DNA of 64,000 bases, taken from contig JACPYM010000109.1 in NCBI GenBank assembly GCA_016196035.1, positions 1-64,000 of the forward strand. The letters run 5' to 3'. The DNA is from Acidobacteriota bacterium. GTDB taxonomy: Bacteria > Acidobacteriota > Blastocatellia > RBC074. Position numbers and translations under genes: made by a program. Of the stretch, positions 1 through 64,000 are shown piece by piece (positions within the stretch are counted from its first letter, which is position 1; each line of letters begins with the position of its first letter). The notes under the pieces were generated by a model. It was given only the letters and a program-made list of their open reading frames with translations, did not search any database and had not been told where the DNA came from.

Positions 1-20
1 GACTTACTGAAGTAACAAAT

Positions 21-56
21 CTAAGTGGGCGCGCAAAGAACTGCGCGCCCACTTAG
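21..56 (-). terminator. Stem-loop downstream of the Cys-rich gene
   Basis: Positions 21-34 and 43-56 are exact reverse complements (14 bp, GC-rich core) around an 8-nt loop. A shorter outer match (12-16 with 56-60) extends the stem. It lies about 20 nt beyond the TAA of the minus-strand gene that ends at 77, so it may terminate that transcript. There is no clear U-tract, so it may instead be one of the intergenic palindromes of this genome. Confidence 0.5.
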
Positions 57-76
57 TTACTCACGCCTGCGAGCTA

Positions 77-926
77 TTAGCAGGAAGGCGAGATAAAGGA
101 GATTTTCGTGCAAGGATCGCACTCTGCCGGAGTATGGCCATTACAACCAGTCGGGACATCACCATATTCCGCTGGGCCAATGCCATTATTTACTGAATTC
201 CAGTTTTCATCGTACAAATCACAGTTGCACGGTGCACAGTAATGTGAGCCTGTTTGATACCCGTGAAAGCACCCACAACCAAAGAGCTCGGCTCCTGGAC
301 GGAAGCTGGCAGGTTGCGCCTTGAACTGACCTGTGAGTTGACCAATCCGATTTGCAGCAATTGGCACCCAGTGATTGGGATCATTCGGGTCTTGCCGGTG
401 AATCAAGCCATACTTCCAACTCGTGGCGTTAGCCAGTTCCACCAGATCAACCCGCACCAGCACACGCACCGTGCCGCCTAAATCAGCGACCGTTTTGCGG
501 AAACTCGCCGAGTTATTGGCCAGCACCGCTACTGTCTGTTCGGCACCGGCGGGTACACCTTTAAGCGGCGCACCACAGATTTGCGCCACAATGCGATTCG
601 ACTTTGTGTCAATGAAGCCCACGATCAATTTAGCCGACTTGATGTCAGCGTCTGAGGTGTTCTTCACCCGCAAGGCGACATTGGTGAGCAAGTCAAGGTC
701 AGCATTGAAACTGCCATTGACCGGCACGCTGACGCCATTGCGCGCGGCTTGCACAAACTGTAACGGCGAAGGCTCTAAGCCGAGCATGATGCCGTTGCTG
801 CTGAACGCATATTCCAGCGTGGTGTTTTGCGGCGCACGCCTGGCGGTCGTGGCGCACGGTAGACACCGCGAGAGCCGCCACAAACAACAGACAGAAGATC
901 ACGAAAACTTTTTGCACGTTTCTCAT
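77..926 (-). pseudogene. Exported Cys-rich hypothetical protein, reading frame broken near the signal peptide
   Basis: An ATG at 926 opens a good signal peptide (MRNVQKVFVIFCLLFVAALA), but that frame loses protein-like character about 25 codons in. The plausible mature protein runs in the next frame, from about 860 down to the TAA at 77-79. The frames differ by one nucleotide, and joining them near 850-866 gives one protein of about 280 residues. The middle is beta-like (RVKNTSDADIKSAKLIVGF), as in DUF-type surface proteins. The last 65 residues hold eight or more cysteines in CGC, CAPCNC and CDPC clusters. No family recognised. It is either a recent frameshift, a sequencing error or a programmed shift. 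Other possible starts (TTG at 883) lack the signal peptide. Confidence 0.55.
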
Positions 927-1036
927 TGAATTATCTCCTCAGATGGTTGCTCCCATCCACCTTTTGGAGTTAGGATGTGTCCCGCTAAGTAACATAATCC
1001 CGTTCTCCTTTTGGTGAAGGGGAAGTTGTTAAGCAG

Positions 1037-1075
1037 GCCCTGTTATTACCGCAATGTGGTAACGGGGCTTTCTTT
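1037..1075 (+). terminator. Stem-loop followed by T-rich run
   Basis: Within 927-1473, which has no convincing gene, bases around 1037-1050 pair imperfectly with 1056-1068 and are followed by TTTCTTTT. This has the form of a plus-strand intrinsic terminator, but no plus-strand gene lies upstream. It may be leader structure or a remnant. Confidence 0.25.
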
Positions 1076-1219
1076 TGGGGTCAAGGCCGGTCGTGAAGAC
1101 AGAACAATTTCTACTTACTCCCGGCTGTTACGAAGAAAGCGTTGTGCGGTAGCCAAAAAATAGAAAACCGGGCTGTGCTGATAACTATTTTGTTACTGAT
1201 TCAATGATGTGTTAGGGGG

Positions 1220-1262
1220 CGACTTTGATGCTGAGGCAACTAACATAGGAGCATCAAAGCCG
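1220..1262. repeat. Intergenic hairpin
   Basis: CTTTGATGCT at 1223-1232 and its exact complement at 1250-1259 form a 10-bp stem, extended by G-C pairs at the base. It lies between the DUF1501 gene end and the Cys-rich gene start. Function unknown; apart from this and the weak stem at 1037-1075, I see nothing in 927-1473. Confidence 0.35.
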
Positions 1263-1473
1263 CAGGCAAAATAGTCCAGTCAACCCTTGGCCGTCAAGTA
1301 TCTTTTTTTTCATTTTCACGCAACTAACTAACAAGAAACGGTTTATTTCTTGATTAAAACAGTGACCGCGAGCCTGCTTCTAATTTGGCTTGCCTGATTA
1401 GAAAAAGGCGGCACGATTTGCCATCTCGCACCGCCCGCATTACTACTTTCCGTCAATCGTTCCGACCATCACG

Positions 1474-2850
1474 TCAGATCACAAAGCCCAGATTCCGGCT
1501 GGCGAAATTCACGATGTTCGGAAAGACCCCAGCCACCGCCGTCGAAGGCAAGCCGAACCATTGCGCCAGCGTCGCGCCATACTGATCCACCGAGGTCGTC
1601 GGAATCCAGCGGCCCTCGCTGCTGGAATCATCCGGCCCGTTCAGTTGCAGCGTGGGGAAGCGTCCGTAAAAGTCGCCGCCGCGCACTGCCCCGCCCATTA
1701 TCAGGTGATGGCTGCCCCAGGCGTGGTCGGTGCCCGCCCCCGCCGCCGGTTGGAAGGTGCGCCCGAAATCGGAAAGCGTGAACGCCGTCACGCCATTCGC
1801 GATGCCGAGTTCAACCGTCGCGTCATAAAACGCCTTCATCGCCTGGCTCACTTCCGTGTATAGGTTGACGTGCGCGGCCAGTTCACCGTTGTGCGTGTCG
1901 AAACCGCCAATCGAAGCGAAGAAGATTTGGCGTTGCAACCCGATGCTCGCGCGGGCTTTGATGATCTGGGCGATCTGCCGCAGTTGATTGCCCAACCCGC
2001 TACCCGGAAAAGCCGTCGTCAGTGTCACGCCATTCAGCGCCTGATTGAGCGTGTTGATGTTGTCAATTCCGGCGCGCAACACGGCGTTGTTCGCACCCAC
2101 CAGCGCGTGGGCGTTGTCCTGATTCAACAGATTGCGCAACGCCTGATAGCGTGCCTTGTTCGCCACAGAATCCGAAAAACCCGCCAACGCGCTGCCGCCG
2201 CTGCCCGGCACCAGCGGACGTTGCGTGACGCCGTTGGTAAAGAGCGTCGTGCCCGCCACCGAAATTTCCATCGGGAAAAAGCTGCCGCCGTTCAGCGCGT
2301 TGGTCTGATCGGCGGTGCGTCCGCCCCAGCCGGTTGAACCGTTGCCCGGCCCTTGCGAGAGCGACGATTGCCATTGGTCTTGCTGGTCGTTGTGCGAAAA
2401 CAGATTGCCAGGACGCGGCGCGCCGCCTTGAAAATCGCTCTTGGTCAACGGGCGCACCAGCGTGCCGACGTTGCAGAGCACGGCCAGCTTTTGCTGGTTA
2501 TAGAGCGTCTGCAATTCGGGCATGTTCGGATGCAGGCCAAAAGCCGCGCTGTGACTGGGCGCATTGATCTGCAACAGATTCGCCTGCGGAATGTTGATGC
2601 CCGAAGCGGAACTGCGCACGGTGTTGTAAGCGGCGTAGTTCGTAAACGGAATGACCATGTTATTGGCGTCATTGCCGCCGTAGAGGAAGATGCAAACCAG
2701 CGCTTTGTAATCAGCGGCTTTTTGCTGCACCGCCGCGCTGGCGACGCCGAGTTGTTCCAGTTTGGCGAAGCTCGACACGAGCGCCGCCGCGCTCAGGCCG
2801 CAGCCCGTATTGCGTAAAAAGTTTCTGCGTGAATTGTTCATCGTGTTCAC
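1474..2850 (-). CDS. DUF1501 family Tat-exported protein
   Basis: 458 residues. The N-terminus carries a twin-arginine signal (SRRNFLRNTGCGLSAAALV), so export is in folded form through Tat. The body matches DUF1501: CIFLYGGNDANNMVIPF early, FDTHNGELAAHVNLY in the middle, and TLSDFGRTF followed by DHAWGSHHLIMGG near the C-terminus. The fold belongs to the alkaline phosphatase/sulfatase superfamily, but the substrate is unknown. AGGGGGTGA precedes the ATG. It follows the DUF1800 gene by 6 nt, the usual pairing in Acidobacteriota, Planctomycetota and Proteobacteria, so the two are probably co-transcribed and act together in the periplasm or at the surface. Confidence 0.9.
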   Translation of the reverse strand: MNTMNNSRRNFLRNTGCGLSAAALVSSFAKLEQLGVASAAVQQKAADYKALVCIFLYGGNDANNMVIPFTNYAAYNTVRSSASGINIPQANLLQINAPSHSAAFGLHPNMPELQTLYNQQKLAVLCNVGTLVRPLTKSDFQGGAPRPGNLFSHNDQQDQWQSSLSQGPGNGSTGWGGRTADQTNALNGGSFFPMEISVAGTTLFTNGVTQRPLVPGSGGSALAGFSDSVANKARYQALRNLLNQDNAHALVGANNAVLRAGIDNINTLNQALNGVTLTTAFPGSGLGNQLRQIAQIIKARASIGLQRQIFFASIGGFDTHNGELAAHVNLYTEVSQAMKAFYDATVELGIANGVTAFTLSDFGRTFQPAAGAGTDHAWGSHHLIMGGAVRGGDFYGRFPTLQLNGPDDSSSEGRWIPTTSVDQYGATLAQWFGLPSTAVAGVFPNIVNFASRNLGFVI

Positions 2851-2856
2851 CCCCTG

Positions 2857-4557
2857 TTATCTCTGCACTTGATATTGCGACGAAGCCGCGACCAGATAGA
2901 TGGCCGTTTGTGCGCGCCGCTTCAGATCGGTCGCAGCAACGGCGTTGATGGCGTTCAGGATTTCTGTGCGCATCGCGGCGGACATCGTCCCGTGCAACAA
3001 CAAGCGGTTCAGCTTGTCGAGCAACGCGTTGGGATTCGCGGCCAGCGCGATGCAAGCATCCAGATTCAACTGCGTCCCGGCAGGCGCGGCTTCGCCAAAG
3101 CGGCCAAAGACGGCCTTGTTGACGAAGTTGGCGTGCGCCACTGCGGTTGAGGTGGATTGAATGCCGAACTCCGGCCCGTAAACGGTCGTGCCCGGCACGA
3201 TGTATTCCGCCGGGAAGTAGCTGAACACCGTGGGCGGGACAAACAGGCTCTGGCTCATCCCACGCGCCGCACTCGCCATCGCGCCATCGCTGGCCGCATT
3301 GAAAGCCCGCAAAACGTTCGTGACGAATTGCAGCGGCTCGCGCAACTTGCCGTACTTCGCATCAGTCTTGACCACGCCGCGCGCTTCGCTGTCGAGCAGA
3401 ATGGCGCGCACGACGGCTTTCAGGTCGCCGCGCACGCCCGCGCCGTTGTTGTTGAAGGCCGCCGCGACGCGCTGCACATAACCGGGCGAAGGGTTGCTGG
3501 TGACGAGCGAGTGAATCAGCCGCGTTGCGAGGAACGGGCCGACGTTCGGGTGATAAAAGATGTTGTCCAACGCCTGCTGCAAATCCTGCTCGCCGGTTTG
3601 ATCAGCGGGCAGTTGCGGGAAACGCGCGTTGGGATATTGCAACAGCGTCTTGGCCGTCTTGGCGTGCTGTTCGTCCACGCCTTGCGCGTTGCGATAGAGA
3701 ATCATCGGCGCCACGTAATTGCGCGGGTTTTTCCATTTCGACACCGCGCCCGGCAAGGGCGCATAAGTCCAGCCGGTGAAGGTGAACGCAAAGCCTTCGA
3801 TGGTCTCTTGCGTGTAGGTGGGAATCGGATTGCCCGCGTTGTCTTTTTTCACGCTGCCGTCCGGATTAAGCAGTACCGTGCCGACCGAGAACAGCTGTAG
3901 CACCTCGCGGCCATAGTTCTCGTTGGGTTCGACGCCAGTGCGCGGATTAGGCTTGGCGTTGTTAACCATATCCAGATAATCGCCCATCGCCGGATTGAGC
4001 GTGATCTGTTGCAGGATGTCGCGGTAATTGCCCAGCGCGTTGTTAAACAGAATGTTCAGGTATTGCGCCTGCGCCCACGGTTGCGAAACCGTGTTGGCCG
4101 AAACGACCAGAATTTCGTGCAGCGCAAAGGCCATGCGCTGGCGCAATTGATCCGGCCCGTTCAGCGCGTTCTGAAAGAAGCGCACCTGCAACGGATACAT
4201 CGTGTAAGTGTCGCGCACACATGTTGCCGGGCTGCCCGCCGGACAGCCGTCGCATTGATTGGCGGGCGGCACGGCCAGATTTGGATAACCCGTCACCGGC
4301 GCGCTGAATTGTTCGCGCAACCACGCCTCAAAGCCCAGGCTTTGCACGCGCGCGATCTGCGCATCGGTTGGCCCCCAGGTGGCCTGTTCTAAAAACCGCA
4401 CGCCATCCGCTTCGGCGGGCGGCGTCGTGGTTTGACCCAACGCGGTCACAGCGGCCAGTTGTCCCAGCAAGAGCGCCGCGCACAAACACGCCGCCAGGCC
4501 ACGCGGAACCGCACGGCGCCCGCGCGGCAGCGCATGACAAAAGACAAGTCGTTTCAT
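2857..4557 (-). CDS. DUF1800 family exported protein
   Basis: About 566 residues from the ATG at 4557, chosen because AGAGGAG lies just upstream and a signal sequence (LAACLCAALLLGQLAAVTALG) follows; an upstream in-frame start lacks support. DUF1800 hallmarks are in order: LEQATWGPTDAQIARVQSLG, LRQRMAFALHEILVVS, GREVLQLFSVGTV, and GPFLATRLIHSLVTSNP. Enzymatic role unknown for the family. First gene of a two-gene operon with DUF1501. A short CDGCPAGSPATC stretch near residue 115 may form disulfides outside the cytoplasm. Confidence 0.9.
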   Translation of the reverse strand: MKRLVFCHALPRGRRAVPRGLAACLCAALLLGQLAAVTALGQTTTPPAEADGVRFLEQATWGPTDAQIARVQSLGFEAWLREQFSAPVTGYPNLAVPPANQCDGCPAGSPATCVRDTYTMYPLQVRFFQNALNGPDQLRQRMAFALHEILVVSANTVSQPWAQAQYLNILFNNALGNYRDILQQITLNPAMGDYLDMVNNAKPNPRTGVEPNENYGREVLQLFSVGTVLLNPDGSVKKDNAGNPIPTYTQETIEGFAFTFTGWTYAPLPGAVSKWKNPRNYVAPMILYRNAQGVDEQHAKTAKTLLQYPNARFPQLPADQTGEQDLQQALDNIFYHPNVGPFLATRLIHSLVTSNPSPGYVQRVAAAFNNNGAGVRGDLKAVVRAILLDSEARGVVKTDAKYGKLREPLQFVTNVLRAFNAASDGAMASAARGMSQSLFVPPTVFSYFPAEYIVPGTTVYGPEFGIQSTSTAVAHANFVNKAVFGRFGEAAPAGTQLNLDACIALAANPNALLDKLNRLLLHGTMSAAMRTEILNAINAVAATDLKRRAQTAIYLVAASSQYQVQR

Positions 4558-5014
4558 AAAGCTCCTCTGTTTGTTAGCTGAAGACGCGCGCTCACATTGG
4601 CTGCGGTTAGGCAAGGCAGAGCTTCGCCCAGCCGTAGCGATAGGATTTCAGCGGCGGCTTCAATGAATTGATTTCAGGTTCGGTGAAAGAACCGGTTCAG
4701 GTAGAGGAAAAAGGGCAGTCAGGGCACATCTCCATCCGGCATTTCGCAACGCAGACCAAAAGCAACAGCACCACGGACATTCCTCCACCGAGCAAAAGCC
4801 GTGCGTTCAAAATGCGAATGGGGGCATCAATGAGTTAAAAAATTAAGTGGGTCGTACTGTGCGGCAATAAAGTAAAGATTCGCGCGGGAGAGTGTGAGAA
4901 GCCGAATCTGCTTTTGGGTGATTGCCAACGCGGCGGAGCATAGCACAGGAGTTTGAGACTTTGGGCGAAAAGTTAGCGGGATAAACATTAAATCGCCAGC
5001 TTCCGCCCGCGAAT
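4558..5014. other. Gene-free stretch upstream of DUF1800
   Basis: About 457 bases between the DUF1800 start and the hicB stop. I see no convincing gene, repeat or terminator. It must hold the promoter of the DUF1800-DUF1501 operon. A 63-codon minus frame (4827-5018) overlapping the hicB stop has no recognisable character. Confidence 0.4.
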
Positions 5015-5230
5015 TCACGCGGCGATTTCGATATAAGCGGAAGAGCTGCTTGGTTCTGGAAGCGCATAACCTTCCAATTGCATCCCTTCCAGATGAAATT
5101 CCAGCGCCTCTTGAAAGTTACGCTCAACCTCAGCGCGCGTGGCGCCCGTCGAAGCGCATCCCGGCACGTCTGGCGAATAAGCCGAATAGCCGGTGCTGGT
5201 CCTTTCGATGACGATCAAATACTTCTTCAT
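5015..5230 (-). CDS. hicB: HicB-type antitoxin
   Basis: 71 residues. It starts with the partial RNase H-like fold typical of HicB: YLIVIERTSTGYSAYSPDVP, then GCASTGATRAEVERNFQEAL. HicB binds and neutralises HicA and usually represses the operon. There is no separate C-terminal DNA-binding domain here, so this is the short HicB form. Its ATG overlaps the HicA stop by 4 nt, indicating translational coupling. Confidence 0.9.
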   Translation of the reverse strand: MKKYLIVIERTSTGYSAYSPDVPGCASTGATRAEVERNFQEALEFHLEGMQLEGYALPEPSSSSAYIEIAA

Positions 5231-5415
5231 ACTTTCAATCCTGCCTGTTTGAGAATGTTGTTCAATGTGCCTGGCGCGAGTTCATCACCAGGCTTGCCGG
5301 GAATCGTGACCAAGCCTGATTTTGCCGGATGTTTGTATTGGTGATGACTACCTCTGGTTCTTACCCAATACCAGCCATCCTGCTCAATCAGTCTTATCAC
5401 CTCTCGTACTTTCAT
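5227..5415 (-). CDS. hicA: HicA-type mRNA interferase toxin
   Basis: 62 residues with a dsRBD-like fold. The catalytic histidine lies in the GSHHQYKHP motif, preceded by the family signature VIRLIEQDGWYWVRTRGSH. HicA cleaves mRNA when free of HicB. The gene precedes hicB, the usual toxin-first order. It looks intact, so the module could be functional. Confidence 0.92.
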   Translation of the reverse strand: MKVREVIRLIEQDGWYWVRTRGSHHQYKHPAKSGLVTIPGKPGDELAPGTLNNILKQAGLKV

Positions 5416-5438
5416 GCTTCATTCGGCTAACCGGTGTG

Positions 5439-7358
5439 TCAATTCTTCGGCTTCCCTGCGCGCTGCTCTTTCGCCTTCACTGCTTCGTCATACGCGCCGC
5501 CTTCGACCTTGCCCAGTTTGAGCGCCAGTTCGTAGGCCGCCAGCGCATCCGCCGAATTCTTGGCCGCGTCGTCGGCTTTGTCCGCCGCCGTTTGCGCCTC
5601 GGCGATGAAGTCGAGAATCTTGCCCGCCGCGACATAGGCGCGTTGCGCCAGCCACTTTTCCGTCTCGGGCGAAGCGCTTTCGGCAGCTTGTTTGTAAAGC
5701 TCGACGGCGGCGTAAAGTTCGACTTCGAGTTCGCTGCTGTCAGTCAGCGTGCTGGCCTGTTTGCTGGTGACTTCGGCCAGGCCGAAGAGCACGCGGGCGT
5801 TGTTGGGGCGCTCTTTTTTGGCGGCGTCAAGCACGGCCTTGGCGTCGGCGTATTTGCGCGCGCGAATCATCTGGTCGGCTTCTCTCAAGCGCGCAATCAA
5901 TCCCTCGTCGGCATTGGAAATCGTGGGCGGCGGCACAGGCGCGCTGGCGGCTTCGAGCCGGGCCTGCTTCAAACGCGCGAAACGTTGCGCGTATTCGTCC
6001 AGCCGCTTGGCCTCTTTGTCGAATTCGATGTTCGCCAACAGGTCGCCGTAATAATCGCGAATGTTCACGCCGACTGGTTCATAGGCCTTCATCTTTTCAT
6101 AAAAATTGAAGACCAAGACCGCGCCGTGTTCATAGCCCAGACTCAATTCATAAAGCGCTTCGTCTTCTTTCAACTGCCGCCGCGTCGCCAGTCCCAGCGC
6201 CGCCATGCGCGCATCGGTCGCGCGCACCAGCGAATCGGTAATGAGGAAATAGGCACTGCGGCTGGCGTATTCCTGATCCAGTTTATCGCCGCGCGTTTCC
6301 ATCAATTGCTTGAGCGGCGTCGCGATGGCGCGCACTTCCTTGACCTGTTTTTCGGCCAATGGGTCAAGCACGAAGTTCAGAAACGCGCGCCGCATCGCAT
6401 CCACATTCGGTTCGCTGGTCGGTCCCAGCAACAAAAAGTAATCGTCGCGCACGATGCGCAAATTGGCCGTGCCCGTGGCGTTGAGCAGATCGGGAATGAT
6501 GTAAAAGCGGCGCAGGCGATTGGTGTTATCACCCGCCAAATCTTTTAAGGCCGCCCGGCGCGCGGCTTCTTTGCGCTCATCGTCGGTTTTGGGTTTCGCA
6601 CCTTTGGGCAGGTTTTTCTCTTTTTCCTTCTCTTCCTTTTCCTTCACGGCCATCAGCACTTTCAACTCCGCTTCCGAGCGGCGCACGACATAGAGCGGCG
6701 GCAATTCCAGGATCGGCTCGGTGTGCAGATACGCCAGCGTCGTACCAATCGCGGCGCCCGCCATTTGCGGATAGGTCGCGGCAGTTTTCATGTACGCCTC
6801 GACGTATTTCGGCAGCAGTTTGGTGAAGCCGGCTTCGCGGTAAAACTCTTCGAGCAGCAGCGCGAAATCAGTGATCTCGCGCACGTCGTCCGGCAACCGG
6901 TCAGCCGGCACGTCAATCGTGAAGGCCGGCGGTTCGGTCAGCGTCAGCGCCAGACTCAGGTATGAGGCAACCGTCACGACATCGGCGCGCCCTTTGCGAT
7001 GCGCCAGCAAGTGGTCGCGCATCCGTCGCACGACAGAAGGATTCAGGTCTTTCAAATCCTCACGAATCAGACGCCGCCACTCATTCAACGGGCGATTGCC
7101 CGATTCGTAATCGTAGCCCGCCACATTCAGCGCGGCCATCATCACGATCACGCGTTTGTCCACGCCGATGTTGGTGTTGACATCGGCCAGCGTCGGATCA
7201 ACCTTGTCAGCCAAGCGCACCTTGCCTGGCGCAGCCGGTTTGGCGGGCGGCGGCGTCTGTGGCGCGGATGTTTTGGCTTTGTCCGGCGTTTGCGCACCAC
7301 CGAGCAGCGCCAAGCCGGTGAGCAGCAAGAGAGAAACAATCGTTTTGTAGAAAGACAT
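5439..7358 (-). CDS. Exported helical-repeat (TPR-like) protein
   Basis: About 639 residues from the ATG at 7358, where a signal peptide begins (MSFYKTIVSLLLLTGLALLG); the longer frame upstream lacks one. A Pro/Ala/Lys-rich linker follows. The central part is helical, with a highly charged patch (KEKEEKEKEKNLPKG). The C-terminal third has TPR-like helix pairs (ADQMIRARKYADAKAVLDAA, NNARVLFGLAEVTSKQAST). No named family recognised. Probably a periplasmic scaffold. It ends 24 nt upstream of hicA's start and stands alone. Confidence 0.7.
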   Translation of the reverse strand: MSFYKTIVSLLLLTGLALLGGAQTPDKAKTSAPQTPPPAKPAAPGKVRLADKVDPTLADVNTNIGVDKRVIVMMAALNVAGYDYESGNRPLNEWRRLIREDLKDLNPSVVRRMRDHLLAHRKGRADVVTVASYLSLALTLTEPPAFTIDVPADRLPDDVREITDFALLLEEFYREAGFTKLLPKYVEAYMKTAATYPQMAGAAIGTTLAYLHTEPILELPPLYVVRRSEAELKVLMAVKEKEEKEKEKNLPKGAKPKTDDERKEAARRAALKDLAGDNTNRLRRFYIIPDLLNATGTANLRIVRDDYFLLLGPTSEPNVDAMRRAFLNFVLDPLAEKQVKEVRAIATPLKQLMETRGDKLDQEYASRSAYFLITDSLVRATDARMAALGLATRRQLKEDEALYELSLGYEHGAVLVFNFYEKMKAYEPVGVNIRDYYGDLLANIEFDKEAKRLDEYAQRFARLKQARLEAASAPVPPPTISNADEGLIARLREADQMIRARKYADAKAVLDAAKKERPNNARVLFGLAEVTSKQASTLTDSSELEVELYAAVELYKQAAESASPETEKWLAQRAYVAAGKILDFIAEAQTAADKADDAAKNSADALAAYELALKLGKVEGGAYDEAVKAKEQRAGKPKN

Positions 7359-7428
7359 AAAACTAAATTCCGTTCGTGATGAAATTAGCCCGTGCGGGCG
7401 CTGCAATAAACATCAGGAAGAGATTTTC

Positions 7429-7517
7429 ACCACGAAGCGACGAAGAGCACGAAGCGGTTGGGAAGATATACTGAAAAGTTGCTTGTCTTCTCTTCGTCCG
7501 CTTCGTTTCTTCGTGGT
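7429..7517. repeat. Intergenic inverted repeat, ACGAAG class
   Basis: ACCACGAAG at 7429-7437 is matched by its exact complement at 7509-7517. Both arms continue inward with spaced copies of ACGAAG, giving a long interrupted hairpin of tandem short units. A second element of the same class lies at 57338-57425. It sits between two minus-strand genes. Confidence 0.75.
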
Positions 7518-7574
7518 TCAATTTCCTTGAGGTCTACAGTTGCAGGGTGAACGCCACAACCGCGCGATGTTGCA

Positions 7575-8132
7575 TCAAGCTTTCGCGCCGTAAAGCTGCG
7601 GCAACAAATGGCGGCAGCGCGCTTGCATCCCCTTCGTGCCAGTGCGCATTTTCTGTTCGACCAGCCAGGTCACCTCTTCGCGCAACTCGGCGTCTCGTAA
7701 TGCCAGCCTCGTCAGGCCTGTCAGCGCGCTCACGCTCAGCGCATTCTGCGGACTGTCAGCCAACTCGCGCAACCGCTCAGCGGCGCGCGCGCGTTCCTGC
7801 TGGTTCAACGGCAAGCGCGGCACGATGGCGCAGATGCGATAGAGCACATACCAGCGCGGCTGTTCCGCCAATTCGTCGAGCAGAATTTCTTTGTACGGCG
7901 CGAACCAGGCGGGCTGCCGTTCGCTGACCAATTCCAAGGCCATCGCCGCGCGTTTGCTGGTGCCATTGTCGGCGCTCAGCAAACATTCCATCAACTCGTC
8001 GAACAAGTCTGCGTTGTGCAACACCAACTCGGCGACGTGCAGCGTGTGCCCCTCGGCATACCAAACGCCTGCGGTGAGCAATTCGGTGATCGTTGGGGAA
8101 TGTTTGTTGGTCGTGTGCCGCATTTGCGTCAA
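7575..8132 (-). CDS. HEAT-like helical hypothetical protein
   Basis: 185 residues with no signal peptide. The sequence is all-helical with repeat-like Leu/Ala spacing (HVAELVLHNADLFDELMECLL, KRAAMALELVSER, SVSALTGLTRLALRDAELR), resembling HEAT or ARM repeats. No catalytic motif. Probably a small cytoplasmic interaction protein. A second ATG three codons in could be the start. Confidence 0.6.
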   Translation of the reverse strand: MTQMRHTTNKHSPTITELLTAGVWYAEGHTLHVAELVLHNADLFDELMECLLSADNGTSKRAAMALELVSERQPAWFAPYKEILLDELAEQPRWYVLYRICAIVPRLPLNQQERARAAERLRELADSPQNALSVSALTGLTRLALRDAELREEVTWLVEQKMRTGTKGMQARCRHLLPQLYGAKA

Positions 8133-8346
8133 GCATCTTAACCGACCTCGGCGACAATCCGTAGCAAGCTCAAGCAGATTGCGCTACGGCTGGCGCGCCA
8201 AGACAACCGCGCGCGCGCGGGACTTTTCGAGCGAGTGCGAGTAATCTTTGTCTCGTGTGATGAAAAGGAGCGATGGTGAGGTCTTGGCTTGTACCTGGGA
8301 AGGCGGCGAAAAAGCGTGCCTGGCGTCAAGCTAAAGCGCTAGACTT

Positions 8347-8682
8347 ATGTTTGATGGTCAGCCAAAACAAGTGGAGGTGCATGATGGCGAGGCTTTCGAG
8401 AAATGGCGCGAATCGCTGCCCTACACGACGCAACGCTTATTGAATAAGCGTCTGGTGCGCTTGGAAGCGGGAAACCCCGGCAAGCCTGAAATCGGCTGGA
8501 AAGCGCTAGGTGATGGCGTCTACGAATTGAAAATTGATGATGGCGTCGGCTACCGCGTGTACTTCGCCTTCAGCGGAGTACACATCATCCTGTTACTGTT
8601 TGGCGGCGCGAAGCCGAAGCAAAATGCAGACATTCAAGCAGCTAAAAAGCTGTGGGCTGAAATTCAATCAACGTCATGCTAA
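8347..8682 (+). CDS. RelE/ParE-superfamily addiction-module killer protein
   Basis: 111 residues. It matches the addiction module killer group: FEKWRESLPYTTQRLLNKRL at the start, GVYELKIDDGVGYRVYFAF in the middle, and IILLLFGGAKPKQNADI near the end. Such toxins cleave ribosome-bound mRNA or act on gyrase. The next gene, 46 nt downstream, is its probable antitoxin (toxin first, as in higBA). Confidence 0.85.
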   Translation: MFDGQPKQVEVHDGEAFEKWRESLPYTTQRLLNKRLVRLEAGNPGKPEIGWKALGDGVYELKIDDGVGYRVYFAFSGVHIILLLFGGAKPKQNADIQAAKKLWAEIQSTSC

Positions 8683-8728
8683 TAAAAAAGGCGCTTATCA
8701 AGGTTGATTAAAAACAAGAGGAATAGTT

Positions 8729-8974
8729 ATGCGAGCTACATGGGCTGAGATAATCGAAGCTGATCTTAAAAACAAACCGGCGTCTTACGCGGCTGATTTC
8801 TTGCGCGACGCCTTGGCCGACGATGAACCCGGCACGCTGATTGTCGCCATGCAGCATGTTTCGCGGGCGCGCGGCGGCATTGACGATCTAGGCTTGAGCT
8901 ATGAAGAGAAAGCGCAAATTGCCACTGCTATGGGACGCAGTCTTGGCGCTTATCCTGTGCTACAGGCCGCTTGA
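8729..8974 (+). CDS. Probable cognate antitoxin of the killer protein
   Basis: 81 residues, preceded by AGAGGAA. The YAADFLRDALADDEPGTLIV stretch resembles antidote proteins that partner killer proteins of this family (normally an HTH protein of about 100 residues). The C-terminal helix-turn-helix is not clear, so it may be shortened or divergent. Assignment rests on resemblance plus position. Confidence 0.6.
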   Translation: MRATWAEIIEADLKNKPASYAADFLRDALADDEPGTLIVAMQHVSRARGGIDDLGLSYEEKAQIATAMGRSLGAYPVLQAA

Positions 8975-9032
8975 GGTGAGTACCTACGTAGACGCACAGC
9001 CGATCAGCGCATAACCATTGATTGCCGTCTTA

Positions 9033-9875
9033 TTACGGTTGCCGCGCCAGCACGACTTCGCGCCGCCGCCGCGCAAAGTCGAAGAGCGCGGGTTGTTGCG
9101 TCTTGCCCTCCGCCAACTCGCGCGGGTCGAAGGTGCCGCGCAGGCATCCGTCTTTCATCTCAGCATACAACTGCGGCACGCGCTCGACGCCGTAGCCCAG
9201 CCATTCCGTCAGCAGGATTTCATGGTCGCGCGGCTTGTAATCGGCCTGCCAGGCCGTAAGCCCGTCCACCAGCAGCGCGCGCATCAGCAAACCCAAGCCG
9301 CCCTTTTCCAGCGCGACGTTGTCGGCTTGCGTCGCCGTCAGGATGCGCATGCCTTTGTCATACGACAACTGCCCCAGGCCGCGGCTGCCCATCGGCCCCG
9401 GTTTGAAATCGGTGCCCTCGATGGCCGCCGCCGAGTGGCAGGCGTCTACGATCAGCACCAACTCGCCCGCGTCTACGTCGCGCAGCCAGCGCGACAACTC
9501 ATCCGACGAGATGCAACGGCGGCGGAACTCCGGCGACTTGAGGTCAGCCGTACCACTGTCCGAGGCGACGAGATAAAAGATGCCGTCGCTGTCGGAGTAG
9601 CCGTGACTCGACGCCGAGATCAGCATCAAATCTTCGGGTCGCGCCGCGCGCAATTTGTCCGCGTTGGGAATCTGTTTGAGCAAGGCCGCGTCCAAGTCCC
9701 TGTCTGGCTGCCGCCCCGCCAGCACATCCAGCACGGCGCGCAGATGCGCTTTCGTAGCGGTGTTTTCGGTGACGCGCTTGCCCGGCGCGTACTTCCTCGA
9801 CGGTTGCATCGTGCGCACGTCCGCGAGGGTTACGATGTAAGTTGCCTGCGCAGCATATTGAGAGAAAAACGCCAT
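9033..9875 (-). pseudogene. Caspase-family (peptidase C14) fragment, 5'-truncated
   Basis: The frame encodes the second half of a metacaspase-like domain. The catalytic His sits in LISASSHGYSDSDG and the catalytic Cys in LVLIVDACHSAAA, followed by GPMGSRGLGQLSYDKGMRIL. The usual beginning (first strand, a conserved R, and often long WD40 repeats) is missing. The frame opens from a TTG at 9947 or an ATG at 9875, and neither has a good ribosome site. I read it as the 3' portion of a larger gene cut off when the adjacent plus-strand radical SAM gene arrived or by deletion. Expression of a short active form is possible but less likely. Confidence 0.65.
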
Positions 9876-9946
9876 TCCGATTGGCGTAACGAAAGCAACG
9901 CTGTATAGTCCGCCGCGTACCGAGTCAATTGCCAGGAGGCGGTTCA

Positions 9947-11359
9947 ATGCCCATCAATTCTTCAATCCCGATTATCTCTGCGGAGTTGTTTACCATCCCG
10001 CTGGAAGACAACCGATACGTTGTTTATGCGCCGTTGCGCCGTGCCGCTTTTGTCGCCAATGCCAGCGTGGTGAATCTGCTGGCCGATCTCAAGGCAGGCT
10101 GCTTCGATCAAGCCGCTGACCACGACGGCTCGCTGGTCGAATTTCTGCGACGGCTCGAAATCCTCGACGCGCCGCCGGAACAACGGCCCATCACCGAATT
10201 CAGCGGCGACCCGGAACCGACCTCCGTCACCTTGTTCCTGACCACGGCTTGCAATCTACGTTGCACCTATTGCTACGCTTCAGCAGGCGACACGCCGACG
10301 AAGCACATGCCGCTCGATGTCGCCAAACGCGGCATTGATTTCGTAGCGGCCAACGCAGTCAAAAAGGGGCTGCCGGAATTTGAGATTGCCTATCACGGCG
10401 GCGGCGAGCCGACAGTCAACTGGCGCGTGATGACGGAATCGCTCAAGTATGCGCGGGAGAAGGCCGCCGCGTTGAACCTGGAAGTGCGCGCCGCCTCCGC
10501 CTCGAACGGCGTGCTCAGCGACACGCAGATTGATTGGATCATCGCCAATCTGCACAGCGTCAACATCTCGTTTGACGGTCTGCCGTCGGCGCACGACAAA
10601 CATCGGTTGACCGTGCTGGGGCAAGGCTCCAGCCATTTGGTCATGCACACGATTCGCCGCTTCGACAAAGCGAAGTTCCCCTACGGTCTGCGGGTGACAG
10701 TCACGCGAGATCAGATTGCGCAACTGCCGGACTCCATCGAATTCATCTGCGCGAATTTCAACGTCGAGAGCATACAGGTCGAGCCTGCTTATCAATTGGG
10801 GCGCTGGACAACCGCGCCCTCGGCTGAGACCGATGAGTTCATCGCGGCCTACCGCGAAGCCCAAGCGCGCGCCCAAGCGCACGGACGCGCGATCAGCTAT
10901 TCCGCCGCGCGCCTGGGACTGCTGACCAATCACTTCTGCGGCATCACGCAAGACAGCTTCGCGCTCTCGCCGGACGGCAACGTGTCGTCTTGTTACGAAG
11001 TCTTTGCGGAAGACAACCCGTGGGCGAAGGTCTTCTTTTACGGCGTGCCGGAGCCGGAAGCGGGCAAGTACCGCTTCAATCTGCCTGTGCTGAACAACCT
11101 GCGCGGCCTGGCCGTCCAGCACCGCGAATTCTGTCAGGGCTGTTTCGCCAAGTGGTCGTGCGCGGGCGATTGTTATCACAAGGCCTTGACCATCAGCGGC
11201 ACTGAAGAGTTTCAAGGCTCAGACCGCTGCCACATCACGCGCGAGCTGACGAAGGATCAGATTCTGGAAAAGATTGCCGCGTCGGGCGGGCTGTTTTGGC
11301 ACGAAGGGCGCTTGGCCGATGAGAACGCGATTGCGAAAGGAAAGGAGTTGTTTGTATGA
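9947..11359 (+). CDS. Radical SAM / SPASM domain enzyme
   Basis: 470 residues from the ATG at 9947, placed by AGGAGG seven bases upstream. The N-terminal 90 residues (YVVYAPLRRAAFVANASVVN) look like the small leader-binding-type domain found on peptide maturases. The radical SAM cluster is TACNLRCTYCYA (Cys 102, 106, 109). GGGEPT is the SAM-binding glycine motif. A SPASM region follows: FCGITQDSFALSPDGNVSSC, FCQGCFAKWSCAGDC and DRCHIT, enough cysteines for auxiliary Fe-S clusters. Such enzymes modify peptides or proteins (thioether, C-C or other crosslinks). It overlaps the next gene by 4 nt (ATGA), so that protein is the prime substrate candidate. Confidence 0.9.
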   Translation: MPINSSIPIISAELFTIPLEDNRYVVYAPLRRAAFVANASVVNLLADLKAGCFDQAADHDGSLVEFLRRLEILDAPPEQRPITEFSGDPEPTSVTLFLTTACNLRCTYCYASAGDTPTKHMPLDVAKRGIDFVAANAVKKGLPEFEIAYHGGGEPTVNWRVMTESLKYAREKAAALNLEVRAASASNGVLSDTQIDWIIANLHSVNISFDGLPSAHDKHRLTVLGQGSSHLVMHTIRRFDKAKFPYGLRVTVTRDQIAQLPDSIEFICANFNVESIQVEPAYQLGRWTTAPSAETDEFIAAYREAQARAQAHGRAISYSAARLGLLTNHFCGITQDSFALSPDGNVSSCYEVFAEDNPWAKVFFYGVPEPEAGKYRFNLPVLNNLRGLAVQHREFCQGCFAKWSCAGDCYHKALTISGTEEFQGSDRCHITRELTKDQILEKIAASGGLFWHEGRLADENAIAKGKELFV

Positions 11360-13146
11360 AGATCGAAAGACCGCAATTTGAGTTGACACGAGTGTATGCG
11401 GATGGAACCAGAGAAGCGCCGGAGATTGTGCCAGTAACACAGATGCCTTGGGATACCAAGATGGAAAGGCGCGGATTTCTGGGCGTGGGGGTAGGAGTGG
11501 CATCAGTGCTGCTACTGGTTGACGGGAAGGCAACGGCACAAAGTGCGGGCGGTCAGCAACAATCCGGCTTAAACAACGACAAAAAAGTATTGCCAACGCG
11601 CGTGCCTTTCTTAACCCTAAGGGCACATGGTGAAGCCGTTCGCGCCTTAGTGATAAGTCCTGATCGAAAAGTTTTAGCCTCCAGTTCTCTGGATAGCATG
11701 ATCAAGATATGGGCAATACCGGAGGGCAAGCTACTTGCTACTCATGAAAGTAAAGACTTGTTGGATAGTAAGGCCTTGGCAATTAGCCCCGACGGAAAGA
11801 TTTTGGCCTCAAGTGGGATTGTAGCCACTAAATTATGGGCATTACCAGAAGGCAAGCTCTTGGCCGCTCTCAAAACTGATTGGCTGACGGAGGTACTGGC
11901 GTTTAGCCCCGATGGAAAGACATTGTTCACGTCAGGCAGCATAAAGGGAATCATTCAGTTCTGGCAGGTTCCCAGCAATAAACTTTTGAGCACGCTTAAG
12001 GTTAGCAATGAAGCGTCAGTCCACTCCTTAGCGATTACCCCAGATGGAAAGACACTGATTGTTGGCCTCCATGATGGAGCTATTCAGTTTTGGGCCTTAC
12101 CGGAACGTAAGCTCCTGGCAACCATTAAGGGGCACGAAAAGTATGTTTCAATGCTGGCAATTAACTCCGATGGAAAATCCTTTGTTTCGAGTTCTTGGAG
12201 CGACGACAGCATCAAATTATGGTCTCTGCCGGCAGGTAAACCCCTCGCAACTATTGCTGAAGAAAACAACCGAGTCACAGCACTAGCCATTAGTCCCGAT
12301 GGAAAGACGCTGGCTAGTGCTGACAAATTCCATAAGATCAAGTTATGGTCTTTGCCTGATGGTAAGTTGTTAGGCAATATTGCTGCTGGGCTCGGAAATG
12401 GAAGGGAGGTCAAGGCATTGGCAATCAGTTCTGATGGAAAGATGTTGGTATCGGGCGACAGTGATGGCGTAATCATTTTATGGGATCTGGAACAGCGATC
12501 TTTCCTCACATTCTTATTTGACCCCAAGTCAAATGCGAATGATGCGCTCATCTTCAACGTATACGACAGCATTACGAATCAACCCATTACTTATACTCTG
12601 CCTTGTGGCTCACCTATTCCCCCAGGAGCGGTTTGCACGTGTAACTGCGTTCCTGGAACTTTCAACTTGCCAACTTCCGGAGGTGGCGGAGGTGGCGGAG
12701 GTGGCGGAGGTGGCGGTGGCGGAGGTGGCGGAGGCACGATATGCACGTGCAACAAAGTCTGCACCTGCATTCCTGTGCCTTCTGACCGCGCCATCAAAGA
12801 AGCCTTCGAGACCACCGACCCGCTGCTGATTCTGCAACGCTTGTCCGAACTGCCCATCCAAACCTGGAACTACAAGTGGAATGACGCTGCCATCCGCCAC
12901 ATCGGGCCGATGGCGCAAGACTTCGCGGCGGCCTTTGCCGTCGGGGAAGACGACAAACACATCTGCCCGGTGGATGCGCAGGGCGTCGCCTTGGCGGCGA
13001 TTCAGGGGCTGTACCGGATCGTGCGCGAGAAAGACGCCCAAACCGCCAGCTTGCAGGCGCAGTTGCAACGCCAACAGGCGGAGAATCAGGAACTGAAAGC
13101 CCGACTCGAAGCACTGGAACGTTTGGTCAAGCCGCTGGTGAAATGA
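11356..13146 (+). CDS. Tat-exported WD40 propeller with Gly19 linker, Cys clusters and S74-type chaperone domain
   Basis: 596 residues. Order: a 36-residue leader-like extension; a twin-arginine signal (ERRGFLGVGVGVASVLLL, Arg 38-39); about seven WD40 blades (residues 90-390, repeated ISPDGK and KLW motifs); a Cys motif (PCGSPIPPGAVCTCNC); 19 consecutive glycines (442-460); a second Cys motif (TICTCNKVCTCIPV); a Peptidase_S74-like intramolecular chaperone (SDRAIK, Ser476/Lys481, then IRHIGPMAQDF and GVALAAIQGL); and a coiled coil. S74 domains trimerise and self-cleave in tail fibres. The gene is translationally coupled to the radical SAM enzyme, which suggests modification of the Cys/Gly region. 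The start could also be the ATG at 11461, just before the Tat motif. Confidence 0.85.
   Translation: MKIERPQFELTRVYADGTREAPEIVPVTQMPWDTKMERRGFLGVGVGVASVLLLVDGKATAQSAGGQQQSGLNNDKKVLPTRVPFLTLRAHGEAVRALVISPDRKVLASSSLDSMIKIWAIPEGKLLATHESKDLLDSKALAISPDGKILASSGIVATKLWALPEGKLLAALKTDWLTEVLAFSPDGKTLFTSGSIKGIIQFWQVPSNKLLSTLKVSNEASVHSLAITPDGKTLIVGLHDGAIQFWALPERKLLATIKGHEKYVSMLAINSDGKSFVSSSWSDDSIKLWSLPAGKPLATIAEENNRVTALAISPDGKTLASADKFHKIKLWSLPDGKLLGNIAAGLGNGREVKALAISSDGKMLVSGDSDGVIILWDLEQRSFLTFLFDPKSNANDALIFNVYDSITNQPITYTLPCGSPIPPGAVCTCNCVPGTFNLPTSGGGGGGGGGGGGGGGGGGGTICTCNKVCTCIPVPSDRAIKEAFETTDPLLILQRLSELPIQTWNYKWNDAAIRHIGPMAQDFAAAFAVGEDDKHICPVDAQGVALAAIQGLYRIVREKDAQTASLQAQLQRQQAENQELKARLEALERLVKPLVK
12679..12735 (+). 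repeat. In-frame GGCGGAGGT-type minisatellite
   Basis: A 9-bp GGA-GGT-GGC unit repeats in tandem, with one interruption, to encode 19 glycines. Repeat copy number could vary by slippage in multiples of three residues without breaking the frame, changing linker length between the two Cys clusters of the WD40 protein. Confidence 0.85.
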
Positions 13147-13198
13147 GGCGAACCGAGATTGAGCCGTCGAGCAAAGAACACGAAAGGATGCCGATAAA

Positions 13199-13450
13199 AT
13201 GACTACCACAATGGAAGCCGTCTTCGAACAAGGCGTATTGCGTCCGCTCAAGCCGCTGGACTGGGCTGAAGGAACGCGTGTCGAACTCACAGTGGTGACG
13301 GCGATGCCTGCGCGACAGCCTTACGAAATCCTGTCGGCCATCGCCGCGCTGCCGCTGGAAGTCACGCGCGAAGAACACGCCGGACGTGACCACGACGGCT
13401 TTCTATACGGAGGGCTTTATGGCGGGCAGGAGGGCGAGGAACAGCCATGA
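13199..13450 (+). CDS. DUF104 / AF2212-type antitoxin
   Basis: 83 residues. The opening MEAVFEQGVLRPLKPLDW followed by EGTRVELTVV is the standard DUF104 antitoxin beta-barrel. AAGGA lies upstream of the ATG. It overlaps the PIN toxin by 4 nt and should neutralise it and repress the pair. Confidence 0.88.
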   Translation: MTTTMEAVFEQGVLRPLKPLDWAEGTRVELTVVTAMPARQPYEILSAIAALPLEVTREEHAGRDHDGFLYGGLYGGQEGEEQP

Positions 13451-13842
13451 TCTTCGTGGACACCGGCGCTTGGTTTGCGATGTCCGTGCCGTCAGATCAA
13501 GACCACGCCGCCATCGCTCAATGTTTCAGCCAGACTGCGGAACCGCTATTCACCACCGACTATGTAGTGGACGAGACGTTGACGCTCTTGCGCGCACGCG
13601 GCTACGGTCAGCGGGCTTTGGCCTTGGGCGCGGAGTTCTTCAGCGGTTCTATTGCCGAGCTTCATTACCTTGACGAAGACGAGATACGAGCGGCTTGGGA
13701 AGTCTTTCGCCGCTACGCCGATAAACAATGGAGCTTCACCGATTGCGCCAGCAAGGTGGTGATGGAACGGCTGCGCATCACCCAGGCCATCTCACTCGAT
13801 CATCACTTTCGTCAGTTTGGCAATCTTTACGTTTTGCCGTAG
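13447..13842 (+). CDS. vapC: PIN-domain ribonuclease toxin (VapC family)
   Basis: 131 residues. Acidic residues of the PIN active site are visible: MIFVDTGAWFA (Asp5), DYVVDETLTLL (Asp/Glu), WSFTDCAS and ISLDHHF. VapC toxins cleave tRNA or rRNA. Coupled to the DUF104 antitoxin by ATGA overlap. Length and motifs appear complete. Confidence 0.9.
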   Translation: MIFVDTGAWFAMSVPSDQDHAAIAQCFSQTAEPLFTTDYVVDETLTLLRARGYGQRALALGAEFFSGSIAELHYLDEDEIRAAWEVFRRYADKQWSFTDCASKVVMERLRITQAISLDHHFRQFGNLYVLP

Positions 13843-13918
13843 CTGAGTCCTCTTGTTTCAGCAGTGCCGCCAGCACAATCGCCGCTCGTGATGCGGCGCA
13901 CCGTGATGTTGGCCGGTT

Positions 13919-14860
13919 TCAGATCGCGCCAGCAACAGTGTGGATGACGCCCAGCGCGTAAACATCGCTGGCGGGCGTCACGTCACGTCCGGTCAATTGC
14001 TCCGGCGACATGTAATGCAGCATACCAGCGATCTGGCCGGCGATCTGGCCTAAGACGGTGCTTTGGCCGTGGACGCGCACGATGCCGAAGTCTATGACTT
14101 TGACCAGCCATTCGTCGTGTGTGGCATCGGGCGCGGCGTCGGTTTGAATCATCAGGTTTTCCGGCTTCAGGTCGCGGTGAATCAGCTTTCGGTCGTGAAT
14201 GGCGGTCACGGCGCGTCCGGTTTGCCGTATGACCTCAGCCGTTTCGGCGAATTCCATCTGGTGGTTGTCGCGTTCTTTGAGCAAGCGCCGCAAGTTCGCG
14301 CCCGCGATGAATTCGACGACGAGGTAATCTTCGCCCGTCGCCAGCTTGCCTTTGTCCAGCACGCTCGCCACGTTGGGATGATTCACCTTCGCCTGGGCAG
14401 CGGCTTCGTCACGAAACTTTTTGACGAGCCAGGCCTGTTGGGGATGCTCTTGCGAAGCCTTTTTCAGCACTTTGACGACGACCTGCTTGCCCAGCGTCGT
14501 GTCTTCGGCAAGGTAAACTTCGCCGATGCCGCCCGCGTCGAGCGCATCCACAATGCGGTAGCGCTTGCCGATCAAGTCGCCTGCGTTCAACAAAGCCATA
14601 TCAATCCTCCCGGTTGGTTCATCTTCAGCCAGCGCCTGCAGCGCCAGCGTGAGGGCGTGATCCAATAACGTATCTGCTGCGTTGCGATTGTCATGCGCGA
14701 GCAGCGAAGCCACTTCGCGTTGCAAGGCAGCGTCGCCCGCACACTCGTGCGCAAGGAAGCCAGCGCGTTCGGCGGCGGGCAGGGCGAGCGCGGCTGCGTA
14801 AAGTTCTTCTACCTTGCGCCAACGCGCGTCGGCGAGCGGCGGTGAATCAGCTTGCGGCAT
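13919..14860 (-). CDS. Ser/Thr protein kinase, C-lobe truncated
   Basis: About 313 residues from the ATG at 14860 (GGGAGGGA upstream). After an N-terminal helical region (AALALPAAERAGFLAHECAG, common in Acidobacteriota kinases), the Hanks kinase domain begins near residue 98. It has DAGGIGEVYLAED (P-loop), VVVKVL (Lys), HRDLKPENL (catalytic loop), VIDFGIV (DFG), MLHYMSPEQL and DVYALGV. It then stops after a few residues, missing subdomains X-XI and any C-terminal sensor. Just past the stop another frame encodes RDLKPANITVRR, part of a different kinase catalytic loop, so a deletion or recombination between kinase sequences is likely. Divergent from the ECF sigma gene. Confidence 0.75.
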   Translation of the reverse strand: MPQADSPPLADARWRKVEELYAAALALPAAERAGFLAHECAGDAALQREVASLLAHDNRNAADTLLDHALTLALQALAEDEPTGRIDMALLNAGDLIGKRYRIVDALDAGGIGEVYLAEDTTLGKQVVVKVLKKASQEHPQQAWLVKKFRDEAAAQAKVNHPNVASVLDKGKLATGEDYLVVEFIAGANLRRLLKERDNHQMEFAETAEVIRQTGRAVTAIHDRKLIHRDLKPENLMIQTDAAPDATHDEWLVKVIDFGIVRVHGQSTVLGQIAGQIAGMLHYMSPEQLTGRDVTPASDVYALGVIHTVAGAI

Positions 14861-14970
14861 CACGAATTTTCCCTCCCGCTTCCTCAACGCGACGAAAGCC
14901 GCCTGAGTCCGTCAAAAAAAGTTTTGGGGTAAGATGTTTCCTCTTTCCGGGCAACTACGAGGAATCGGCT

Positions 14971-15555
14971 ATGGAACCAGCGGGCGACATTACACAACTG
15001 TTACAGGCTTGGGCACAAGGCGACGAGGCGGCGTTTGAACGCTTGAAGCCATTGGTCGAGCGCGAATTGCGGCTGCGGGCGAAAAGCTACAAGCGCCGCG
15101 AGTTCGCCGATGTGCGGCAGCAAACGACGGCGATCATCAACGATGTCTTCGTCAGGCTCGAAGCCCAGCGCCGCGTGCAATGGCAAAACCGTGCGCACTT
15201 TTACGCGATTGCCGCGACGTGTATGCGGCGCATTTTGTTGGATTACGTCAAGGCGCAAAACCGCCGGAAGCGCGGCGATGGCGCAGAACACGTTGCGCTT
15301 TCAGAAGCCGACGCGCTGGCGGACGAAATGTCGTTTGACCTGTTGGCGCTGGATTTGGCGTTGCAAAAGCTGGCGCGGCAAGACGCACGCAAAAGCCGGA
15401 TGATCGAGATGCAGGCGTTCGGCGGCTGTACGGTCGAAGAGATTGCTGATTACTTTTGGGTTTCCAAGTCTACGATAGAGCGGGAACTGCGGCTGGCGAT
15501 GGCTTGGTTGCGGCGTGAACTGGTTGGACAAGTGATGGACGTGCAGCAAGATTGA
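14971..15555 (+). CDS. ECF-type RNA polymerase sigma factor
   Basis: 194 residues from the ATG at 14971 (GAGGAA upstream). It resembles the ECF group found with kinases in Acidobacteriota and Planctomycetota. Region 2 has DVFVRLEAQ and WQNRAHFYAIAATCMRRILLD. Region 4 has VEEIADYFWVSKSTIERELR (helix-turn-helix) and ends AMAWLRRE. No anti-sigma gene is beside it; the divergent kinase, 110 bp away, is the probable regulator, as is common for this group. With the kinase truncated, control may be altered. Confidence 0.88.
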   Translation: MEPAGDITQLLQAWAQGDEAAFERLKPLVERELRLRAKSYKRREFADVRQQTTAIINDVFVRLEAQRRVQWQNRAHFYAIAATCMRRILLDYVKAQNRRKRGDGAEHVALSEADALADEMSFDLLALDLALQKLARQDARKSRMIEMQAFGGCTVEEIADYFWVSKSTIERELRLAMAWLRRELVGQVMDVQQD

Positions 15556-15580
15556 ATTGGCCCGGTTCGCCTCGGCGAGC

Positions 15581-16846
15581 CTACTCGTACCGCAACGCTT
15601 CAATCGGATCCAACCGCGCCGCCTTCCATGCGGGCCACAACCCAAAACCAACGCCCAGCGCCACCGATACGCCGAAGCCGACCAGCGGCGCCCACAGCGG
15701 CACGTAGGTCGGCATATACAGCTTGACCAACTCTGCCACGCCCCAGCCGAACAGGATGCCGAGCAAGCCGCCCAGGCCCGTGAGCGTAGCCGCTTCGATC
15801 AGGAATTGCTGGACGATGTCGCGGCGCTTGGCACCGATGGCTTTGCGCACGCCGATCTCTTTGGTGCGTTCGGTGACGCTGACCAGCATGATGTTCATCA
15901 CGCCGATGCCGCCGATGAGCAGGCCGACCGACGAAATCGCCACCATCAGCAAAAAGACGCCGCCCGTGATCGCGCCGAACTGTTCGATGATGCCTTTGGA
16001 GGTTTGCACGCCGAAGTTGTCAGGCTGGCTGTATGCCACCTTGCGCTGTTTGCGCAGCGTCTGGCGGACTTGATCTACGGCCTCGTCAAGCTGGCCCGGC
16101 TTGGCCATGGCAATGACGAAGTTTTCCTTCACGTTCGGATACATCTTGCGGACGGTCTCGTAAGGAATGTAAACCGCCTTGTTCTCATTGCCGGGGTCTT
16201 CTGCCGGCGTCATGAACAAGTCACGCTTTTTCAGCACACCGATCACGTGAAAGACGCGCCCGTTGATCGTCACTTCGCGGTCAAGCGCGTTCACATTCGG
16301 GAACAAGGTATTGGCGACGTCACGCCCGATCACGCACACATCGGCGCGCGCCATGTTTTCGCCATCGGTGAAAAAACGCCCCTCGGTGACCTCGGTCGTA
16401 CCCATGCGGAAGAAGGCCGGGAAGGTGCCTTGCAAGGTCGAGTTGACCATCTCGATGTCCTGATGGCGAATCTTGACGCGCTCGGCCATCGGCCCTTGCA
16501 ACCAATCCACCGGCGTCATCATGGCCGAGGCCGCTTCAACCGCCGGACATTCCTCGGCAATGGCCACGGCGTCTTCGTAACTGATCGGCTTGCGCGTGCG
16601 CTCCTCCGCCGTCGGGTTGAAGTTGAAGCCGGGATCGAATTTGAAGATGTAGATCGAATTGGTGCCGTAACTTTCAATCTCTTTGGCCACCCGTGTATTG
16701 ATGCCGGAAACAAAGGCTGCAATCACGATCACCGTCATCGTGCCAACGACGACGCCGAGGATGGTGAGGAACGAGCGCAGCTTGTTCGCCACCAACGTGT
16801 CGAGGGCCATCGCCACGTTTTCGAGAAAATCAACGCGTATCATCAT
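15581..16846 (-). CDS. MacB/FtsX-type ABC transporter permease
   Basis: About 421 residues from the ATG at 16846 (AAAGGGGA upstream), which overlaps the preceding stop by 4 nt. It has an N-terminal transmembrane helix (NKLRSFLTILGVVVGTMTVI), a MacB-type periplasmic core, then FtsX helices: GGVFLLMVAISSVGLLIGGI, the cytoplasmic SVTERTKEIGVRKAIGAKRR loop and two more C-terminal helices ending RLDPIEALRYE. These permeases act as mechanotransmission exporters of lipoproteins, peptides or drugs. No ATPase gene is present nearby. Confidence 0.9.
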   Translation of the reverse strand: MMIRVDFLENVAMALDTLVANKLRSFLTILGVVVGTMTVIVIAAFVSGINTRVAKEIESYGTNSIYIFKFDPGFNFNPTAEERTRKPISYEDAVAIAEECPAVEAASAMMTPVDWLQGPMAERVKIRHQDIEMVNSTLQGTFPAFFRMGTTEVTEGRFFTDGENMARADVCVIGRDVANTLFPNVNALDREVTINGRVFHVIGVLKKRDLFMTPAEDPGNENKAVYIPYETVRKMYPNVKENFVIAMAKPGQLDEAVDQVRQTLRKQRKVAYSQPDNFGVQTSKGIIEQFGAITGGVFLLMVAISSVGLLIGGIGVMNIMLVSVTERTKEIGVRKAIGAKRRDIVQQFLIEAATLTGLGGLLGILFGWGVAELVKLYMPTYVPLWAPLVGFGVSVALGVGFGLWPAWKAARLDPIEALRYE

Positions 16847-17277
16847 TCCCCTTTCTGCTTGCTGGCGCTCTTCCGCTTCGGCTTTGCTTGTTTGAGTTCG
16901 CGGCCAATCCGTGGATCGCGTTGCAAGATCAATGCGCAAGCATGCAAGGCTTGCGCTTCAAACTCCGGCGCATTCGCGGGCAACCTCAGCCACGGCGACT
17001 TGTTCAATTCTTCCAGCGGCTTCGCGCGTGCGATGGAAAATTCCGCTGCCAAACTCGCATACGCTTCGCGTGTCGTCGCCAGCCAGACGCCTTGTTGATC
17101 GGCCACCTTCTGCGGATCGAGCAGACCCTCACGATCACACAGAAACAGCATGATCTTTTCGCCGACATAAACCGCGTGGCAGCCGAACATCGGCTTGACG
17201 AGCGGCGTGAGTGGTTCCAGTTCATCCAACACAAACCGAAACGGAATCGGCTTTTTGATTGCGCGTTGCTTTGCCAT
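16843..17277 (-). CDS. TfoX N-terminal-like small protein
   Basis: 144 residues. LTPLVKPMFGCHAVYVGEK resembles the TfoX/Sxy N-terminal domain (PMFGG.G.Y.). The middle (LATTREAYASLAAEFSIARA) and the basic C-terminal tail (KQAKPKRKSASKQKGE) are not diagnostic. It is sandwiched between two permease genes with 1-nt spacing upstream and a 4-nt overlap downstream, so co-expression is assured though a functional link is unclear. Confidence 0.6.
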   Translation of the reverse strand: MAKQRAIKKPIPFRFVLDELEPLTPLVKPMFGCHAVYVGEKIMLFLCDREGLLDPQKVADQQGVWLATTREAYASLAAEFSIARAKPLEELNKSPWLRLPANAPEFEAQALHACALILQRDPRIGRELKQAKPKRKSASKQKGE

Positions 17278-17278
17278 A

Positions 17279-18508
<1,230 letters not shown>

Positions 18509-18594
18509 TCGTGTTTCTCTTACTTGCTATCCAAGCGCGCGAGTTTAGCTACGAATGCGCGAGAGTGAAAGTTCGGCGACTCTACTCTGGCTTA

Positions 18595-18679
18595 GCCACA
18601 GAGTCACAGAGAAAACTTTGGGATGGCCGTGTTACATCGTCTTGCGGATTCTCACTCTGTGGCTCCGTGCCTCTGTGGC
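18595..18679. repeat. Intergenic inverted repeat, CACAGAG class
   Basis: GCCACAGAG at 18595-18603 is mirrored by CTCTGTGGC at 18671-18679. Spaced CACAGAG copies follow inside each arm. It lies between a cyclophilin gene end and a permease start. I recall similar CACAGAG and ACGAAG repeats in unrelated environmental bacteria, but cannot verify that here. Confidence 0.75.
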
Positions 18680-18694
18680 AAATGCCAGCTTGTC

Positions 18695-19255
18695 TTAATC
18701 CTGCACCGTAACCTTCTTCATCACCGCTTTGCTCAGCAACCGCTGCTGCTGATCGGTCGGCTGGGCGGCGATCTTGTCAACGACATCGAGGCCTTCGAGC
18801 ACTTCGCCAAAGACGGTGTACTGGCCGTTCCATTGCGGGAAGTCGCGCAGGCAAATGAAAAACTGACTGGTGGCGCTGTTGACGTCGTTGCCCTTGCGCG
18901 CCGCCCCAAGGACGCCGCGTTTGAATGGTTTCTGGCTGAACTCCGCCTCGACCGTCTGCTGCCCCGGCGCGCCCAAGCCCCACGTGTCGCGGTTGTCGCC
19001 CCGTGTATTTGGGTCGCCGCCTTGAATCAGCAGGTTCGGCACTGCGCGATGAAAGCCGAGGCCGTCATAAAAACCCTCGCGCGCCAGCTTCTTGAAATTC
19101 TCGACGTGCTTGGGCGCAGTCGCGCCATCGAGTTGAATCTTGATCGTCCCGAAATCGGTTTCTATCGTAGCGATGCCGCCACTGCCACCTTTATGGCAAG
19201 CGGCCAAACTAAATGCCAGCAAAGCGGCGCACATCAATTTCATTAACTTCGTCAT
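18695..19255 (-). CDS. Lipoprotein peptidyl-prolyl isomerase (cyclophilin)
   Basis: 186 residues. A lipobox (AFSLAAC) follows a short signal, so it is anchored in a membrane facing the periplasm. The cyclophilin core is visible: FKKLAREGFYDGLGFHRAVP, LIQGGDPNTRGDN, ATSQFFICL and YTVFGEVLEGLDVVDKIA. It catalyses proline cis-trans isomerisation during folding of exported proteins. A second, related lipoprotein cyclophilin follows upstream, suggesting duplication. Confidence 0.92.
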   Translation of the reverse strand: MTKLMKLMCAALLAFSLAACHKGGSGGIATIETDFGTIKIQLDGATAPKHVENFKKLAREGFYDGLGFHRAVPNLLIQGGDPNTRGDNRDTWGLGAPGQQTVEAEFSQKPFKRGVLGAARKGNDVNSATSQFFICLRDFPQWNGQYTVFGEVLEGLDVVDKIAAQPTDQQQRLLSKAVMKKVTVQD

Positions 19256-19297
19256 TCATCTTCTCCGTTCAATTTTGTTGAATAGCAAGCTGAAGGC

Positions 19298-19383
19298 GAG
19301 ATTACGGAACAAACGGAAATAACGGAACAGACGGAGGCAAAACCTCTGGGCTGGCCCGAAATTTCCGTTTGTTCCGTAATCTC
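19298..19383. repeat. Perfect 23-bp intergenic inverted repeat
   Basis: Positions 19298-19320 and 19361-19383 are exact reverse complements built on the unit CGGAACA/CGGAAAT. The 40-nt loop carries further CGGAACA copies. It lies between the two cyclophilin genes. Confidence 0.9.
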
Positions 19384-19413
19384 TTCTTGCCTCACTTTTC
19401 CGTGAGGTCGGCC

Positions 19414-20058
19414 TTATTGCGCCGCCCGTTTCTCCAGATACACCTTCGTCATCGTGATTTTATCGCGCACCTTTTCGCCGCCGGGTTCGGTCGGCATGTT
19501 CGAGATGATTTGCACGTTGTTGAGGCCTTGCACGACTTCGCCGACCACGGTGTATTGGCCGTCCCAGGCGGGGCGCGGTTCCAGGCAGATGAAAAACTGG
19601 CTGGTGGCGCTGTTATTGTCGTTGCCCTTGCGCGCCATGCCGACGCTGCCGCGTTTGAACGGCACGCTGCTGAATTCTGCCGGGATCGTTTCCTGCCCCG
19701 GTTCGCCCATGCCCCACAGCGTTCGGTCGCCTTTGCGCGTTTGCGGATCGCCGCCCTGAATCATGGCGTTCGGCAAGACGCGATGAAAGCCGAGGCCGGC
19801 GTAAAAGCCCTCTTTCGTCAGCTTCTTCATTTGGGCCATGTGCTTTGGCGCGATTTCGGGATAGAAGGCGATCTTGAATTTGCCGTATTCGGTCTCGATC
19901 ACCATCAGTTCATCATCCTGCCTCGGCGCAGGCAACGGTGTGGCGGCGGTGGCAGGCGTGGCCGTCGTCGTCGCTGTGTTTGTCGTAGGCTTGCCCGGCT
20001 CGCAGGCAGCGAACGGCAAACCGAGCACCAATAACAATGCCATCTTCGTAATTTTCAT
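19414..20058 (-). CDS. Lipoprotein peptidyl-prolyl isomerase (cyclophilin)
   Basis: 214 residues with lipobox (GLPFAAC), a Thr/Ala-rich linker, then the cyclophilin domain: MKKLTKEGFYAGLGFHRVLP, MIQGGDPQTRKGD, ATSQFFICLE and YTVVGEVVQGLNNVQII. Same role and location as its neighbour. The two share most motifs and probably arose by tandem duplication. gatB lies 22 nt further upstream on the same strand. Confidence 0.92.
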   Translation of the reverse strand: MKITKMALLLVLGLPFAACEPGKPTTNTATTTATPATAATPLPAPRQDDELMVIETEYGKFKIAFYPEIAPKHMAQMKKLTKEGFYAGLGFHRVLPNAMIQGGDPQTRKGDRTLWGMGEPGQETIPAEFSSVPFKRGSVGMARKGNDNNSATSQFFICLEPRPAWDGQYTVVGEVVQGLNNVQIISNMPTEPGGEKVRDKITMTKVYLEKRAAQ

Positions 20059-20080
20059 AAGTCCAAAATAGCTCCTGTGA

Positions 20081-21544
20081 TTAGCCCAACTTCTGTTTCA
20101 GAATTTCATTGACCGCTTTCGGATTCGCCTTGCCACCACTGGCCTTGAGCACCTGACCGACAAAGAAGCCCCTCAACTGCACTTTACCCGCGCGATAGCT
20201 TTCCAACTCTTTCGGGTTCCTGGCGATCACCTCGTCCACGATGGTTTCAATCGCCGCAGTGTCGGTGAGCTGCACCAAGCCTTTCTCTTTGACGATCTCG
20301 CCGGGTGCCTTGCCTGTGGCGAACATGTCTGCAAAAACATCCTTCGCCATCTTGCCGGAGATTGTGCTGTCATCAATCAACGCGATTAGCGCACCCAGGT
20401 CTGCGGCTTTGATCTTGCAGGCGGTGATGTCGGCGTCGGCGTTTTTGAGTTCGCGCAGCAATTCCGACAACACCCAGTTGGCGGCGGCGCGATGATTCTT
20501 GGCCGTCTTGGCGGCAGTCTCGAAATAGTCGGCCAGTTCGCGCTGATTGGTCAGGGTGAAAGCATCATCGGTGCTCATCTCATACTCGCGCATGAAGCGT
20601 TGCCGCCGCGTTTCGGGCAATTCGGGCAGTTCGTGTTTGAGCGTCTCGATCCATTCGCTTGAGACTTCCAGCGGCGGCAAATCGGGTTCGGGGAAATAGC
20701 GGTAATCATGCGCGTCCTCTTTGCTGCGCATCGTGAAGGTCTTATTTTCCTTCTCATTCCAGAGCCGCGTTTCTTGCACGATCTTGCCGCCGGTTTCGAG
20801 CACCGTGATCTGGCGCTCAATCTCGTAATCAATCGCCTTTTGCAGGAAGCGCGCCGAATTGATGTTCTTGATCTCGGCGCGCGTGCCAAAGGGCGCGCCC
20901 GGACGCCGCACCGAGACGTTGGCATCGCAGCGCAAATTCCCTTCTTCCATATTGCCGTCGCACACGCCGATGAATTGCACGGTGCGCCGCAGGAAGGTCA
21001 GGTAATCATAGGCTTCCCAACTGGTGCGGAACTCAGGCTCGCTGACGATTTCAAGCAACGGCGTGCCGGCGCGATTGAGGTCTACATACGACTTCGACGG
21101 ATCGCCGATGTCGTGCACGGATTTGCCGGCATCCTCTTCGATGTGCGCGCGCGTGATGCCAAAGCGTTTCAGCTTCCATTCGATGGGCCGCCCACCTTCA
21201 TCGCGCGTGCTGGTCAGAATTTCGACGAAGCCGTGTTCGGAAAAAGGCCGGTCGTATTGCGAAATCTGGTAGCCCTTCGGCAGATCGGGATAGAAGTAAT
21301 GCTTGCGCGAAAAGATGGATTCATTGTTGATGTGCAGATTGAGCGCCAGCGCCGCTTTCCCGGCTTGTTGCACGGCCTGGCGATTCAGCACGGGCAAACA
21401 GCCGGGCAAACCCAACACGACCGGGTCGGTATTGGCATTCGGCTCTTCGCCAAAGGCGGCGGCGGAGGCGCTGAACAATTTCGAGGCAGTCTTTAACTGC
21501 ACGTGGACTTCCAAGCCGATGACGGCTTCCCAACCTTCTTTCAC
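20081..21544 (-). CDS. gatB: Aspartyl/glutamyl-tRNA amidotransferase subunit B
   Basis: 487 residues from the GTG at 21544, chosen because AAGGAG lies upstream and the protein then begins VKEGWEAVIGLEVHVQL as expected. Typical motifs: ARKHYFYPDLPKGYQISQYD (here with S before RKH), EDAGKSVHD, DLNRAGTPLLEIV, EGNLRCDANVSVR, EIKNINS and the C-terminal YqeY-type tail. Normal length. GatCAB converts mischarged Glu-tRNA(Gln) or Asp-tRNA(Asn). gatA and gatC are not in the window. Confidence 0.97.
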   Translation of the reverse strand: MKEGWEAVIGLEVHVQLKTASKLFSASAAAFGEEPNANTDPVVLGLPGCLPVLNRQAVQQAGKAALALNLHINNESIFSRKHYFYPDLPKGYQISQYDRPFSEHGFVEILTSTRDEGGRPIEWKLKRFGITRAHIEEDAGKSVHDIGDPSKSYVDLNRAGTPLLEIVSEPEFRTSWEAYDYLTFLRRTVQFIGVCDGNMEEGNLRCDANVSVRRPGAPFGTRAEIKNINSARFLQKAIDYEIERQITVLETGGKIVQETRLWNEKENKTFTMRSKEDAHDYRYFPEPDLPPLEVSSEWIETLKHELPELPETRRQRFMREYEMSTDDAFTLTNQRELADYFETAAKTAKNHRAAANWVLSELLRELKNADADITACKIKAADLGALIALIDDSTISGKMAKDVFADMFATGKAPGEIVKEKGLVQLTDTAAIETIVDEVIARNPKELESYRAGKVQLRGFFVGQVLKASGGKANPKAVNEILKQKLG

Positions 21545-21664
21545 GAAAAGTCTCCTTGCAGGGTTGAAATCAGGGGTTGAATTGCGGGCGGGAGTATAGC
21601 ACGGGCGATTCGAGAGCTTGAACGGGGCAAGCAAATCGGCGGATTTGCTTGCGCTGAAAACAGG

Positions 21665-21759
21665 CTGAATCCTGAATCCTGAATCTTGGTTCCTGATAGC
21701 CTAAAAATGCGGCTGACTTTCAAGCTATCAGGAACCAGGATTCAGGATTCAGGATTCAG
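21665..21759. repeat. 36-bp intergenic inverted repeat
   Basis: Positions 21665-21700 pair with 21724-21759 with a single mismatch, around a 23-nt loop. The outer part of each arm is three tandem copies of CCTGAAT/ATTCAGG. It lies between gatB and the methyltransferase gene. Confidence 0.9.
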
Positions 21760-21828
21760 TGAAAAAGCGGAGGCACCGTCAGACAAGCAGCGTTGGAGTT
21801 GCTGAAATGATTTGTCCTGACTACAGAT

Positions 21829-22587
21829 TCACTTCACGCGCACTGCTACGACCCGCAACCGGCGATAGTCGGCATACCAAACGCCAGCGCGAAAATTGGT
21901 CGGACGCAGTCGCGCCTCAATCTCGGTCAACGCCGTCTCTTTTGCCTCGACGGGCAAATCCGCAAACATGCTTTCGGCGAACATCGTCAGCCAGTTGCGC
22001 ATCCCGTCCGCCCCTTCCAGCTTGGTGAAGCGGTCGAAGAGAAAGGCTTGGCGCACCTCCAAGCCCTGCGCTTCGAGCAGCGTGGCGTATGCGCCGATGG
22101 AGGGGTAATACCAGGGATGGCGGACTTCGGCTTGGGTGTGGCTGGTCATAACGGCTTGCACTGCCTCAACGATGTTGGCGACGTTGCCCTGCCCGCCGAA
22201 TTCCGCGACAAACCGTCCGCCGGGTTTGAGGGCCTGGGCAATGCAGGCGGCGGCCTCGGCGGCGCGTGTCACCCAATGTAAGACAGCATTTGAAAAGACG
22301 GCATCGCAGGCTTCAGGCAAGCTGAAAGCGCTGGCGTCGCCTTGAACGAATTCGAGTTGCGGATATTGCTGGCGGGCAGTTTCGAGCATTTGCGCCGAGT
22401 GATCCAAGCCGATGACACGAGCACCGGACTGAGCAATCTGTGCGGTTAGGTGCCCTGTGCCGCACCCCAAATCCAAAATCAATTCAGCGGGTTGCGGCTG
22501 TAGCAGGCTGAGCAAATCCTGGCCGTATTCATAGACAAACGAATGCTTTTGATCATAAAGGGCCGAGTTCCATTCCTGTTGCGCCAT
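21829..22587 (-). CDS. Class I SAM-dependent methyltransferase
   Basis: 252 residues. SAM-binding motif I is LILDLGCGTGHLTAQIAQ, motif II ends VIGLDHSAQML, and motif IV region is DAVFSNAVLHWV. Overall similar to trans-aconitate methyltransferase-like proteins, but the substrate cannot be told. It starts 4 nt after the stop of the Sec-containing GrdB-like gene, so it is the last gene of the selenoprotein operon. Confidence 0.88.
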   Translation of the reverse strand: MAQQEWNSALYDQKHSFVYEYGQDLLSLLQPQPAELILDLGCGTGHLTAQIAQSGARVIGLDHSAQMLETARQQYPQLEFVQGDASAFSLPEACDAVFSNAVLHWVTRAAEAAACIAQALKPGGRFVAEFGGQGNVANIVEAVQAVMTSHTQAEVRHPWYYPSIGAYATLLEAQGLEVRQAFLFDRFTKLEGADGMRNWLTMFAESMFADLPVEAKETALTEIEARLRPTNFRAGVWYADYRRLRVVAVRVK

Positions 22588-22591
22588 AGTT

Positions 22592-23296
22592 TTATGCTGC
22601 CTGATATTCGGGATATTCCCGTTCGATTACCTGCCCCGGAAAGGCCGGCCCGGTGAGCATCAAGAGCGCGTCTTTCAAGACCCTCTTTTGCAATTCACGC
22701 TGGCCGGGTTTGCCCAGCGAATTGCCGACTTTGAATTCTTTGGGACACAGCGCGCGTGGCGGACGCATCTGGGCTGAAGCCTCCGGGCTGACGGTGATCA
22801 GGATGGTCGGCAACCCACGCATTTCGATTTCACGTTGTACCGCGACGACCGTGCGGTGGCAGACGTTCGGTCAGCCACCGGTTAGCACGATCACATCGGC
22901 TTTTGATTTTTTGTCAATGAATTCGGCGATGGCGGGCGCGGTCTCTTCATACATGCGTTTCAATTGCATGGTGTAACCCATATAGCCGACGTGTTCGCGG
23001 GCGACGCTGCCGATGAAACCCTCGGCATGCAGTTCGCGCAGAATATCCAGCGGGAAAACGACGTTGATGTCCTGATCGGCATCGCTGTGATCGTAATGAT
23101 GATGTGTGACCATCAGGTCGGAAGTGGCCGCCTCACCGTTAATCTGCCGGAAGCTAAGATCGCCCAATTCGTCGGCGATGTTGAACGGCTCTTGATCCTT
23201 GCGATGGACACCGGCGGCGGTGACAAGCGCCACGGTAAGCTTCGAGAGTTCTTTATCTAACGGAGTAAACGGGACGCATTTTCGATGAAGGGACAT
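22592..23296 (-). CDS. GrdB-like selenoprotein with in-frame UGA (Sec142)
   Basis: 234 residues if the TGA at 22873-22871 is read as selenocysteine. Upstream of the UGA: GDLSFRQINGEAATSDLMV, THHHYDHSDADQDINVVFP and EHVGYMGYTMQLKRMYEE, the signature of the glycine/sarcosine/betaine reductase selenoprotein B family. The UGA lies in ADVIVLTGG-U-PNVCHRTV, a UxxxC redox motif. Reading resumes in the same frame to 22592. A GC stem (22839-22843 with 22853-22857, loop of 9) begins 14 nt after the UGA, where a bacterial SECIS is expected. It is about half the length of clostridial GrdB, so it is probably a redox protein rather than a reductase subunit. Confidence 0.85.
22839..22857 (-). promoter_or_regulatory. 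Candidate bacterial SECIS hairpin
   Basis: ACCGC and GCGGT pair around a 9-nt loop containing GGU on the mRNA strand. It starts 14 nt downstream of the UGA of the GrdB-like gene, within the range of bacterial SECIS elements read by SelB. Found by eye; no folding energy was calculated. Confidence 0.5.
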
Positions 23297-23447
23297 TGTG
23301 ACAGCCTTTCAAAACCTAGGCGGCTAAATAGCTAGCCGGATAGTGGCAGGCGAGGCAGGTAGCGTCACCGGAGAAATTCTACGGATAAACTCAGACCAAG
23401 AATGTTCCGCTGACACCAACCTGCCCTGCTGTTTCCACGGATCAGAC

Positions 23448-23909
23448 TTACAGCTTGCGCAACACGTCGTGAATGACTTCGTTGTCGGGTTGCTGACCGA
23501 TGTCGTGGATGTCCGCGTAAACGACCTTGCCTGCCTTATCAATGACGAAAAGCGCCCGTTCGGTAATGCCATCAGCAGCCCGGTAGGCTCCGAAGGCTTT
23601 GGCGGTTGCACCTTTGGGTTCGAAATCGGCAAGTAGCGGGTAGGAAATTCCGCCTAAGCTCTTGGCCCAGGCAACGTGGCTTGGGATGGAATCAACGGAT
23701 ATACCCAGAACCTGGGTATCGGCCTCCTCGAAGCGTTTGAGATCGGCTTCATAAGAAGGCATTTGGATGGTTCAAACAGGGGTCCAGTCAAGCGGGTAAA
23801 AAGCGATGAAAACATTCTTCTTACCTTGAAAATCGGAAAGCTTGACCGTGCCCCCCAGATGGCTCTTCAGCTCGAAATCCGGAGCTGCGTCTCCAACTTG
23901 GACACTCAT
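23448..23909 (-). CDS. Selenocysteine peroxiredoxin (AhpC/TSA family), Sec46
   Basis: 153 residues from the ATG at 23909 (GGAGAAAGATC upstream). It opens [16 protein letters not shown], then [11 protein letters not shown] followed by TGA at 23774-23772, exactly where the peroxidatic Cys sits in peroxiredoxins (FYP..-TPVC). Reading continues in frame: [39 protein letters not shown] and [17 protein letters not shown]. Sec at this position is known in bacterial peroxiredoxins. A short stem (CTTC-TTAT-GAAG) follows the UGA closely. It removes peroxides in the cytoplasm. First gene of the operon with the GrdB-like protein and a methyltransferase. Confidence 0.88.
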
Positions 23910-24182
23910 GATCTTTCTCCTTTGAATAATGTCGCCACGCCTAAACGTGGCAAGTGAATTGGGTACCGCTTTAATTGTCGAAACAACGCCGCGATTATAG
24001 GTAGCGCCAGAGCAGCGGGCAAGCGCGGGCAAATTATTGCTTGAACATCTTCTTCGTAACCAAAACAGACCGTGCAAAAAGATGAAAAGACTGGTAAGAA
24101 CTTCCAGCCTGTGCCTATTCGATACGATTTTCCAGCTTCAGGGGTGACCAAAATTAAACTGGAAATTTTTTCTTAACATACT

Positions 24183-24209
24183 GGAACAATTTACAGATAC
24201 AGGCGTGTC
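24183..24209 (+). promoter_or_regulatory. Possible ECF-type promoter
   Basis: GGAAC at 24183 and GTC at 24207, 19 nt apart, loosely resemble an ECF sigma promoter upstream of the ECF sigma gene. Autoregulation would be usual, but the spacing is longer than normal and the match is weak. The rest of 23910-24408 shows no gene. Confidence 0.22.
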
Positions 24210-24408
24210 AGCGCGAGGAGGATCGTCATCCGCTACGCTCTTACAACAAGGTTAGGCGACAAAGCAGTGCAAGACCCCAGAACCAAAAAGGTTCCTCATC
24301 AACCTTCATTGAGCAGCACTTTGATCCTTCAATCAATTGCGCAATTTCTTTCCGCGCAATTTGCCCTGGGCGAGGGAAAGGCAATCCAAAGCAGTAAGCC
24401 TAATTTTA

Positions 24409-25131
24409 ATGAATACGCTAAGTCTCAGTGCTGGATTTCCAGAAACAGGTTTGACCAAACCCAGTTTCAAAAACACCGATGCGGGTGTTTCAGCCACTGC
24501 GCCATCTGCCGAGTGGATTAGCACGCAGATGATTGAACACGAGCAGTTGCGCTACGAGGAACTGGATGATCACGCATTGATGGCGGCGACTAAAGTTGGC
24601 GACCATGCGGCCTTTTCAGAAATCGTTCAACGTTACAAGAACAAGCTGACCAATTTCATTTACCGGCTGCTAAACGATTACGAGCGCGCGAGCGATTTGG
24701 CCCAAGAGACCTTTATTCGGGTTTACATGAGTGCCGACCGCTACGAGGCTTCCAATAGTTTTTCGACTTACATTTACCGGATTGCTCAGAACTTGGCGAT
24801 CAGCGAGATTCGCCAGCGCAAACGCCGCGGGGTCTTTCAAATGCCCTTCTTCGCTTCGGACAAAGATGGCGAAGAGTTAGAGGTCGAAGTCGCTGACAAG
24901 CGCATTATCGCGCCGGAAGATGTGATGATTGACGATGAGCGCCGCGCTGCTGTGCGCCGCGCCATCACGACGCTGCCGGAAAAATACCGCATCGCGCTGG
25001 TCTTGCGCGATGTCGAGGGCCGCAGCTACGAAGAGATCAGTGAGATTTTGGATTTATCAGATGGCACGGTGAAATCCCGTATCAACCGCGCCCGAAACTT
25101 GTTGAAAGAAAAGCTACGCGATTACCTGTAG
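24409..25131 (+). CDS. RpoE-like ECF sigma factor
   Basis: About 240 residues from the ATG at 24409; an ATG at 24529 is a possible alternative, and no start has a strong ribosome site. Region 2: AFSEIVQRYKNKLTNFIYRL, DLAQETFIRVYMSADRY and FSTYIYRIAQNLAISEIRQR. Region 4: LPEKYRIALVLRDVEGRSYE, EISEILDLSDGTVKSRINRA. It heads a sigma / anti-sigma / HtrA-like arrangement like rpoE-rseA-degS or algU-mucA-mucD, suggesting an envelope-stress response. Confidence 0.92.
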   Translation: MNTLSLSAGFPETGLTKPSFKNTDAGVSATAPSAEWISTQMIEHEQLRYEELDDHALMAATKVGDHAAFSEIVQRYKNKLTNFIYRLLNDYERASDLAQETFIRVYMSADRYEASNSFSTYIYRIAQNLAISEIRQRKRRGVFQMPFFASDKDGEELEVEVADKRIIAPEDVMIDDERRAAVRRAITTLPEKYRIALVLRDVEGRSYEEISEILDLSDGTVKSRINRARNLLKEKLRDYL

Positions 25132-25176
25132 TAAGGTGCCAAGACGGTAATCAGGGTGTCCCAGTTCCCGCTTAGG

Positions 25177-25189
25177 CCGCCCCTGGCGG
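25177..25189 (+). other. Short GC hairpin between sigma and anti-sigma genes
   Basis: CCGCC (25177-25181) and GGCGG (25185-25189) with a 3-nt loop, followed by TTTAG. It may attenuate transcription between the two genes. Weak evidence. Confidence 0.25.
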
Positions 25190-25222
25190 TTTAGGTCTTT
25201 ACCGAGTGGAGATCGTAAATTC

Positions 25223-26137
25223 ATGAATTGTGAACAAATCAGAGAGGCAATTGACAGCGGCATCCAGAGTGAAGCTGTGCACGGCCATCTCACCGGCTGC
25301 CCAGCTTGTCAGCAATTCGAGGCGGAAACGTCTTCGCTGCTGTCCATGCTGAGCGCGCAACCCCGCGTCAAAGCGCTCGCCGCTTTCGAGACTCAGTTGC
25401 AAGCCCGTTTGCAAACTGTGCTGGCGAGCGAAGAGTCTAAGTTAACCGCATTGCTGGGTTCCCTGCCCGTGGTTACCGCCCCCGCGAGCTTTGAAGCACA
25501 GTTGCAGGCGCGGTTGGCGAGCAAAGAAGTCAACGTGGCCGCACTGGTCGGGGCCTTGCCCGCCATCGGCGCACCCGGCGATTTCGATTTCCGGCTGCGT
25601 GCGCGGCTGGCACAAACCAACGCCGAACAGGCAGCCCGTGGCCCGTTGGTTTGGCTGGCAGATTTCTGGACCAAATCGTTTTCGTTTGGGCCAGCGGCAA
25701 CTGCCATGGCGGCGCTCGCCGTAGTGGTGGCGTTTAGCGTGACGCAACTCAAGCGTGAGACGGCGCAACCGAACGACACATCCGCATTGGTGGCGAAGGT
25801 TGAGATGCCGAAAGCGCCTGCGACTCACCAACTGGACGTGCCTGCCCCGCTGGCTTCGAATCAAGTAACGCCTGCCCGGCAAACAATTGCCGTCAAAGCG
25901 TCAACACGAACCAACCGCCCGTTGACGCCTGCCGCCAGTGCCAGCAGTAAAGCGCTGGCAACGCCGGTGGACGAACGCCAGTTGGTCGCGAGCAATCTGA
26001 ACGAACAAACCGTGTTCTCGTCTGTCACGCGCCAGGAAATGAAAGTTTCGCGTAGCCCGGTCGCCTATTATGGGCAGCAACTGGCGAAATCCGTTCCGGC
26101 GTTGAAGGCAGACACGCTGAGCGTGGCCGCGTTTTAA
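25223..26137 (+). CDS. Zinc-finger transmembrane anti-sigma factor
   Basis: 304 residues. The N-terminus is a ZAS/zf-HC2 anti-sigma domain: MNCEQIREAIDSGI and HGHLTGCPACQQF (HxxxCxxC). Residues about 50-130 hold three similar helical units (AFETQLQARLQTVLAS, SFEAQLQARLASKEV, DFDFRLRARLAQTN), an unusual internal repeat. One transmembrane helix (ATAMAALAVVVAFSVTQL) is near residue 160, followed by a Pro/Thr/Ala-rich periplasmic tail of about 135 residues. It should hold the upstream sigma factor at the membrane. Confidence 0.85.
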   Translation: MNCEQIREAIDSGIQSEAVHGHLTGCPACQQFEAETSSLLSMLSAQPRVKALAAFETQLQARLQTVLASEESKLTALLGSLPVVTAPASFEAQLQARLASKEVNVAALVGALPAIGAPGDFDFRLRARLAQTNAEQAARGPLVWLADFWTKSFSFGPAATAMAALAVVVAFSVTQLKRETAQPNDTSALVAKVEMPKAPATHQLDVPAPLASNQVTPARQTIAVKASTRTNRPLTPAASASSKALATPVDERQLVASNLNEQTVFSSVTRQEMKVSRSPVAYYGQQLAKSVPALKADTLSVAAF

Positions 26138-26159
26138 CCTGCTCTCAATGAATAAAATA

Positions 26160-26197
26160 GGCCGCAGGTTACGCGTTCGTTGCCTGCGGCCTTTCTT
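26160..26197 (+). terminator. Intrinsic terminator after the anti-sigma gene
   Basis: GGCCGCAGG (26160-26168) pairs perfectly with 26183-26191, followed by TTTCTT. It lies about 23 nt beyond the anti-sigma stop and 42 nt before the HtrA-like gene, so that gene may have its own promoter or be read by partial readthrough. Confidence 0.8.
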
Positions 26198-26239
26198 GCC
26201 TGAAAGCCCCCCGTTCCACCTTCATTTCTTTTTTCTCAA

Positions 26240-27811
26240 ATGCAGGTTCGTTTTCTCATCCTCTGGTTTGGTCTGATTGGCCTGGGCGGATTGTTTTTGG
26301 CTGAGCGAAGCGCTGCGCAAACGCTTCGGCAACAAAGCAAGCCCCGGCAACCCAAACCCGCGCTGCCCGTGCCCACGTCGAACCCGGCAACACCTGCGTT
26401 AAACAAAGTCGTTCCCGGGCTGGTTTATATCCATCAGACGCTTGATCTGCGTCCGGTGGAAGAGACCCTGATGACCCTGGACGGTGAACCGGTGCCGCCG
26501 TTGCTGTTCAAGAATGTCACCTTGGGCGTGGTGGTGGATGCCGCAGGGCTGATCGTCACGCGGTTGGTGGGTGTTTCGCCCAACAATCCGCCGCTCGAAG
26601 TCACGGTTTTGGGGCAGGGTCTGAGCAAACCTTATCCGGCAAAATTCCTTGGGCTTGATTCCGTGACGGGGCTTTGCGTGCTCAAGGTCGAAGGCGCCCC
26701 GTTCACCCCGCCCCAATTCGCCGAACCGGTTTCCTTGCCGGCGCAATTGGCGGTCAAACTCAAAGGGTTCCACGCCAACCAGGGGCAAAGTCAGTTCAAC
26801 ACGCGTCCGCGCATCCACACGACAGAAGGCCGCGTCATTAAGGCGGTCAAGGATTTCCGTTACACACCGGGCAATCCGTTTTATCAATTGGCCGACCCAC
26901 AACTGACGCCCGTACAGGATGGCAGTCTGGTTTTCGAAGGGGAAAATTCACTCTTTGGGCTGGCCGTTTATGACACGCTTGGCGAAGGCCAGAGCCTGGT
27001 CTATCCGATTGCGCGCGTGCTCGACATCGTCGCCAAAGTCGTCAAGGCCAATGAAAGTTTGGCGTATGGCTGGCTCGGCGCGACGCCTGACCTGGATATG
27101 TCGGCGCCGATTTCCACAACGATAACTGGACAGGCCAAACCGGAATTGGGAGTGCGCGTGCGCGCGGTTTTCCCCGACAGTCCGGCGGAACTGGCAGGCA
27201 TCAAAGCGCGCGATATTTTGCTGAGCCTGAATGACCGGCGCGTCGAGAGCAATGCGCAATTGGGTTCGGCCCTACGCCAATTGCCGCCCGAAAGCGAAGT
27301 CACGATCCGGCTCAAACGCGACAACGAATACAAGCTCGTCAAAGCCAAACTCGCGCCTTCGCCGGCGAGCGAACCCAGTCAAATGATCCCGGCGTTGATG
27401 AAACAACTGGAAACCATGAAATCGCGGTTGAATGCTATGCCACTTAACGATCCGGGCCGCGCCACATTTGAGGGCAAGGTCGAAACGATGGATTCGATCT
27501 TGAAAAGTGTGACGGGGCCGGCCCAGCCCGACGTGCGCTTGCGCGTTTTTTATGGGCTTGAAGTGCAACCGCTCAGCGCGCAGATGCTGGCCTATTTTGC
27601 CGCGCCCAATGGCCTGCTGGTCACTTCTTTGAACGACAAACAACGGCTGGCCGAAGGCGGTTTGCAAGCCGGCGATGTCATCGTCAAGGTCGGCGCGCAA
27701 CCCGTCACCGATGTCGCCAAACTGCTGGCCGCTCTCGATGAAGGGGCGGGCGTGGCGGAAGTCACGGTGCAACGCCGCCGCAGTCCCCTCACGCTCAAAC
27801 TCACACGCTAA
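26240..27811 (+). CDS. HtrA-like protein with two PDZ domains and no catalytic triad
   Basis: 523 residues with a signal peptide (LILWFGLIGLGGLFLAERSA). Residues about 60-270 follow a trypsin-like HtrA fold: VTLGVVVDAAGLIVTRLVGV, LGLDSVTGLCVLKV, TPVQDGSLVF. The positions where HtrA has His, Asp and Ser (TNNHV, D.AVL, GNSGGPL) read TRLVG, TGLCVL and QDGSLV, so it cannot be a standard serine protease. A PDZ domain follows near 285-370 (VRAVFPDSPAELAGIKARDI) and a second at 430-520 (GGLQAGDVIVKVGAQPVTDV). Probably a periplasmic peptide sensor or chaperone linked to the sigma/anti-sigma pair. Confidence 0.8.
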   Translation: MQVRFLILWFGLIGLGGLFLAERSAAQTLRQQSKPRQPKPALPVPTSNPATPALNKVVPGLVYIHQTLDLRPVEETLMTLDGEPVPPLLFKNVTLGVVVDAAGLIVTRLVGVSPNNPPLEVTVLGQGLSKPYPAKFLGLDSVTGLCVLKVEGAPFTPPQFAEPVSLPAQLAVKLKGFHANQGQSQFNTRPRIHTTEGRVIKAVKDFRYTPGNPFYQLADPQLTPVQDGSLVFEGENSLFGLAVYDTLGEGQSLVYPIARVLDIVAKVVKANESLAYGWLGATPDLDMSAPISTTITGQAKPELGVRVRAVFPDSPAELAGIKARDILLSLNDRRVESNAQLGSALRQLPPESEVTIRLKRDNEYKLVKAKLAPSPASEPSQMIPALMKQLETMKSRLNAMPLNDPGRATFEGKVETMDSILKSVTGPAQPDVRLRVFYGLEVQPLSAQMLAYFAAPNGLLVTSLNDKQRLAEGGLQAGDVIVKVGAQPVTDVAKLLAALDEGAGVAEVTVQRRRSPLTLKLTR

Positions 27812-27841
27812 GGCGTCAGGCAAAATTGATGACAACCAGGC

Positions 27842-27870
27842 AAGCAGGTCAAGGGTGGCCTGCTTCTTTT
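27842..27870 (+). terminator. Intrinsic terminator after the HtrA-like gene
   Basis: AAGCAGG (27842-27848) pairs with CCTGCTT (27859-27865) around a 10-nt loop, followed by CTTTTC. It lies 31 nt past the stop codon. Confidence 0.65.
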
Positions 27871-27949
27871 CTATGAGGCCAAGTTGCGGCGTTCTGTGCG
27901 GGCCTGTTATGCTGCGGCCTCGTTTCATTTTTGAGGAGTCAGAATTCAG

Positions 27950-28330
27950 GTGCGCCAGAACTTATCCGCCAAAATTACGGTCATTGTTTATATTCTGATC
28001 TGCTTTGAGGTGGGTCTGATGCTGTTGATCCTGCCTTGGACACGCTATTGGGATGACAACTTCTTCCTCTATTTCGTCACGGGCAAGCTCAATTCGCCCG
28101 GTCTGTTGTCCTTTCTCACCAGCGGCTGGGTGCGCGGCGCGGTGACCGGTTTAGGGATCGTCAACCTGCTGGCCGGGCTGCGTGACTTGTTCAAATTTCG
28201 CGAGAGCGTATACCTGCTTTCCGGCCATCAAATTTATCCTGCTGTGAGTAGTTCCGCCGATGCCATTGCATCTGACTCATCCGTCAATTTACCTGATCAC
28301 CGACCGCCAAGCATTCCGCCCCAAGTCTAA
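27950..28330 (+). CDS. Small membrane protein of unknown function
   Basis: 126 residues from a GTG with GAGGAG upstream. Two transmembrane helices: ITVIVYILICFEVGLMLLIL and WVRGAVTGLGIVNLLAGLRD. No family recognised. Its last 24 codons overlap the start of thiE in another frame, so the two are probably translationally coupled and co-transcribed. Confidence 0.6.
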   Translation: MRQNLSAKITVIVYILICFEVGLMLLILPWTRYWDDNFFLYFVTGKLNSPGLLSFLTSGWVRGAVTGLGIVNLLAGLRDLFKFRESVYLLSGHQIYPAVSSSADAIASDSSVNLPDHRPPSIPPQV

Positions 28331-28916
28331 AACCGCTTCAGATTCTGAACTCTGGCAAGCGCAATTGGCCGCGCTGCAATTGGCCGCCCAGGCCGGTTGC
28401 CAATTCATTCAGATTCGGGAAAAAGATTTAGCGCCGCGTGAGTTGAGCGAATTCACCCGCGCGGCCATTGCTTTGGTACGCCCCTACGGCGCCAAAGTCC
28501 TCGTCAACAACCGGCTGGATGTCGCCCTGGCAGCCGGGGCGGATGGCGTGCATCTGCGCGTCAACTCGCTGCCTGTGGCGGAAGTCCGGCGCTGTGTCGC
28601 CGCTGATTTTTTGGTCGCCGCCTCCACGCATTCATTGGCCGAAGCCCAAACCGCCGCGCGCGACGGTGCCGATTTCATCGTTTGCGGGCCAGTCTTTGAC
28701 ACTCCCTCTAAACGTGAATACGGTGCGCCCCTCGGAATCGAAGCTTTCGCAAAAGTTTGCCGCGCGGTCAGCATACCTGTGTTCGCGCTTGGCGGCATCA
28801 AGTTGGAAAACTTTCGCGCGCCATTGGTAAACGGAGCGGCAGGAATTGCGGCCATCGGACTTTTTACCCAGCCGGACAAACTCGTCGAAACTGTCCAGAC
28901 GTTACGGCAAAGCTGA
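28260..28916 (+). CDS. thiE: Thiamine-phosphate synthase
   Basis: 218 residues, TIM barrel. Signatures: IYLITDR, CQFIQIREKDL, VLVNNRLDVALAAGADGVHL, FIVCGPVFDTPSK (pyrophosphate loop) and IPVFALGGI. It couples HMP-pyrophosphate to thiazole phosphate to make thiamine monophosphate. It overlaps the upstream small membrane-protein gene by 71 nt. thiD lies 6 kb away in the same window. No TPP riboswitch was seen upstream. Confidence 0.93.
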   Translation: MPLHLTHPSIYLITDRQAFRPKSKTASDSELWQAQLAALQLAAQAGCQFIQIREKDLAPRELSEFTRAAIALVRPYGAKVLVNNRLDVALAAGADGVHLRVNSLPVAEVRRCVAADFLVAASTHSLAEAQTAARDGADFIVCGPVFDTPSKREYGAPLGIEAFAKVCRAVSIPVFALGGIKLENFRAPLVNGAAGIAAIGLFTQPDKLVETVQTLRQS

Positions 28917-28921
28917 ATTTC

Positions 28922-29905
28922 TTACGGCCCGCCCCATTCTTTTGGCTGACTCAATGCCGCCATCAGGGCTGCGACATCACCGATGCGCGCGCCCAACGCG
29001 GCGGGCACAATTTCGCAAGCCGCCACGGCTGGCGGCAAAGCTTCTTCGGCTAGAGCGCGGCGCGCCGGAGCCAAGACCCGCTCGCCCAACACCACCGCCA
29101 GCGAACCGAGCACGATCAATTGCGGATTCAGCGTATCCACCAGCAACGCCAACCCGCGCCCCATCCATTGGCCCGCTTCCGCCGCGACCGCCAGCGCCTG
29201 CGGATCATCGGCCAGCATCGCGTTGACGAGTTCGCGAATCGGCGTCGCGCGCGGCCAACGGGCTGGAAATAGTTGATGTGCCAGTTCGACCAAGCCTGCG
29301 CCCGAAGCAAAGCCTTCCCACGAACCGGCTTTGCCAAAACCGATGGGACCTGCCCACGCCAGCCGCAGGTGGCCGACTTCACCCGCCGTGTCGCTGGCCC
29401 CGTGCAACACGCTTCCATTGACGATCAAGCCCGCGCCCAGGCCCGTGCCGAAGGTCAGAAAGATCAGGTGGCGCAAATCCGCGCGTCCGCGCCCCGCGCC
29501 GAAATGGAATTCGGCCAGCGCGCCAGCGTTGCCATCGTGTTCGATAAAAACGGGCAGGTGCGGAAAGGCCGCGGCCAGCCGCGCTTTTAACGCGACGCCG
29601 TGCCAGCCCGGCAAATGCGGCGGATTGAGCAACACGCCTGCGGCAATACGCAATGGCCCGCCGATGGAAACGCTGATTGCGGCAATGCGGCGTTGCTGTT
29701 GCGTTGCGACAGTGATGACCTGCTGCATCAATTCGCCTAGACGTGGGAAGACTTCAGCGAAGGGCCGCCCGGCTTCGGTGGCAATTTCGTGCCGCTGCAA
29801 GATGACGCCCGCGCGTGTCCCTTCGACCATGGCGGTTTTGGTGCCGCCGACATCCAGACCAAGGATGGTCGCGTTTTCCGGTGAACTATCTGACAGGGAA
29901 TGCAA
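28922..29905 (-). CDS. ROK-family sugar kinase-like protein
   Basis: About 327 residues from the TTG at 29905, which has AAGGAG nine bases upstream; no good ATG fits. ATP-binding ILGLDVGGTKTAMVEGT, catalytic-type EHDGNAGALAEF and LTFGTGLGAGLIVNG are present. The ROK zinc motif (CxCGxxGC) is absent: the region reads HLRLAWAGPIGFGKAGSWEG. It may be a glucokinase-like enzyme that does without the metal site. No DNA-binding domain, so not a ROK repressor. Convergent with thiE, 5 nt apart. Confidence 0.82.
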   Translation of the reverse strand: MHSLSDSSPENATILGLDVGGTKTAMVEGTRAGVILQRHEIATEAGRPFAEVFPRLGELMQQVITVATQQQRRIAAISVSIGGPLRIAAGVLLNPPHLPGWHGVALKARLAAAFPHLPVFIEHDGNAGALAEFHFGAGRGRADLRHLIFLTFGTGLGAGLIVNGSVLHGASDTAGEVGHLRLAWAGPIGFGKAGSWEGFASGAGLVELAHQLFPARWPRATPIRELVNAMLADDPQALAVAAEAGQWMGRGLALLVDTLNPQLIVLGSLAVVLGERVLAPARRALAEEALPPAVAACEIVPAALGARIGDVAALMAALSQPKEWGGP

Positions 29906-30152
29906 TTTTCTCGCTCCTTTTGTGCCGCTGCGCGTGGGCAGCCGCCCGCGCGTATTGCAGTTTTCCGAAAAGATCAATTATGCTGATGGTGCAATCGGAC
30001 TCAATCAACGTTTCACCATCTGAACAATTTGAGAATCTCGTTTCCCCCGGACGCTTGGCGTCAAACCTCGTGAGTTTTTTTGCGCTCGCGTTGTCTGCCC
30101 CTCGGCGCACAGCGCAGCGCGTGCTAACAGCTTCGCTTCAAGGAGAACCGCT

Positions 30153-30797
30153 ATGGAACCCAATGTCATCGCCATGCCGGTGCCCGCGCCCATGCCGCCT
30201 ATGCCGCCCACGCACGAGGCCGCGCCGCAATACCCGCAAGCCGTGCCCAATTTACCCGCCGCACCCGACGCCGCCAGCGGAGCCGAAAGCGGCAGCGTGG
30301 ATAAAATCCGCGACATTTTGTTTGGCTCGCAAATGCGCGATTACGACAAACGCTTTGCGCGGCTCGAAGAGCGCTTGTTGAAAGAATCCGGCGAGTTGCG
30401 CGAAGAAACACGCCGCCGTTTTGACTCGCTCGAAAATTATATCCGCGCCGAATTCAGTTCCCTGTCCGACCGCGTCAAAAATGACGCCCACCGGCGCGAT
30501 GAACTGAATGAAGCCATGTCCCTGCATTTGCAAGAGACGGCCAAAAGCATCGAGCGCAAACTCTGGCAACTGGATGAACAGACCGCCCAGGCCCAACGCG
30601 ACCTGCGCCAACAGTTGCTCAATCAATCCAAAGAACTCAACGACGAGATTCACCGCAAGAGCGAAGAACTCGCGGCGGATTTGACGCGCGAAGCCAGCGA
30701 ATTGCGCCACGACAAGACCGACCGCGCCGCGCTCGCCGATCTGTTCACCGAACTGGCGCTGCGGCTGAACAATCAGTTTCGTTTGCCAGGTGAATAG
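30153..30797 (+). CDS. Coiled-coil protein of the GTPase/OmpA cluster
   Basis: 214 residues, AAGGAGAAC upstream. A Pro/Ala-rich first 45 residues lead to DKIRDILFGSQMRDYDKRFA and a long charged coiled coil (LEERLLKESGELREETRRRF and onward to about residue 195). No signal or membrane segment. Probably a cytoplasmic adaptor or filament-like partner of the downstream OmpA-domain protein and GTPase. Confidence 0.7.
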   Translation: MEPNVIAMPVPAPMPPMPPTHEAAPQYPQAVPNLPAAPDAASGAESGSVDKIRDILFGSQMRDYDKRFARLEERLLKESGELREETRRRFDSLENYIRAEFSSLSDRVKNDAHRRDELNEAMSLHLQETAKSIERKLWQLDEQTAQAQRDLRQQLLNQSKELNDEIHRKSEELAADLTREASELRHDKTDRAALADLFTELALRLNNQFRLPGE

Positions 30798-30814
30798 AAA
30801 TTGGTAACTGCTCA

Positions 30815-30942
30815 GCCCTGGTGCGCCCGCGTCTCGCGGGCAGGCGCATGGCGGCGGACGGCTGGCTGCTGAAAAGGTAACCCTGTGGCCTGTCTCCGCC
30901 CAGCGCCACGCGCCTGCCCGCGAGACGCGGGCGCACCAGGGC
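30815..30942. repeat. Perfect 33-bp intergenic inverted repeat
   Basis: Positions 30815-30847 and 30910-30942 are exact reverse complements, GC-rich, around a 62-nt loop. The arm itself contains inner complementarity. It lies between the coiled-coil and OmpA-domain genes and is followed at once by a second, different palindrome. Confidence 0.92.
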
Positions 30943-30947
30943 AAATG

Positions 30948-31063
30948 GGAAGTCTGGAGAAGTCTGGGGAAGTCCGAACGATTCGCTGTGCTGTACCGCT
31001 GGACTAAAAGACTTCCCCAGACTTCCCCAGACCTCTCTGGACGTTCCCAGACTTCCCCAGACT
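30948..31063. repeat. Inverted tandem repeat of AGTCTGGGGA
   Basis: The left arm (30948-30975) has AGTCTGGRGA units, and the right arm (31008-31063) has at least four inverted units. The right arm ends 4 nt before the ATG of the OmpA-domain gene, leaving no Shine-Dalgarno sequence. Transcript folding here could affect translation. Confidence 0.85.
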
Positions 31064-31067
31064 ATTC

Positions 31068-32912
31068 ATGAGCGACCATCCGCTGCGCATTGTCCCCACA
31101 CAGTCCAAACCGCCTGAACCGGCGGCAGAGACAATGCCTACGCTGGATGAAGCCGCCACCGATCAAGCCAAAATCGCCGAGTTGCGCCGCCTGCTGCTGA
31201 CGCCGGAACAGCAGCAACTCGCTGAAATCCAAACGCGCTTAAACGATCACCGGGGCCGCGTCAAAGACCTGAGCAGTTTGCTGCCCGATGCCGTCAGCAC
31301 GCGCAACCGGCAGGATGAAGCCTTGACCGCCGCGCTGACGCACAATATCGGCCCGGCGCTCAAACAGGCGATCAAACACGACCCGTCCGCCGTCATCGAA
31401 GCCGTCACGCCCGTCATCGGCCCCGCCATCCGCCAGGCCATCACCAAGGCGTTGAACGAATTCGTCCAGTCCATTGACGAGACGATGAAATACAGCGTTT
31501 CGGCGCGCGGGCTGAAGTGGCGCTTTGAGGCGCTCAAAACCGGGCGCTCGTTTGCCGAAGTGGTGATGTACCACACGCTGCTTTACCGCGTGGAACAGGC
31601 GTTTCTCTTCCACAAAAAAACCGGTCTGTTGTTACAACACGTCGCGACATCCACGGCGGTCTCGAAAGACGCCGATATGATTTCGGGCCTGCTCACGGCC
31701 ATCAATGATTTTGCGCACGATTCGTTCAATGCGACCGCCGAGCAAAATCTGATGAAGCTCGATTACGGCGATCTCGAAGTCTGGATCGAAGGCGGCACAA
31801 CGCCCGTTGACCTGGCCTACATTGCGGTCGTCATCAACGGCAACGCGCCCGAAGGCTTGCGCACCGAGGTCTTGCTGCCCGCGCTCGAAGCCATCCACGG
31901 CAAACAGCGCGAGGACTTGCTCTCGTTTGATGGCGACACCAGCCCCTTCGACTTGAGCCGCCCGCATTTGGAAGAATGTTTGCGGGCGCAATATCGCGGC
32001 AAGTCGCCCGTCACTGAACAACCCAAAGGCTTTCGCTTGCCAGCCACGGTCGCCGTGCCGCTGGCGCTGCTCTTGCTGCTCTTGGGCGTATGGGGCTTTT
32101 TCAACTGGCGCGCGCAACGGCGCTGGAATGCGTACTTGAACACGTTGCAAGCAACTCAGGGCGTAATCGTCACTGAACAGGGGCATAGCGGCCTCGGTTT
32201 ATTCAGCCCGCGTTTTCACAACGAAGGCTTGCGCGATCCGTTGGCGAGTGATCCGGCGGCGCTCTTACCCGCACAAAATCTTGCCCCCGCCAAAGTGGCG
32301 AGCACGTGGAAGCCATTTTACTCCCTTGATCCCGCGTTGGTGCTGGCGCGCGCCAACCACGTGCTTGAACCGCCGGCATCCGTCAAACTGAATGTTGAAA
32401 ACGGCGTGCTCAAAGTCAGCGGCGATGCCCCGCAACAATGGCTCGAAACCGCGCGCCGCCTGACCCGCGCCTTGCCCGGCATCACGCAACTCGATGAAAG
32501 CGGCCTGCTCACCGCCGAGGCGCGCGAACAGCTCAAGCTCAAAGAAGAAATCGAATTTGTGTCTCTGTATTTCAACACCGGCACGGCCCAACCTGCGCCC
32601 GGACAGACCGCCGCCTTGCAAAAGCTAACCCAGCAGGTCAAGCGGCTGTTCGCCCTGGCCGCGCTCACCGGCAACCAACCGCAACTCGAAATTACCGGCC
32701 ACACCGACACCGAAGGCGGCACGGATTTTAATCAACGGTTGAGCCAGGAGCGCGCCGACCGTGTGCTGAACGCGCTGGTGAGCAGCGGGATTGACCGTCA
32801 ACACTTGCACGCCGTCGGGTTAGCGACCAAAGTTCCTTTGCGCGCCGAACAATCGGCGGAAGACAAACAACTCAATCGCCGCGCGTCCGTCCAAGTCGCG
32901 TGGCAGAATTGA
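31068..32912 (+). CDS. OmpA-domain membrane protein
   Basis: 614 residues. No signal peptide. Residues 1-320 are cytoplasmic and helical (QQQLAEIQTRLNDHRGRVKD, VIEAVTPVIGPAIRQAITKA). One transmembrane helix follows (TVAVPLALLLLLLGVWGFFN, near 330-350). Outside, a BON-like segment (SVKLNVENGVLKVSGDAPQQ) precedes an OmpA peptidoglycan-binding domain (EITGHTDTEGGTDFNQRLSQ, ERADRVLNAL). It could link cytoplasmic GTPase signalling to the cell wall. Clustered with a Ras-like GTPase and a histidine kinase. Confidence 0.85.
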   Translation: MSDHPLRIVPTQSKPPEPAAETMPTLDEAATDQAKIAELRRLLLTPEQQQLAEIQTRLNDHRGRVKDLSSLLPDAVSTRNRQDEALTAALTHNIGPALKQAIKHDPSAVIEAVTPVIGPAIRQAITKALNEFVQSIDETMKYSVSARGLKWRFEALKTGRSFAEVVMYHTLLYRVEQAFLFHKKTGLLLQHVATSTAVSKDADMISGLLTAINDFAHDSFNATAEQNLMKLDYGDLEVWIEGGTTPVDLAYIAVVINGNAPEGLRTEVLLPALEAIHGKQREDLLSFDGDTSPFDLSRPHLEECLRAQYRGKSPVTEQPKGFRLPATVAVPLALLLLLLGVWGFFNWRAQRRWNAYLNTLQATQGVIVTEQGHSGLGLFSPRFHNEGLRDPLASDPAALLPAQNLAPAKVASTWKPFYSLDPALVLARANHVLEPPASVKLNVENGVLKVSGDAPQQWLETARRLTRALPGITQLDESGLLTAEAREQLKLKEEIEFVSLYFNTGTAQPAPGQTAALQKLTQQVKRLFALAALTGNQPQLEITGHTDTEGGTDFNQRLSQERADRVLNALVSSGIDRQHLHAVGLATKVPLRAEQSAEDKQLNRRASVQVAWQN

Positions 32913-32973
32913 GTGCATCACGCGGAACAGGCCTGGCCCTGTTTCCCCAAGGCTGACCCCAGCAGCGGTATTT

Positions 32974-33474
32974 ATGTTACACAAGAAGAAAGTCTGTTTA
33001 CTTGGCGCCTTTGCCGTCGGCAAGACCAGTCTGGTGCGGCGTTATGTCGAGGCCATTTACTCCGACAAATACCTGACCACGGTCGGCGTCGAAATCAAAA
33101 AGCGCACCGTCCAGGTCGGCGAACACGAAGTTTATCTGGTGATCTGGGATTTGGCCGGTGAAGACGAATTCCAGAAAGTGCAGTTGAGTTATCTGCGCGG
33201 AGCTTCCGGCTATTTGCTGGTGGCCGACGGCACGCGGCGCACGACGCTCGACACCGCCAAGGTCTTGCAACAACGCGTCAACGACAGCGTCGGCCCGGTG
33301 CCCTTCATTCTGCTGGTCAATAAAACCGACTTGCACAGCGAATGGGAAATTGACGAGGCCGCGCTGGCCGAGTTTAGCGCCGCCGGCTGGCACATCGTCA
33401 AAACCAGCGCGAAAAGCGGTGACAACGTCGAGGCCGCGTTTCAAACATTGGCTGAGTTGACGTTGACCAAGTGA
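32974..33474 (+). CDS. Ras/Rab-like small GTPase
   Basis: 166 residues, a complete G domain. P-loop GAFAVGKTSLV, switch I TTVGVEIKKRTV, G3 WDLAGEDEF, G4 LVNKTDL and G5 TSAKSGDN are all present. WDLAGE stands where Rab has WDTAGQ; the replacement of Gln by Glu at the catalytic position suggests slow hydrolysis or need for a GAP. There is no C-terminal lipidation motif. Overlaps the next gene by 4 nt. Confidence 0.92.
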   Translation: MLHKKKVCLLGAFAVGKTSLVRRYVEAIYSDKYLTTVGVEIKKRTVQVGEHEVYLVIWDLAGEDEFQKVQLSYLRGASGYLLVADGTRRTTLDTAKVLQQRVNDSVGPVPFILLVNKTDLHSEWEIDEAALAEFSAAGWHIVKTSAKSGDNVEAAFQTLAELTLTK

Positions 33475-34607
33475 ACAAGGCTTTTCATTTTGTAACTACT
33501 GCATCATTTCATCTGATTGCTATGCTTGAACTGCCCTCCCGCATCCAGCAACACTTGCATGCGTTGATCGCCGAAAACCGTTCGCCCGCGTTTATCCTGT
33601 GTGATGCCGCCGGGAATCTGACGGCTTTTGGCGGCGCGTTGGAAACCTACGGCCTGACGCAGTTGGAACTCGGCGCGCCCGCAGATGAGCAAATCTTCCT
33701 GCTCACCGGGCTGCTCCCGCTCGAAAAAGAAGAGTTGCAACCCTGCGTACACACCGAATCGGGCTGCCCAGCGGATTTGCATTTCCTCAAAGCCGAAGAA
33801 GGCGATTACGTGTTGTTCCTGGATGCCTCGAAGCAGGAAGAGCAACAGCGGCTGATGCAACAAAAAGGCAATGAACTGAGCCGCAACTATCAACGGCTGA
33901 CCAAAGAGATTCAGAAGAAAGAAATCCTGCTGCATTGCATCGTGCATGATCTGGCCGGCCCGCTGCTCGGCATCAAAGGCGGCTATGAATTGCTCGCCAA
34001 CGAGAACATCTCGCCCCAGGGCAAAAAGTTTTTAGAGATTGGTCTGCGCCAGGCCGACAAGCAGGAAAAGCTGATCAAGGACATCCTGCACGCCTTTGCC
34101 GCTGAGGTCGAAGCGCTCGACTCCTTCACCATTGACCCGGCCAGCGCGCCCGACGTCGCCCAAGTCATCAAAGACGTCGTCGAAGCGCTGCAACCGGCCT
34201 TCACGCTGCATCACGTCAAATTGCAAATCGCGCCCGGCCTGGAGTTCGCCCGCAACTGGAAAGTCGTCGGCGAAAAATCCCGGCTGGAACGCATCATCTC
34301 CAACCTGACCGAAAACGCGCTGCGCCACAGCCCGCCCGACACCACCGTCACCGTCGGCTGTTACGCCGACGAACACGACCAAATCCTAATCGCCATTGAC
34401 GACGAAGGCCCCGGCATCCCGCCCGAAGTCGCACCCACCCTCTTCCAAAAGTTTTCCCAAGGGAAAAAAGGCAAAGGCAAAGTCGGCCTGGGACTCTATT
34501 TCTGCCGCATCACCGTCGAACAATGGGGCGGCCTCATCGGCCACGCACCACGTGAAGGCCAAGGCTCACGCTTTTGGTTTCGTTTGCCACGGCCAAAAGC
34601 AATTTGA
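33471..34607 (+). CDS. Histidine kinase
   Basis: 378 residues from the GTG at 33471 (GTGA overlap with the GTPase stop), or 361 from the ATG at 33522. Residues 20-130 look like a PAS-type sensor without membrane segments. A coiled coil precedes the HisKA H-box (CIVHDLAGPLLGIKGG). HATPase motifs: ERIISNLTENALRH (N), IDDEGPGIPPE (G1) and GKVGLGLYFCRITVEQWGG (G2). No response regulator is adjacent. Co-translation with the GTPase suggests joint function. Confidence 0.88.
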   Translation: MNKAFHFVTTASFHLIAMLELPSRIQQHLHALIAENRSPAFILCDAAGNLTAFGGALETYGLTQLELGAPADEQIFLLTGLLPLEKEELQPCVHTESGCPADLHFLKAEEGDYVLFLDASKQEEQQRLMQQKGNELSRNYQRLTKEIQKKEILLHCIVHDLAGPLLGIKGGYELLANENISPQGKKFLEIGLRQADKQEKLIKDILHAFAAEVEALDSFTIDPASAPDVAQVIKDVVEALQPAFTLHHVKLQIAPGLEFARNWKVVGEKSRLERIISNLTENALRHSPPDTTVTVGCYADEHDQILIAIDDEGPGIPPEVAPTLFQKFSQGKKGKGKVGLGLYFCRITVEQWGGLIGHAPREGQGSRFWFRLPRPKAI

Positions 34608-34642
34608 AATTGATAGAACGCACGAGCAAAGAGCCGAGAGTG

Positions 34643-34822
34643 CTAGACCGGGTTTCATTTCAGTGTACTGGAAAAGTCGTATCTAGGGACGGTACCGCGC
34701 GCGTCAGCAAGCGGGGCCTGCACACCATCGCCAATCCGCCTCACTTGACGTGCCGCTTGCTGACGCGCGCGGTACTGTCCCGGCGTATTGTTCCCGTATA
34801 CGCAATGGCAAGCCGCTCTAAA
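34643..34822. mobile_element. MITE-like palindromic element, copy 1
   Basis: A 180-bp element with imperfect terminal inverted repeats of about 70-80 nt. The core arms 34686-34714 and 34753-34781 match with one mismatch in 29. The outer ends read TAGACCGG and CCGCTCTA. The copy at 47420-47601 shares core, outer ends and spacing. TA at both ends is what Tc1/mariner-IS630-type insertion leaves, so it may be mobilised by such a transposase encoded elsewhere. It fills the gap between the histidine kinase and thiD. Confidence 0.75.
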
Positions 34823-34964
34823 GCTTGAGCTTCATGCACTTTCCCTTCACCACCCCAATCCGGCCATTTGCCCCGTCCCAAGATAGTGTTATGATGCCCG
34901 CGTATTCCCACTAGATAAAGTGCTTTAAGCAACCGCGGCAATCGCTCACCGCGTTTCTTATTGA

Positions 34965-35780
34965 ATGACGTTTGGCATGCGTGTTGTATTGACCATTGCC
35001 GGTTTCGATCCGTCCGCTGGGGCGGGGACGCTGGCCGACATTAAAACATTGGCAGCCTTCGGTTGTTTTGGCGTCGCGGCGGTTACTTCGTTGACCGCGC
35101 AAAATACGCAGGCCGTGTATGGCGCTTATCATCAACCGGCAACGGTGGTGCGCGCGCAACTCGCGCCGCTGTTAGAGGACTTTGACATCGCGGCGGTCAA
35201 ACTGGGCATGCTGCCCAATCGCGCGATCATTGAAACCGTCGCAGAGATCATCACCGCGCATAAGCTCCCAAACATCGTGCTCGATCCGGTGATCCGTTCG
35301 ACCAGCGGCTACGATTTGATTGACGACGCGGCGCTCACGGCATTGGTTAAATACCTGCTGCCGCTGGCCGACATCATCACGCCCAATCTGCCCGAAGCAG
35401 AACGGCTGACGGGCCTCCCGGTAAAGGATGTAGCGGGGATGCGGCAAGCGGCGAAATATCTGCGCGACAAATCCGCAATCCGCAATCCGCAATCCGCAAT
35501 TCTGATCAAGGGCGGTCATTTGCCGGATGAGGCGACTGATCTGTTTGATGATGGGCAAACTACACACTTGCTCTATGCGCCTAAAATCTCCACACGCAAC
35601 ACGCACGGCACGGGTTGCACACTTTCGTCCGCCATCGCGGCAGGCTTGGCGTTAGGGGCTGAAATGCCGCAGGCGGTGCAACGCGCCAAAGAGTATGTGA
35701 GCGCCGCGCTGCGTAGCGCGCCCGACTTAGGCCACGGCGCTGGCCCCTTGAATCACTGGTTTTCGTTTGAGCAAGGCTGA
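34965..35780 (+). CDS. thiD: Hydroxymethylpyrimidine/phosphomethylpyrimidine kinase
   Basis: 271 residues. Ribokinase-fold ThiD motifs: LTIAGFDPSAGAGTLADIKT, VTSLTAQNTQAV, NIVLDPVIRSTSG, IITPNLPEAERLTG, ILIKGGHLPDEATD and the anion-hole THGTGCTLSSAIAAGLALG. It phosphorylates HMP and HMP-phosphate in thiamine synthesis. Between DVAGMRQAAKYLRD and ILIKGG, four tandem ATCCGCA units are translated as KSAIRNPQSA, apparently an inserted intergenic-type repeat tolerated in a surface loop. An ATG at 34977 is an alternative start. Confidence 0.93.
   Translation: MTFGMRVVLTIAGFDPSAGAGTLADIKTLAAFGCFGVAAVTSLTAQNTQAVYGAYHQPATVVRAQLAPLLEDFDIAAVKLGMLPNRAIIETVAEIITAHKLPNIVLDPVIRSTSGYDLIDDAALTALVKYLLPLADIITPNLPEAERLTGLPVKDVAGMRQAAKYLRDKSAIRNPQSAILIKGGHLPDEATDLFDDGQTTHLLYAPKISTRNTHGTGCTLSSAIAAGLALGAEMPQAVQRAKEYVSAALRSAPDLGHGAGPLNHWFSFEQG
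35471..35498 (+). repeat. Four tandem ATCCGCA units inside thiD
   Basis: Exact 7-bp tandem repeat, four copies, within the coding sequence. The repeat resembles intergenic tandem repeats rather than ThiD sequence. Confidence 0.85.
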
Positions 35781-35808
35781 TCCCCTGGCTTGTTCACTTT
35801 GTTCCTGT

Positions 35809-37929
35809 ATGAGCAATTCTCTGAGTCCAGCAGTCTCCACACCCGCCCCGTTGACCGAGCCTGAACTCGTTGTCCGCCAATCCAGCGAAGAGTTCGCGCC
35901 TTTTGACCCGCAACGCATCACGGATGCGCTCGTCCGCGAAACCCGGATTGCGCCCGAATTGGCGCAGCAAATCAGCCTGGAAATTCAAGAACAACTCCAC
36001 CGCTCCGGCATGCGCGCGTTGACCGCGCCGTTGATTCGCTGTCTGGTGGACGCCAAGCTGCTCGAATACGGCCAGACCGCCGCCTATCGTTTGCACACGC
36101 GGCTGGGCGTGCCGCTGTATGACGTAGATCGCGCCATCCAAGCCGCCCCGCGCGAAACCGAAACGGCCTTGCACGGCCCCGATGGCACGAGCCTCGCGCT
36201 GGCCGCAGAGATCAAACGCGAATACGCCATGCTGGCGGTCTTTTCTGAAACGGTCGCCAACGCGCATCTGGCGGGTGATTTGCACATCGAAAACCTGGGC
36301 GAGATAGATCGCCCGACGACGATGATCGGTTCGCTCGATTTCATCAAACGGTATGGCGTGCGCTTGCCCGGCGGGTTTGCCGGTTCGCGTCCGGCGCGGC
36401 GACCCGAAGTGTTGGCCGCGCATCTGGTCAAACATACGGCGGCGTTGCACGGCTATTTCAGCGAAGCGCTCGCCTGGGATTCGGTCAACTTTGCGATTGC
36501 GCCGCTGCTGGTGGGTCTCAATCAACGCGAGATGAAACAGATCGCGCAGGTGCTGTTGTTTGAATTGTCGGCCCCAGCCGTGGCGCGCGGCGGCCAGTTG
36601 GTGCATTGCGATCTGCATCTGGACTGGGATTGCCCGCCCTATTTGCAAGACGCCCCAGTCGTGGGCGCGGGCGGCGAAAAACAACTGGCGACCTATGGTC
36701 AGCACGTCGCCGTCGCGCGCGATTTTCTCAAAGCGTTTTTTGAAGTTTATCTGGAAGGCGATGGCCAGGGGCTGCCCTTCACCGGCCCGCGCCCAGTGTT
36801 ACATGTCACCGAGGATTTGCTGGCCACCCCCGGCCAGCGCGGCGTGTTGGAATTGATTATGCGCGCCGCCACCGAACGCGGCGGCGTCTTGCTGGTCTTT
36901 GATCGCCCGTTGAATTCGGCGGCGGAAGCGGCTGTCGCCAAAGCTGAAGCGGCGTCGCAGTCCTTTACCGCGCGCTATGGCGTCAACGCCAGCAAGCTGC
37001 AACGCGCGCCCGAAAGCTGGCAATGGCGCGCCGCGCTGTTTTCTGCGGTCGCCATCAATCTGCCACGGCTGGCCTATCGCGCGGCGGGCAGCGAAGCGCG
37101 CTGCTTTGCCTTGCTCAGCGATTTGCTGGAATTGGCCGCCCAGGCTTCGCTGGAAAAGCGCGTCTTTCTGGAAAAGCTGTTGGCGCGCGGCGAAGCAGGC
37201 GCGCTGTCGTTGCTGGCCATGCGGCAGGATAACGAACAGTTTCTGCCGCTCGGCTGGACGGCGCACGCCCTCTGTCCAGTGGGTCTGGCTGAACTGACAC
37301 AAGGCCTCACCGGCAAGGCCCTGGGTGCTGACGCCAGCGCCAATGAATTTGCCGCGCGCATTGCCGCGCACTTGCACCAGGAAGCCGAACGGCTCTCGCT
37401 CAAACACAAAGTCCGCTTCCATATCGCCGAATCGCACGACCTGAGCGCCCCGCATCGTTTCGCGCGGCTCGACCTGCGCCACTATGACGGCGCGGTCTTT
37501 CAAGCGCTGAGTTTGGAATCTGCCGCCGAAGAAGAGGTCTTTTACACCAACGCGCTCAAGCTGCCGATTCAGCATCGGCTGAATTTGCTGGAACGGTTGA
37601 AGCTGGAGGGAGATTTGCAGGCGGGCAATATCTGGGGCGGCGCTTCGGCCTTGTGGCTGGGCGAAAGCGTGCCGACGCTCGAACGGTTATTGGCGCTGCT
37701 GCTGCTGGTGTTTCATCAAACGCAACTGCCGGCGTTAGCGCTGGCGCCTGAATTTACGATCTGTCTGGCCTGTCTGAACGCGACGCGCGGGCCAAGCACG
37801 ACTTGCCCGCAATGTGGCTCAGCCCGGCTCGACAACCTCGCGTTAGCCGCCAATCGCTATAGCTATGTTTCAACCTGGCCGCGCTGGATGCAGCGCAAAT
37901 TGCAGATGCGGCGGCGCGATGAAATCTAG
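35809..37929 (+). CDS. NrdD-like anaerobic ribonucleotide reductase homologue lacking radical and thiyl sites
   Basis: 706 residues from the ATG at 35809. ATP-cone at 20-100 (VVRQSSEEFAPFDPQRITDA). The NrdD barrel is recognisable: EYAMLAVFSETVANAHLAGD, LHIENLGEIDRP, VARGGQLVHCDLHLDWDCP and SAVAINLPRLAYRAAG. A zinc site CLAC-x10-CPQC closes the protein. But the glycyl-radical loop (RVxGY in NrdD) reads ANRYSYVSTWPRW with no glycine, and the MCCRL-type active-site cysteines upstream of AINLPR are absent. It therefore cannot work by the known class III mechanism. No NrdG activase is adjacent. Possibly a regulatory pseudoenzyme. Confidence 0.8.
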   Translation: MSNSLSPAVSTPAPLTEPELVVRQSSEEFAPFDPQRITDALVRETRIAPELAQQISLEIQEQLHRSGMRALTAPLIRCLVDAKLLEYGQTAAYRLHTRLGVPLYDVDRAIQAAPRETETALHGPDGTSLALAAEIKREYAMLAVFSETVANAHLAGDLHIENLGEIDRPTTMIGSLDFIKRYGVRLPGGFAGSRPARRPEVLAAHLVKHTAALHGYFSEALAWDSVNFAIAPLLVGLNQREMKQIAQVLLFELSAPAVARGGQLVHCDLHLDWDCPPYLQDAPVVGAGGEKQLATYGQHVAVARDFLKAFFEVYLEGDGQGLPFTGPRPVLHVTEDLLATPGQRGVLELIMRAATERGGVLLVFDRPLNSAAEAAVAKAEAASQSFTARYGVNASKLQRAPESWQWRAALFSAVAINLPRLAYRAAGSEARCFALLSDLLELAAQASLEKRVFLEKLLARGEAGALSLLAMRQDNEQFLPLGWTAHALCPVGLAELTQGLTGKALGADASANEFAARIAAHLHQEAERLSLKHKVRFHIAESHDLSAPHRFARLDLRHYDGAVFQALSLESAAEEEVFYTNALKLPIQHRLNLLERLKLEGDLQAGNIWGGASALWLGESVPTLERLLALLLLVFHQTQLPALALAPEFTICLACLNATRGPSTTCPQCGSARLDNLALAANRYSYVSTWPRWMQRKLQMRRRDEI

Positions 37930-37950
37930 CTTTCAAGCTGAAGAGAATCT

Positions 37951-38258
37951 GCCGCAGATATACGCAGGCAACCGCAGATAACTGAAAGTCTGTGCGTAAT
38001 TCCGACCTTGTGTTTACAAGGGGTTTAGCGCCAGCTGCGCGGCCTGTTTATAGTTGCGGTGAGCAGCGCTTCCCAAGCTCCAGCGGAGCGACATCTGACA
38101 CATGCCGCTCCGCTGGAGCTGGCGCGCAATCATCACGCGGCTTCTATAAACATTTGGCTCCGCTGGAGCCGGATTCGGTGCTTTCTGAATTACGCACACT
38201 CTTCAGGTAACTGAAAGTCTGCCAAATTTGATCTGCGTTTTTCAGCGTTTATCTGCGG
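37951..38258. repeat. Nested palindromes: CCAGCGGAGCG element inside an ATCTGCGG element
   Basis: Outer element: CCGCAGATA (37952-37960) against TATCTGCGG (38250-38258). Inside it, a 14-nt direct repeat TAACTGAAAGTCTG (37979-37992 and 38208-38221) flanks a second palindrome. The inner arms are 37992-38002 with 38187-38197 (11 bp perfect) and 38076-38090 with 38106-38120 (15 bp perfect). TGTTTATAG and CTATAAACA add an intermediate stem. The inner element shares its core with 40695-40747. The direct repeat suggests insertion with target duplication. Confidence 0.75.
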
Positions 38259-38259
38259 C

Positions 38260-40416
38260 TCAATTCCCGCTCAACACCCGCACCGTCATGTCACGCCGTG
38301 CCTGATTGCCAAAATAGTCTTCCGCGAAAACACGCACCATGTATGTGCCCGCCGCCAATTGTCCGGTCTCCCAAAACTCTGCGCGTGCCAGGCCGTCGCG
38401 CACTACATTGGTAACGATGTAAACAAAGATCGTCTGTCCCGTGTAGCCGGATTGGCTGCCCTCCGCATACGCCAACGCGACACCGTTGGCAGCATCCGGC
38501 AAGCGTTCAAAGATCAAGTTGTAATGCGGCTGTGCAAACCCGCGCGCCGCCGTGCCGTCGGCATTGAAGACCTGATAACCCAACCTGTACAGCCCCAACC
38601 GCCGCTGGCGCGCATTGCCATCGGCCTGATCGTAAGCTTGCACGAGGATGCGCACGCGGCCTTGCACTGTGAGCGGTTCAGCCGGTGGTGGCGACGCTTT
38701 CCGCTTGGCGGCGGCGGTTGCCGGAGCAGGCCAATCAAGCCGCGCGCCCGTTTCGGTCAACAGGCTGACGCGCTCAATCGTTGGCGCAACCGTATCGCTG
38801 AGGCCGGGCAGTTGCAGCGCGGCCAGCGCGTTGACCTCGCTGCTGGCAGGCCCGGCAATCAGGTGCACATGATTCAAACGATTGAGCGTGCCCAGCGCCG
38901 CGCCTTCATTGATGCGTGTTCCCCGTCGGATGCGCAATCCGGTCAGTTGCCCTTGCACATCGCGGCGAAAGAGAAAGCCCTGATTCTCAATGTCAAAAAA
39001 CGGCGCATCGTTTTGATCGCGCCCCAGCCGCAAATGAATGTAACCCAGTAACGGCAGCCGCAAACGTTCGCGCGTTGTATTGAAACCTTCGACCGCCAAT
39101 GGTCGCGTGACGCGTTCGCCGTGCAAGGCATAGACCGTCTCGCCATACGCGCCAGGAATGTCCAACCCGTTGTGAAACCAGGCGTCGCCTTCTGCCGAAC
39201 GTTCGCCACGTATTTCGCCGAAGGTGCCCGCGATTTCGCGCCGCGCTTCGGGTGGTTGATAGGGCCAACGCGCAGGCACACGCCGCCGCACCTCGGCGGC
39301 CTTGACCAACGCTTCTTCCGGTTTCGCCGTGCGGCCCAACGTCACACCCGCTGGGATGAACGCCCGCAAAAAGCCATTGCCGTTATCGGCAACGAACGGC
39401 ACGTCAGCGCGCGTAAACGCCAAGCCCAGCGGACGATTTAGCCGCGCCTCACGCAATGCGCCATCCACCAAACCAACTGGATAGCCGCCCGCAATCGTGC
39501 TGACCGCCGGTTGCTCTCCAAACGTCAACAAGCGCAGCGTCGAGCTAGCCGCATCCGCAATCGCCAGCGCCCCATCGCGCCGCCACGCCAACGCCACCGG
39601 TTCGGCAAAGCCCGCATTCAACGGCGCGCCATCACGCATATCCCATTCGCCCGTTCCCGCCAACGTTGTCACCGTGCCATCCAGCGTCACGCGGCGAATG
39701 CGATGATTGCCCGTATCGGCCACGATGAGCGCTCCGTCACGTGCCACGACCAATCCGCACGGCGTATCGAACAAAGCGCCAAGCCCTGCGCCATCGCGAT
39801 AGCCGGGTTCATTGCCACCCGCCAACGTGCGCATTTGGCCTGCGGCATCAATCACGCAAATGCGGTCGTTGTAGGTATCCGCCACAAAGATCATCCCGGC
39901 AGGCGCAACCGCAACACCAATGGGGCCATTGAGCCGCGCGGCATTGGCTGGGCCTTCGCCGCGCCCGCTCACATTTGGCTGGCCCGCGATGGTCGTGACG
40001 CTGCCATCGGCAACGTTGACACGCACAATCGTCTGCGCCCCCGTGTTGGCGACGATCAACGAACCATCGGGCGCGACCGCCAGCGCCGAAGGCATATCCA
40101 GCTTTTCCGTGACCAGCGCCAGGCGTCCGTCGCTTCCCACCCGATAAATGCGCCCGCCCAAACCATCGGTCACATACACTTCGTCGTCATCGCCCACCGC
40201 CACGCCAAACGGATCGGCCAACGCATTGGCCGTCAGTTGCGGCCCCGCGCCCGCGACGGTGACGGCATTGACCAACAGCCTGATCGGACGCACGCGCAGC
40301 CACCATTGCCAAGCCAGCCAGCCAGCGGCGCAGGTCAACAGCGTCAGCCCAGCGATTGCCAGCCATTGTTTTGGTGAAAGGTCTTGTGTGAAGGCGTGTG
40401 CTTTGGAGGAGTTCAT
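38260..40416 (-). CDS. Membrane-anchored NHL-repeat protein with M23-like domain
   Basis: 718 residues. One N-terminal transmembrane helix (WLAIAGLTLLTCAAGWLAWQ). Residues 50-360 are NHL propeller repeats (DPFGVAVGDDDEVYVTDGLG, GPIGVAVAPAGMIFVADTYN, and others). Residues about 400-560 resemble an M23/LytM peptidase: WFHNGLDIPGAYGETVYALH (HxxxD), GYIHLRLG, GTRINEGAALGTLN and NHVHL (HxH), so zinc ligands seem retained. A beta-rich C-terminal part follows. Faces the periplasm; may bind or cut peptidoglycan or another peptide. Stands alone on this strand. Confidence 0.8.
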   Translation of the reverse strand: MNSSKAHAFTQDLSPKQWLAIAGLTLLTCAAGWLAWQWWLRVRPIRLLVNAVTVAGAGPQLTANALADPFGVAVGDDDEVYVTDGLGGRIYRVGSDGRLALVTEKLDMPSALAVAPDGSLIVANTGAQTIVRVNVADGSVTTIAGQPNVSGRGEGPANAARLNGPIGVAVAPAGMIFVADTYNDRICVIDAAGQMRTLAGGNEPGYRDGAGLGALFDTPCGLVVARDGALIVADTGNHRIRRVTLDGTVTTLAGTGEWDMRDGAPLNAGFAEPVALAWRRDGALAIADAASSTLRLLTFGEQPAVSTIAGGYPVGLVDGALREARLNRPLGLAFTRADVPFVADNGNGFLRAFIPAGVTLGRTAKPEEALVKAAEVRRRVPARWPYQPPEARREIAGTFGEIRGERSAEGDAWFHNGLDIPGAYGETVYALHGERVTRPLAVEGFNTTRERLRLPLLGYIHLRLGRDQNDAPFFDIENQGFLFRRDVQGQLTGLRIRRGTRINEGAALGTLNRLNHVHLIAGPASSEVNALAALQLPGLSDTVAPTIERVSLLTETGARLDWPAPATAAAKRKASPPPAEPLTVQGRVRILVQAYDQADGNARQRRLGLYRLGYQVFNADGTAARGFAQPHYNLIFERLPDAANGVALAYAEGSQSGYTGQTIFVYIVTNVVRDGLARAEFWETGQLAAGTYMVRVFAEDYFGNQARRDMTVRVLSGN

Positions 40417-40485
40417 CGGGAGCCAGTTTAGCGGCCAGCTACAAACGAGGCAAAATTATCGAGACGTAGGGCGTCGGTCGCCCCA

Positions 40486-40906
40486 CCCTGGGTACGCGGC
40501 GCTTCCAGCGTGCAGGCGTGGCCCGGAACGGGCTGATGCCAGGGGAAAACCCTCCGGTATGATCGCGTCCTTGTCATTACCCACATTTTTTGATTTGGCT
40601 CGAAGCCAGAATTTTCGAGGTTTCTTTGAGAAAAGTGGCGCCTCTCTTGGCTCCGTAGGAGCCGGATATTTATAGCTCGGGCGGTTCGTTGTTTCCCAAG
40701 CTCCAGAGGAGCGACATTTGACAGATGTCGCTCCGCTGGAGCTTGGGGGTGATTTTGGCCTGAATGCTATAAACACCCCGCCCCGCTGGGGCGAAGAGCA
40801 GGAGCCGTCCCTGAAATCAAAGACCAGGAAACTGGAAAAATGTGGGTAATGACAAGGATCGCGTCTTCTGCCACGTCTGCACGCTGGAAGCGCTGCGTAC
40901 CCAGGG
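40486..40906. repeat. Composite 420-bp inverted repeat upstream of the MocR gene
   Basis: Three nested stems. Outer arms 40486-40522 and 40870-40906 match at 35 of 37 positions. Middle arms 40569-40590 and 40836-40857 are perfect over 22 bp. Inner arms 40695-40717 and 40725-40747 match at 22 of 23, and share the CCCAAGCTCCAG..GGAGCGACAT core with the nested element near 38.1 kb. No gene lies inside. It may be several elements inserted into each other. Confidence 0.85.
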
Positions 40907-41015
40907 GCACCCAAATTGGCTGGCTGAAATTGGCCCGCAATTGGCTGTTTACGTTCTCAACTTGTTGACTAAAATGGCACGCACTACTGGGCCAATTGTA
41001 GAAAGGATGCGAACG

Positions 41016-42545
41016 ATGATTTTCGAACTCGACCGGCAGAGCCATACGCCGCTGTATACGCAGATCGCGGCGCAGATGCGCCAGATGATACGGCACGGCG
41101 CGCTCAACATTGGCGACCGCTTGCCGCCCAACCGCGAACTGGCGCAAACGCTCGGCGTCAATCGCAGCACTGTGGCGACGGCTTATGACGAATTGCTGGC
41201 GGACGGTTTGATTGCCGCGCGCGTGGGCAGCGGGACATACGTGGCGGCTGTCCCCATCACGTCCTTGCGCGCGCAGCCGGAAACCGTTGCGCCAGCGCCA
41301 CCACGCCTGGCCCCGCTTAATTGGGAAGCCGTCTTGCCGGAACTCAAGGTGAACGAATTTCTGGCGAGCCGCGAAGCGTTGCGCCGCAAAGACAGCCTGG
41401 TCTTCACCCACGCGCTGCCCGCCGCCGAATTGTTCCCGCTGGACGAATTCCGCCGCTCGGTCGAACGTGTGTTGCGCCGCGACGGGCGCGCGCTGTTGCA
41501 ATACGGCGCGAGCGGCGGCTACGAAGCTTTGCAGCAATATCTGCAACAGCAAATGGCGCTGGTGGGCATCCGCGCGGAACCGGATGAAATGTTGCTGACC
41601 AGCGGTTGTCAGCAGGCGCTGGATTTGTTGCGGCAAACGCTGTTGCAACCGGGCGATGAGGTCATCGTCGAGAATCCGACCTATCCCGGCGCGCTCAGCC
41701 TGTTTTGCCAGCCGCAGTACAAGTGCATTGGTGTGCCGGTTGACGCGCAAGGGCTGAACCTCAACGCGCTGGAAGAAGTCTTGCAACGGCGCAGGCCGAA
41801 GCTGATTTATGTGGTGCCGACCTTTCACAACCCGACCGGTGTAACGATGGATTTGGCGGCGCGGCGGCGTTTGCTGGAACTGGCGGCGCAATACCGCGTG
41901 CCGCTTGTCGAAGATGAAATTTACCGCGACCTGCGGTACGAGGGCGCGGCGCTGCCCTCGTTAAAGGCGCTCGATCAATACGGCGTAGTGATTTATCTCA
42001 ACAGTTTCTCGAAAGTCTCGTTCCCAGGCTTGCGTGTGGGTTGGGTCGTCGCGCCCCGGCTGTTGATCGAGCATTTGCAGTCCCTGCGACAACGCACCGA
42101 TATGCACGGCAACCTTTTGTCCCAAGCGGCGCTGGCTGATTTCGCGCGACAGGGGTTATTGAACAAACACTTGCAACGGTGCCGCCGCAATTATGTGCAA
42201 CGGCGCGATGCATTGCTGACGTCTTTGGGCAAACACCTGCCAACCGATTCCACCTGGACGCAACCAGAAGGCGGGCTGGCCGTATGGGTGCGCCTGCCCG
42301 AAGGCGTCAATGCCGAAATGCTGCTGGCCCAGGCGCAATTGCAAAACATCTATTTCACACCGGGCACACGCTTTTATGCGTGTGGCGCGCGCACCAACAC
42401 GCTGCGGCTGTCCTTCACAATGGTGACGGCGGCTCAAATCGAAGAAGGCGTTAAACGTTTAGGCAAGCTGATTGAAGTCCAGTTAAAAACTATGTCACCG
42501 GCACACACGACTAAAAGTTTAATGGCGCGCAAGGCGCTGGTGTGA
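41016..42545 (+). CDS. MocR-type GntR regulator fused to aminotransferase
   Basis: 509 residues from the ATG at 41016, chosen for AAGGA upstream and the standard opening MIFELDRQSHTPLYTQIAAQ. A GntR winged helix is at 10-80 (LPPNRELAQTLGVNRSTVAT, DGLIAARVGSGTYV). A class I aminotransferase fold follows: LLTSGCQQALDLLRQTLLQ, YVVPTFHNPTGVTM and YLNSFSKVSFPGLRVGW, with the PLP lysine in SFSK. MocR proteins sense PLP or amino-acid adducts and control nearby genes. The downstream run of small enzymes, including a PLP decarboxylase, could be its targets. Confidence 0.92.
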   Translation: MIFELDRQSHTPLYTQIAAQMRQMIRHGALNIGDRLPPNRELAQTLGVNRSTVATAYDELLADGLIAARVGSGTYVAAVPITSLRAQPETVAPAPPRLAPLNWEAVLPELKVNEFLASREALRRKDSLVFTHALPAAELFPLDEFRRSVERVLRRDGRALLQYGASGGYEALQQYLQQQMALVGIRAEPDEMLLTSGCQQALDLLRQTLLQPGDEVIVENPTYPGALSLFCQPQYKCIGVPVDAQGLNLNALEEVLQRRRPKLIYVVPTFHNPTGVTMDLAARRRLLELAAQYRVPLVEDEIYRDLRYEGAALPSLKALDQYGVVIYLNSFSKVSFPGLRVGWVVAPRLLIEHLQSLRQRTDMHGNLLSQAALADFARQGLLNKHLQRCRRNYVQRRDALLTSLGKHLPTDSTWTQPEGGLAVWVRLPEGVNAEMLLAQAQLQNIYFTPGTRFYACGARTNTLRLSFTMVTAAQIEEGVKRLGKLIEVQLKTMSPAHTTKSLMARKALV

Positions 42546-42554
42546 AGCAGCGTT

Positions 42555-42653
42555 GTACAGCAGGCTGCCAGCCTGCTGTTGCCTAGCGCATACAGCAACA
42601 TCACATCCATTACGTCACTCATCACGCAACAGCAGGCTGGCAGCCTGCTGTAC
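42555..42653. repeat. Perfect 28-bp inverted repeat with self-complementary arms
   Basis: Positions 42555-42582 and 42626-42653 are exact reverse complements around 43 nt. Each arm also folds on itself (CAGCAGGCT with AGCCTGCTG). Intergenic between MocR and the DinB-like gene. Confidence 0.9.
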
Positions 42654-42672
42654 GATACAAACAGGTAACACT

Positions 42673-43143
42673 ATGAGCGATCTATCCAACACCGTTGCAA
42701 CTGGCTTTAGCGCTTCGTTTCAGGAGTTTGCCAAGCGCGTTCACACACTGGCCGAGCCATTGAGTGAAGAACAGTTTTGGCGCAAGCCGTATCCGTATGG
42801 CAACAGCTTCGGACATCTGGTGCTGCATCTGACCGGCAATTTGAGCTACTACATCGGCGCGCAAATCGCGGGCACCGGTTATGTGCGCGACCGTGACCGC
42901 GAATTCACCGACAGCCAGCCGCTGTCGAAGGCCGAAGCCCTGCGCCGCTTTGACGAGACCATTGACATGGTCGTGCGCACGTTGGCCGCGCAAACCGCTG
43001 CATCGTGGTCACAGGCATACGAAGCCGTCGGCGCGGCGATGTGCCCAAATCGGTTCAGCATTGTTGCGCGCTGTTCGGCGCACCTGTTTCATCACATCGG
43101 GCAGATGATTTATCTGACAAAAGAATTCGCCAAAGAGAGCTAA
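42673..43143 (+). CDS. DinB-superfamily protein
   Basis: 156 residues from the ATG at 42673. Four-helix DinB/YfiT fold with metal-site histidines in FGHLVLHLTGNLSYYIG and HLFHHIGQMIYLTKE. EQFWRKPYPYGNS matches the DUF1572-like branch. Usually a metal-dependent thiol S-transferase or of unknown role. Located between a palindrome and a DJ-1 family gene. Confidence 0.85.
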   Translation: MSDLSNTVATGFSASFQEFAKRVHTLAEPLSEEQFWRKPYPYGNSFGHLVLHLTGNLSYYIGAQIAGTGYVRDRDREFTDSQPLSKAEALRRFDETIDMVVRTLAAQTAASWSQAYEAVGAAMCPNRFSIVARCSAHLFHHIGQMIYLTKEFAKES

Positions 43144-43161
43144 CAAGGAAGAGACAGGCTT

Positions 43162-43779
43162 ATGAAAATCGCGCTGGTGATCTTCGATCAATTCACCGAC
43201 CTGGATTTGTTTTTGATGTGGGACTTATTCAACCGCGTGCGGCTGCCCGCTTGGCAGGTCAGCATCGTGGGCGAGCGGCCAGAGCACATTTCCACCACCG
43301 GCATGACCGTGCAAACGCACGAACGGATTGAAGCCGCCAATACGGCGGACGTGGTCTTGTTCGTCAGCGGTCAAGGCACGCGCGCCAAGATGAACGACTC
43401 GGAATGGTGCGCGCGCTTTCAGCTTGATCCGCAGCGGCAGATGATCGGTTCCATCTGTTCGGGTTCATTGTTGCTGGCCGCGCTGGGCTTGCTGGCCGGT
43501 CAAACGGCGACGACCTATCCGACTTCCAAACAAGCGTTGGAACGCTTTGGCGTGACGGTCGAAGAAAAGCCGTTTGTGCAACACGGCAACGTCGCCACGG
43601 CGGGCGGCTGCCTGGCCGCGCAATATCTCGTCGGTTGGGTGATCGAAGCGAAGGCCAGCCGCGCATGGAAAGAGTTGGTCTTGAAATCCATTCAGCCGGT
43701 CGGTGAGGGCTTGCGCTTTGCCGACGCGGAACAACTAGGCAAGCTGTACGCCCCGGTCTCAAGGTCCAATGCCGCCTAA
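43162..43779 (+). CDS. DJ-1/PfpI-family protein
   Basis: 205 residues, AAGGAAGAG upstream. The nucleophile-elbow cysteine is in IGSICSGSLLLAALGLL, the usual place for DJ-1/PfpI. IALVIFDQFTDLDLFLMWDL starts the flavodoxin-like fold. It could be an isonitrile hydratase-like or chaperone/deglycase member; the substrate is unknown. Followed immediately by a long hairpin. Confidence 0.88.
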   Translation: MKIALVIFDQFTDLDLFLMWDLFNRVRLPAWQVSIVGERPEHISTTGMTVQTHERIEAANTADVVLFVSGQGTRAKMNDSEWCARFQLDPQRQMIGSICSGSLLLAALGLLAGQTATTYPTSKQALERFGVTVEEKPFVQHGNVATAGGCLAAQYLVGWVIEAKASRAWKELVLKSIQPVGEGLRFADAEQLGKLYAPVSRSNAA

Positions 43780-43780
43780 A

Positions 43781-43844
43781 GTTCAGAGTTCACGCTTCAG
43801 CGTGTCTGTCACGCTTCAGACACGCTGAAGCGTGAACTCTGAAC
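43781..43844. repeat. Perfect 28-bp hairpin after the DJ-1 gene
   Basis: Positions 43781-43808 pair exactly with 43817-43844 around an 8-nt loop. It begins one base after the stop region of the DJ-1 family gene. It could terminate transcription, though no U-run follows. Confidence 0.9.
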
Positions 43845-43919
43845 AACGCCTTCGATTCTTAATGTAAAGCCAATGACGCAAAGGGTGAGATCAGAAGCAT
43901 CAGGGAACAAGAGTCAACG

Positions 43920-45323
43920 ATGGACTATCAAGATTTGCTGAAACGGACGACGGAACTTGCGCTCGATTATCTGGCGACGTTGCCGGAACGCCCCGTCGGA
44001 CGCCCCGTCAGTTATGCCGAACTGTTGGAAGCACTGGGCGGCGCATTGCCCGCTGAGGGCGCAGATGCGCGCGCGGTGATTGAACAGTTCGCGGCGGCGG
44101 CGACTCCGGGGTTGGTTGCGACGCCCGGGCCGCGTTATTTCGGCTTCGTCATTGGCGGAGCACATCCCGCCAGCCTGGCGGCGGAGTGGCTTGCGGCGGC
44201 GTGGGATCAGAATGCGTTCTCGTATGTGCTTTCACCTGCGGCAGCGGTTGTCGAAGAGGTCGTGCGCACTTGGCTGGTTGACTTGTTCGGCTTGTCGCCT
44301 GAAATGAGCCTGGGTTTTACCACCGGCGGCACGATGGCGAATTTCACCGCATTGGCGGCGGCGCGGCACGCGCTGTTGCGTGACGCAGGCTGGCATGTCG
44401 AAGAGCAAGGATTGTTTGGCGCGCCGAGCATCACCGTCGTGACCAGCGCTGAATCGCACGTCTCGATCTTTGCCGCCTTACAGATGCTCGGGCTGGGCCG
44501 CGAACGTGTGTCGCGGGTGGTGACGGATGAACAAGGACGGATGCGTCCGGCGGAACTCGCGGCAGTGCTGGCGCAAGTCACGACGCCTGTTTTGGTTTGC
44601 GCGCAGGCCGGCAACGTCAACCCGGGCGCGTTTGATCCGTTGCCCGAAATCGTCCCGCTGGTGCGCGCGCGTAAAGGCTGGCTGCACGTGGATGGCGCGT
44701 TCGGGTTGTGGGCGGCAGCCGCGCCGGGCCTGCGTCATCTGACCGAAGGGATCGAATTGGCTGACTCGCTCAGCGTGGATTGCCACAAGTGGTTGAATGT
44801 CCCTTACGATTCCGGGCTGGTGTTTGTCCGCGACCGCGCGGCGCATCACGAAGCGATGACCCTGAGCGCGCCTTATTACGCCCTGAGCACAGAGGTCGCG
44901 CGTGACAATCACAATTTCGTGCCGGAGGCTTCGCGGCGCGCGCGCGGCTTTGCGATTTATGCAGCGTTGCGGGCGCTGGGCCGGAATGGCGTGGCCGAAT
45001 TGGTTGACCGCTGCTGCCGTTTGGCGCGCCGCATGGCCGAGCGCCTGGCGCAAGACTCAAGCGTGCAAATCCTCAACGATGTCGTGCTCAACCAAGTGCT
45101 GGTGCGTTTCTTGCCAAACGCGGGCGGCGATGCCGATGCCTTTACCGCAGCGGTAATTCAACGCATTCAGGCAGACGGAACCTGCTGGGCGGGCGGCACC
45201 ACCTGGCATGGCCTGCACGCCATGCGGATCGCCGTCTCGAATTGGTCAACGACGGAAAACGATATTGATCGTTCCGCCGAAGCGATGCTCAAGTGTGTGA
45301 GGGCAGCGGGAGGAATCGCATGA
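43920..45323 (+). CDS. PLP-dependent (group II) amino acid decarboxylase
   Basis: 467 residues. The PLP lysine is in LSVDCHKWLNVPYDSGLVF. LGFTTGGTMANFTALAAARH binds the cofactor phosphate, and LVCAQAGNVNPGAFDPL plus WLHVDGAFGLWAAA are family signatures. Similar to aromatic-amino-acid/glutamate decarboxylases; exact substrate unclear. Its stop overlaps the next gene's start (ATGA), pairing it with a racemase-like protein. Confidence 0.9.
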   Translation: MDYQDLLKRTTELALDYLATLPERPVGRPVSYAELLEALGGALPAEGADARAVIEQFAAAATPGLVATPGPRYFGFVIGGAHPASLAAEWLAAAWDQNAFSYVLSPAAAVVEEVVRTWLVDLFGLSPEMSLGFTTGGTMANFTALAAARHALLRDAGWHVEEQGLFGAPSITVVTSAESHVSIFAALQMLGLGRERVSRVVTDEQGRMRPAELAAVLAQVTTPVLVCAQAGNVNPGAFDPLPEIVPLVRARKGWLHVDGAFGLWAAAAPGLRHLTEGIELADSLSVDCHKWLNVPYDSGLVFVRDRAAHHEAMTLSAPYYALSTEVARDNHNFVPEASRRARGFAIYAALRALGRNGVAELVDRCCRLARRMAERLAQDSSVQILNDVVLNQVLVRFLPNAGGDADAFTAAVIQRIQADGTCWAGGTTWHGLHAMRIAVSNWSTTENDIDRSAEAMLKCVRAAGGIA

Positions 45324-46015
45324 AAACGGTCGGCATCATCGGCGGCATCGCGCCGGAATCCACCATCGCGTATTACCGCGCGATCATTGCTGCCTATCGC
45401 GCACAGCAACCGGACGGCAATTATCCCGCGCTGCTGCTCAACAGCATCAATCTGAAAAACCTGTTGGAGTTGGTGGGCGCGAATCAACGCGCGGAGTTAG
45501 TCGCCTATCTGGTGGACGAGTTGCACAAGCTGGCGCGCGCGGGCGCTGATTTCGCCGTGCTGGCGTCCAATACGCCGCATTTGGTCTTTGACGAATTACA
45601 GCGCGTTTCCCCGCTGCCCTTGCTCAGCATTGTGGAGGCGACGCGTGACGTGGCGCAGCGGCTGGGCTTGCAACGCGTGGGTTTGTTCGGCACGCGCTTC
45701 ACCATGCAAGGCGGCTTTTACCAAGAGATTTTTGGCCGCGCGGGAATTGACATCGTCTTGCCTGATGCCGCTGAGCAAGCCTACATCCACGAAAAATATC
45801 TGGGCGAATTGGCCCAGGCAGTGCTCTTGCCGGAAACGCGCGCGGGGTTGTTGGCGATTGCGGACAGGCTACGCGCACAGCAAGGCATCGAAGCATTGAT
45901 TCTGGGCGGGACGGAATTGCCTTTGATCTTGACTGAGGCGGCGCATGAAGGGCTGCCGTTTTTAGATACGACCAACATCCATGTGGCGCGCATCGTCGCG
46001 CAGATGTTGTCATAA
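45320..46015 (+). CDS. Aspartate/glutamate racemase-family protein, second catalytic Cys missing
   Basis: 231 residues from the ATG at 45320, which overlaps the decarboxylase stop. KTVGIIGGIAPESTIAYYRA opens the fold. The two active-site loops read AVLASNTPHLVFDEL and ALILGGTELPLIL. Family enzymes have Cys (or Thr) in the first and Cys (LGCTE) in the second; here the second is Gly. Loss of the acid/base Cys argues against normal racemase activity. Confidence 0.82.
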   Translation: MKTVGIIGGIAPESTIAYYRAIIAAYRAQQPDGNYPALLLNSINLKNLLELVGANQRAELVAYLVDELHKLARAGADFAVLASNTPHLVFDELQRVSPLPLLSIVEATRDVAQRLGLQRVGLFGTRFTMQGGFYQEIFGRAGIDIVLPDAAEQAYIHEKYLGELAQAVLLPETRAGLLAIADRLRAQQGIEALILGGTELPLILTEAAHEGLPFLDTTNIHVARIVAQMLS

Positions 46016-46062
46016 CGCAGCGAACGAGAGTTCGGAATCTAAATTCGATAAGGAGAATCGGT

Positions 46063-46521
46063 ATGCAAAAGAGCATTCAACATTGCCTGCTGGGCTTCGC
46101 TTTCCTGCTGGCGCTCACCGCCGTCGAAACGCGCGCCCAAACCACCGCTGACCGCGAGGCGATCAAGCAAACGGCGCTCGATTACATCGAAGGCTACTAT
46201 GACGGGAATGCCGAGCGCATGGAGCGCAGCCTGCATCCCGATTTGGCCAAGCGCATTGTCCGCGCCGATCCAAGCAGCGGCAAAAACCGGCTTGAGAACA
46301 TGACTGCCGCACGGCTGGTGCAGGTCACGCAGATGCGCAAGGACAAGCCCACCCCAAAGGAGAAGCAGCAAAAGGATGTGACCATCCTCGACCTGTACGA
46401 GAACTCTGCCAGCGTCAAAATTGTCGCGGCGGACTGGATTGATTATCTGCACGTCTCAAAATTCGATGGGCGCTGGGTGATCGTCAATGTCCTGTGGGAA
46501 ATGAAACCCGTTAAAAAGTGA
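46063..46521 (+). CDS. Exported NTF2-like (putative lumazine-binding) protein
   Basis: 152 residues, AAGGAGAA upstream, signal peptide (CLLGFAFLLALTAVETRAQ). The NTF2-like cone fold is seen in ALDYIEGYYDGNAERMERSL and ASVKIVAADWIDYLHVSKFD, GRWVIVNVLWE. Family binds small ligands; role unknown. Overlaps the PhzF gene by 4 nt. Confidence 0.82.
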   Translation: MQKSIQHCLLGFAFLLALTAVETRAQTTADREAIKQTALDYIEGYYDGNAERMERSLHPDLAKRIVRADPSSGKNRLENMTAARLVQVTQMRKDKPTPKEKQQKDVTILDLYENSASVKIVAADWIDYLHVSKFDGRWVIVNVLWEMKPVKK

Positions 46522-47345
46522 GGAACCAAGTGGAAAGACCGATTTATATTGTGGACGCTTTTACGAGCGAAGCGTTCAAAGGCAATCCGGCGGCGGTGTG
46601 TCCGCTCGACACCGCGCAACCGGTGGAATGGATGCAGCAAGTCGCCGCTGAGATGAACTTGTCAGAGACGGCCTTTCTCGTCCCGCGTGAAGCTGGCGAC
46701 GGCTTCGAGCTGCGCTGGTTCACGCCCGCCATCGAAGTGCCGTTGTGCGGGCACGCCACGCTCGCCAGCGCGCATACGCTGTGGGAAACGGGCCGTCTGG
46801 CGGCAAATGCCGAAGCGCGCTTTCACACGCTGAGCGGCTGGTTGAGCGCCCGCCAAACGGCGCAAGGCATCGAGATGGATTTCCCGGCGATGCGGCTGGA
46901 AGAAATCGCCGCGCCGCCCGGCGTGGCGGAAGCGTTGCGCGCGACGCCGCACAGCGTTTGGCTGGTACGCGACCAACGCGATTTAGAAAAGAACTACCTG
47001 GTCGAACTGGGCGGCGAAGCCGAAGTCCGTGCCCTGCAACCCGATTTCAACTTGATGCGCCAACAGGTGAGCAAAGGCTTGATCGTCACCGCCCAAGCCG
47101 AAATGCCGGGCGTAGATTTCGTCTCGCGCTATTTCGCCACCTGGGCCGGCATTGACGAAGACCCCGTGACCGGTTCGGCGCATTGCGCGCTGACGCCGTA
47201 TTGGGTGAACAAGCTGCGCCGCCATGAACTGTTGGGCTATCAGGCTTCGGCGCGCGGCGGTTACGTGCGCGTCAACCTGGCTGGCGACCGTGTCGTGTTG
47301 GGCGGACAGGCTGTCACAGTGGTGCGCGGCAGCCTGTTGAGTTGA
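46518..47345 (+). CDS. PhzF-family isomerase
   Basis: 275 residues from a GTG overlapping the previous stop; a GTG at 46530 is an alternative. YIVDAFTSEAFKGNPAAVCP, the catalytic Glu in MNLSETAFLV, PLCGHATLASAH and DEDPVTGSAHCAL are all diagnostic. Members isomerise small acids such as dihydro-3-hydroxyanthranilate; no phenazine genes are here, so the substrate is different or unknown. Confidence 0.92.
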   Translation: MRNQVERPIYIVDAFTSEAFKGNPAAVCPLDTAQPVEWMQQVAAEMNLSETAFLVPREAGDGFELRWFTPAIEVPLCGHATLASAHTLWETGRLAANAEARFHTLSGWLSARQTAQGIEMDFPAMRLEEIAAPPGVAEALRATPHSVWLVRDQRDLEKNYLVELGGEAEVRALQPDFNLMRQQVSKGLIVTAQAEMPGVDFVSRYFATWAGIDEDPVTGSAHCALTPYWVNKLRRHELLGYQASARGGYVRVNLAGDRVVLGGQAVTVVRGSLLS

Positions 47346-47419
47346 GTTGTGGAGCGAATTGCCCGTTTGCAGCAGAAGGCTTATTTCTAAAGAGTTTTAC
47401 GGTCGGCAATCGGTAGGAA

Positions 47420-47601
47420 TTAGATCGGTTTTCACATCGGTGTATGGGAAAAGTCGCGCAGCGGGACAGTACCGCGCGCGTGAGCAAGCGGCGCGTCAAG
47501 CTTACGCCATTGGCTGAGTCGCCCAGGCGCCGCTTGCTTACGCGCGCGGTACTGTCCCGGCACAACGCGCTCCCGTAAACGCAATTGCAAACCGCTCTAA
47601 A
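47420..47601. mobile_element. MITE-like palindromic element, copy 2
   Basis: A 182-bp element with core arms 47463-47494 and 47527-47558 (one mismatch in 32) and outer ends TAGATCGG and CCGCTCTA. Same family as 34643-34822: the core GGGACAGTACCGCGCGCG and flanking CGGTTT/GCAATTGC-type sequence are shared in order. TA at both ends. Confidence 0.78.
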
Positions 47602-47626
47602 TGAAAGCCAAACAAGAAACCGCAAA

Positions 47627-48115
47627 ATGAATCTTGATCATCTTAAAAAATTGCACGACACCGTTGGACTTCTTCGGCAACGGGATGATGTGTTAGGAGT
47701 GATTCGAGGATTGAAAGAAAGCCTCAACCAGGCTCAGGAGGCCTTCGTTTGGTCATCGCTAAACTTAACCTCGCTACGAGGCGTGTTACCCGAACACATC
47801 AAATCAGGCTGGATCTTTGTACTAAAACCGGATGTCGGCTCAGGGTGTCATTATCATCCGAATAGCGTCCAACACATGGTGATGCTCGAAGGAATGGGGA
47901 AATCGAAGGTGGCAGGAGTTACGAAAAGGATGATTCCGTTTGGGTCGCCGGATTTTTCACTGGATGAGAGTTGGCATGTAATAGGCGCGGGCTTGCCACA
48001 CGAATTCTTCCCGGAAGAAAGCGCGATGGTTGTCATCTCATTTCATACCTGTGAAGCGCATGAGTTGGAAGAAGTTGATTGCCAATCAGCCAAGCGCCGT
48101 TTATACGAGGGATAA
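47627..48115 (+). CDS. Cupin-like protein
   Basis: 162 residues from the ATG at 47627. A single cupin barrel is suggested by GSGCHYHPNSVQHMVMLEGM (metal-binding His pair) and VIGAGLPHEFFPEESAMVVI. The first 50 residues are helical. No catalytic family assigned. Its base composition is slightly more AT-rich than the neighbours. Confidence 0.65.
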   Translation: MNLDHLKKLHDTVGLLRQRDDVLGVIRGLKESLNQAQEAFVWSSLNLTSLRGVLPEHIKSGWIFVLKPDVGSGCHYHPNSVQHMVMLEGMGKSKVAGVTKRMIPFGSPDFSLDESWHVIGAGLPHEFFPEESAMVVISFHTCEAHELEEVDCQSAKRRLYEG

Positions 48116-48174
48116 CCGACCCTTGGCTCTCAGTACTCGCCTGGACGATACCCGCATTCTTACGCACAAGCACC

Positions 48175-48609
48175 ATGCAAAACGAATGGCAACGTGGCGC
48201 ATACACCGTCAGCACTGATGCTGCGCGCTTGGATGTAAATCTGATCTACGACTTTCTCAGCACACACGCGTATTGGGCCAAAGGGCGCACGCGCGCGGCG
48301 GTCGAGCGTTGCATCGCGCATTCGCTCGCGTTCGGCCTTTACCGGCAAGCGCAACAAATCGGCTTTGCCCGCGTCGTTACCGATTACGCAACCTTCGCCT
48401 ATCTGGCCGATGTCTTCGTGCTGGAAGCAGAACGCGGGCGTGGCCTGGGCAAATGGCTGCTCGCCACCATCGTCGCACACCCGGAATTGCAAGGCTTGCG
48501 TCGTTGGTTGCTGGCGACACGCGACGCGCACGGACTCTATCAACAAGCCGGTTTTACGCCGCTCGCGCAACCCGACCGCTGGATGGAACGCTTCCACGAG
48601 CCCGTCTAG
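48175..48609 (+). CDS. GNAT-family N-acetyltransferase
   Basis: 144 residues from the ATG at 48175. The acetyl-CoA loop is LADVFVLEAERGRGLGKWLL, and DAHGLYQQAGFTPL closes the fold. Similar to small GNATs acting on amino groups of metabolites or proteins. Confidence 0.87.
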   Translation: MQNEWQRGAYTVSTDAARLDVNLIYDFLSTHAYWAKGRTRAAVERCIAHSLAFGLYRQAQQIGFARVVTDYATFAYLADVFVLEAERGRGLGKWLLATIVAHPELQGLRRWLLATRDAHGLYQQAGFTPLAQPDRWMERFHEPV

Positions 48610-48645
48610 CCGACCTAAAACGCCTGTGTTATCCTCTCGCGCCGT

Positions 48646-49173
48646 ATGAACGAACCCAACGAATTGCTCATCAGACCAGCGGTCGCTGCGGATGTGGAAA
48701 CGCTGCTCGCCGTGGCCACGCGCACTTTTTATGACGCATTTGCGGCCACCAATACGCCCGCAAATATGCAGGCGTATATGTCCACTGCCTTCACCCTCGA
48801 ACAATTCCAGCAAGAGTTGGCCGATCCTGACAGCACTTTTCTGCTCGCCGAACTGGCGGGCAGCGTAGTCGGTTACGCTAAGCTGATTCATAGCGCCGTG
48901 CCGGAATGCGTCACCGAACCCAGTGCAATTGAATTGTCACGCATCTACATTGATCAAACCGTCTTGGGCGCGGGCATTGGCCCGGCGTTGTTGCAATATT
49001 GTTTTGCCTTGGCGCGCCAGGCCGGTCATCGCGCCATGTTTCTGGGCGTGTGGGAGCACAATCCGCGCGCGCAAGCGTTTTATCGCAAGTGGGGTTTCGA
49101 GCGCGTCGGCGAACACCTCTTTCAAATGGGCGACGACCCGCAAACCGATTGGTGGATGATGCGTTTGCTATAG
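48646..49173 (+). CDS. GNAT-family N-acetyltransferase
   Basis: 175 residues. IELSRIYIDQTVLGAGIGPA is motif A, and LGVWEHNPRAQAFYRKWGFE is motif B. It follows another GNAT gene by 36 nt on the same strand; the two are not close in sequence, so not a recent duplication. Confidence 0.88.
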   Translation: MNEPNELLIRPAVAADVETLLAVATRTFYDAFAATNTPANMQAYMSTAFTLEQFQQELADPDSTFLLAELAGSVVGYAKLIHSAVPECVTEPSAIELSRIYIDQTVLGAGIGPALLQYCFALARQAGHRAMFLGVWEHNPRAQAFYRKWGFERVGEHLFQMGDDPQTDWWMMRLL

Positions 49174-49189
49174 CAATCGGCGACGAACT

Positions 49190-49300
49190 AACCACGGGGA
49201 CACAGGGCGCACAGGAGAGCCTTTGAAATCGCTGGTATGGGCGCACGTCTATCTGCTATTCCCATTCGGATTGCCCAGGGTTCCCCGTGTCCCCGTGGTT
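49190..49300. repeat. Intergenic inverted repeat, CCACGGGGACAC class
   Basis: AACCACGGGGACACAGGG (49190-49207) is matched by an inverted copy ending at 49300, with tandem GGGGACAC units in the arms. It lies between a GNAT gene and a DMT-type gene. Confidence 0.8.
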
Positions 49301-49324
49301 GATCCCTCCTTCCGAGAATGACTT

Positions 49325-49762
49325 ATGAAAAGCGTCTTCCCGCTCTTGCTCGCGATTACCGGCGGTGTGCTCTATCACCTCGGCCAGAAGTCGGTGCCGC
49401 GCAGCGTCAGCCCGTTCGCCGCAATTTTGCTGGCGTATGCGGTTGGCAGTCTGTGTTGCGTGCTGGCGTTGGTGACTTTGCCGCAAGAGCGCCCCTTGCT
49501 GGCATCGTTGCTGGCATCGTTGCGCGCGGCGAATGGGGCAGTCGCCTTGATCGGGATTGGCGCGGTCGTCATCGAAATCGGTTTTCTCTTGGCCTATCGT
49601 GCCGGTTGGAACATCAGCACTGCCTCGGTATTGACGAATATCTCAGTCGCCTTGATCCTGTTACCCATCGGGGTGTTGCTGTTCAAAGAGCAACTTTCCT
49701 GGCGCAATGCAGTCGGCGTCGTGTGCTGTTTGTTGGGGCTGTATCTGTTGTCGCAAAAATAA
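49325..49762 (+). CDS. Half-size EamA/DMT-type membrane protein
   Basis: 145 residues with about five transmembrane helices (FPLLLAITGGVLYHLGQKSV, ILLAYAVGSLCCVLALVTL, AVALIGIGAVVIEIGFLLAY, LTNISVALILLPIGVLLF, GVVCCLLGLYLL). A single EamA unit, likely to dimerise. Followed 25 nt later by a full-length EamA transporter. Confidence 0.8.
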   Translation: MKSVFPLLLAITGGVLYHLGQKSVPRSVSPFAAILLAYAVGSLCCVLALVTLPQERPLLASLLASLRAANGAVALIGIGAVVIEIGFLLAYRAGWNISTASVLTNISVALILLPIGVLLFKEQLSWRNAVGVVCCLLGLYLLSQK

Positions 49763-49787
49763 TCCGCTCGCTGCTGAGACTTCGGCT

Positions 49788-50672
49788 ATGAATCAGGCTT
49801 ACCTCGTCTGGCTCTTGCTGGGCGCAATCTGGGGCTCGACGTGGTTGTTCATCAAGATCGGCCTGCACGACCTGCCGCCGTTCACCTATGCCGGCTTGCG
49901 CTTTTTGATCGCCGGCTCATTGCTCTGGGGCATCGCTTTGCTGAAACGCCGCGCGTTGCCCAAACGCAGCGATTGGGCGATGTTGGTGTTCACCGGCACG
50001 CTCACCTTTGCGGTGAATTACGGTTTGGTCTTTTGGGGTGAGACGCGCATCTCGTCAGGCTTGGCGGCAGTGTTGCAAGCCATGATTCCAGCCTTTGCGA
50101 TGTTCTTTGCCCACTGGTTATTGCCGGGCGAGCCGATTACGCCGCGCAAACTCGGCGGCGTCGCGCTGGGGCTGGCGGGCACGGCGTTGATCTTTTATAA
50201 CCAACTCAGCTTCACGGGCGGCGCGGCGCTGGCCGGCAGCCTGGCGCTATTTTGCAGCACGCTCACAGCATCCTTTTCAGGCGTGCTGGTCAAAAAACAC
50301 TTTCAACATCTCGCGCCCGAAGTGCTGGCCGCTTCGCAAACCAGTTGCGGCATCGTGCCCTTATTGGCGGCAGGCTGGTTGCTCGAAGGCAATCCGCTCA
50401 ATATCCAATGGACGCGCGCGGCCCTTGGCTCGCTGTTGTATCTATCGTTGATTGGTTCGGCGCTCGCCTTTTTGTTGTTTTACTGGTTGGTGCAGCAAAT
50501 GGAAATCACCAAGGTCTTATTGATTTCCCTCGTCACGCCCGTGCTGGCATTGCTGTTGGGCTGGGCGACCTTACACGAAGAATTGTCGTGGCGCGTCCTC
50601 TTGGGCAGCGCCGCGATCATCGCCGGTGTCGCGCTCATTTTGGTGCAGCGCAAAACAGTACGGAGAGCGTGA
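49788..50672 (+). CDS. EamA-family (DMT) transporter
   Basis: 294 residues from the ATG at 49788. Ten transmembrane helices in two EamA repeats: LVWLLLGAIWGSTWLFIKIG begins the first, and ALFCSTLTASFSGVLVKKHF the second. Exports metabolites or amino acids; substrate not predictable. Its last seven codons lie in the left arm of a 30-bp perfect inverted repeat. Confidence 0.9.
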   Translation: MNQAYLVWLLLGAIWGSTWLFIKIGLHDLPPFTYAGLRFLIAGSLLWGIALLKRRALPKRSDWAMLVFTGTLTFAVNYGLVFWGETRISSGLAAVLQAMIPAFAMFFAHWLLPGEPITPRKLGGVALGLAGTALIFYNQLSFTGGAALAGSLALFCSTLTASFSGVLVKKHFQHLAPEVLAASQTSCGIVPLLAAGWLLEGNPLNIQWTRAALGSLLYLSLIGSALAFLLFYWLVQQMEITKVLLISLVTPVLALLLGWATLHEELSWRVLLGSAAIIAGVALILVQRKTVRRA

Positions 50673-50758
50673 GCGACCTGATCCTCGGCCATTGTGTCAT
50701 TGGCTGCCAGCAAGCTTTACGCCAAGGCTCAGGTCGCTCACGCTCTCCGTACTGTTTT
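50652..50758. repeat. Perfect 30-bp inverted repeat overlapping a gene end
   Basis: Positions 50652-50681 and 50729-50758 are exact reverse complements around 47 nt. The left arm encodes the C-terminal residues of the EamA transporter, so the element is partly coding, and would also form a stem at the transcript end. Confidence 0.92.
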
Positions 50759-50807
50759 ATCCCGCTATCCCCCTCGTTGTTTATCGCTTTCAAATGGAGA
50801 AATCCTT

Positions 50808-52819
50808 ATGCGCATCCGTCTCGCTCTCTTTTTATGCCTGCTTGGCCTGTCAGCCTTTGCCGTCACCGCCCAACAAAACAACACCGAGCAAGTCCGCCCC
50901 ATCCCACCGCCCGGCATCGCCGTGCCCGCCGCTGACCGCGTTGAATTGGAAACATCCATCGCCGCCTTGGGCCAAGAGATTGAAGCACTGCGTGTTGAAC
51001 TGAAAAGCAAACCCGCGCTATTGGAACTGCTGCCCGACGTACAGATTTATCACAACGCGGCACGTTACGCGCTGACGTACAACGAATTCTACAAACCCGA
51101 AGAGATCAAACTCGCCAAGACGCAATTGCAACAAGGCATGGCGCGCGCCCAAGCCTTGCGCGCGGGCAAACCCGAATGGACGACGCAAACGGGCTTGGTC
51201 GTGCGCGGTTACGTTTCAGACATTGACGGCAGCGTGCAGCCTTACGGCTTGGTCATCCCCGCGTCTTATCAACCACCGACGCCGCATCAGTTCCGACTGG
51301 ACGCCTGGTTTCACGGACGCGGCGAGAATCTGACCGAACTCAACTTCATTGCCGACCGGCAAAAGAATGTAGGCCAATTCGCTCCGCCCAACGCCTTCGT
51401 GTTGCATCTTTACGGGCGCTATTGCAACGCCAACAAATTCGCGGGTGAGATAGATTTATTCGAAGCGTTGGCTGCCGTCCGCCAGCATTACCCGATTGAC
51501 GAAAACCGCATCAGCGTGCGCGGCTTTTCGATGGGCGGCGCGGCGACCTGGCATATCGGCGCGCATTACGCCGGACTCTGGGCCGCCGTCGCGCCCGGCG
51601 CAGGTTTCGCCGAGACGCCGAATATGCGAAAGCAAATCCCGCCGACTGGCCGTGGTATTAGCAAAAGCTTTGGCATTGGTACAACGCGACTGATTACGCG
51701 CTGAACCTGTACAACACGGCAACGGTGGCCTACAGCGGCGAGATTGATAAACAGAAGCAAGCCGCCGACGTGATGGCGCGCGAACTCAAACGCGAAGGTC
51801 TCGAACTCACGCATCTGATCGGCCCACAAACCGAACACAAATATCACCCCGACACCAAGCTCGAACTCGACCGCCGCATTGACAGCATCGTCGCGCGTGG
51901 CCGCGACCCGCTGCCGCGCACGATCAAATTCACCACGTGGACGCTGCGTTACAACCAAATGCGCTGGGTGACGGTGGATGCCCTTGCTCAACATTGGGAA
52001 CAAGCCCGCGTCGAAGCCGAAATCAAAGACGCCACCACCGTGCAGGTCAAAACGCAAAACGTCACTGCCCTAACGCTGACAATGCCGCCCGGCCTCTGCC
52101 CGCTCGACCTCGCCCGCAAACCCACTGTTGTGCTGGACGAACAACGGCTCGAAGCCGCGCCAGTTATGTCCGACCATTCATGGACAGCGCATTTCAGCAA
52201 ACGCAACGGCAAGTGGCTGCCAATTGATAAGCCGGAAGAAGGACTGGCCAAACGCCACGGCTTGCAAGGCCCGATAGACGACGCCTTTCTGAGCAGCTTC
52301 GTGATGGTACGCCCGACCGGCAAACCCCAGCACGAACGCATCGGCGCATGGGCGCACAACGAATTGCAGCACGCGCTCACCCAATGGCGCGGCATGTTTC
52401 GCGGCGAAGCGCGCATCAAAGACGACACCACCATCACCGACACCGACATTGCCCACAGCAACCTGATCCTCTGGGGCGATCCCGCCAACAACAAACTGCT
52501 CGCCCGCATTCTCGACAAACTGCCCATCCGCTGGGACGCGCAAACCCTCAAAATCGGCGACCAAAGCTTCCCCGCCAATCAACACGCGCCAATCTTGATC
52601 TATCCCAATCCGCTCAACCCACAACGTTACGTCGTGCTCAACAGCGGCTTCACCTTCCGCGAAGCCGACTACCTGACCAACGCCCGCCAAGTCCCACGCT
52701 TGCCCGATTGGGCGGTGGTGGATGTCAGCGTCCCACCCGACCCACGTTTGCCAGGACGGGTTGCGGCGGCGAACTTTTTTGGGGAGCGGTGGGAATGGTT
52801 GCCTGTGCAAGCACGTTAG
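50808..52819 (+). pseudogene. Exported alpha/beta hydrolase (S9-like) pseudogene
   Basis: Starts at an ATG with GGAGAAAT and a signal peptide (LALFLCLLGLSAFAVTAQ). The hydrolase domain has YPIDENRISVRGFSMGGAAT (nucleophile Ser). Near 51615-51625 the frame shifts by one: the continuing sequence EYAKANPADWPWY lies in another frame and then meets a TAG at 51659-51661, after which QKLWHWYNATDYALNLYNTA carries on to 52819. One frameshift plus one nonsense codon makes real decay likely. The intact form would be about 670 residues with a C-terminal beta-rich domain. Confidence 0.8.
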
Positions 52820-53000
52820 CCGGAAGGCGTAAACCGGGAATAAGGGCATCCGCAGATTGCGCTAAAAGTGCCGAGCCGGTTGCCCGTGGCGGCTGTTGGC
52901 CCTTGCTGAAATGAAGACGTTCGCACATTATTTCGGCTCACAGCCACCAGCCATTCACGGTGGCGAACTCTCAAAACCTTGGTGCCCAGGAGAAACCGAA

Positions 53001-54221
53001 ATGACCAGCAAAAAGCGCTTGATCCTCATCGGTCTGTTGTTGAGCGCGTGCCTGATAGCCGTGACAACCGTGATCGCGCAACAACGCCGCAAACCTCGCC
53101 CTGCAACCCCGCCATCATCGCCTCCTCCTGCTCAGAGCAAGCCGCAAGATAAGCACTCCGTCGGAGACAAAATTTGTATTGATGTTTGGGGTGACGAGGG
53201 TGAGTTTTGCGGCATCATTGAGGAAATTACACCTGAAAGATATAAAGTGCAGATAACGACTGTATATGCAGGTCGTTGCCCCATCTTTCTTTTTCCCAGA
53301 AATGAATGCGAAATATTGGGAGCAACTTCTTGTTCCGGCGATAGACGGATTCGTCTTCGGGGATACAAGCAACAAGGTGAGGCCGGTGTCGGTGACTATG
53401 TATGGATTCCGAAATACTGTGATGGGTATGGTGCAAAACTCAAAGAGCAGAGAAGAATTGAAGAAGAAAGAAATAGGCTTGAAGCAGAGAGGGCTAGTAG
53501 GCTAGAAGCAGAGAGAAGAAGGGCTGAAGAAGAAACAAGAAGGACTGAGGAAGCTAAACTTGAAGCTGAGAAAGTAAGGATTGCGGACTCATTTGCTGCA
53601 TCGCTAAAAAATTCTACCAACTCTATCGGTATTGAATTTGTTTTGATTGTGCCTGGTGCTGGCAGTAGCAATAACTTAATTCAAAAGCCTGCTAAACCGT
53701 TTTATATGGGTAAGCATGAAATAACTCAGAAGCAATGGCGTGAGGTTATGGGCAATAACCCGGCCCATTTCATTGGTGACGATTTACCTGTTGATTCTGT
53801 ATCATTTAATGAGGCCAAAGAGTTTTGCAAGCAGTTGTCACAGATGACTGGACATGAATACCGGCTGCCCACAGAAAACGAGTGGGAGTATGCTGCTGGA
53901 ACAACCGGTGCAACCGCTGGCGATCTAAACGCTGTGGCTTGGCATGACGGCAACTCTAGCGGCAAAACACATCCGGTCGGGCAGAAGCGACCGAATGCGT
54001 TCGGACTTTTCGATATGTACGGTAATGTGTGGGAATGGTGTGAGGATTCCAGATATAGCTCCAGCACTTGCAGCACTTGCAAACCCGACCGGGTGCAGTG
54101 TGGAGGTTCTTGGTACGTCAGTTCAGGGAGCTTTAATTCCACCCTATGCCGCGGTAACAGACCTGACGATCACAACTTTTATAGCGGCTTTCGAGTGGTT
54201 GTTTCTGCGAGGATTCAGTAG
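53001..54221 (+). CDS. Exported FGE-sulfatase (SUMF1)-domain protein with coiled coil
   Basis: 406 residues from the ATG at 53001 (AGGAGA upstream), signal-anchor LIGLLLSACLIAVTTVIAQQ. A beta-rich region with four Cys (residues 60-130) leads to a charged coiled coil (RIEEERNRLEAERASRLEAE). The FGE-like domain spans about 235-405: MGKHEITQKQWREVMGNNPA, DLPVDSVSFNEAKEFCKQLS, YRLPTENEWEYAA, GLFDMYGNVWEWCED and FYSGFRVV. Only one Cys of the FGE copper pair is evident (STLCRGNRP), so formylglycine activity is doubtful. The stretch 53.2-54.2 kb is distinctly AT-richer than its surroundings. Confidence 0.82.
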   Translation: MTSKKRLILIGLLLSACLIAVTTVIAQQRRKPRPATPPSSPPPAQSKPQDKHSVGDKICIDVWGDEGEFCGIIEEITPERYKVQITTVYAGRCPIFLFPRNECEILGATSCSGDRRIRLRGYKQQGEAGVGDYVWIPKYCDGYGAKLKEQRRIEEERNRLEAERASRLEAERRRAEEETRRTEEAKLEAEKVRIADSFAASLKNSTNSIGIEFVLIVPGAGSSNNLIQKPAKPFYMGKHEITQKQWREVMGNNPAHFIGDDLPVDSVSFNEAKEFCKQLSQMTGHEYRLPTENEWEYAAGTTGATAGDLNAVAWHDGNSSGKTHPVGQKRPNAFGLFDMYGNVWEWCEDSRYSSSTCSTCKPDRVQCGGSWYVSSGSFNSTLCRGNRPDDHNFYSGFRVVVSARIQ

Positions 54222-54286
54222 CCCTTGTCCTTTTGCCAACTTGCCTCGTACACTTTCGCCAGTGTCCGAAGTAAGGAGGAAAGACG

Positions 54287-54553
54287 ATTCTCATCACAAT
54301 TGATTTGCCTGACGAAGTTTCCCAACGGCTGGAAAGACAGGCGCGGGCGCCGGGGACGACTACGGCTGAAACTGTCGCCCGCTTGATTGAAGAGATTGAG
54401 GCCCCACATTTAACTGATGTCGTTCGGCAAATGCGGGTGGAAGGACTCTTTGCCAAACCGCCCGCCATCGTGCCGCCCTTACCGGCTGATTTCCAACCGA
54501 TTCAAGTGCAAGGCCAGCCGCTGTCGGAAGTCATCATTGAGGAACGCCGCTAA
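54287..54553 (+). CDS. Small antitoxin-like protein with doubtful start
   Basis: About 88 residues. DLPDEVSQRLERQARAPGTT, ETVARLIEEIEAP resembles short ribbon-helix-helix or antitoxin N-termini. AAGGAGG at 54273-54279 fits an ATT at 54287 (or ACG at 54284), while the nearest standard start (TTG 54305) is 25 nt away. A former ATG may have mutated. No toxin follows. Confidence 0.45.
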   Translation: MLITIDLPDEVSQRLERQARAPGTTTAETVARLIEEIEAPHLTDVVRQMRVEGLFAKPPAIVPPLPADFQPIQVQGQPLSEVIIEERR

Positions 54554-54622
54554 TGGGCGTACTTCGACGCTCTGCGGTTCGGCGCTTAACGCAGGGATTT
54601 TCCTCACGAGGAGAGATTGAAT

Positions 54623-54904
54623 ATGTTGACCACTATCGAAGCTGAAATTGATGTGAATGGAACCGCCACCTTGCTGGAACCGCTCCGGCTAAAGAAAAAA
54701 AGCCGGGCGATCGTCACGTTGCTTGAGAGTAACGATGTTGCGCCAAAGCCGCTCAACGAAGAGGAAAACCGCTTGGCTGAAGAACGCTTCGCCCGCTGGA
54801 TTGGCGCGGCAAACAGCGGCAATCCCAACTCAGCCGACAACGAACAGATTGATGCTGACCTTGCGCGTGAGTACGGGGCGACGCACGAAAACAACGAGAA
54901 ATGA
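54623..54904 (+). CDS. Orphan antitoxin-like protein
   Basis: 93 residues from the ATG at 54623 (GAGGAG upstream). EAEIDVNGTATLLEPLRLKK resembles AbrB/DUF104-type antitoxin N-termini, and the acidic tail (DADLAREYGATHENNEK) would bind a toxin. The expected toxin gene is absent: the SecA-like gene ends on the other strand 19 nt later. Confidence 0.55.
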   Translation: MLTTIEAEIDVNGTATLLEPLRLKKKSRAIVTLLESNDVAPKPLNEEENRLAEERFARWIGAANSGNPNSADNEQIDADLAREYGATHENNEK

Positions 54905-54922
54905 GTTATTGCTGGCTATCAA

Positions 54923-57319
54923 TCACTCCTTGCCCTTCTTCAACCGCCGCCACAACCACCACGCCGCTAATAACGGCCACGTCAGCGCCACGCCGCCCAT
55001 CCCTAAAGAACCGTACAGCATCTGCTGCAATTCAGTCATGGCGCGGTCATTGATCAGATACGTCCACGTTGCAGAGGGGCCGCGCAAGCCCGCGTCGTCC
55101 AAGTTGATGCCGTCTGGCGTAATCTCGACTGTCACAAACGTCTCGACGATGCGGGTTTCGATCTGTTCGCGCAGTTGGCGGAAGGCGTCGGTGATGTGGT
55201 TGCGAAACTCGACCAGCGGGTCTTGGCGTCCGAGGCCGACGAGGTGAACCCATTCACGCAGGTCGTTGACCAGGGCCAGATGTACGGCCCAGGCTTGATC
55301 GAGGTGGTACAGGGTGATCTGGCGTTCGGCTTCTTGTAAGGTCGCGGGGCTGACGCGGGTAAGCAGTTCGGCGTAACGTTCGGGCAGATGCGCGGCGCAA
55401 AGCTGCAATTCAGCCGTGCCGGTCAGGATGTTCATGCGCCAGTCTTGCAGGGTGCGGCGTTGCGCTTCGACGAGGTGGGAGTAATGCCAGAGGGTTTTGC
55501 GAATCTCGAAGTTTTGCCCTTCGACGATGCGTTGGACGCGTTCGACTTCGGCGCGGATGGCTGGGTGTTCGAGCGGTGCGGCCTGGGGCGCAGGCATGAA
55601 TTTCGGCGGGATCAGCCGCTCAATGCCGAAGCGCACGAGTAAGGTGTCTTCCAGGCTGACGAAAAACCGCGAGGTGCCGGGGTCGCCTTGGCGTCCGGCG
55701 CGTCCGCGCAATTGATCGTCAATGCGGCGGCTCTCGTTGCGGTTGGTGCCGATGACGTAAAGGCCACCGGCGGCGACGACGCGGGCGCGGTCTTCTTCGT
55801 GCGGGCCGCCCAGGCGGATGTCGGTGCCGCGTCCGGCCATGTTGGTCGAGATGGTGACTGCGCTGGCGGCCCCGGCGCGGGCGATGATGGCGGCTTCGGC
55901 TTCGTCGTTTTTGGCGTTGAGCACTTGGCAAGGGGTGGCGGCGGCGGCCAGGCGCGCGGCAAGCAGTTCGGATTCCTTTACGCTTTGAGTGCCGACCAGC
56001 ACGGGGCGACCGGTTTGATGGGCGTGTCGGATTTCAGCAAACAGCGCCTGATATTTCGCTTCTTTGTGCGTGAAGATCAGATCGGGCTGATCAATGCGCT
56101 GGCAAGGGCGATTGGGTGGAATCGGGACGACTTTTAGTTTGTAGAACATTTCCAACTCTTCGGCGGCAGGTTGCGCGGTGGCGGTCATGCCGCTGAGTTT
56201 GGGGTAGCGCGCGAGGAAATGTTGCAGCGTGATCGAACCGTAAAGCCGTCCGCCGGGTTGTATCGGCAAACCTTCTTTGGCTTCGAGCGCCGCTTGTAAG
56301 CCGTCGGGCCAGCGGCGATTGGCGACAACACGCCCGGTGAATTCGTCCACCAGTTCGAGGCGCTGGTCGCGCACGATGTAATCAATGTCGCGCCGCACCA
56401 GCACAAACGCGTGCAAGGCTTGTTGAATTTCGGTCAACAACAATCCATTGTCGGCGCTGTGCAGATTGCCGCATTGCAAGGCGGCTTCGAGCCGTTCAAC
56501 GCCGCGCTCGGTCAGCGAGACGTTGCGTTTGTTTTCATCCGTTTCCCAATCTTGATCGGCCTGCAATGCGCGCACGGCCTCGGCGATACGATACGGGCTG
56601 GTTTCCGAAGCCGGACTCTCGCCCGCAATGACCAGCGGCACGCGCGCTTCGTCAATCAGCAGCGAATCGGCTTCGTCCACGATGGCGTAATGAAACGGGC
56701 GGTGTGCAATTTCTTCCGGCGTGCGGCAGAGATACATACGCAAAAAGTCGAAGCCCGCTTCATTGGCCGTGGCGTAAGTCACATCCGCCGCATACGCCGC
56801 GCGCCGTTCAGCATTGCTCATGCCCGCTTGAATGGCGGCGACGCGCAGGCCGAAGAATTCATAGACCGGCCCCATCCACGCCGCATCGCGCCGCGCCAAA
56901 TAATCGTTGAAGGTCAACACGTGCACGCCGCGTCCGCCTAGCGCCTGTAAACAGGCGGGCAAGACCGCCGCCAGCGTTTTGCCTTCGCCGGTTTGCAATT
57001 CGACGAGTTTGCCGCGCTGCAAGGCGAGGGCGGCGAGCACTTGTACGTCAAAGGGGCGCATGTTCAGTAAGCGCTGTGCGACTTCACGAGCCAGGGCGAA
57101 GGTCTCGATTAGCAATTCGTCAAGCGTTGTGCCTTGTTGGGCGCGTGCTTTCAACGCGGCAGCCTGTGTGCGCAGCTTGTCGTCAGTGGCGTTGGCGAGG
57201 CTTGCGCCGTGTTGGTTGATGGCGGCGAGGAGTGGTTGATACAACGCCAAGTCGTCTTCGATAGCGCCGCCACCACGCCAGCGGCGTAAGCGATTGGCCC
57301 AGGTTGTTTTGGTGCTCAT
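54923..57319 (-). CDS. Short SecA-family translocase ATPase
   Basis: 798 residues from the ATG at 57319. SecA motifs: RGKLVELQTGEGKTLAAVLP (Walker A), HVLTFNDYLARRDAAWMGPV, YAIVDEADSLLIDEARVPLV (Walker B), TISTNMAGRGTDIRLGG, and RGRAGRQGDPGTSRFFVSLE. The zinc-binding C-terminal tail of SecA1 is missing. Instead the protein ends in a hydrophobic segment (MGGVALTWPLLAAWWLWRRL), possibly a membrane anchor. This suggests a SecA2-like accessory ATPase. No SecY or substrate gene is adjacent. Start lacks a ribosome site; a palindrome lies immediately upstream. Confidence 0.85.
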   Translation of the reverse strand: MSTKTTWANRLRRWRGGGAIEDDLALYQPLLAAINQHGASLANATDDKLRTQAAALKARAQQGTTLDELLIETFALAREVAQRLLNMRPFDVQVLAALALQRGKLVELQTGEGKTLAAVLPACLQALGGRGVHVLTFNDYLARRDAAWMGPVYEFFGLRVAAIQAGMSNAERRAAYAADVTYATANEAGFDFLRMYLCRTPEEIAHRPFHYAIVDEADSLLIDEARVPLVIAGESPASETSPYRIAEAVRALQADQDWETDENKRNVSLTERGVERLEAALQCGNLHSADNGLLLTEIQQALHAFVLVRRDIDYIVRDQRLELVDEFTGRVVANRRWPDGLQAALEAKEGLPIQPGGRLYGSITLQHFLARYPKLSGMTATAQPAAEELEMFYKLKVVPIPPNRPCQRIDQPDLIFTHKEAKYQALFAEIRHAHQTGRPVLVGTQSVKESELLAARLAAAATPCQVLNAKNDEAEAAIIARAGAASAVTISTNMAGRGTDIRLGGPHEEDRARVVAAGGLYVIGTNRNESRRIDDQLRGRAGRQGDPGTSRFFVSLEDTLLVRFGIERLIPPKFMPAPQAAPLEHPAIRAEVERVQRIVEGQNFEIRKTLWHYSHLVEAQRRTLQDWRMNILTGTAELQLCAAHLPERYAELLTRVSPATLQEAERQITLYHLDQAWAVHLALVNDLREWVHLVGLGRQDPLVEFRNHITDAFRQLREQIETRIVETFVTVEITPDGINLDDAGLRGPSATWTYLINDRAMTELQQMLYGSLGMGGVALTWPLLAAWWLWRRLKKGKE

Positions 57320-57337
57320 TGTGATGCTGTTGATGAA

Positions 57338-57425
57338 ACCACGAAGCAACGAAGAAAACGAAGCGAGAGTGCAGCGTTCCGCAAACTTCTTGCGGAACGC
57401 TTCGTGCGCTTCGAGGCTGCGTGGT
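57338..57425. repeat. Intergenic inverted repeat, ACGAAG class, with inner hairpin
   Basis: ACCACGAAG at 57338-57346, with further ACGAAG units, opposes an inverted arm ending GTGGT at 57425. A perfect inner stem GCGTTCCGCAA (57374-57384) pairs with 57390-57400. Same class as 7429-7517. It lies upstream of the SecA-like gene. Confidence 0.8.
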
Positions 57426-57687
57426 CAGGGTGATGTTCAAGCTGCCAGCAGTCTTCCCGAAACAGGAGTCAGGCATCAGGCATCGGGAGTCAGTGTATGA
57501 TGCCGGGCGCAGCACCGCGAACGTTGCAAACCAGCAATGATACGCAGCCTGCTTCAATCAGGTTGCGCAGGCAAGTGGTAGAGGCGCGGACGATCAACTT
57601 GTTTGGGCGCGGCCAGCATCCATCGCGCTGATTTGCGGCGTAGTCGTAAGCGCAAAATACAACCGCAACTAAGAACAGGAAACGCTG

Positions 57688-58548
57688 ATGAGACAGGATT
57701 ACAGCCGCACCGCCGAAGGCATGGCCGTGCTGCGCGCCTTGGAACAGCATCAACCGGCGGCACGACGCATACTCAACGATCCCTACGCCAAAGAGTTCAT
57801 CTTCAATCCGGCCTTTCGCTTCTTGGCCTTGGTGCCCTGGCACGCGCGCGGCGTCTCGTTCGCGCTGCAATTTTGGGCGCCCGGCGGGCAGGAGTTCCTG
57901 ACGATTCGCGCGCGTCTGGTGGATGAATTGGCCGTTGAACAGGTGGCGCAAGGCATCAACCAAATTGTCTTGCTGGGCGCGGGTTTTGACACGCTGGCGT
58001 GGCGGCAGCGCGAGGCATTGCGCCAGGTGACAATTTATGAAGTTGACCATCCGGCCACGCAACGCGCCAAACGCCGCGTCAGCGAACGCATCGGCCAGCC
58101 CGGCAATTTGCGTTTTGTGGCGGTGGATTTTGAGCGCGATGATTTTGTCGCCAAGCTGCGCGAAGCCGGCTTCGACGCCACGCGCCCTGCGTTCATCATC
58201 TGGGTCGGCGTTTCGTATTACCTGACCGCAAAAGCTGTCGCTGACACGTTGCAGCGCATCGCGACGATCAGTCAGCCGGGGACGAAACTGGTCTGGGATT
58301 ACATGCTGGCCGAAGTGGTGGACGGCACTTCGCACAACCTGGAAGCGCTCGACAAAGCGCGGCGCGCAGCCCGCCTGGGTGAACCCTGGCTGTTCGGCCT
58401 CGAGCCTGCCAAGTTCGGAGAGTACGTGGCGCAATTTGGTTTGAAGCTGCTGCACGATTACGAATCGGCGGAATTGCGCGCGCGGTATTGTCCGCAACGC
58501 CAAATGCCGATGAATTATGTGCGGATTGCGGTATGTGAATCAGCCTAG
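57688..58548 (+). CDS. LCM-type class I SAM-dependent methyltransferase
   Basis: 286 residues. Matches the leucine carboxyl methyltransferase-like family: RILNDPYAKEFI near the start, IVLLGAGFDTLAWR (motif I), TIYEVDHPATQRAKR and AFIIWVGVSYYLT. Such proteins methylate carboxyl or hydroxyl groups of small molecules in polyketide or mycolic-type pathways. It is GC-rich like the chromosome and probably unrelated to the operon that follows. Confidence 0.88.
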   Translation: MRQDYSRTAEGMAVLRALEQHQPAARRILNDPYAKEFIFNPAFRFLALVPWHARGVSFALQFWAPGGQEFLTIRARLVDELAVEQVAQGINQIVLLGAGFDTLAWRQREALRQVTIYEVDHPATQRAKRRVSERIGQPGNLRFVAVDFERDDFVAKLREAGFDATRPAFIIWVGVSYYLTAKAVADTLQRIATISQPGTKLVWDYMLAEVVDGTSHNLEALDKARRAARLGEPWLFGLEPAKFGEYVAQFGLKLLHDYESAELRARYCPQRQMPMNYVRIAVCESA

Positions 58549-58589
58549 CCCAAAACTGCCATAGTATTTTTTTTGCGTTGAAACTTGCC

Positions 58590-58618
58590 TTGAGTAGATT
58601 TTGGCTTGATGCTATAAA
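58590..58618 (+). promoter_or_regulatory. Sigma70-like promoter of the defence-like operon
   Basis: TTGAGT (58590-58595), a 17-nt spacer, then TATAAA (58613-58618), 59 nt ahead of the methyltransferase start. A good match by eye. The CTATAAAC context also resembles ends of a palindromic repeat in this genome, so coincidence is possible. Confidence 0.5.
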
Positions 58619-58676
58619 CTCTCAGCCAGCAGCAATTAACTGCCGTACTTTTTTGTCCATATAAGGAGTGAGTCTT

Positions 58677-60398
58677 TTGGTTGAAACAGCCCCAAAGAGT
58701 CTGGGATCAATCTACACACCATCTGATTTTGCCAAGTTGCTCACGGACTGGGCCGTGCAAAAGAAACACTATCAAGTTTTAGATGTAGGTGTTGGCGAAG
58801 GTGTTTTTACCTTTGCGGCACATCGTCGCCTGATGCAACTAGGTGCCTCTTCTTTTGCCGCACAAAAACAAGTGCATGGAGCCGAGATTGACAGGCCAAC
58901 ATTTGAGAGATTTCTGAGGCTAAGTTCGGAAGCGAAGCTCTCTTTCCCTAACGTTCGCTCTGCCGACTATTTCAAGATAGATTTCCCAATGGTGGGGGCT
59001 GTAATCGGAAACCCTCCTTACGTGCGTCGTGCCTGTATTGACGATGTTGAAGACATTCGAGAAGTGATTTTTCAGCAGGCTGGATCGCCGCAGCTAAGCG
59101 GCCTTTCGCGATTGGCGGACCTTTATGTTTATTTTCTTTTGCGGGCTGCCACTCAACTAAAGCCGGGAGGCCGGCTAGCGGTCATTACGGCGGACTCTTG
59201 GTTGAACGCTCGCTATGGCACTGTGCTGAAAGATTATCTGAAGGAAAACTTCAAGATTGAATGCTTGATGAGTTTTGACCGGCATATCTTTGCCGCAGAA
59301 GTGAAACCTGTACTGCTCTTTGCTACGAAAAAAGAGGCTTCGCACCCGAAAACAGAGCCAATTCGCTTTATACGTGTTAAAAATGGACTTCCGGCTTCTC
59401 AAGTATTACGTGTTGTTGAGCAGCCACAAATAGGCTTGTCCGACGTGTTCGTTTCTCCGATTAAACATGGCGAGTTGGAAGTCAAAAATCCTTGGGGTAT
59501 GTATCTGAAAGCCCCCCAACTGTGTGATGAGTTGGCGGCTCACCAACTCATGTCGCCGCTCTCCAAATTAGGCAAGACTGGTATCGGTATTCAGACACTA
59601 GCCAAAGAATTTTTTGTCCTTTCGCCAGACCGGGTGCAAGAATTAGGGGTCGAACCTGAATTTCTGGTACCACTCGCCCAATCTTCACGCTACCACAGTA
59701 CTCCTTGCATCGAGCCTGACAGTAGCCCGCTTAGCTATCTGTTTTACTGTGCGAGAAGCAAAGCTAAGTTGGTAGGAACGTCCGCACTCAGTTACATCAA
59801 GCGAGGTGAAAAGGCGGTTGTGCCTGTCCGAGGTAAAGGTAAAACTGTTATTGGTTATCACCTGAAAGAGCGGATCAAACGCGCCTGCCGCCCACGCTGG
59901 TATGATCTGCGCTCGTCTTTGGAACAACGCGAACGCGCTGAGATACTGATTCCGCGTTTGATTAACCGAAAGTATCAGGTTGTGTGGAATCGCGCCCGGT
60001 TTGTGCATGGTGAACTCTTCATCGGTTTTACACCTCATAGGGAGCAAGGGATTGCACCTGAAGTCTACTTAGCAGTTCTGACCAGTTCTCTGACAGAGTT
60101 CTTGCTGCGGGCCACTGCTCAGCTTTATGGTGGCGGTACTTACAATGTCAGTCCTGGCAAAATTGGCGACTTGCCTGTTCCAGACGTGACAAGATTTACT
60201 CAATTACAGCGTGAGACCATCAAGGATGCATATCTTACTTACCTGTCGGATAAGCGGCACAACCGAGAACACCTTGATCGCACATTGTTCGACATCTTGG
60301 GATTTTCCTCTGACACTAACCAAGGATTGAAAAGTGCTCTTCAAGATTTGATTGCACTTGGGCAATCGCCCAAACGCTCAGTCAAAGCAGAAAGTTGA
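58677..60398 (+). CDS. Adenine-specific DNA methyltransferase (TaqI/Eco57I-like)
   Basis: 573 residues from the TTG at 58677, which sits eight bases after AAGGAG; an earlier GTG overlaps that site. Motif I is YQVLDVGVGEGVFTFAAH, motif IV GAVIGNPPYVRR, typical of N6-adenine (gamma-class) enzymes. TLKPGGRL-type helix is present as QLKPGGRLAVITADSWL. The C-terminal half resembles a TaqI-type target-recognition domain (GIGIQTLAKEFFVLSP, ATAQLYGGGTYNVSPGKIGD, LPVPDV). Probably modifies host DNA so that the co-encoded nuclease spares it. Composition is AT-richer than genes to the left. First gene of a four-gene operon. Confidence 0.88.
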   Translation: MVETAPKSLGSIYTPSDFAKLLTDWAVQKKHYQVLDVGVGEGVFTFAAHRRLMQLGASSFAAQKQVHGAEIDRPTFERFLRLSSEAKLSFPNVRSADYFKIDFPMVGAVIGNPPYVRRACIDDVEDIREVIFQQAGSPQLSGLSRLADLYVYFLLRAATQLKPGGRLAVITADSWLNARYGTVLKDYLKENFKIECLMSFDRHIFAAEVKPVLLFATKKEASHPKTEPIRFIRVKNGLPASQVLRVVEQPQIGLSDVFVSPIKHGELEVKNPWGMYLKAPQLCDELAAHQLMSPLSKLGKTGIGIQTLAKEFFVLSPDRVQELGVEPEFLVPLAQSSRYHSTPCIEPDSSPLSYLFYCARSKAKLVGTSALSYIKRGEKAVVPVRGKGKTVIGYHLKERIKRACRPRWYDLRSSLEQRERAEILIPRLINRKYQVVWNRARFVHGELFIGFTPHREQGIAPEVYLAVLTSSLTEFLLRATAQLYGGGTYNVSPGKIGDLPVPDVTRFTQLQRETIKDAYLTYLSDKRHNREHLDRTLFDILGFSSDTNQGLKSALQDLIALGQSPKRSVKAES

Positions 60399-60429
60399 TT
60401 GACTGAATCTCGCGGCGTGAGTCATTGCC

Positions 60430-62610
60430 ATGACCAAAACCTTCTCTATTGACGCCCGCACCATCCTAACGCTTGGCCGGGACAGCATCAAAGATCACAC
60501 TACCGCACTGGTCGAGCTGGTCAAGAACAGCTACGACGCTGATGCCACTAAGGTCGAAGTCGGGATTTTCTCGAATGTGGAAGAACCATACATTCGTGTT
60601 GCTGACAACGGCTGTGGGATGACTGAGCAAGAGATTGACACCCGCTGGTTAAGAATTGGCTATTCGGAGAAGGTGGAAGAACGTATCAGTTCGCGCAATC
60701 GTCGCCGCACTGGCGAAAAAGGCATCGGGAGAATTTCAGCCGACCGGTTAGGCGCTGTCCTGGAGTTACGGACGCGAGTCGAAAGCGGAGTCTTTGGCCT
60801 CAGCGTGGATTGGCGGCATTTCGATGTACGAGGAAAAAATCTAGCTGAAGTGCCGGTTGAGATATTGACCGATTCTGCCCCCCGGTTGCCAAGATCAATA
60901 GACGGTAATGATGCACAGACCGGCACAGAATTGATTATTAAAGAGCTTCGGCAGAGTTGGACGAAACCGGAACTTGAAGACCTGCATCGTGAACTCTCGT
61001 TGCTCACCTCGCCATTCAAACAGGCAAGCGACTTCCATATCAAGCTCGATAATGACATTGATATTGCGTTGAGCGGGGGAATCAGTTCAAAGATATACGA
61101 AACCGCTGTCATAACGCTGGAGGTTTCTTTTAATGGCGAGCAAAGTCTGAAATATCATTTCACCGATCGCATAAACGGCGCCAAAGTCAGAAGACCACAA
61201 CAGACGATAACTTGGCGAGAATTGATTTATAGGCCAACACAAAAGGACCAAAGGAAGCCAAATTGTGGCCCAGTTTCTATGAAGCTGATGTTTTTTCCTC
61301 GTAAGGAAGAGACTATCGAAGGATCAGAATTTAGTCTTTCAGACCTCAGGCAGTTTATGGAGAGTAATGCTGGGGTAAGTGTCTATCGCGATCACATCCG
61401 CGTTAAGCCCTATGGGAACCCAAAGGAAGGTGAAGGAGACTGGCTCGGACTTGGTAAACGACTGGCGCGAAACCCTGCCGGGGCTGGTCGAGCGACATTC
61501 CGAATTTCACCAAACCAGTTAGTTGGTGCAGTCTTTATTAGCCGCGACCGCAACCACCTCTTGACCGATAGCTCGTCGCGTGAGGGTTTAGTTCACGGCG
61601 AGGCATTTAGCGACCTGAAAGCGTTAGCGTTAGGTTGTGTCCAATTACTTGAAACCCATTATCACAAGAGATTTACCGAAGAGAAGGCTACAGCCAGAAA
61701 AGGCGTTAGCCCCGCTGAGGAGACACGAGAACTCAAACGCGAACTAAATTTTCTAAAAAAAGACCTGCGCTCAATTGCCCCAATGATGGCGCAAATGTCT
61801 GAAGAAGCCGTCGAACGCGTGTTGGAACGTGTCGAATCAGTGACAACGCGAATCCAAGGGACGCAAAAATCGCTTGCTGAACTCCAATCCCAAACGACCA
61901 TTTACCGGGGACTGGCAACTATTGGAATTGCTGCCACCGTTTTTGGGCATGAAACGCAAACGTCTATTGCCGGTTTTGACGGAGCAGCACATGTCAGTTA
62001 CGACCTGTTGATGCAAACCCCGCCGCGAATGAGCGACGCCGTCGAACAGTTAGAAGTGGCGTTGGAATATGCTAGTAAAGTTTCGGCTTGGGGTAAATTC
62101 GCGCTAGCAAGAATTAAGCGAGAGAAAAGGCGGCGAGCGACTATCAACGTGGAACAGTTGGTCAAAAAGGTCATTGTCGAGTTGCAGCCTAATTTGGATG
62201 CGTTGGATATTGAAACCGAGATTGTAGCGCAACCTGTCGAGGCGAAGACCGTCGCGATGGATATTGAAGCTGTGCTAATCAATTTGCTTACGAACGCCTA
62301 TACCTTTTGCCAGCAAGGTAACGGCCACAGAAGAATCCGCGTTGATGTTGGGCCGAAGGTTGAGGATGGGCAGCAAGGATTTGAGATCGTGGTGGCTGAC
62401 TCTGGCCCAGGAGTCGCCAAAGAGTTTCGTGATCGAATTTGGACCCCATTGTTCACCACGAAAACTGATGCTGACGGTAATCAGGTTGGGACAGGCCTGG
62501 GTTTGGCCATCGTCCAATCTGTCGTGAACGACCTGAAAGGCAGCCGCAAGGTTGATACCGACCCGGATTTGAAAGGGGCGCGAGTTACCGTTTGGTTGCC
62601 AAGCCTGTGA
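60430..62610 (+). CDS. Dual-GHKL protein: MORC/Hsp90-like ATPase fused to histidine kinase
   Basis: 726 residues. The first GHKL ATPase (1-200): ALVELVKNSYDADATKVEVG (N box), IRVADNGCGMTEQEID (G1) and GEKGIGRISADRLG (G2), as in prokaryotic MORC-like proteins. The middle (200-430) includes FISRDRNHLLTDSSSREGL. A coiled coil at 430-490 leads to an H-box (VFGHETQTSIAG, His507) and a second GHKL domain: VLINLLTNAYTF (N), VVADSGPGVAKEF (G1), GNQVGTGLGLAIVQ (G2). No membrane segment or standard sensor, so the MORC-like half may sense DNA or a phage protein. The receiver gene follows by 7 nt. Confidence 0.88.
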   Translation: MTKTFSIDARTILTLGRDSIKDHTTALVELVKNSYDADATKVEVGIFSNVEEPYIRVADNGCGMTEQEIDTRWLRIGYSEKVEERISSRNRRRTGEKGIGRISADRLGAVLELRTRVESGVFGLSVDWRHFDVRGKNLAEVPVEILTDSAPRLPRSIDGNDAQTGTELIIKELRQSWTKPELEDLHRELSLLTSPFKQASDFHIKLDNDIDIALSGGISSKIYETAVITLEVSFNGEQSLKYHFTDRINGAKVRRPQQTITWRELIYRPTQKDQRKPNCGPVSMKLMFFPRKEETIEGSEFSLSDLRQFMESNAGVSVYRDHIRVKPYGNPKEGEGDWLGLGKRLARNPAGAGRATFRISPNQLVGAVFISRDRNHLLTDSSSREGLVHGEAFSDLKALALGCVQLLETHYHKRFTEEKATARKGVSPAEETRELKRELNFLKKDLRSIAPMMAQMSEEAVERVLERVESVTTRIQGTQKSLAELQSQTTIYRGLATIGIAATVFGHETQTSIAGFDGAAHVSYDLLMQTPPRMSDAVEQLEVALEYASKVSAWGKFALARIKREKRRRATINVEQLVKKVIVELQPNLDALDIETEIVAQPVEAKTVAMDIEAVLINLLTNAYTFCQQGNGHRRIRVDVGPKVEDGQQGFEIVVADSGPGVAKEFRDRIWTPLFTTKTDADGNQVGTGLGLAIVQSVVNDLKGSRKVDTDPDLKGARVTVWLPSL

Positions 62611-62617
62611 GGAAGCT

Positions 62618-63274
62618 ATGCCAGCTATTGGAATTATTGATGACCGCCGAAAACTGCGTCACACATTGGTGCTGAAATTGAGCACTCAACTCCCTCCTGA
62701 ATGGCAAGGCATTGAAGCTGACCCCCTCCCTGAGTTGAGTGCCTATCCAGGTTGGATCAGTGAGAATGAAATCTCAGCGTTGATTGTGGATGAGCGATTG
62801 CACGAGCAAGCCCCAGACAGCCATAGCCATGTCGGTTATAACGGTCACGACCTAGTTGACTTTCTGCGCAAGCGTTATACCTCCTTGCCAATTTTCATTA
62901 TTACCTCGCACGATGATGACGCCCCTCTTCAACGAAGGTTCAAGGATGTAGAAGGAATCATTGCGCGCGATGAGTTCAATCGGAATGCTCAAAAATATGT
63001 GCCGCGAATCACGCGCGCTAGTCAGCAGTATTTTGAAACCGTGCAGAAACAGTTAACAGAATTATCAGCAGTGGCCTCAAAGATTGCTACAGGTAAGGCC
63101 ACTAAAAAAGACAAGGATAGGGCAAAGGCGCTCCAGATTCATCTTCAGACCCCATTCACTGACCAACCAGTAGACCGAAGTGAATGGCTCGGCAAAATGG
63201 AAGATGAGCTAAAGGAACTTGGCCATTTGAAAGAAGAAATTGAGAGTTTTTTGAAAAAGAAGAAAAAGCCATGA
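62618..63274 (+). CDS. Receiver-domain protein with coiled tail
   Basis: 218 residues, GAGGAAGCT upstream. Receiver fold: AIGIIDDRRK (acidic pair Asp8/Asp9), SALIVDERL (phospho-acceptor Asp58), PIFIITSHDDD (Thr96). The conserved Lys is replaced in VEGIIARDEF. No DNA-binding output; instead a helical, Lys-rich tail (130-218). It overlaps the HNH gene by 4 nt (ATGA). Probably receives phosphate from the upstream kinase and gates the nuclease or kinase. Confidence 0.8.
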   Translation: MPAIGIIDDRRKLRHTLVLKLSTQLPPEWQGIEADPLPELSAYPGWISENEISALIVDERLHEQAPDSHSHVGYNGHDLVDFLRKRYTSLPIFIITSHDDDAPLQRRFKDVEGIIARDEFNRNAQKYVPRITRASQQYFETVQKQLTELSAVASKIATGKATKKDKDRAKALQIHLQTPFTDQPVDRSEWLGKMEDELKELGHLKEEIESFLKKKKKP

Positions 63275-63900
63275 AATGGAAACGCATCTCCAAGGAAAAT
63301 ACTCAGCAGCCTGCGAGCGGAACCTACAACGATTGGAAAGAATTCCTTGCCAATGAGGGGTTCAATCAATGTGTTTATTGCGCCATTCACGAAGCGGCTT
63401 TTGGCGGGCAGCGAAATTTTCACGTTGAGCATTACAGGCCAAAGTCTAAATTTGCCAGTTTGGTGAATGACATTTTCAACCTCTATTACGCCTGCGCGAT
63501 CTGTAATGTATTTAAGAGTGATGATTGGCCGAGTGAACCTTGTGCAGATCATTCGTTAATTTTCTATCCCAACCCATCAGAAGTTGATTACGACACCCTG
63601 TTTGATATCGATCTCAATACAGGGCTAGTCAGTGGCAAGTTTGTCGTTTCGCGTTATTTGGTGGAGCAACTCCATTTGAATCGAGATCAGCTTGTACTTG
63701 AGCGCAGAACTTTTTTCATCTACGAACAGATCGGTCAAATGAGGGAAGCGTTGAGACAGCTAACGAATGAGTTGATGTTGATTGGGGATAGGGAGTCCAT
63801 TCAATTTCTGGGGCGCATTGTGCATTCAATCGCGACTATTGATCAGCTTAAAGACACGGTGCGGGCCATTCGCCCTTATACATCGGATCAAACCCGATAA
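63271..63900 (+). CDS. HNH endonuclease
   Basis: 209 residues. FNQCVYCAIHEAAF (Cys34, Cys37), NFHVEHYRPKSKF (His51, His54) and LYYACAICNVFKS (Cys75, Cys78, Asn79) form an HNH site with structural zinc. This is the subgroup of HNH nucleases often encoded beside ATPases in defence systems (as in Septu PtuB or retron effectors). The remaining C-terminal part is helical. Last gene of the operon and its likely effector. Confidence 0.88.
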   Translation: MKWKRISKENTQQPASGTYNDWKEFLANEGFNQCVYCAIHEAAFGGQRNFHVEHYRPKSKFASLVNDIFNLYYACAICNVFKSDDWPSEPCADHSLIFYPNPSEVDYDTLFDIDLNTGLVSGKFVVSRYLVEQLHLNRDQLVLERRTFFIYEQIGQMREALRQLTNELMLIGDRESIQFLGRIVHSIATIDQLKDTVRAIRPYTSDQTR

Positions 63901-63924
63901 CAGATTCGCGTTTGGATAAAGAAA

Positions 63925-64000
63925 TTATAGTTCAGGCGCTTTGCCGCCATGGCCGTTGCGGCGCGCGAGACCTTTGACCAGCGCGCGGCGTTCGTAATCT
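63925..64000 (-). CDS. C-terminal fragment of a gene running off the window
   Basis: A minus-strand frame, open to the window edge, ends DYERRALVKGLARRNGHGGK then APEL before TAA at 63925-63927. Its high GC and Arg-rich coding match the chromosome and contrast with the operon to its left, so it marks the right border of that lower-GC block. Too short to identify. Confidence 0.5.
   Translation of the reverse strand, partial: DYERRALVKGLARRNGHGGKAPEL

Follow-up and report, generated by a model that had tools for sequence, protein, structure and literature searches.

Radical SAM/SPASM maturation has so far been known mainly for small peptides and a few protein subunits. Among the SPASM enzymes, anaerobic sulfatase maturases (anSME) act on a large exported enzyme, but they do so without an N-terminal recognition domain and their product is formylglycine rather than a crosslink. 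The ranthipeptide maturases CteB (SCIFF) and PapB (freyrasin) carry an RRE-like domain fused to the radical SAM/SPASM core, and the gene for their Cys-rich substrate, in which Thr, Asn, Asp or Glu lie near the cysteines, adjoins that of the enzyme. The product of CteB is a Cys-Thr thioether, and Thr, Asn, Asp and Glu are known acceptors in ranthipeptides (PMC11002830); each link made by PapB lowers the mass by 2 Da (PMC9413430). In the quinohemoprotein amine dehydrogenase system, the SPASM enzyme QhpD needs the leader of its substrate and makes thioether crosslinks on the protein subunit QhpC in the cytoplasm, before export (PMC7876137).

The locus described here lies in a 64,000-nucleotide stretch of DNA from an Acidobacteriota bacterium (hereafter, the window) and shares with CteB and PapB the fused enzyme architecture, the adjoining substrate gene and the residues near the cysteines. 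It differs from them in that the proposed substrate is usually 450-1000 aa long and predicted to be Tat-exported, with the target in a C-terminal tail far from the leader; in that C[TS]C, in units of 6 residues, takes the place of the Cx3D or SCIFF motif; and in that its scores fall below the curated cut-offs. Whereas QhpC, a small subunit, is served by a dedicated ABC exporter and leader protease, the target here is fused to a propeller and a Tat signal, and no qhp operon partners were seen at the window locus. No NCBIfam model covers the enzyme or the tail, and searches of the open-access literature that paired WD40 with radical SAM or with RiPP, or Tat with RiPP, turned up no description of the system; an earlier description elsewhere is possible. 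We see here a known kind of maturation, that of SPASM enzymes, in an apparently new use on the tail of an exported protein.

An overlapping enzyme and WD40 gene pair

The two genes overlap by 4 nt (ATGA), as an earlier note on this DNA had claimed and as their coordinates bear out (Table 1). Each has a Shine-Dalgarno-like sequence, which for the enzyme is AGGAGG, and a search of its own 9.6 Mb genome found the enzyme to be single-copy at this similarity. Immediately 5' of the enzyme lies a divergent caspase-like gene (9033-9947, minus strand), which scores 46 bits against the EACC1-associated type, short of the cut-off of 140, and directly 3' of the WD40 gene lie AF2212-like and PIN-domain genes (13199-13842, plus strand), an apparent toxin-antitoxin pair; both are without counterpart in relatives. 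The enzyme and WD40 genes are the sole genes common to the window and its closest relatives, and the flanking genes find no support as extra system parts, because no other gene is common to the window and loci L034, L042, L044 or L045.

Table 1. Coordinates of the enzyme, the WD40 protein and their parts in the window.
Feature	Position	Strand	Basis or remark
Radical SAM/SPASM maturase, 470 aa	9947..11359	+	ATG 9947, stop ends 11359; Pfam PF04055 E 3e-11
N-terminal domain, residues 11-75, beta-beta-beta-alpha-alpha-alpha order of RiPP recognition element	9977..10171	+	predicted model
CNLRCTYC, CX3CX2C motif of SAM-cleaving [4Fe-4S] cluster	10250..10273	+	C102, C106, C109
SPASM cysteines C331, C349, C396, C399, C405, C409, C428, in SPASM motif order	10937..11230	+	seven
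WD40 beta-propeller protein, 596 aa, proposed substrate (predicted export)	11356..13146	+	ATG 11356, stop ends 13146; WD40 E 4.9e-41
Leader, residues 1-35, PQFELTRVYADGTREAPEIVPV..., proposed ligand of enzyme recognition domain	11356..11460	+	conservation across clade
Twin-arginine (Tat) signal, MERRGFLGVGVGVASVLLLVDGKATAQS	11461..11544	+	R38 R39
WD40 beta-propeller, about residues 85-415, zero cysteines	11608..12600	+	Pfam; model pLDDT mostly >90
Tail motif 1, TYTLPCGSPIPPGAVCTCNCVPG, residues 412-434	12589..12657	+	83% mean identity to clade members; tail profile A5
Gly19 spacer, residues 442-460	12679..12735	+	9-bp tandem repeat; variable in homologues
Tail motif 2, ICTCNKVCTCIPV, residues 462-474	12739..12777	+	C469, C471 invariant (22 homologues)
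S74 chaperone-like domain + C-terminal helix	12781..13143	+	PF13884, 36.1 bits vs cut-off 22

The CX3CX2C motif, the seven-Cys SPASM domain and the PF04055 match mark the enzyme as a radical SAM/SPASM protein, and all ten of its cluster cysteines are invariant across 45 homologues. Its predicted model has a mean pLDDT of 90.9 and places three strands (residues 15-18, 23-28 and 33-38) before three helices (39-50, 55-58 and 62-69) in the N-terminal domain, where pLDDT exceeds 90; by fold prediction, this is a PqqD-like recognition domain (RRE). Profile, Foldseek and VIA-align searches agree on CteB (5wgg) as the best solved relative, with 410 residues aligned from residue 11 onward at Z 34 (VIA-align), whereas the alignment to the anSME structure 4k37 (Z 29), which has no such domain, starts at residue 90. 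The closest NCBIfam families are the PapB (best), Nif11-type, SCIFF and QhpD maturases, all of them below their curated cut-offs (140 versus 340 bits for PapB, 115 versus 519 for Nif11, 113 versus 425 for SCIFF and 109 versus 453 for QhpD). Together with the likeness to CteB, these matches put the enzyme close to enzymes that form thioethers, though outside every curated family.

A score so far below the PapB cut-off counts against a thioether, as the reaction could differ. SPASM enzymes form many bond types, and a tail modified by a sactionine, a Cys-Cys or C-C link, epimerisation or Cys oxidation would sit well with named-subfamily scores that are all below cut-off, as it would with a CxC spacing that allows very small rings, unusual for known ranthipeptides. 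Given that the closest matches, in sequence as in structure, form non-alpha thioethers, we regard such a different reaction as rather unlikely, if a serious alternative, and keep the thioether as the preferred reading.

Conserved leader and cysteine tail of the WD40 protein

A WD40-type partner family is present at 22 loci. Across these 22 homologues the only invariant columns are M1, R38, R39, W119, P416, C427, C429, C469 and C471; the fixed arginines of the Tat signal are followed by a hydrophobic stretch. The Tat model TIGR01409 matches 7 of the 22; at E 0.05 it gives no match to the window WD40 protein, where the Tat signal was read from the sequence. The earlier note's leader-like extension of 36 residues before the Tat signal corresponds to about 35 residues before R38 R39 that are conserved as a leader; RRE-dependent RiPP maturases, too, have beside their own gene that of a substrate whose N-terminal leader is conserved. 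Mean identity of clade members to the window protein is 54% in the leader, 32% in the propeller and 64% in tail motif 2. In the structure model, leader and tail are both predicted to be disordered.

Eight of the nine cysteines of the WD40 protein lie in the C-terminal tail. The earlier note had drawn attention to a Cys-Gly19-Cys segment, and its two flanking clusters, CTCNC (427-431) and CTCNKVCTC (463-471), are real and contain the four invariant cysteines; a further tail cysteine, C417, was absent from that note. The glycine run between them fared differently: at the DNA level it is CGGAGGTGG repeated 6.7 times in tandem (12678-12734, a 9-bp unit), and in homologues the spacer at this position varies freely in length and composition, from Pro-rich to absent. 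We rejected Gly19 as the modified segment on account of this repeat expansion and lack of conservation; it is a spacer and not a likely target.

The tail signature is TYTLPCGSPIPPGAVCTCNCVPG...CTCNxVCTC. Across loci, T or S occupies the middle of CxC in 184 of 243 motifs, and the commonest step from one CxC to the next is 6 residues. N, D or E often comes directly after a CxC, but in many units V takes that place, which, like the enzymes of loci L057, L051 and L041 that have no CxC partner, counts against the proposed crosslinking of the tail.

The S74 domain predicted in the earlier note holds up, as PF13884 matches above its cut-off. It begins at S476-D477, with Lys at S+5, after which a helix runs to the C-terminus. 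Peptidase_S74 intramolecular chaperones (endosialidase, phage tail fibres) likewise have S-D and Lys at S+5; they differ in that the domain here is attached to a Cys-tailed WD40 protein and lies outside the core system. Of the six other S74 places in this genome, four show the pattern S-[DS]-x-x-[FYI]-K and the remaining two were read in another frame; a PDB sequence search with the S74 part gave nothing useful. S476-D477 is the expected self-cleavage site, and a cut there would leave a tail ending in ...CTCIPVPS, which resembles the natural C-termini of other members (...CTCVPIV, ...CTCVPVYY and ...CTCVPVRRY). As a part of the core system, S74 was rejected because among the homologues read only the window's genome and one other (G235) carry it, two genera of one family; trimerisation and self-cleavage, if any, would bear only on this add-on.

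Pairing of enzyme and tail across genomes

Family loci were picked by enzyme sequence alone, with relatives taken from a scan of one genome per species in many phyla, and a strict partner was defined as an ORF with at least three CxC motifs within 2.5 kb on the same strand. By this definition a partner accompanies 31 of the 42 family loci, some of which are close relatives (mainly Coriobacteria), but only one of the 32 SPASM loci that are less related (Fisher test, p about 1.6e-10); 11 of 3548 background ORFs have the same property. Within Acidobacteriota, a search of 396 genomes found the enzyme (E below 1e-40) in nine and the tail profile in seven, all seven lying within the nine (p about 1e-13, with relatedness not corrected for and for this one phylum only), and tail motif 1 was confined to enzyme-bearing genomes. 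The earlier note had coupled this enzyme to a Cys-tailed exported protein, suggested looking for their co-occurrence, and named regular absence of the partner from homologues as what would speak against it. Computation shows the pair to be conserved, and most exceptions are explained: three loci have partners with fewer CxC motifs (L043, L048, L082), one has its partner 4 kb away (L050) and three are cut by contig ends (L070, L078, L080), while L051 has only a leader-like ORF from which the tail is absent and no partner was seen near the L081 enzyme.

Outside these cases, the L041 family enzyme (genome G037) has no CxC ORF in 12 kb and adjoins a PqqD-like protein and two Tat-type proteins, and a match on a Salmonella plasmid (H3, 30% identity) has no CxC partner. 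The last two of the 11 family loci without a strict partner are L046 and L057. At L046 (7959-9458), the cassette looks decayed, with broken enzyme frames that run into the remnant of a WD40-like gene (KTVKLWSLPDGK). At L057 (9380-10567), the WD40 partner has the leader, a Tat signal and an HYWRPN end, with a seven-Gly run in place of the CxC tail.

It could be supposed that the genes are neighbours for other reasons and that the WD40 protein is not a substrate of the enzyme, given that binding of the leader is a prediction and that two of the nine Acidobacteriota enzyme genomes have no WD40 tail. We find this very hard to credit, as the pairing recurs across phyla amid different flanking genes with nothing else in common. 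Somewhat less implausible, though still improbable, is a metal-binding or disulfide-forming tail, with the enzyme acting elsewhere, such as on an HYWYPN end or on another protein: the CxC motifs of metallothioneins bind metals, and L057 retains the enzyme without CxC and ends in HYWRPN. Yet CxC is common to most loci, whether or not they have HYWYP, which is missing from the window protein and from its two-gene relatives, and no searched Acidobacteriota genome has the tail without the enzyme.

HYWYPN or a similar sequence ends many relatives (L035, L039, L055, L072, L083, L088, L134), and several clusters of this type contain two or three extra radical SAM genes and small PqqD-like proteins; the enzymes may modify this aromatic end as a second site, perhaps forming a cyclophane.

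The substrate also varies between its two ends. In place of the propeller, the L055 partner has an SH3_3 domain, the L048 partner a PT-type linker and the L077 partner nothing, with leader and CxC kept in all three, and tail motif 2 is the only Cys motif retained in L048. A sister branch, mostly of Coriobacteria but also of Nitrospirae, Verrucomicrobiota and others, has small RiPP-like precursors, 96-185 aa long, in which the C[TS]C repeats recur. The conservation of leader and tail, the exchanged middle domain and the small precursors together suggest that leader and Cys tail are what the enzyme reads and changes and that the propeller is cargo; our guess is that the latter serves in binding or presentation at the cell surface. 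The L048 protein (9325-10383), from Actinomadura rupiterrae, has a leader, a Tat signal with a lipobox-like Cys, an acidic linker, one CTCNKVCTC and a C-terminal region like that of L049; the protein is annotated nowhere in the material examined. In a record from a cultured lineage, the genes carry no labels other than 'radical SAM protein', 'WD40 repeat domain-containing protein' and 'hypothetical protein'.

A proposed protein-scale maturation route

Taken together, we think it likely that the enzyme crosslinks the tail of the exported WD40 protein through thioethers, in a protein-scale version of a RiPP system. The two genes would be translated together, and the enzyme's N-terminal recognition domain would bind the leader of the WD40 protein. 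In the cytoplasm, the enzyme would then crosslink cysteines of the flexible tail, in its C-T/S-C-N/D/E-x-V units, to neighboring residues; the acceptor is not readable from sequence, and the bond would most likely be a non-alpha-carbon thioether of the ranthipeptide type, with a loss of 2 Da per link. The Tat pathway would export the protein folded and with its modification in place, as suits a reaction dependent on [4Fe-4S] clusters, and QhpD offers a precedent, since there leader-dependent thioether formation in the cytoplasm precedes export. In the window's lineage, S74 may finally cut itself off after S476. The earlier note had found a large, folded, exported substrate unusual: the protein as a whole is indeed predicted to be exported, but the folding problem is smaller than supposed, as the folded propeller need not block access to a leader and tail that are predicted to be disordered.

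Whether such cassettes serve generally to furnish exported proteins with a crosslinked, RiPP-like Cys tail, with one leader-plus-tail unit, exchangeable displayed domains (WD40, SH3, linker) and sharing between phyla, we judge to be an evenly balanced question. The proposed chemistry makes a clear prediction, that of -2 Da steps in tail peptides, and there are culturable carriers, such as Actinomadura rupiterrae; the leader-plus-tail tag could also be moved to other proteins. The same Cys unit, found in several phyla in small precursors or on the tails of exported propellers, would tie RiPP chemistry to the export and display of proteins. If the cassettes are indeed such a general device, RiPP chemistry would give large surface or periplasmic proteins a modular post-translational finish, rather than being a route to released peptides.
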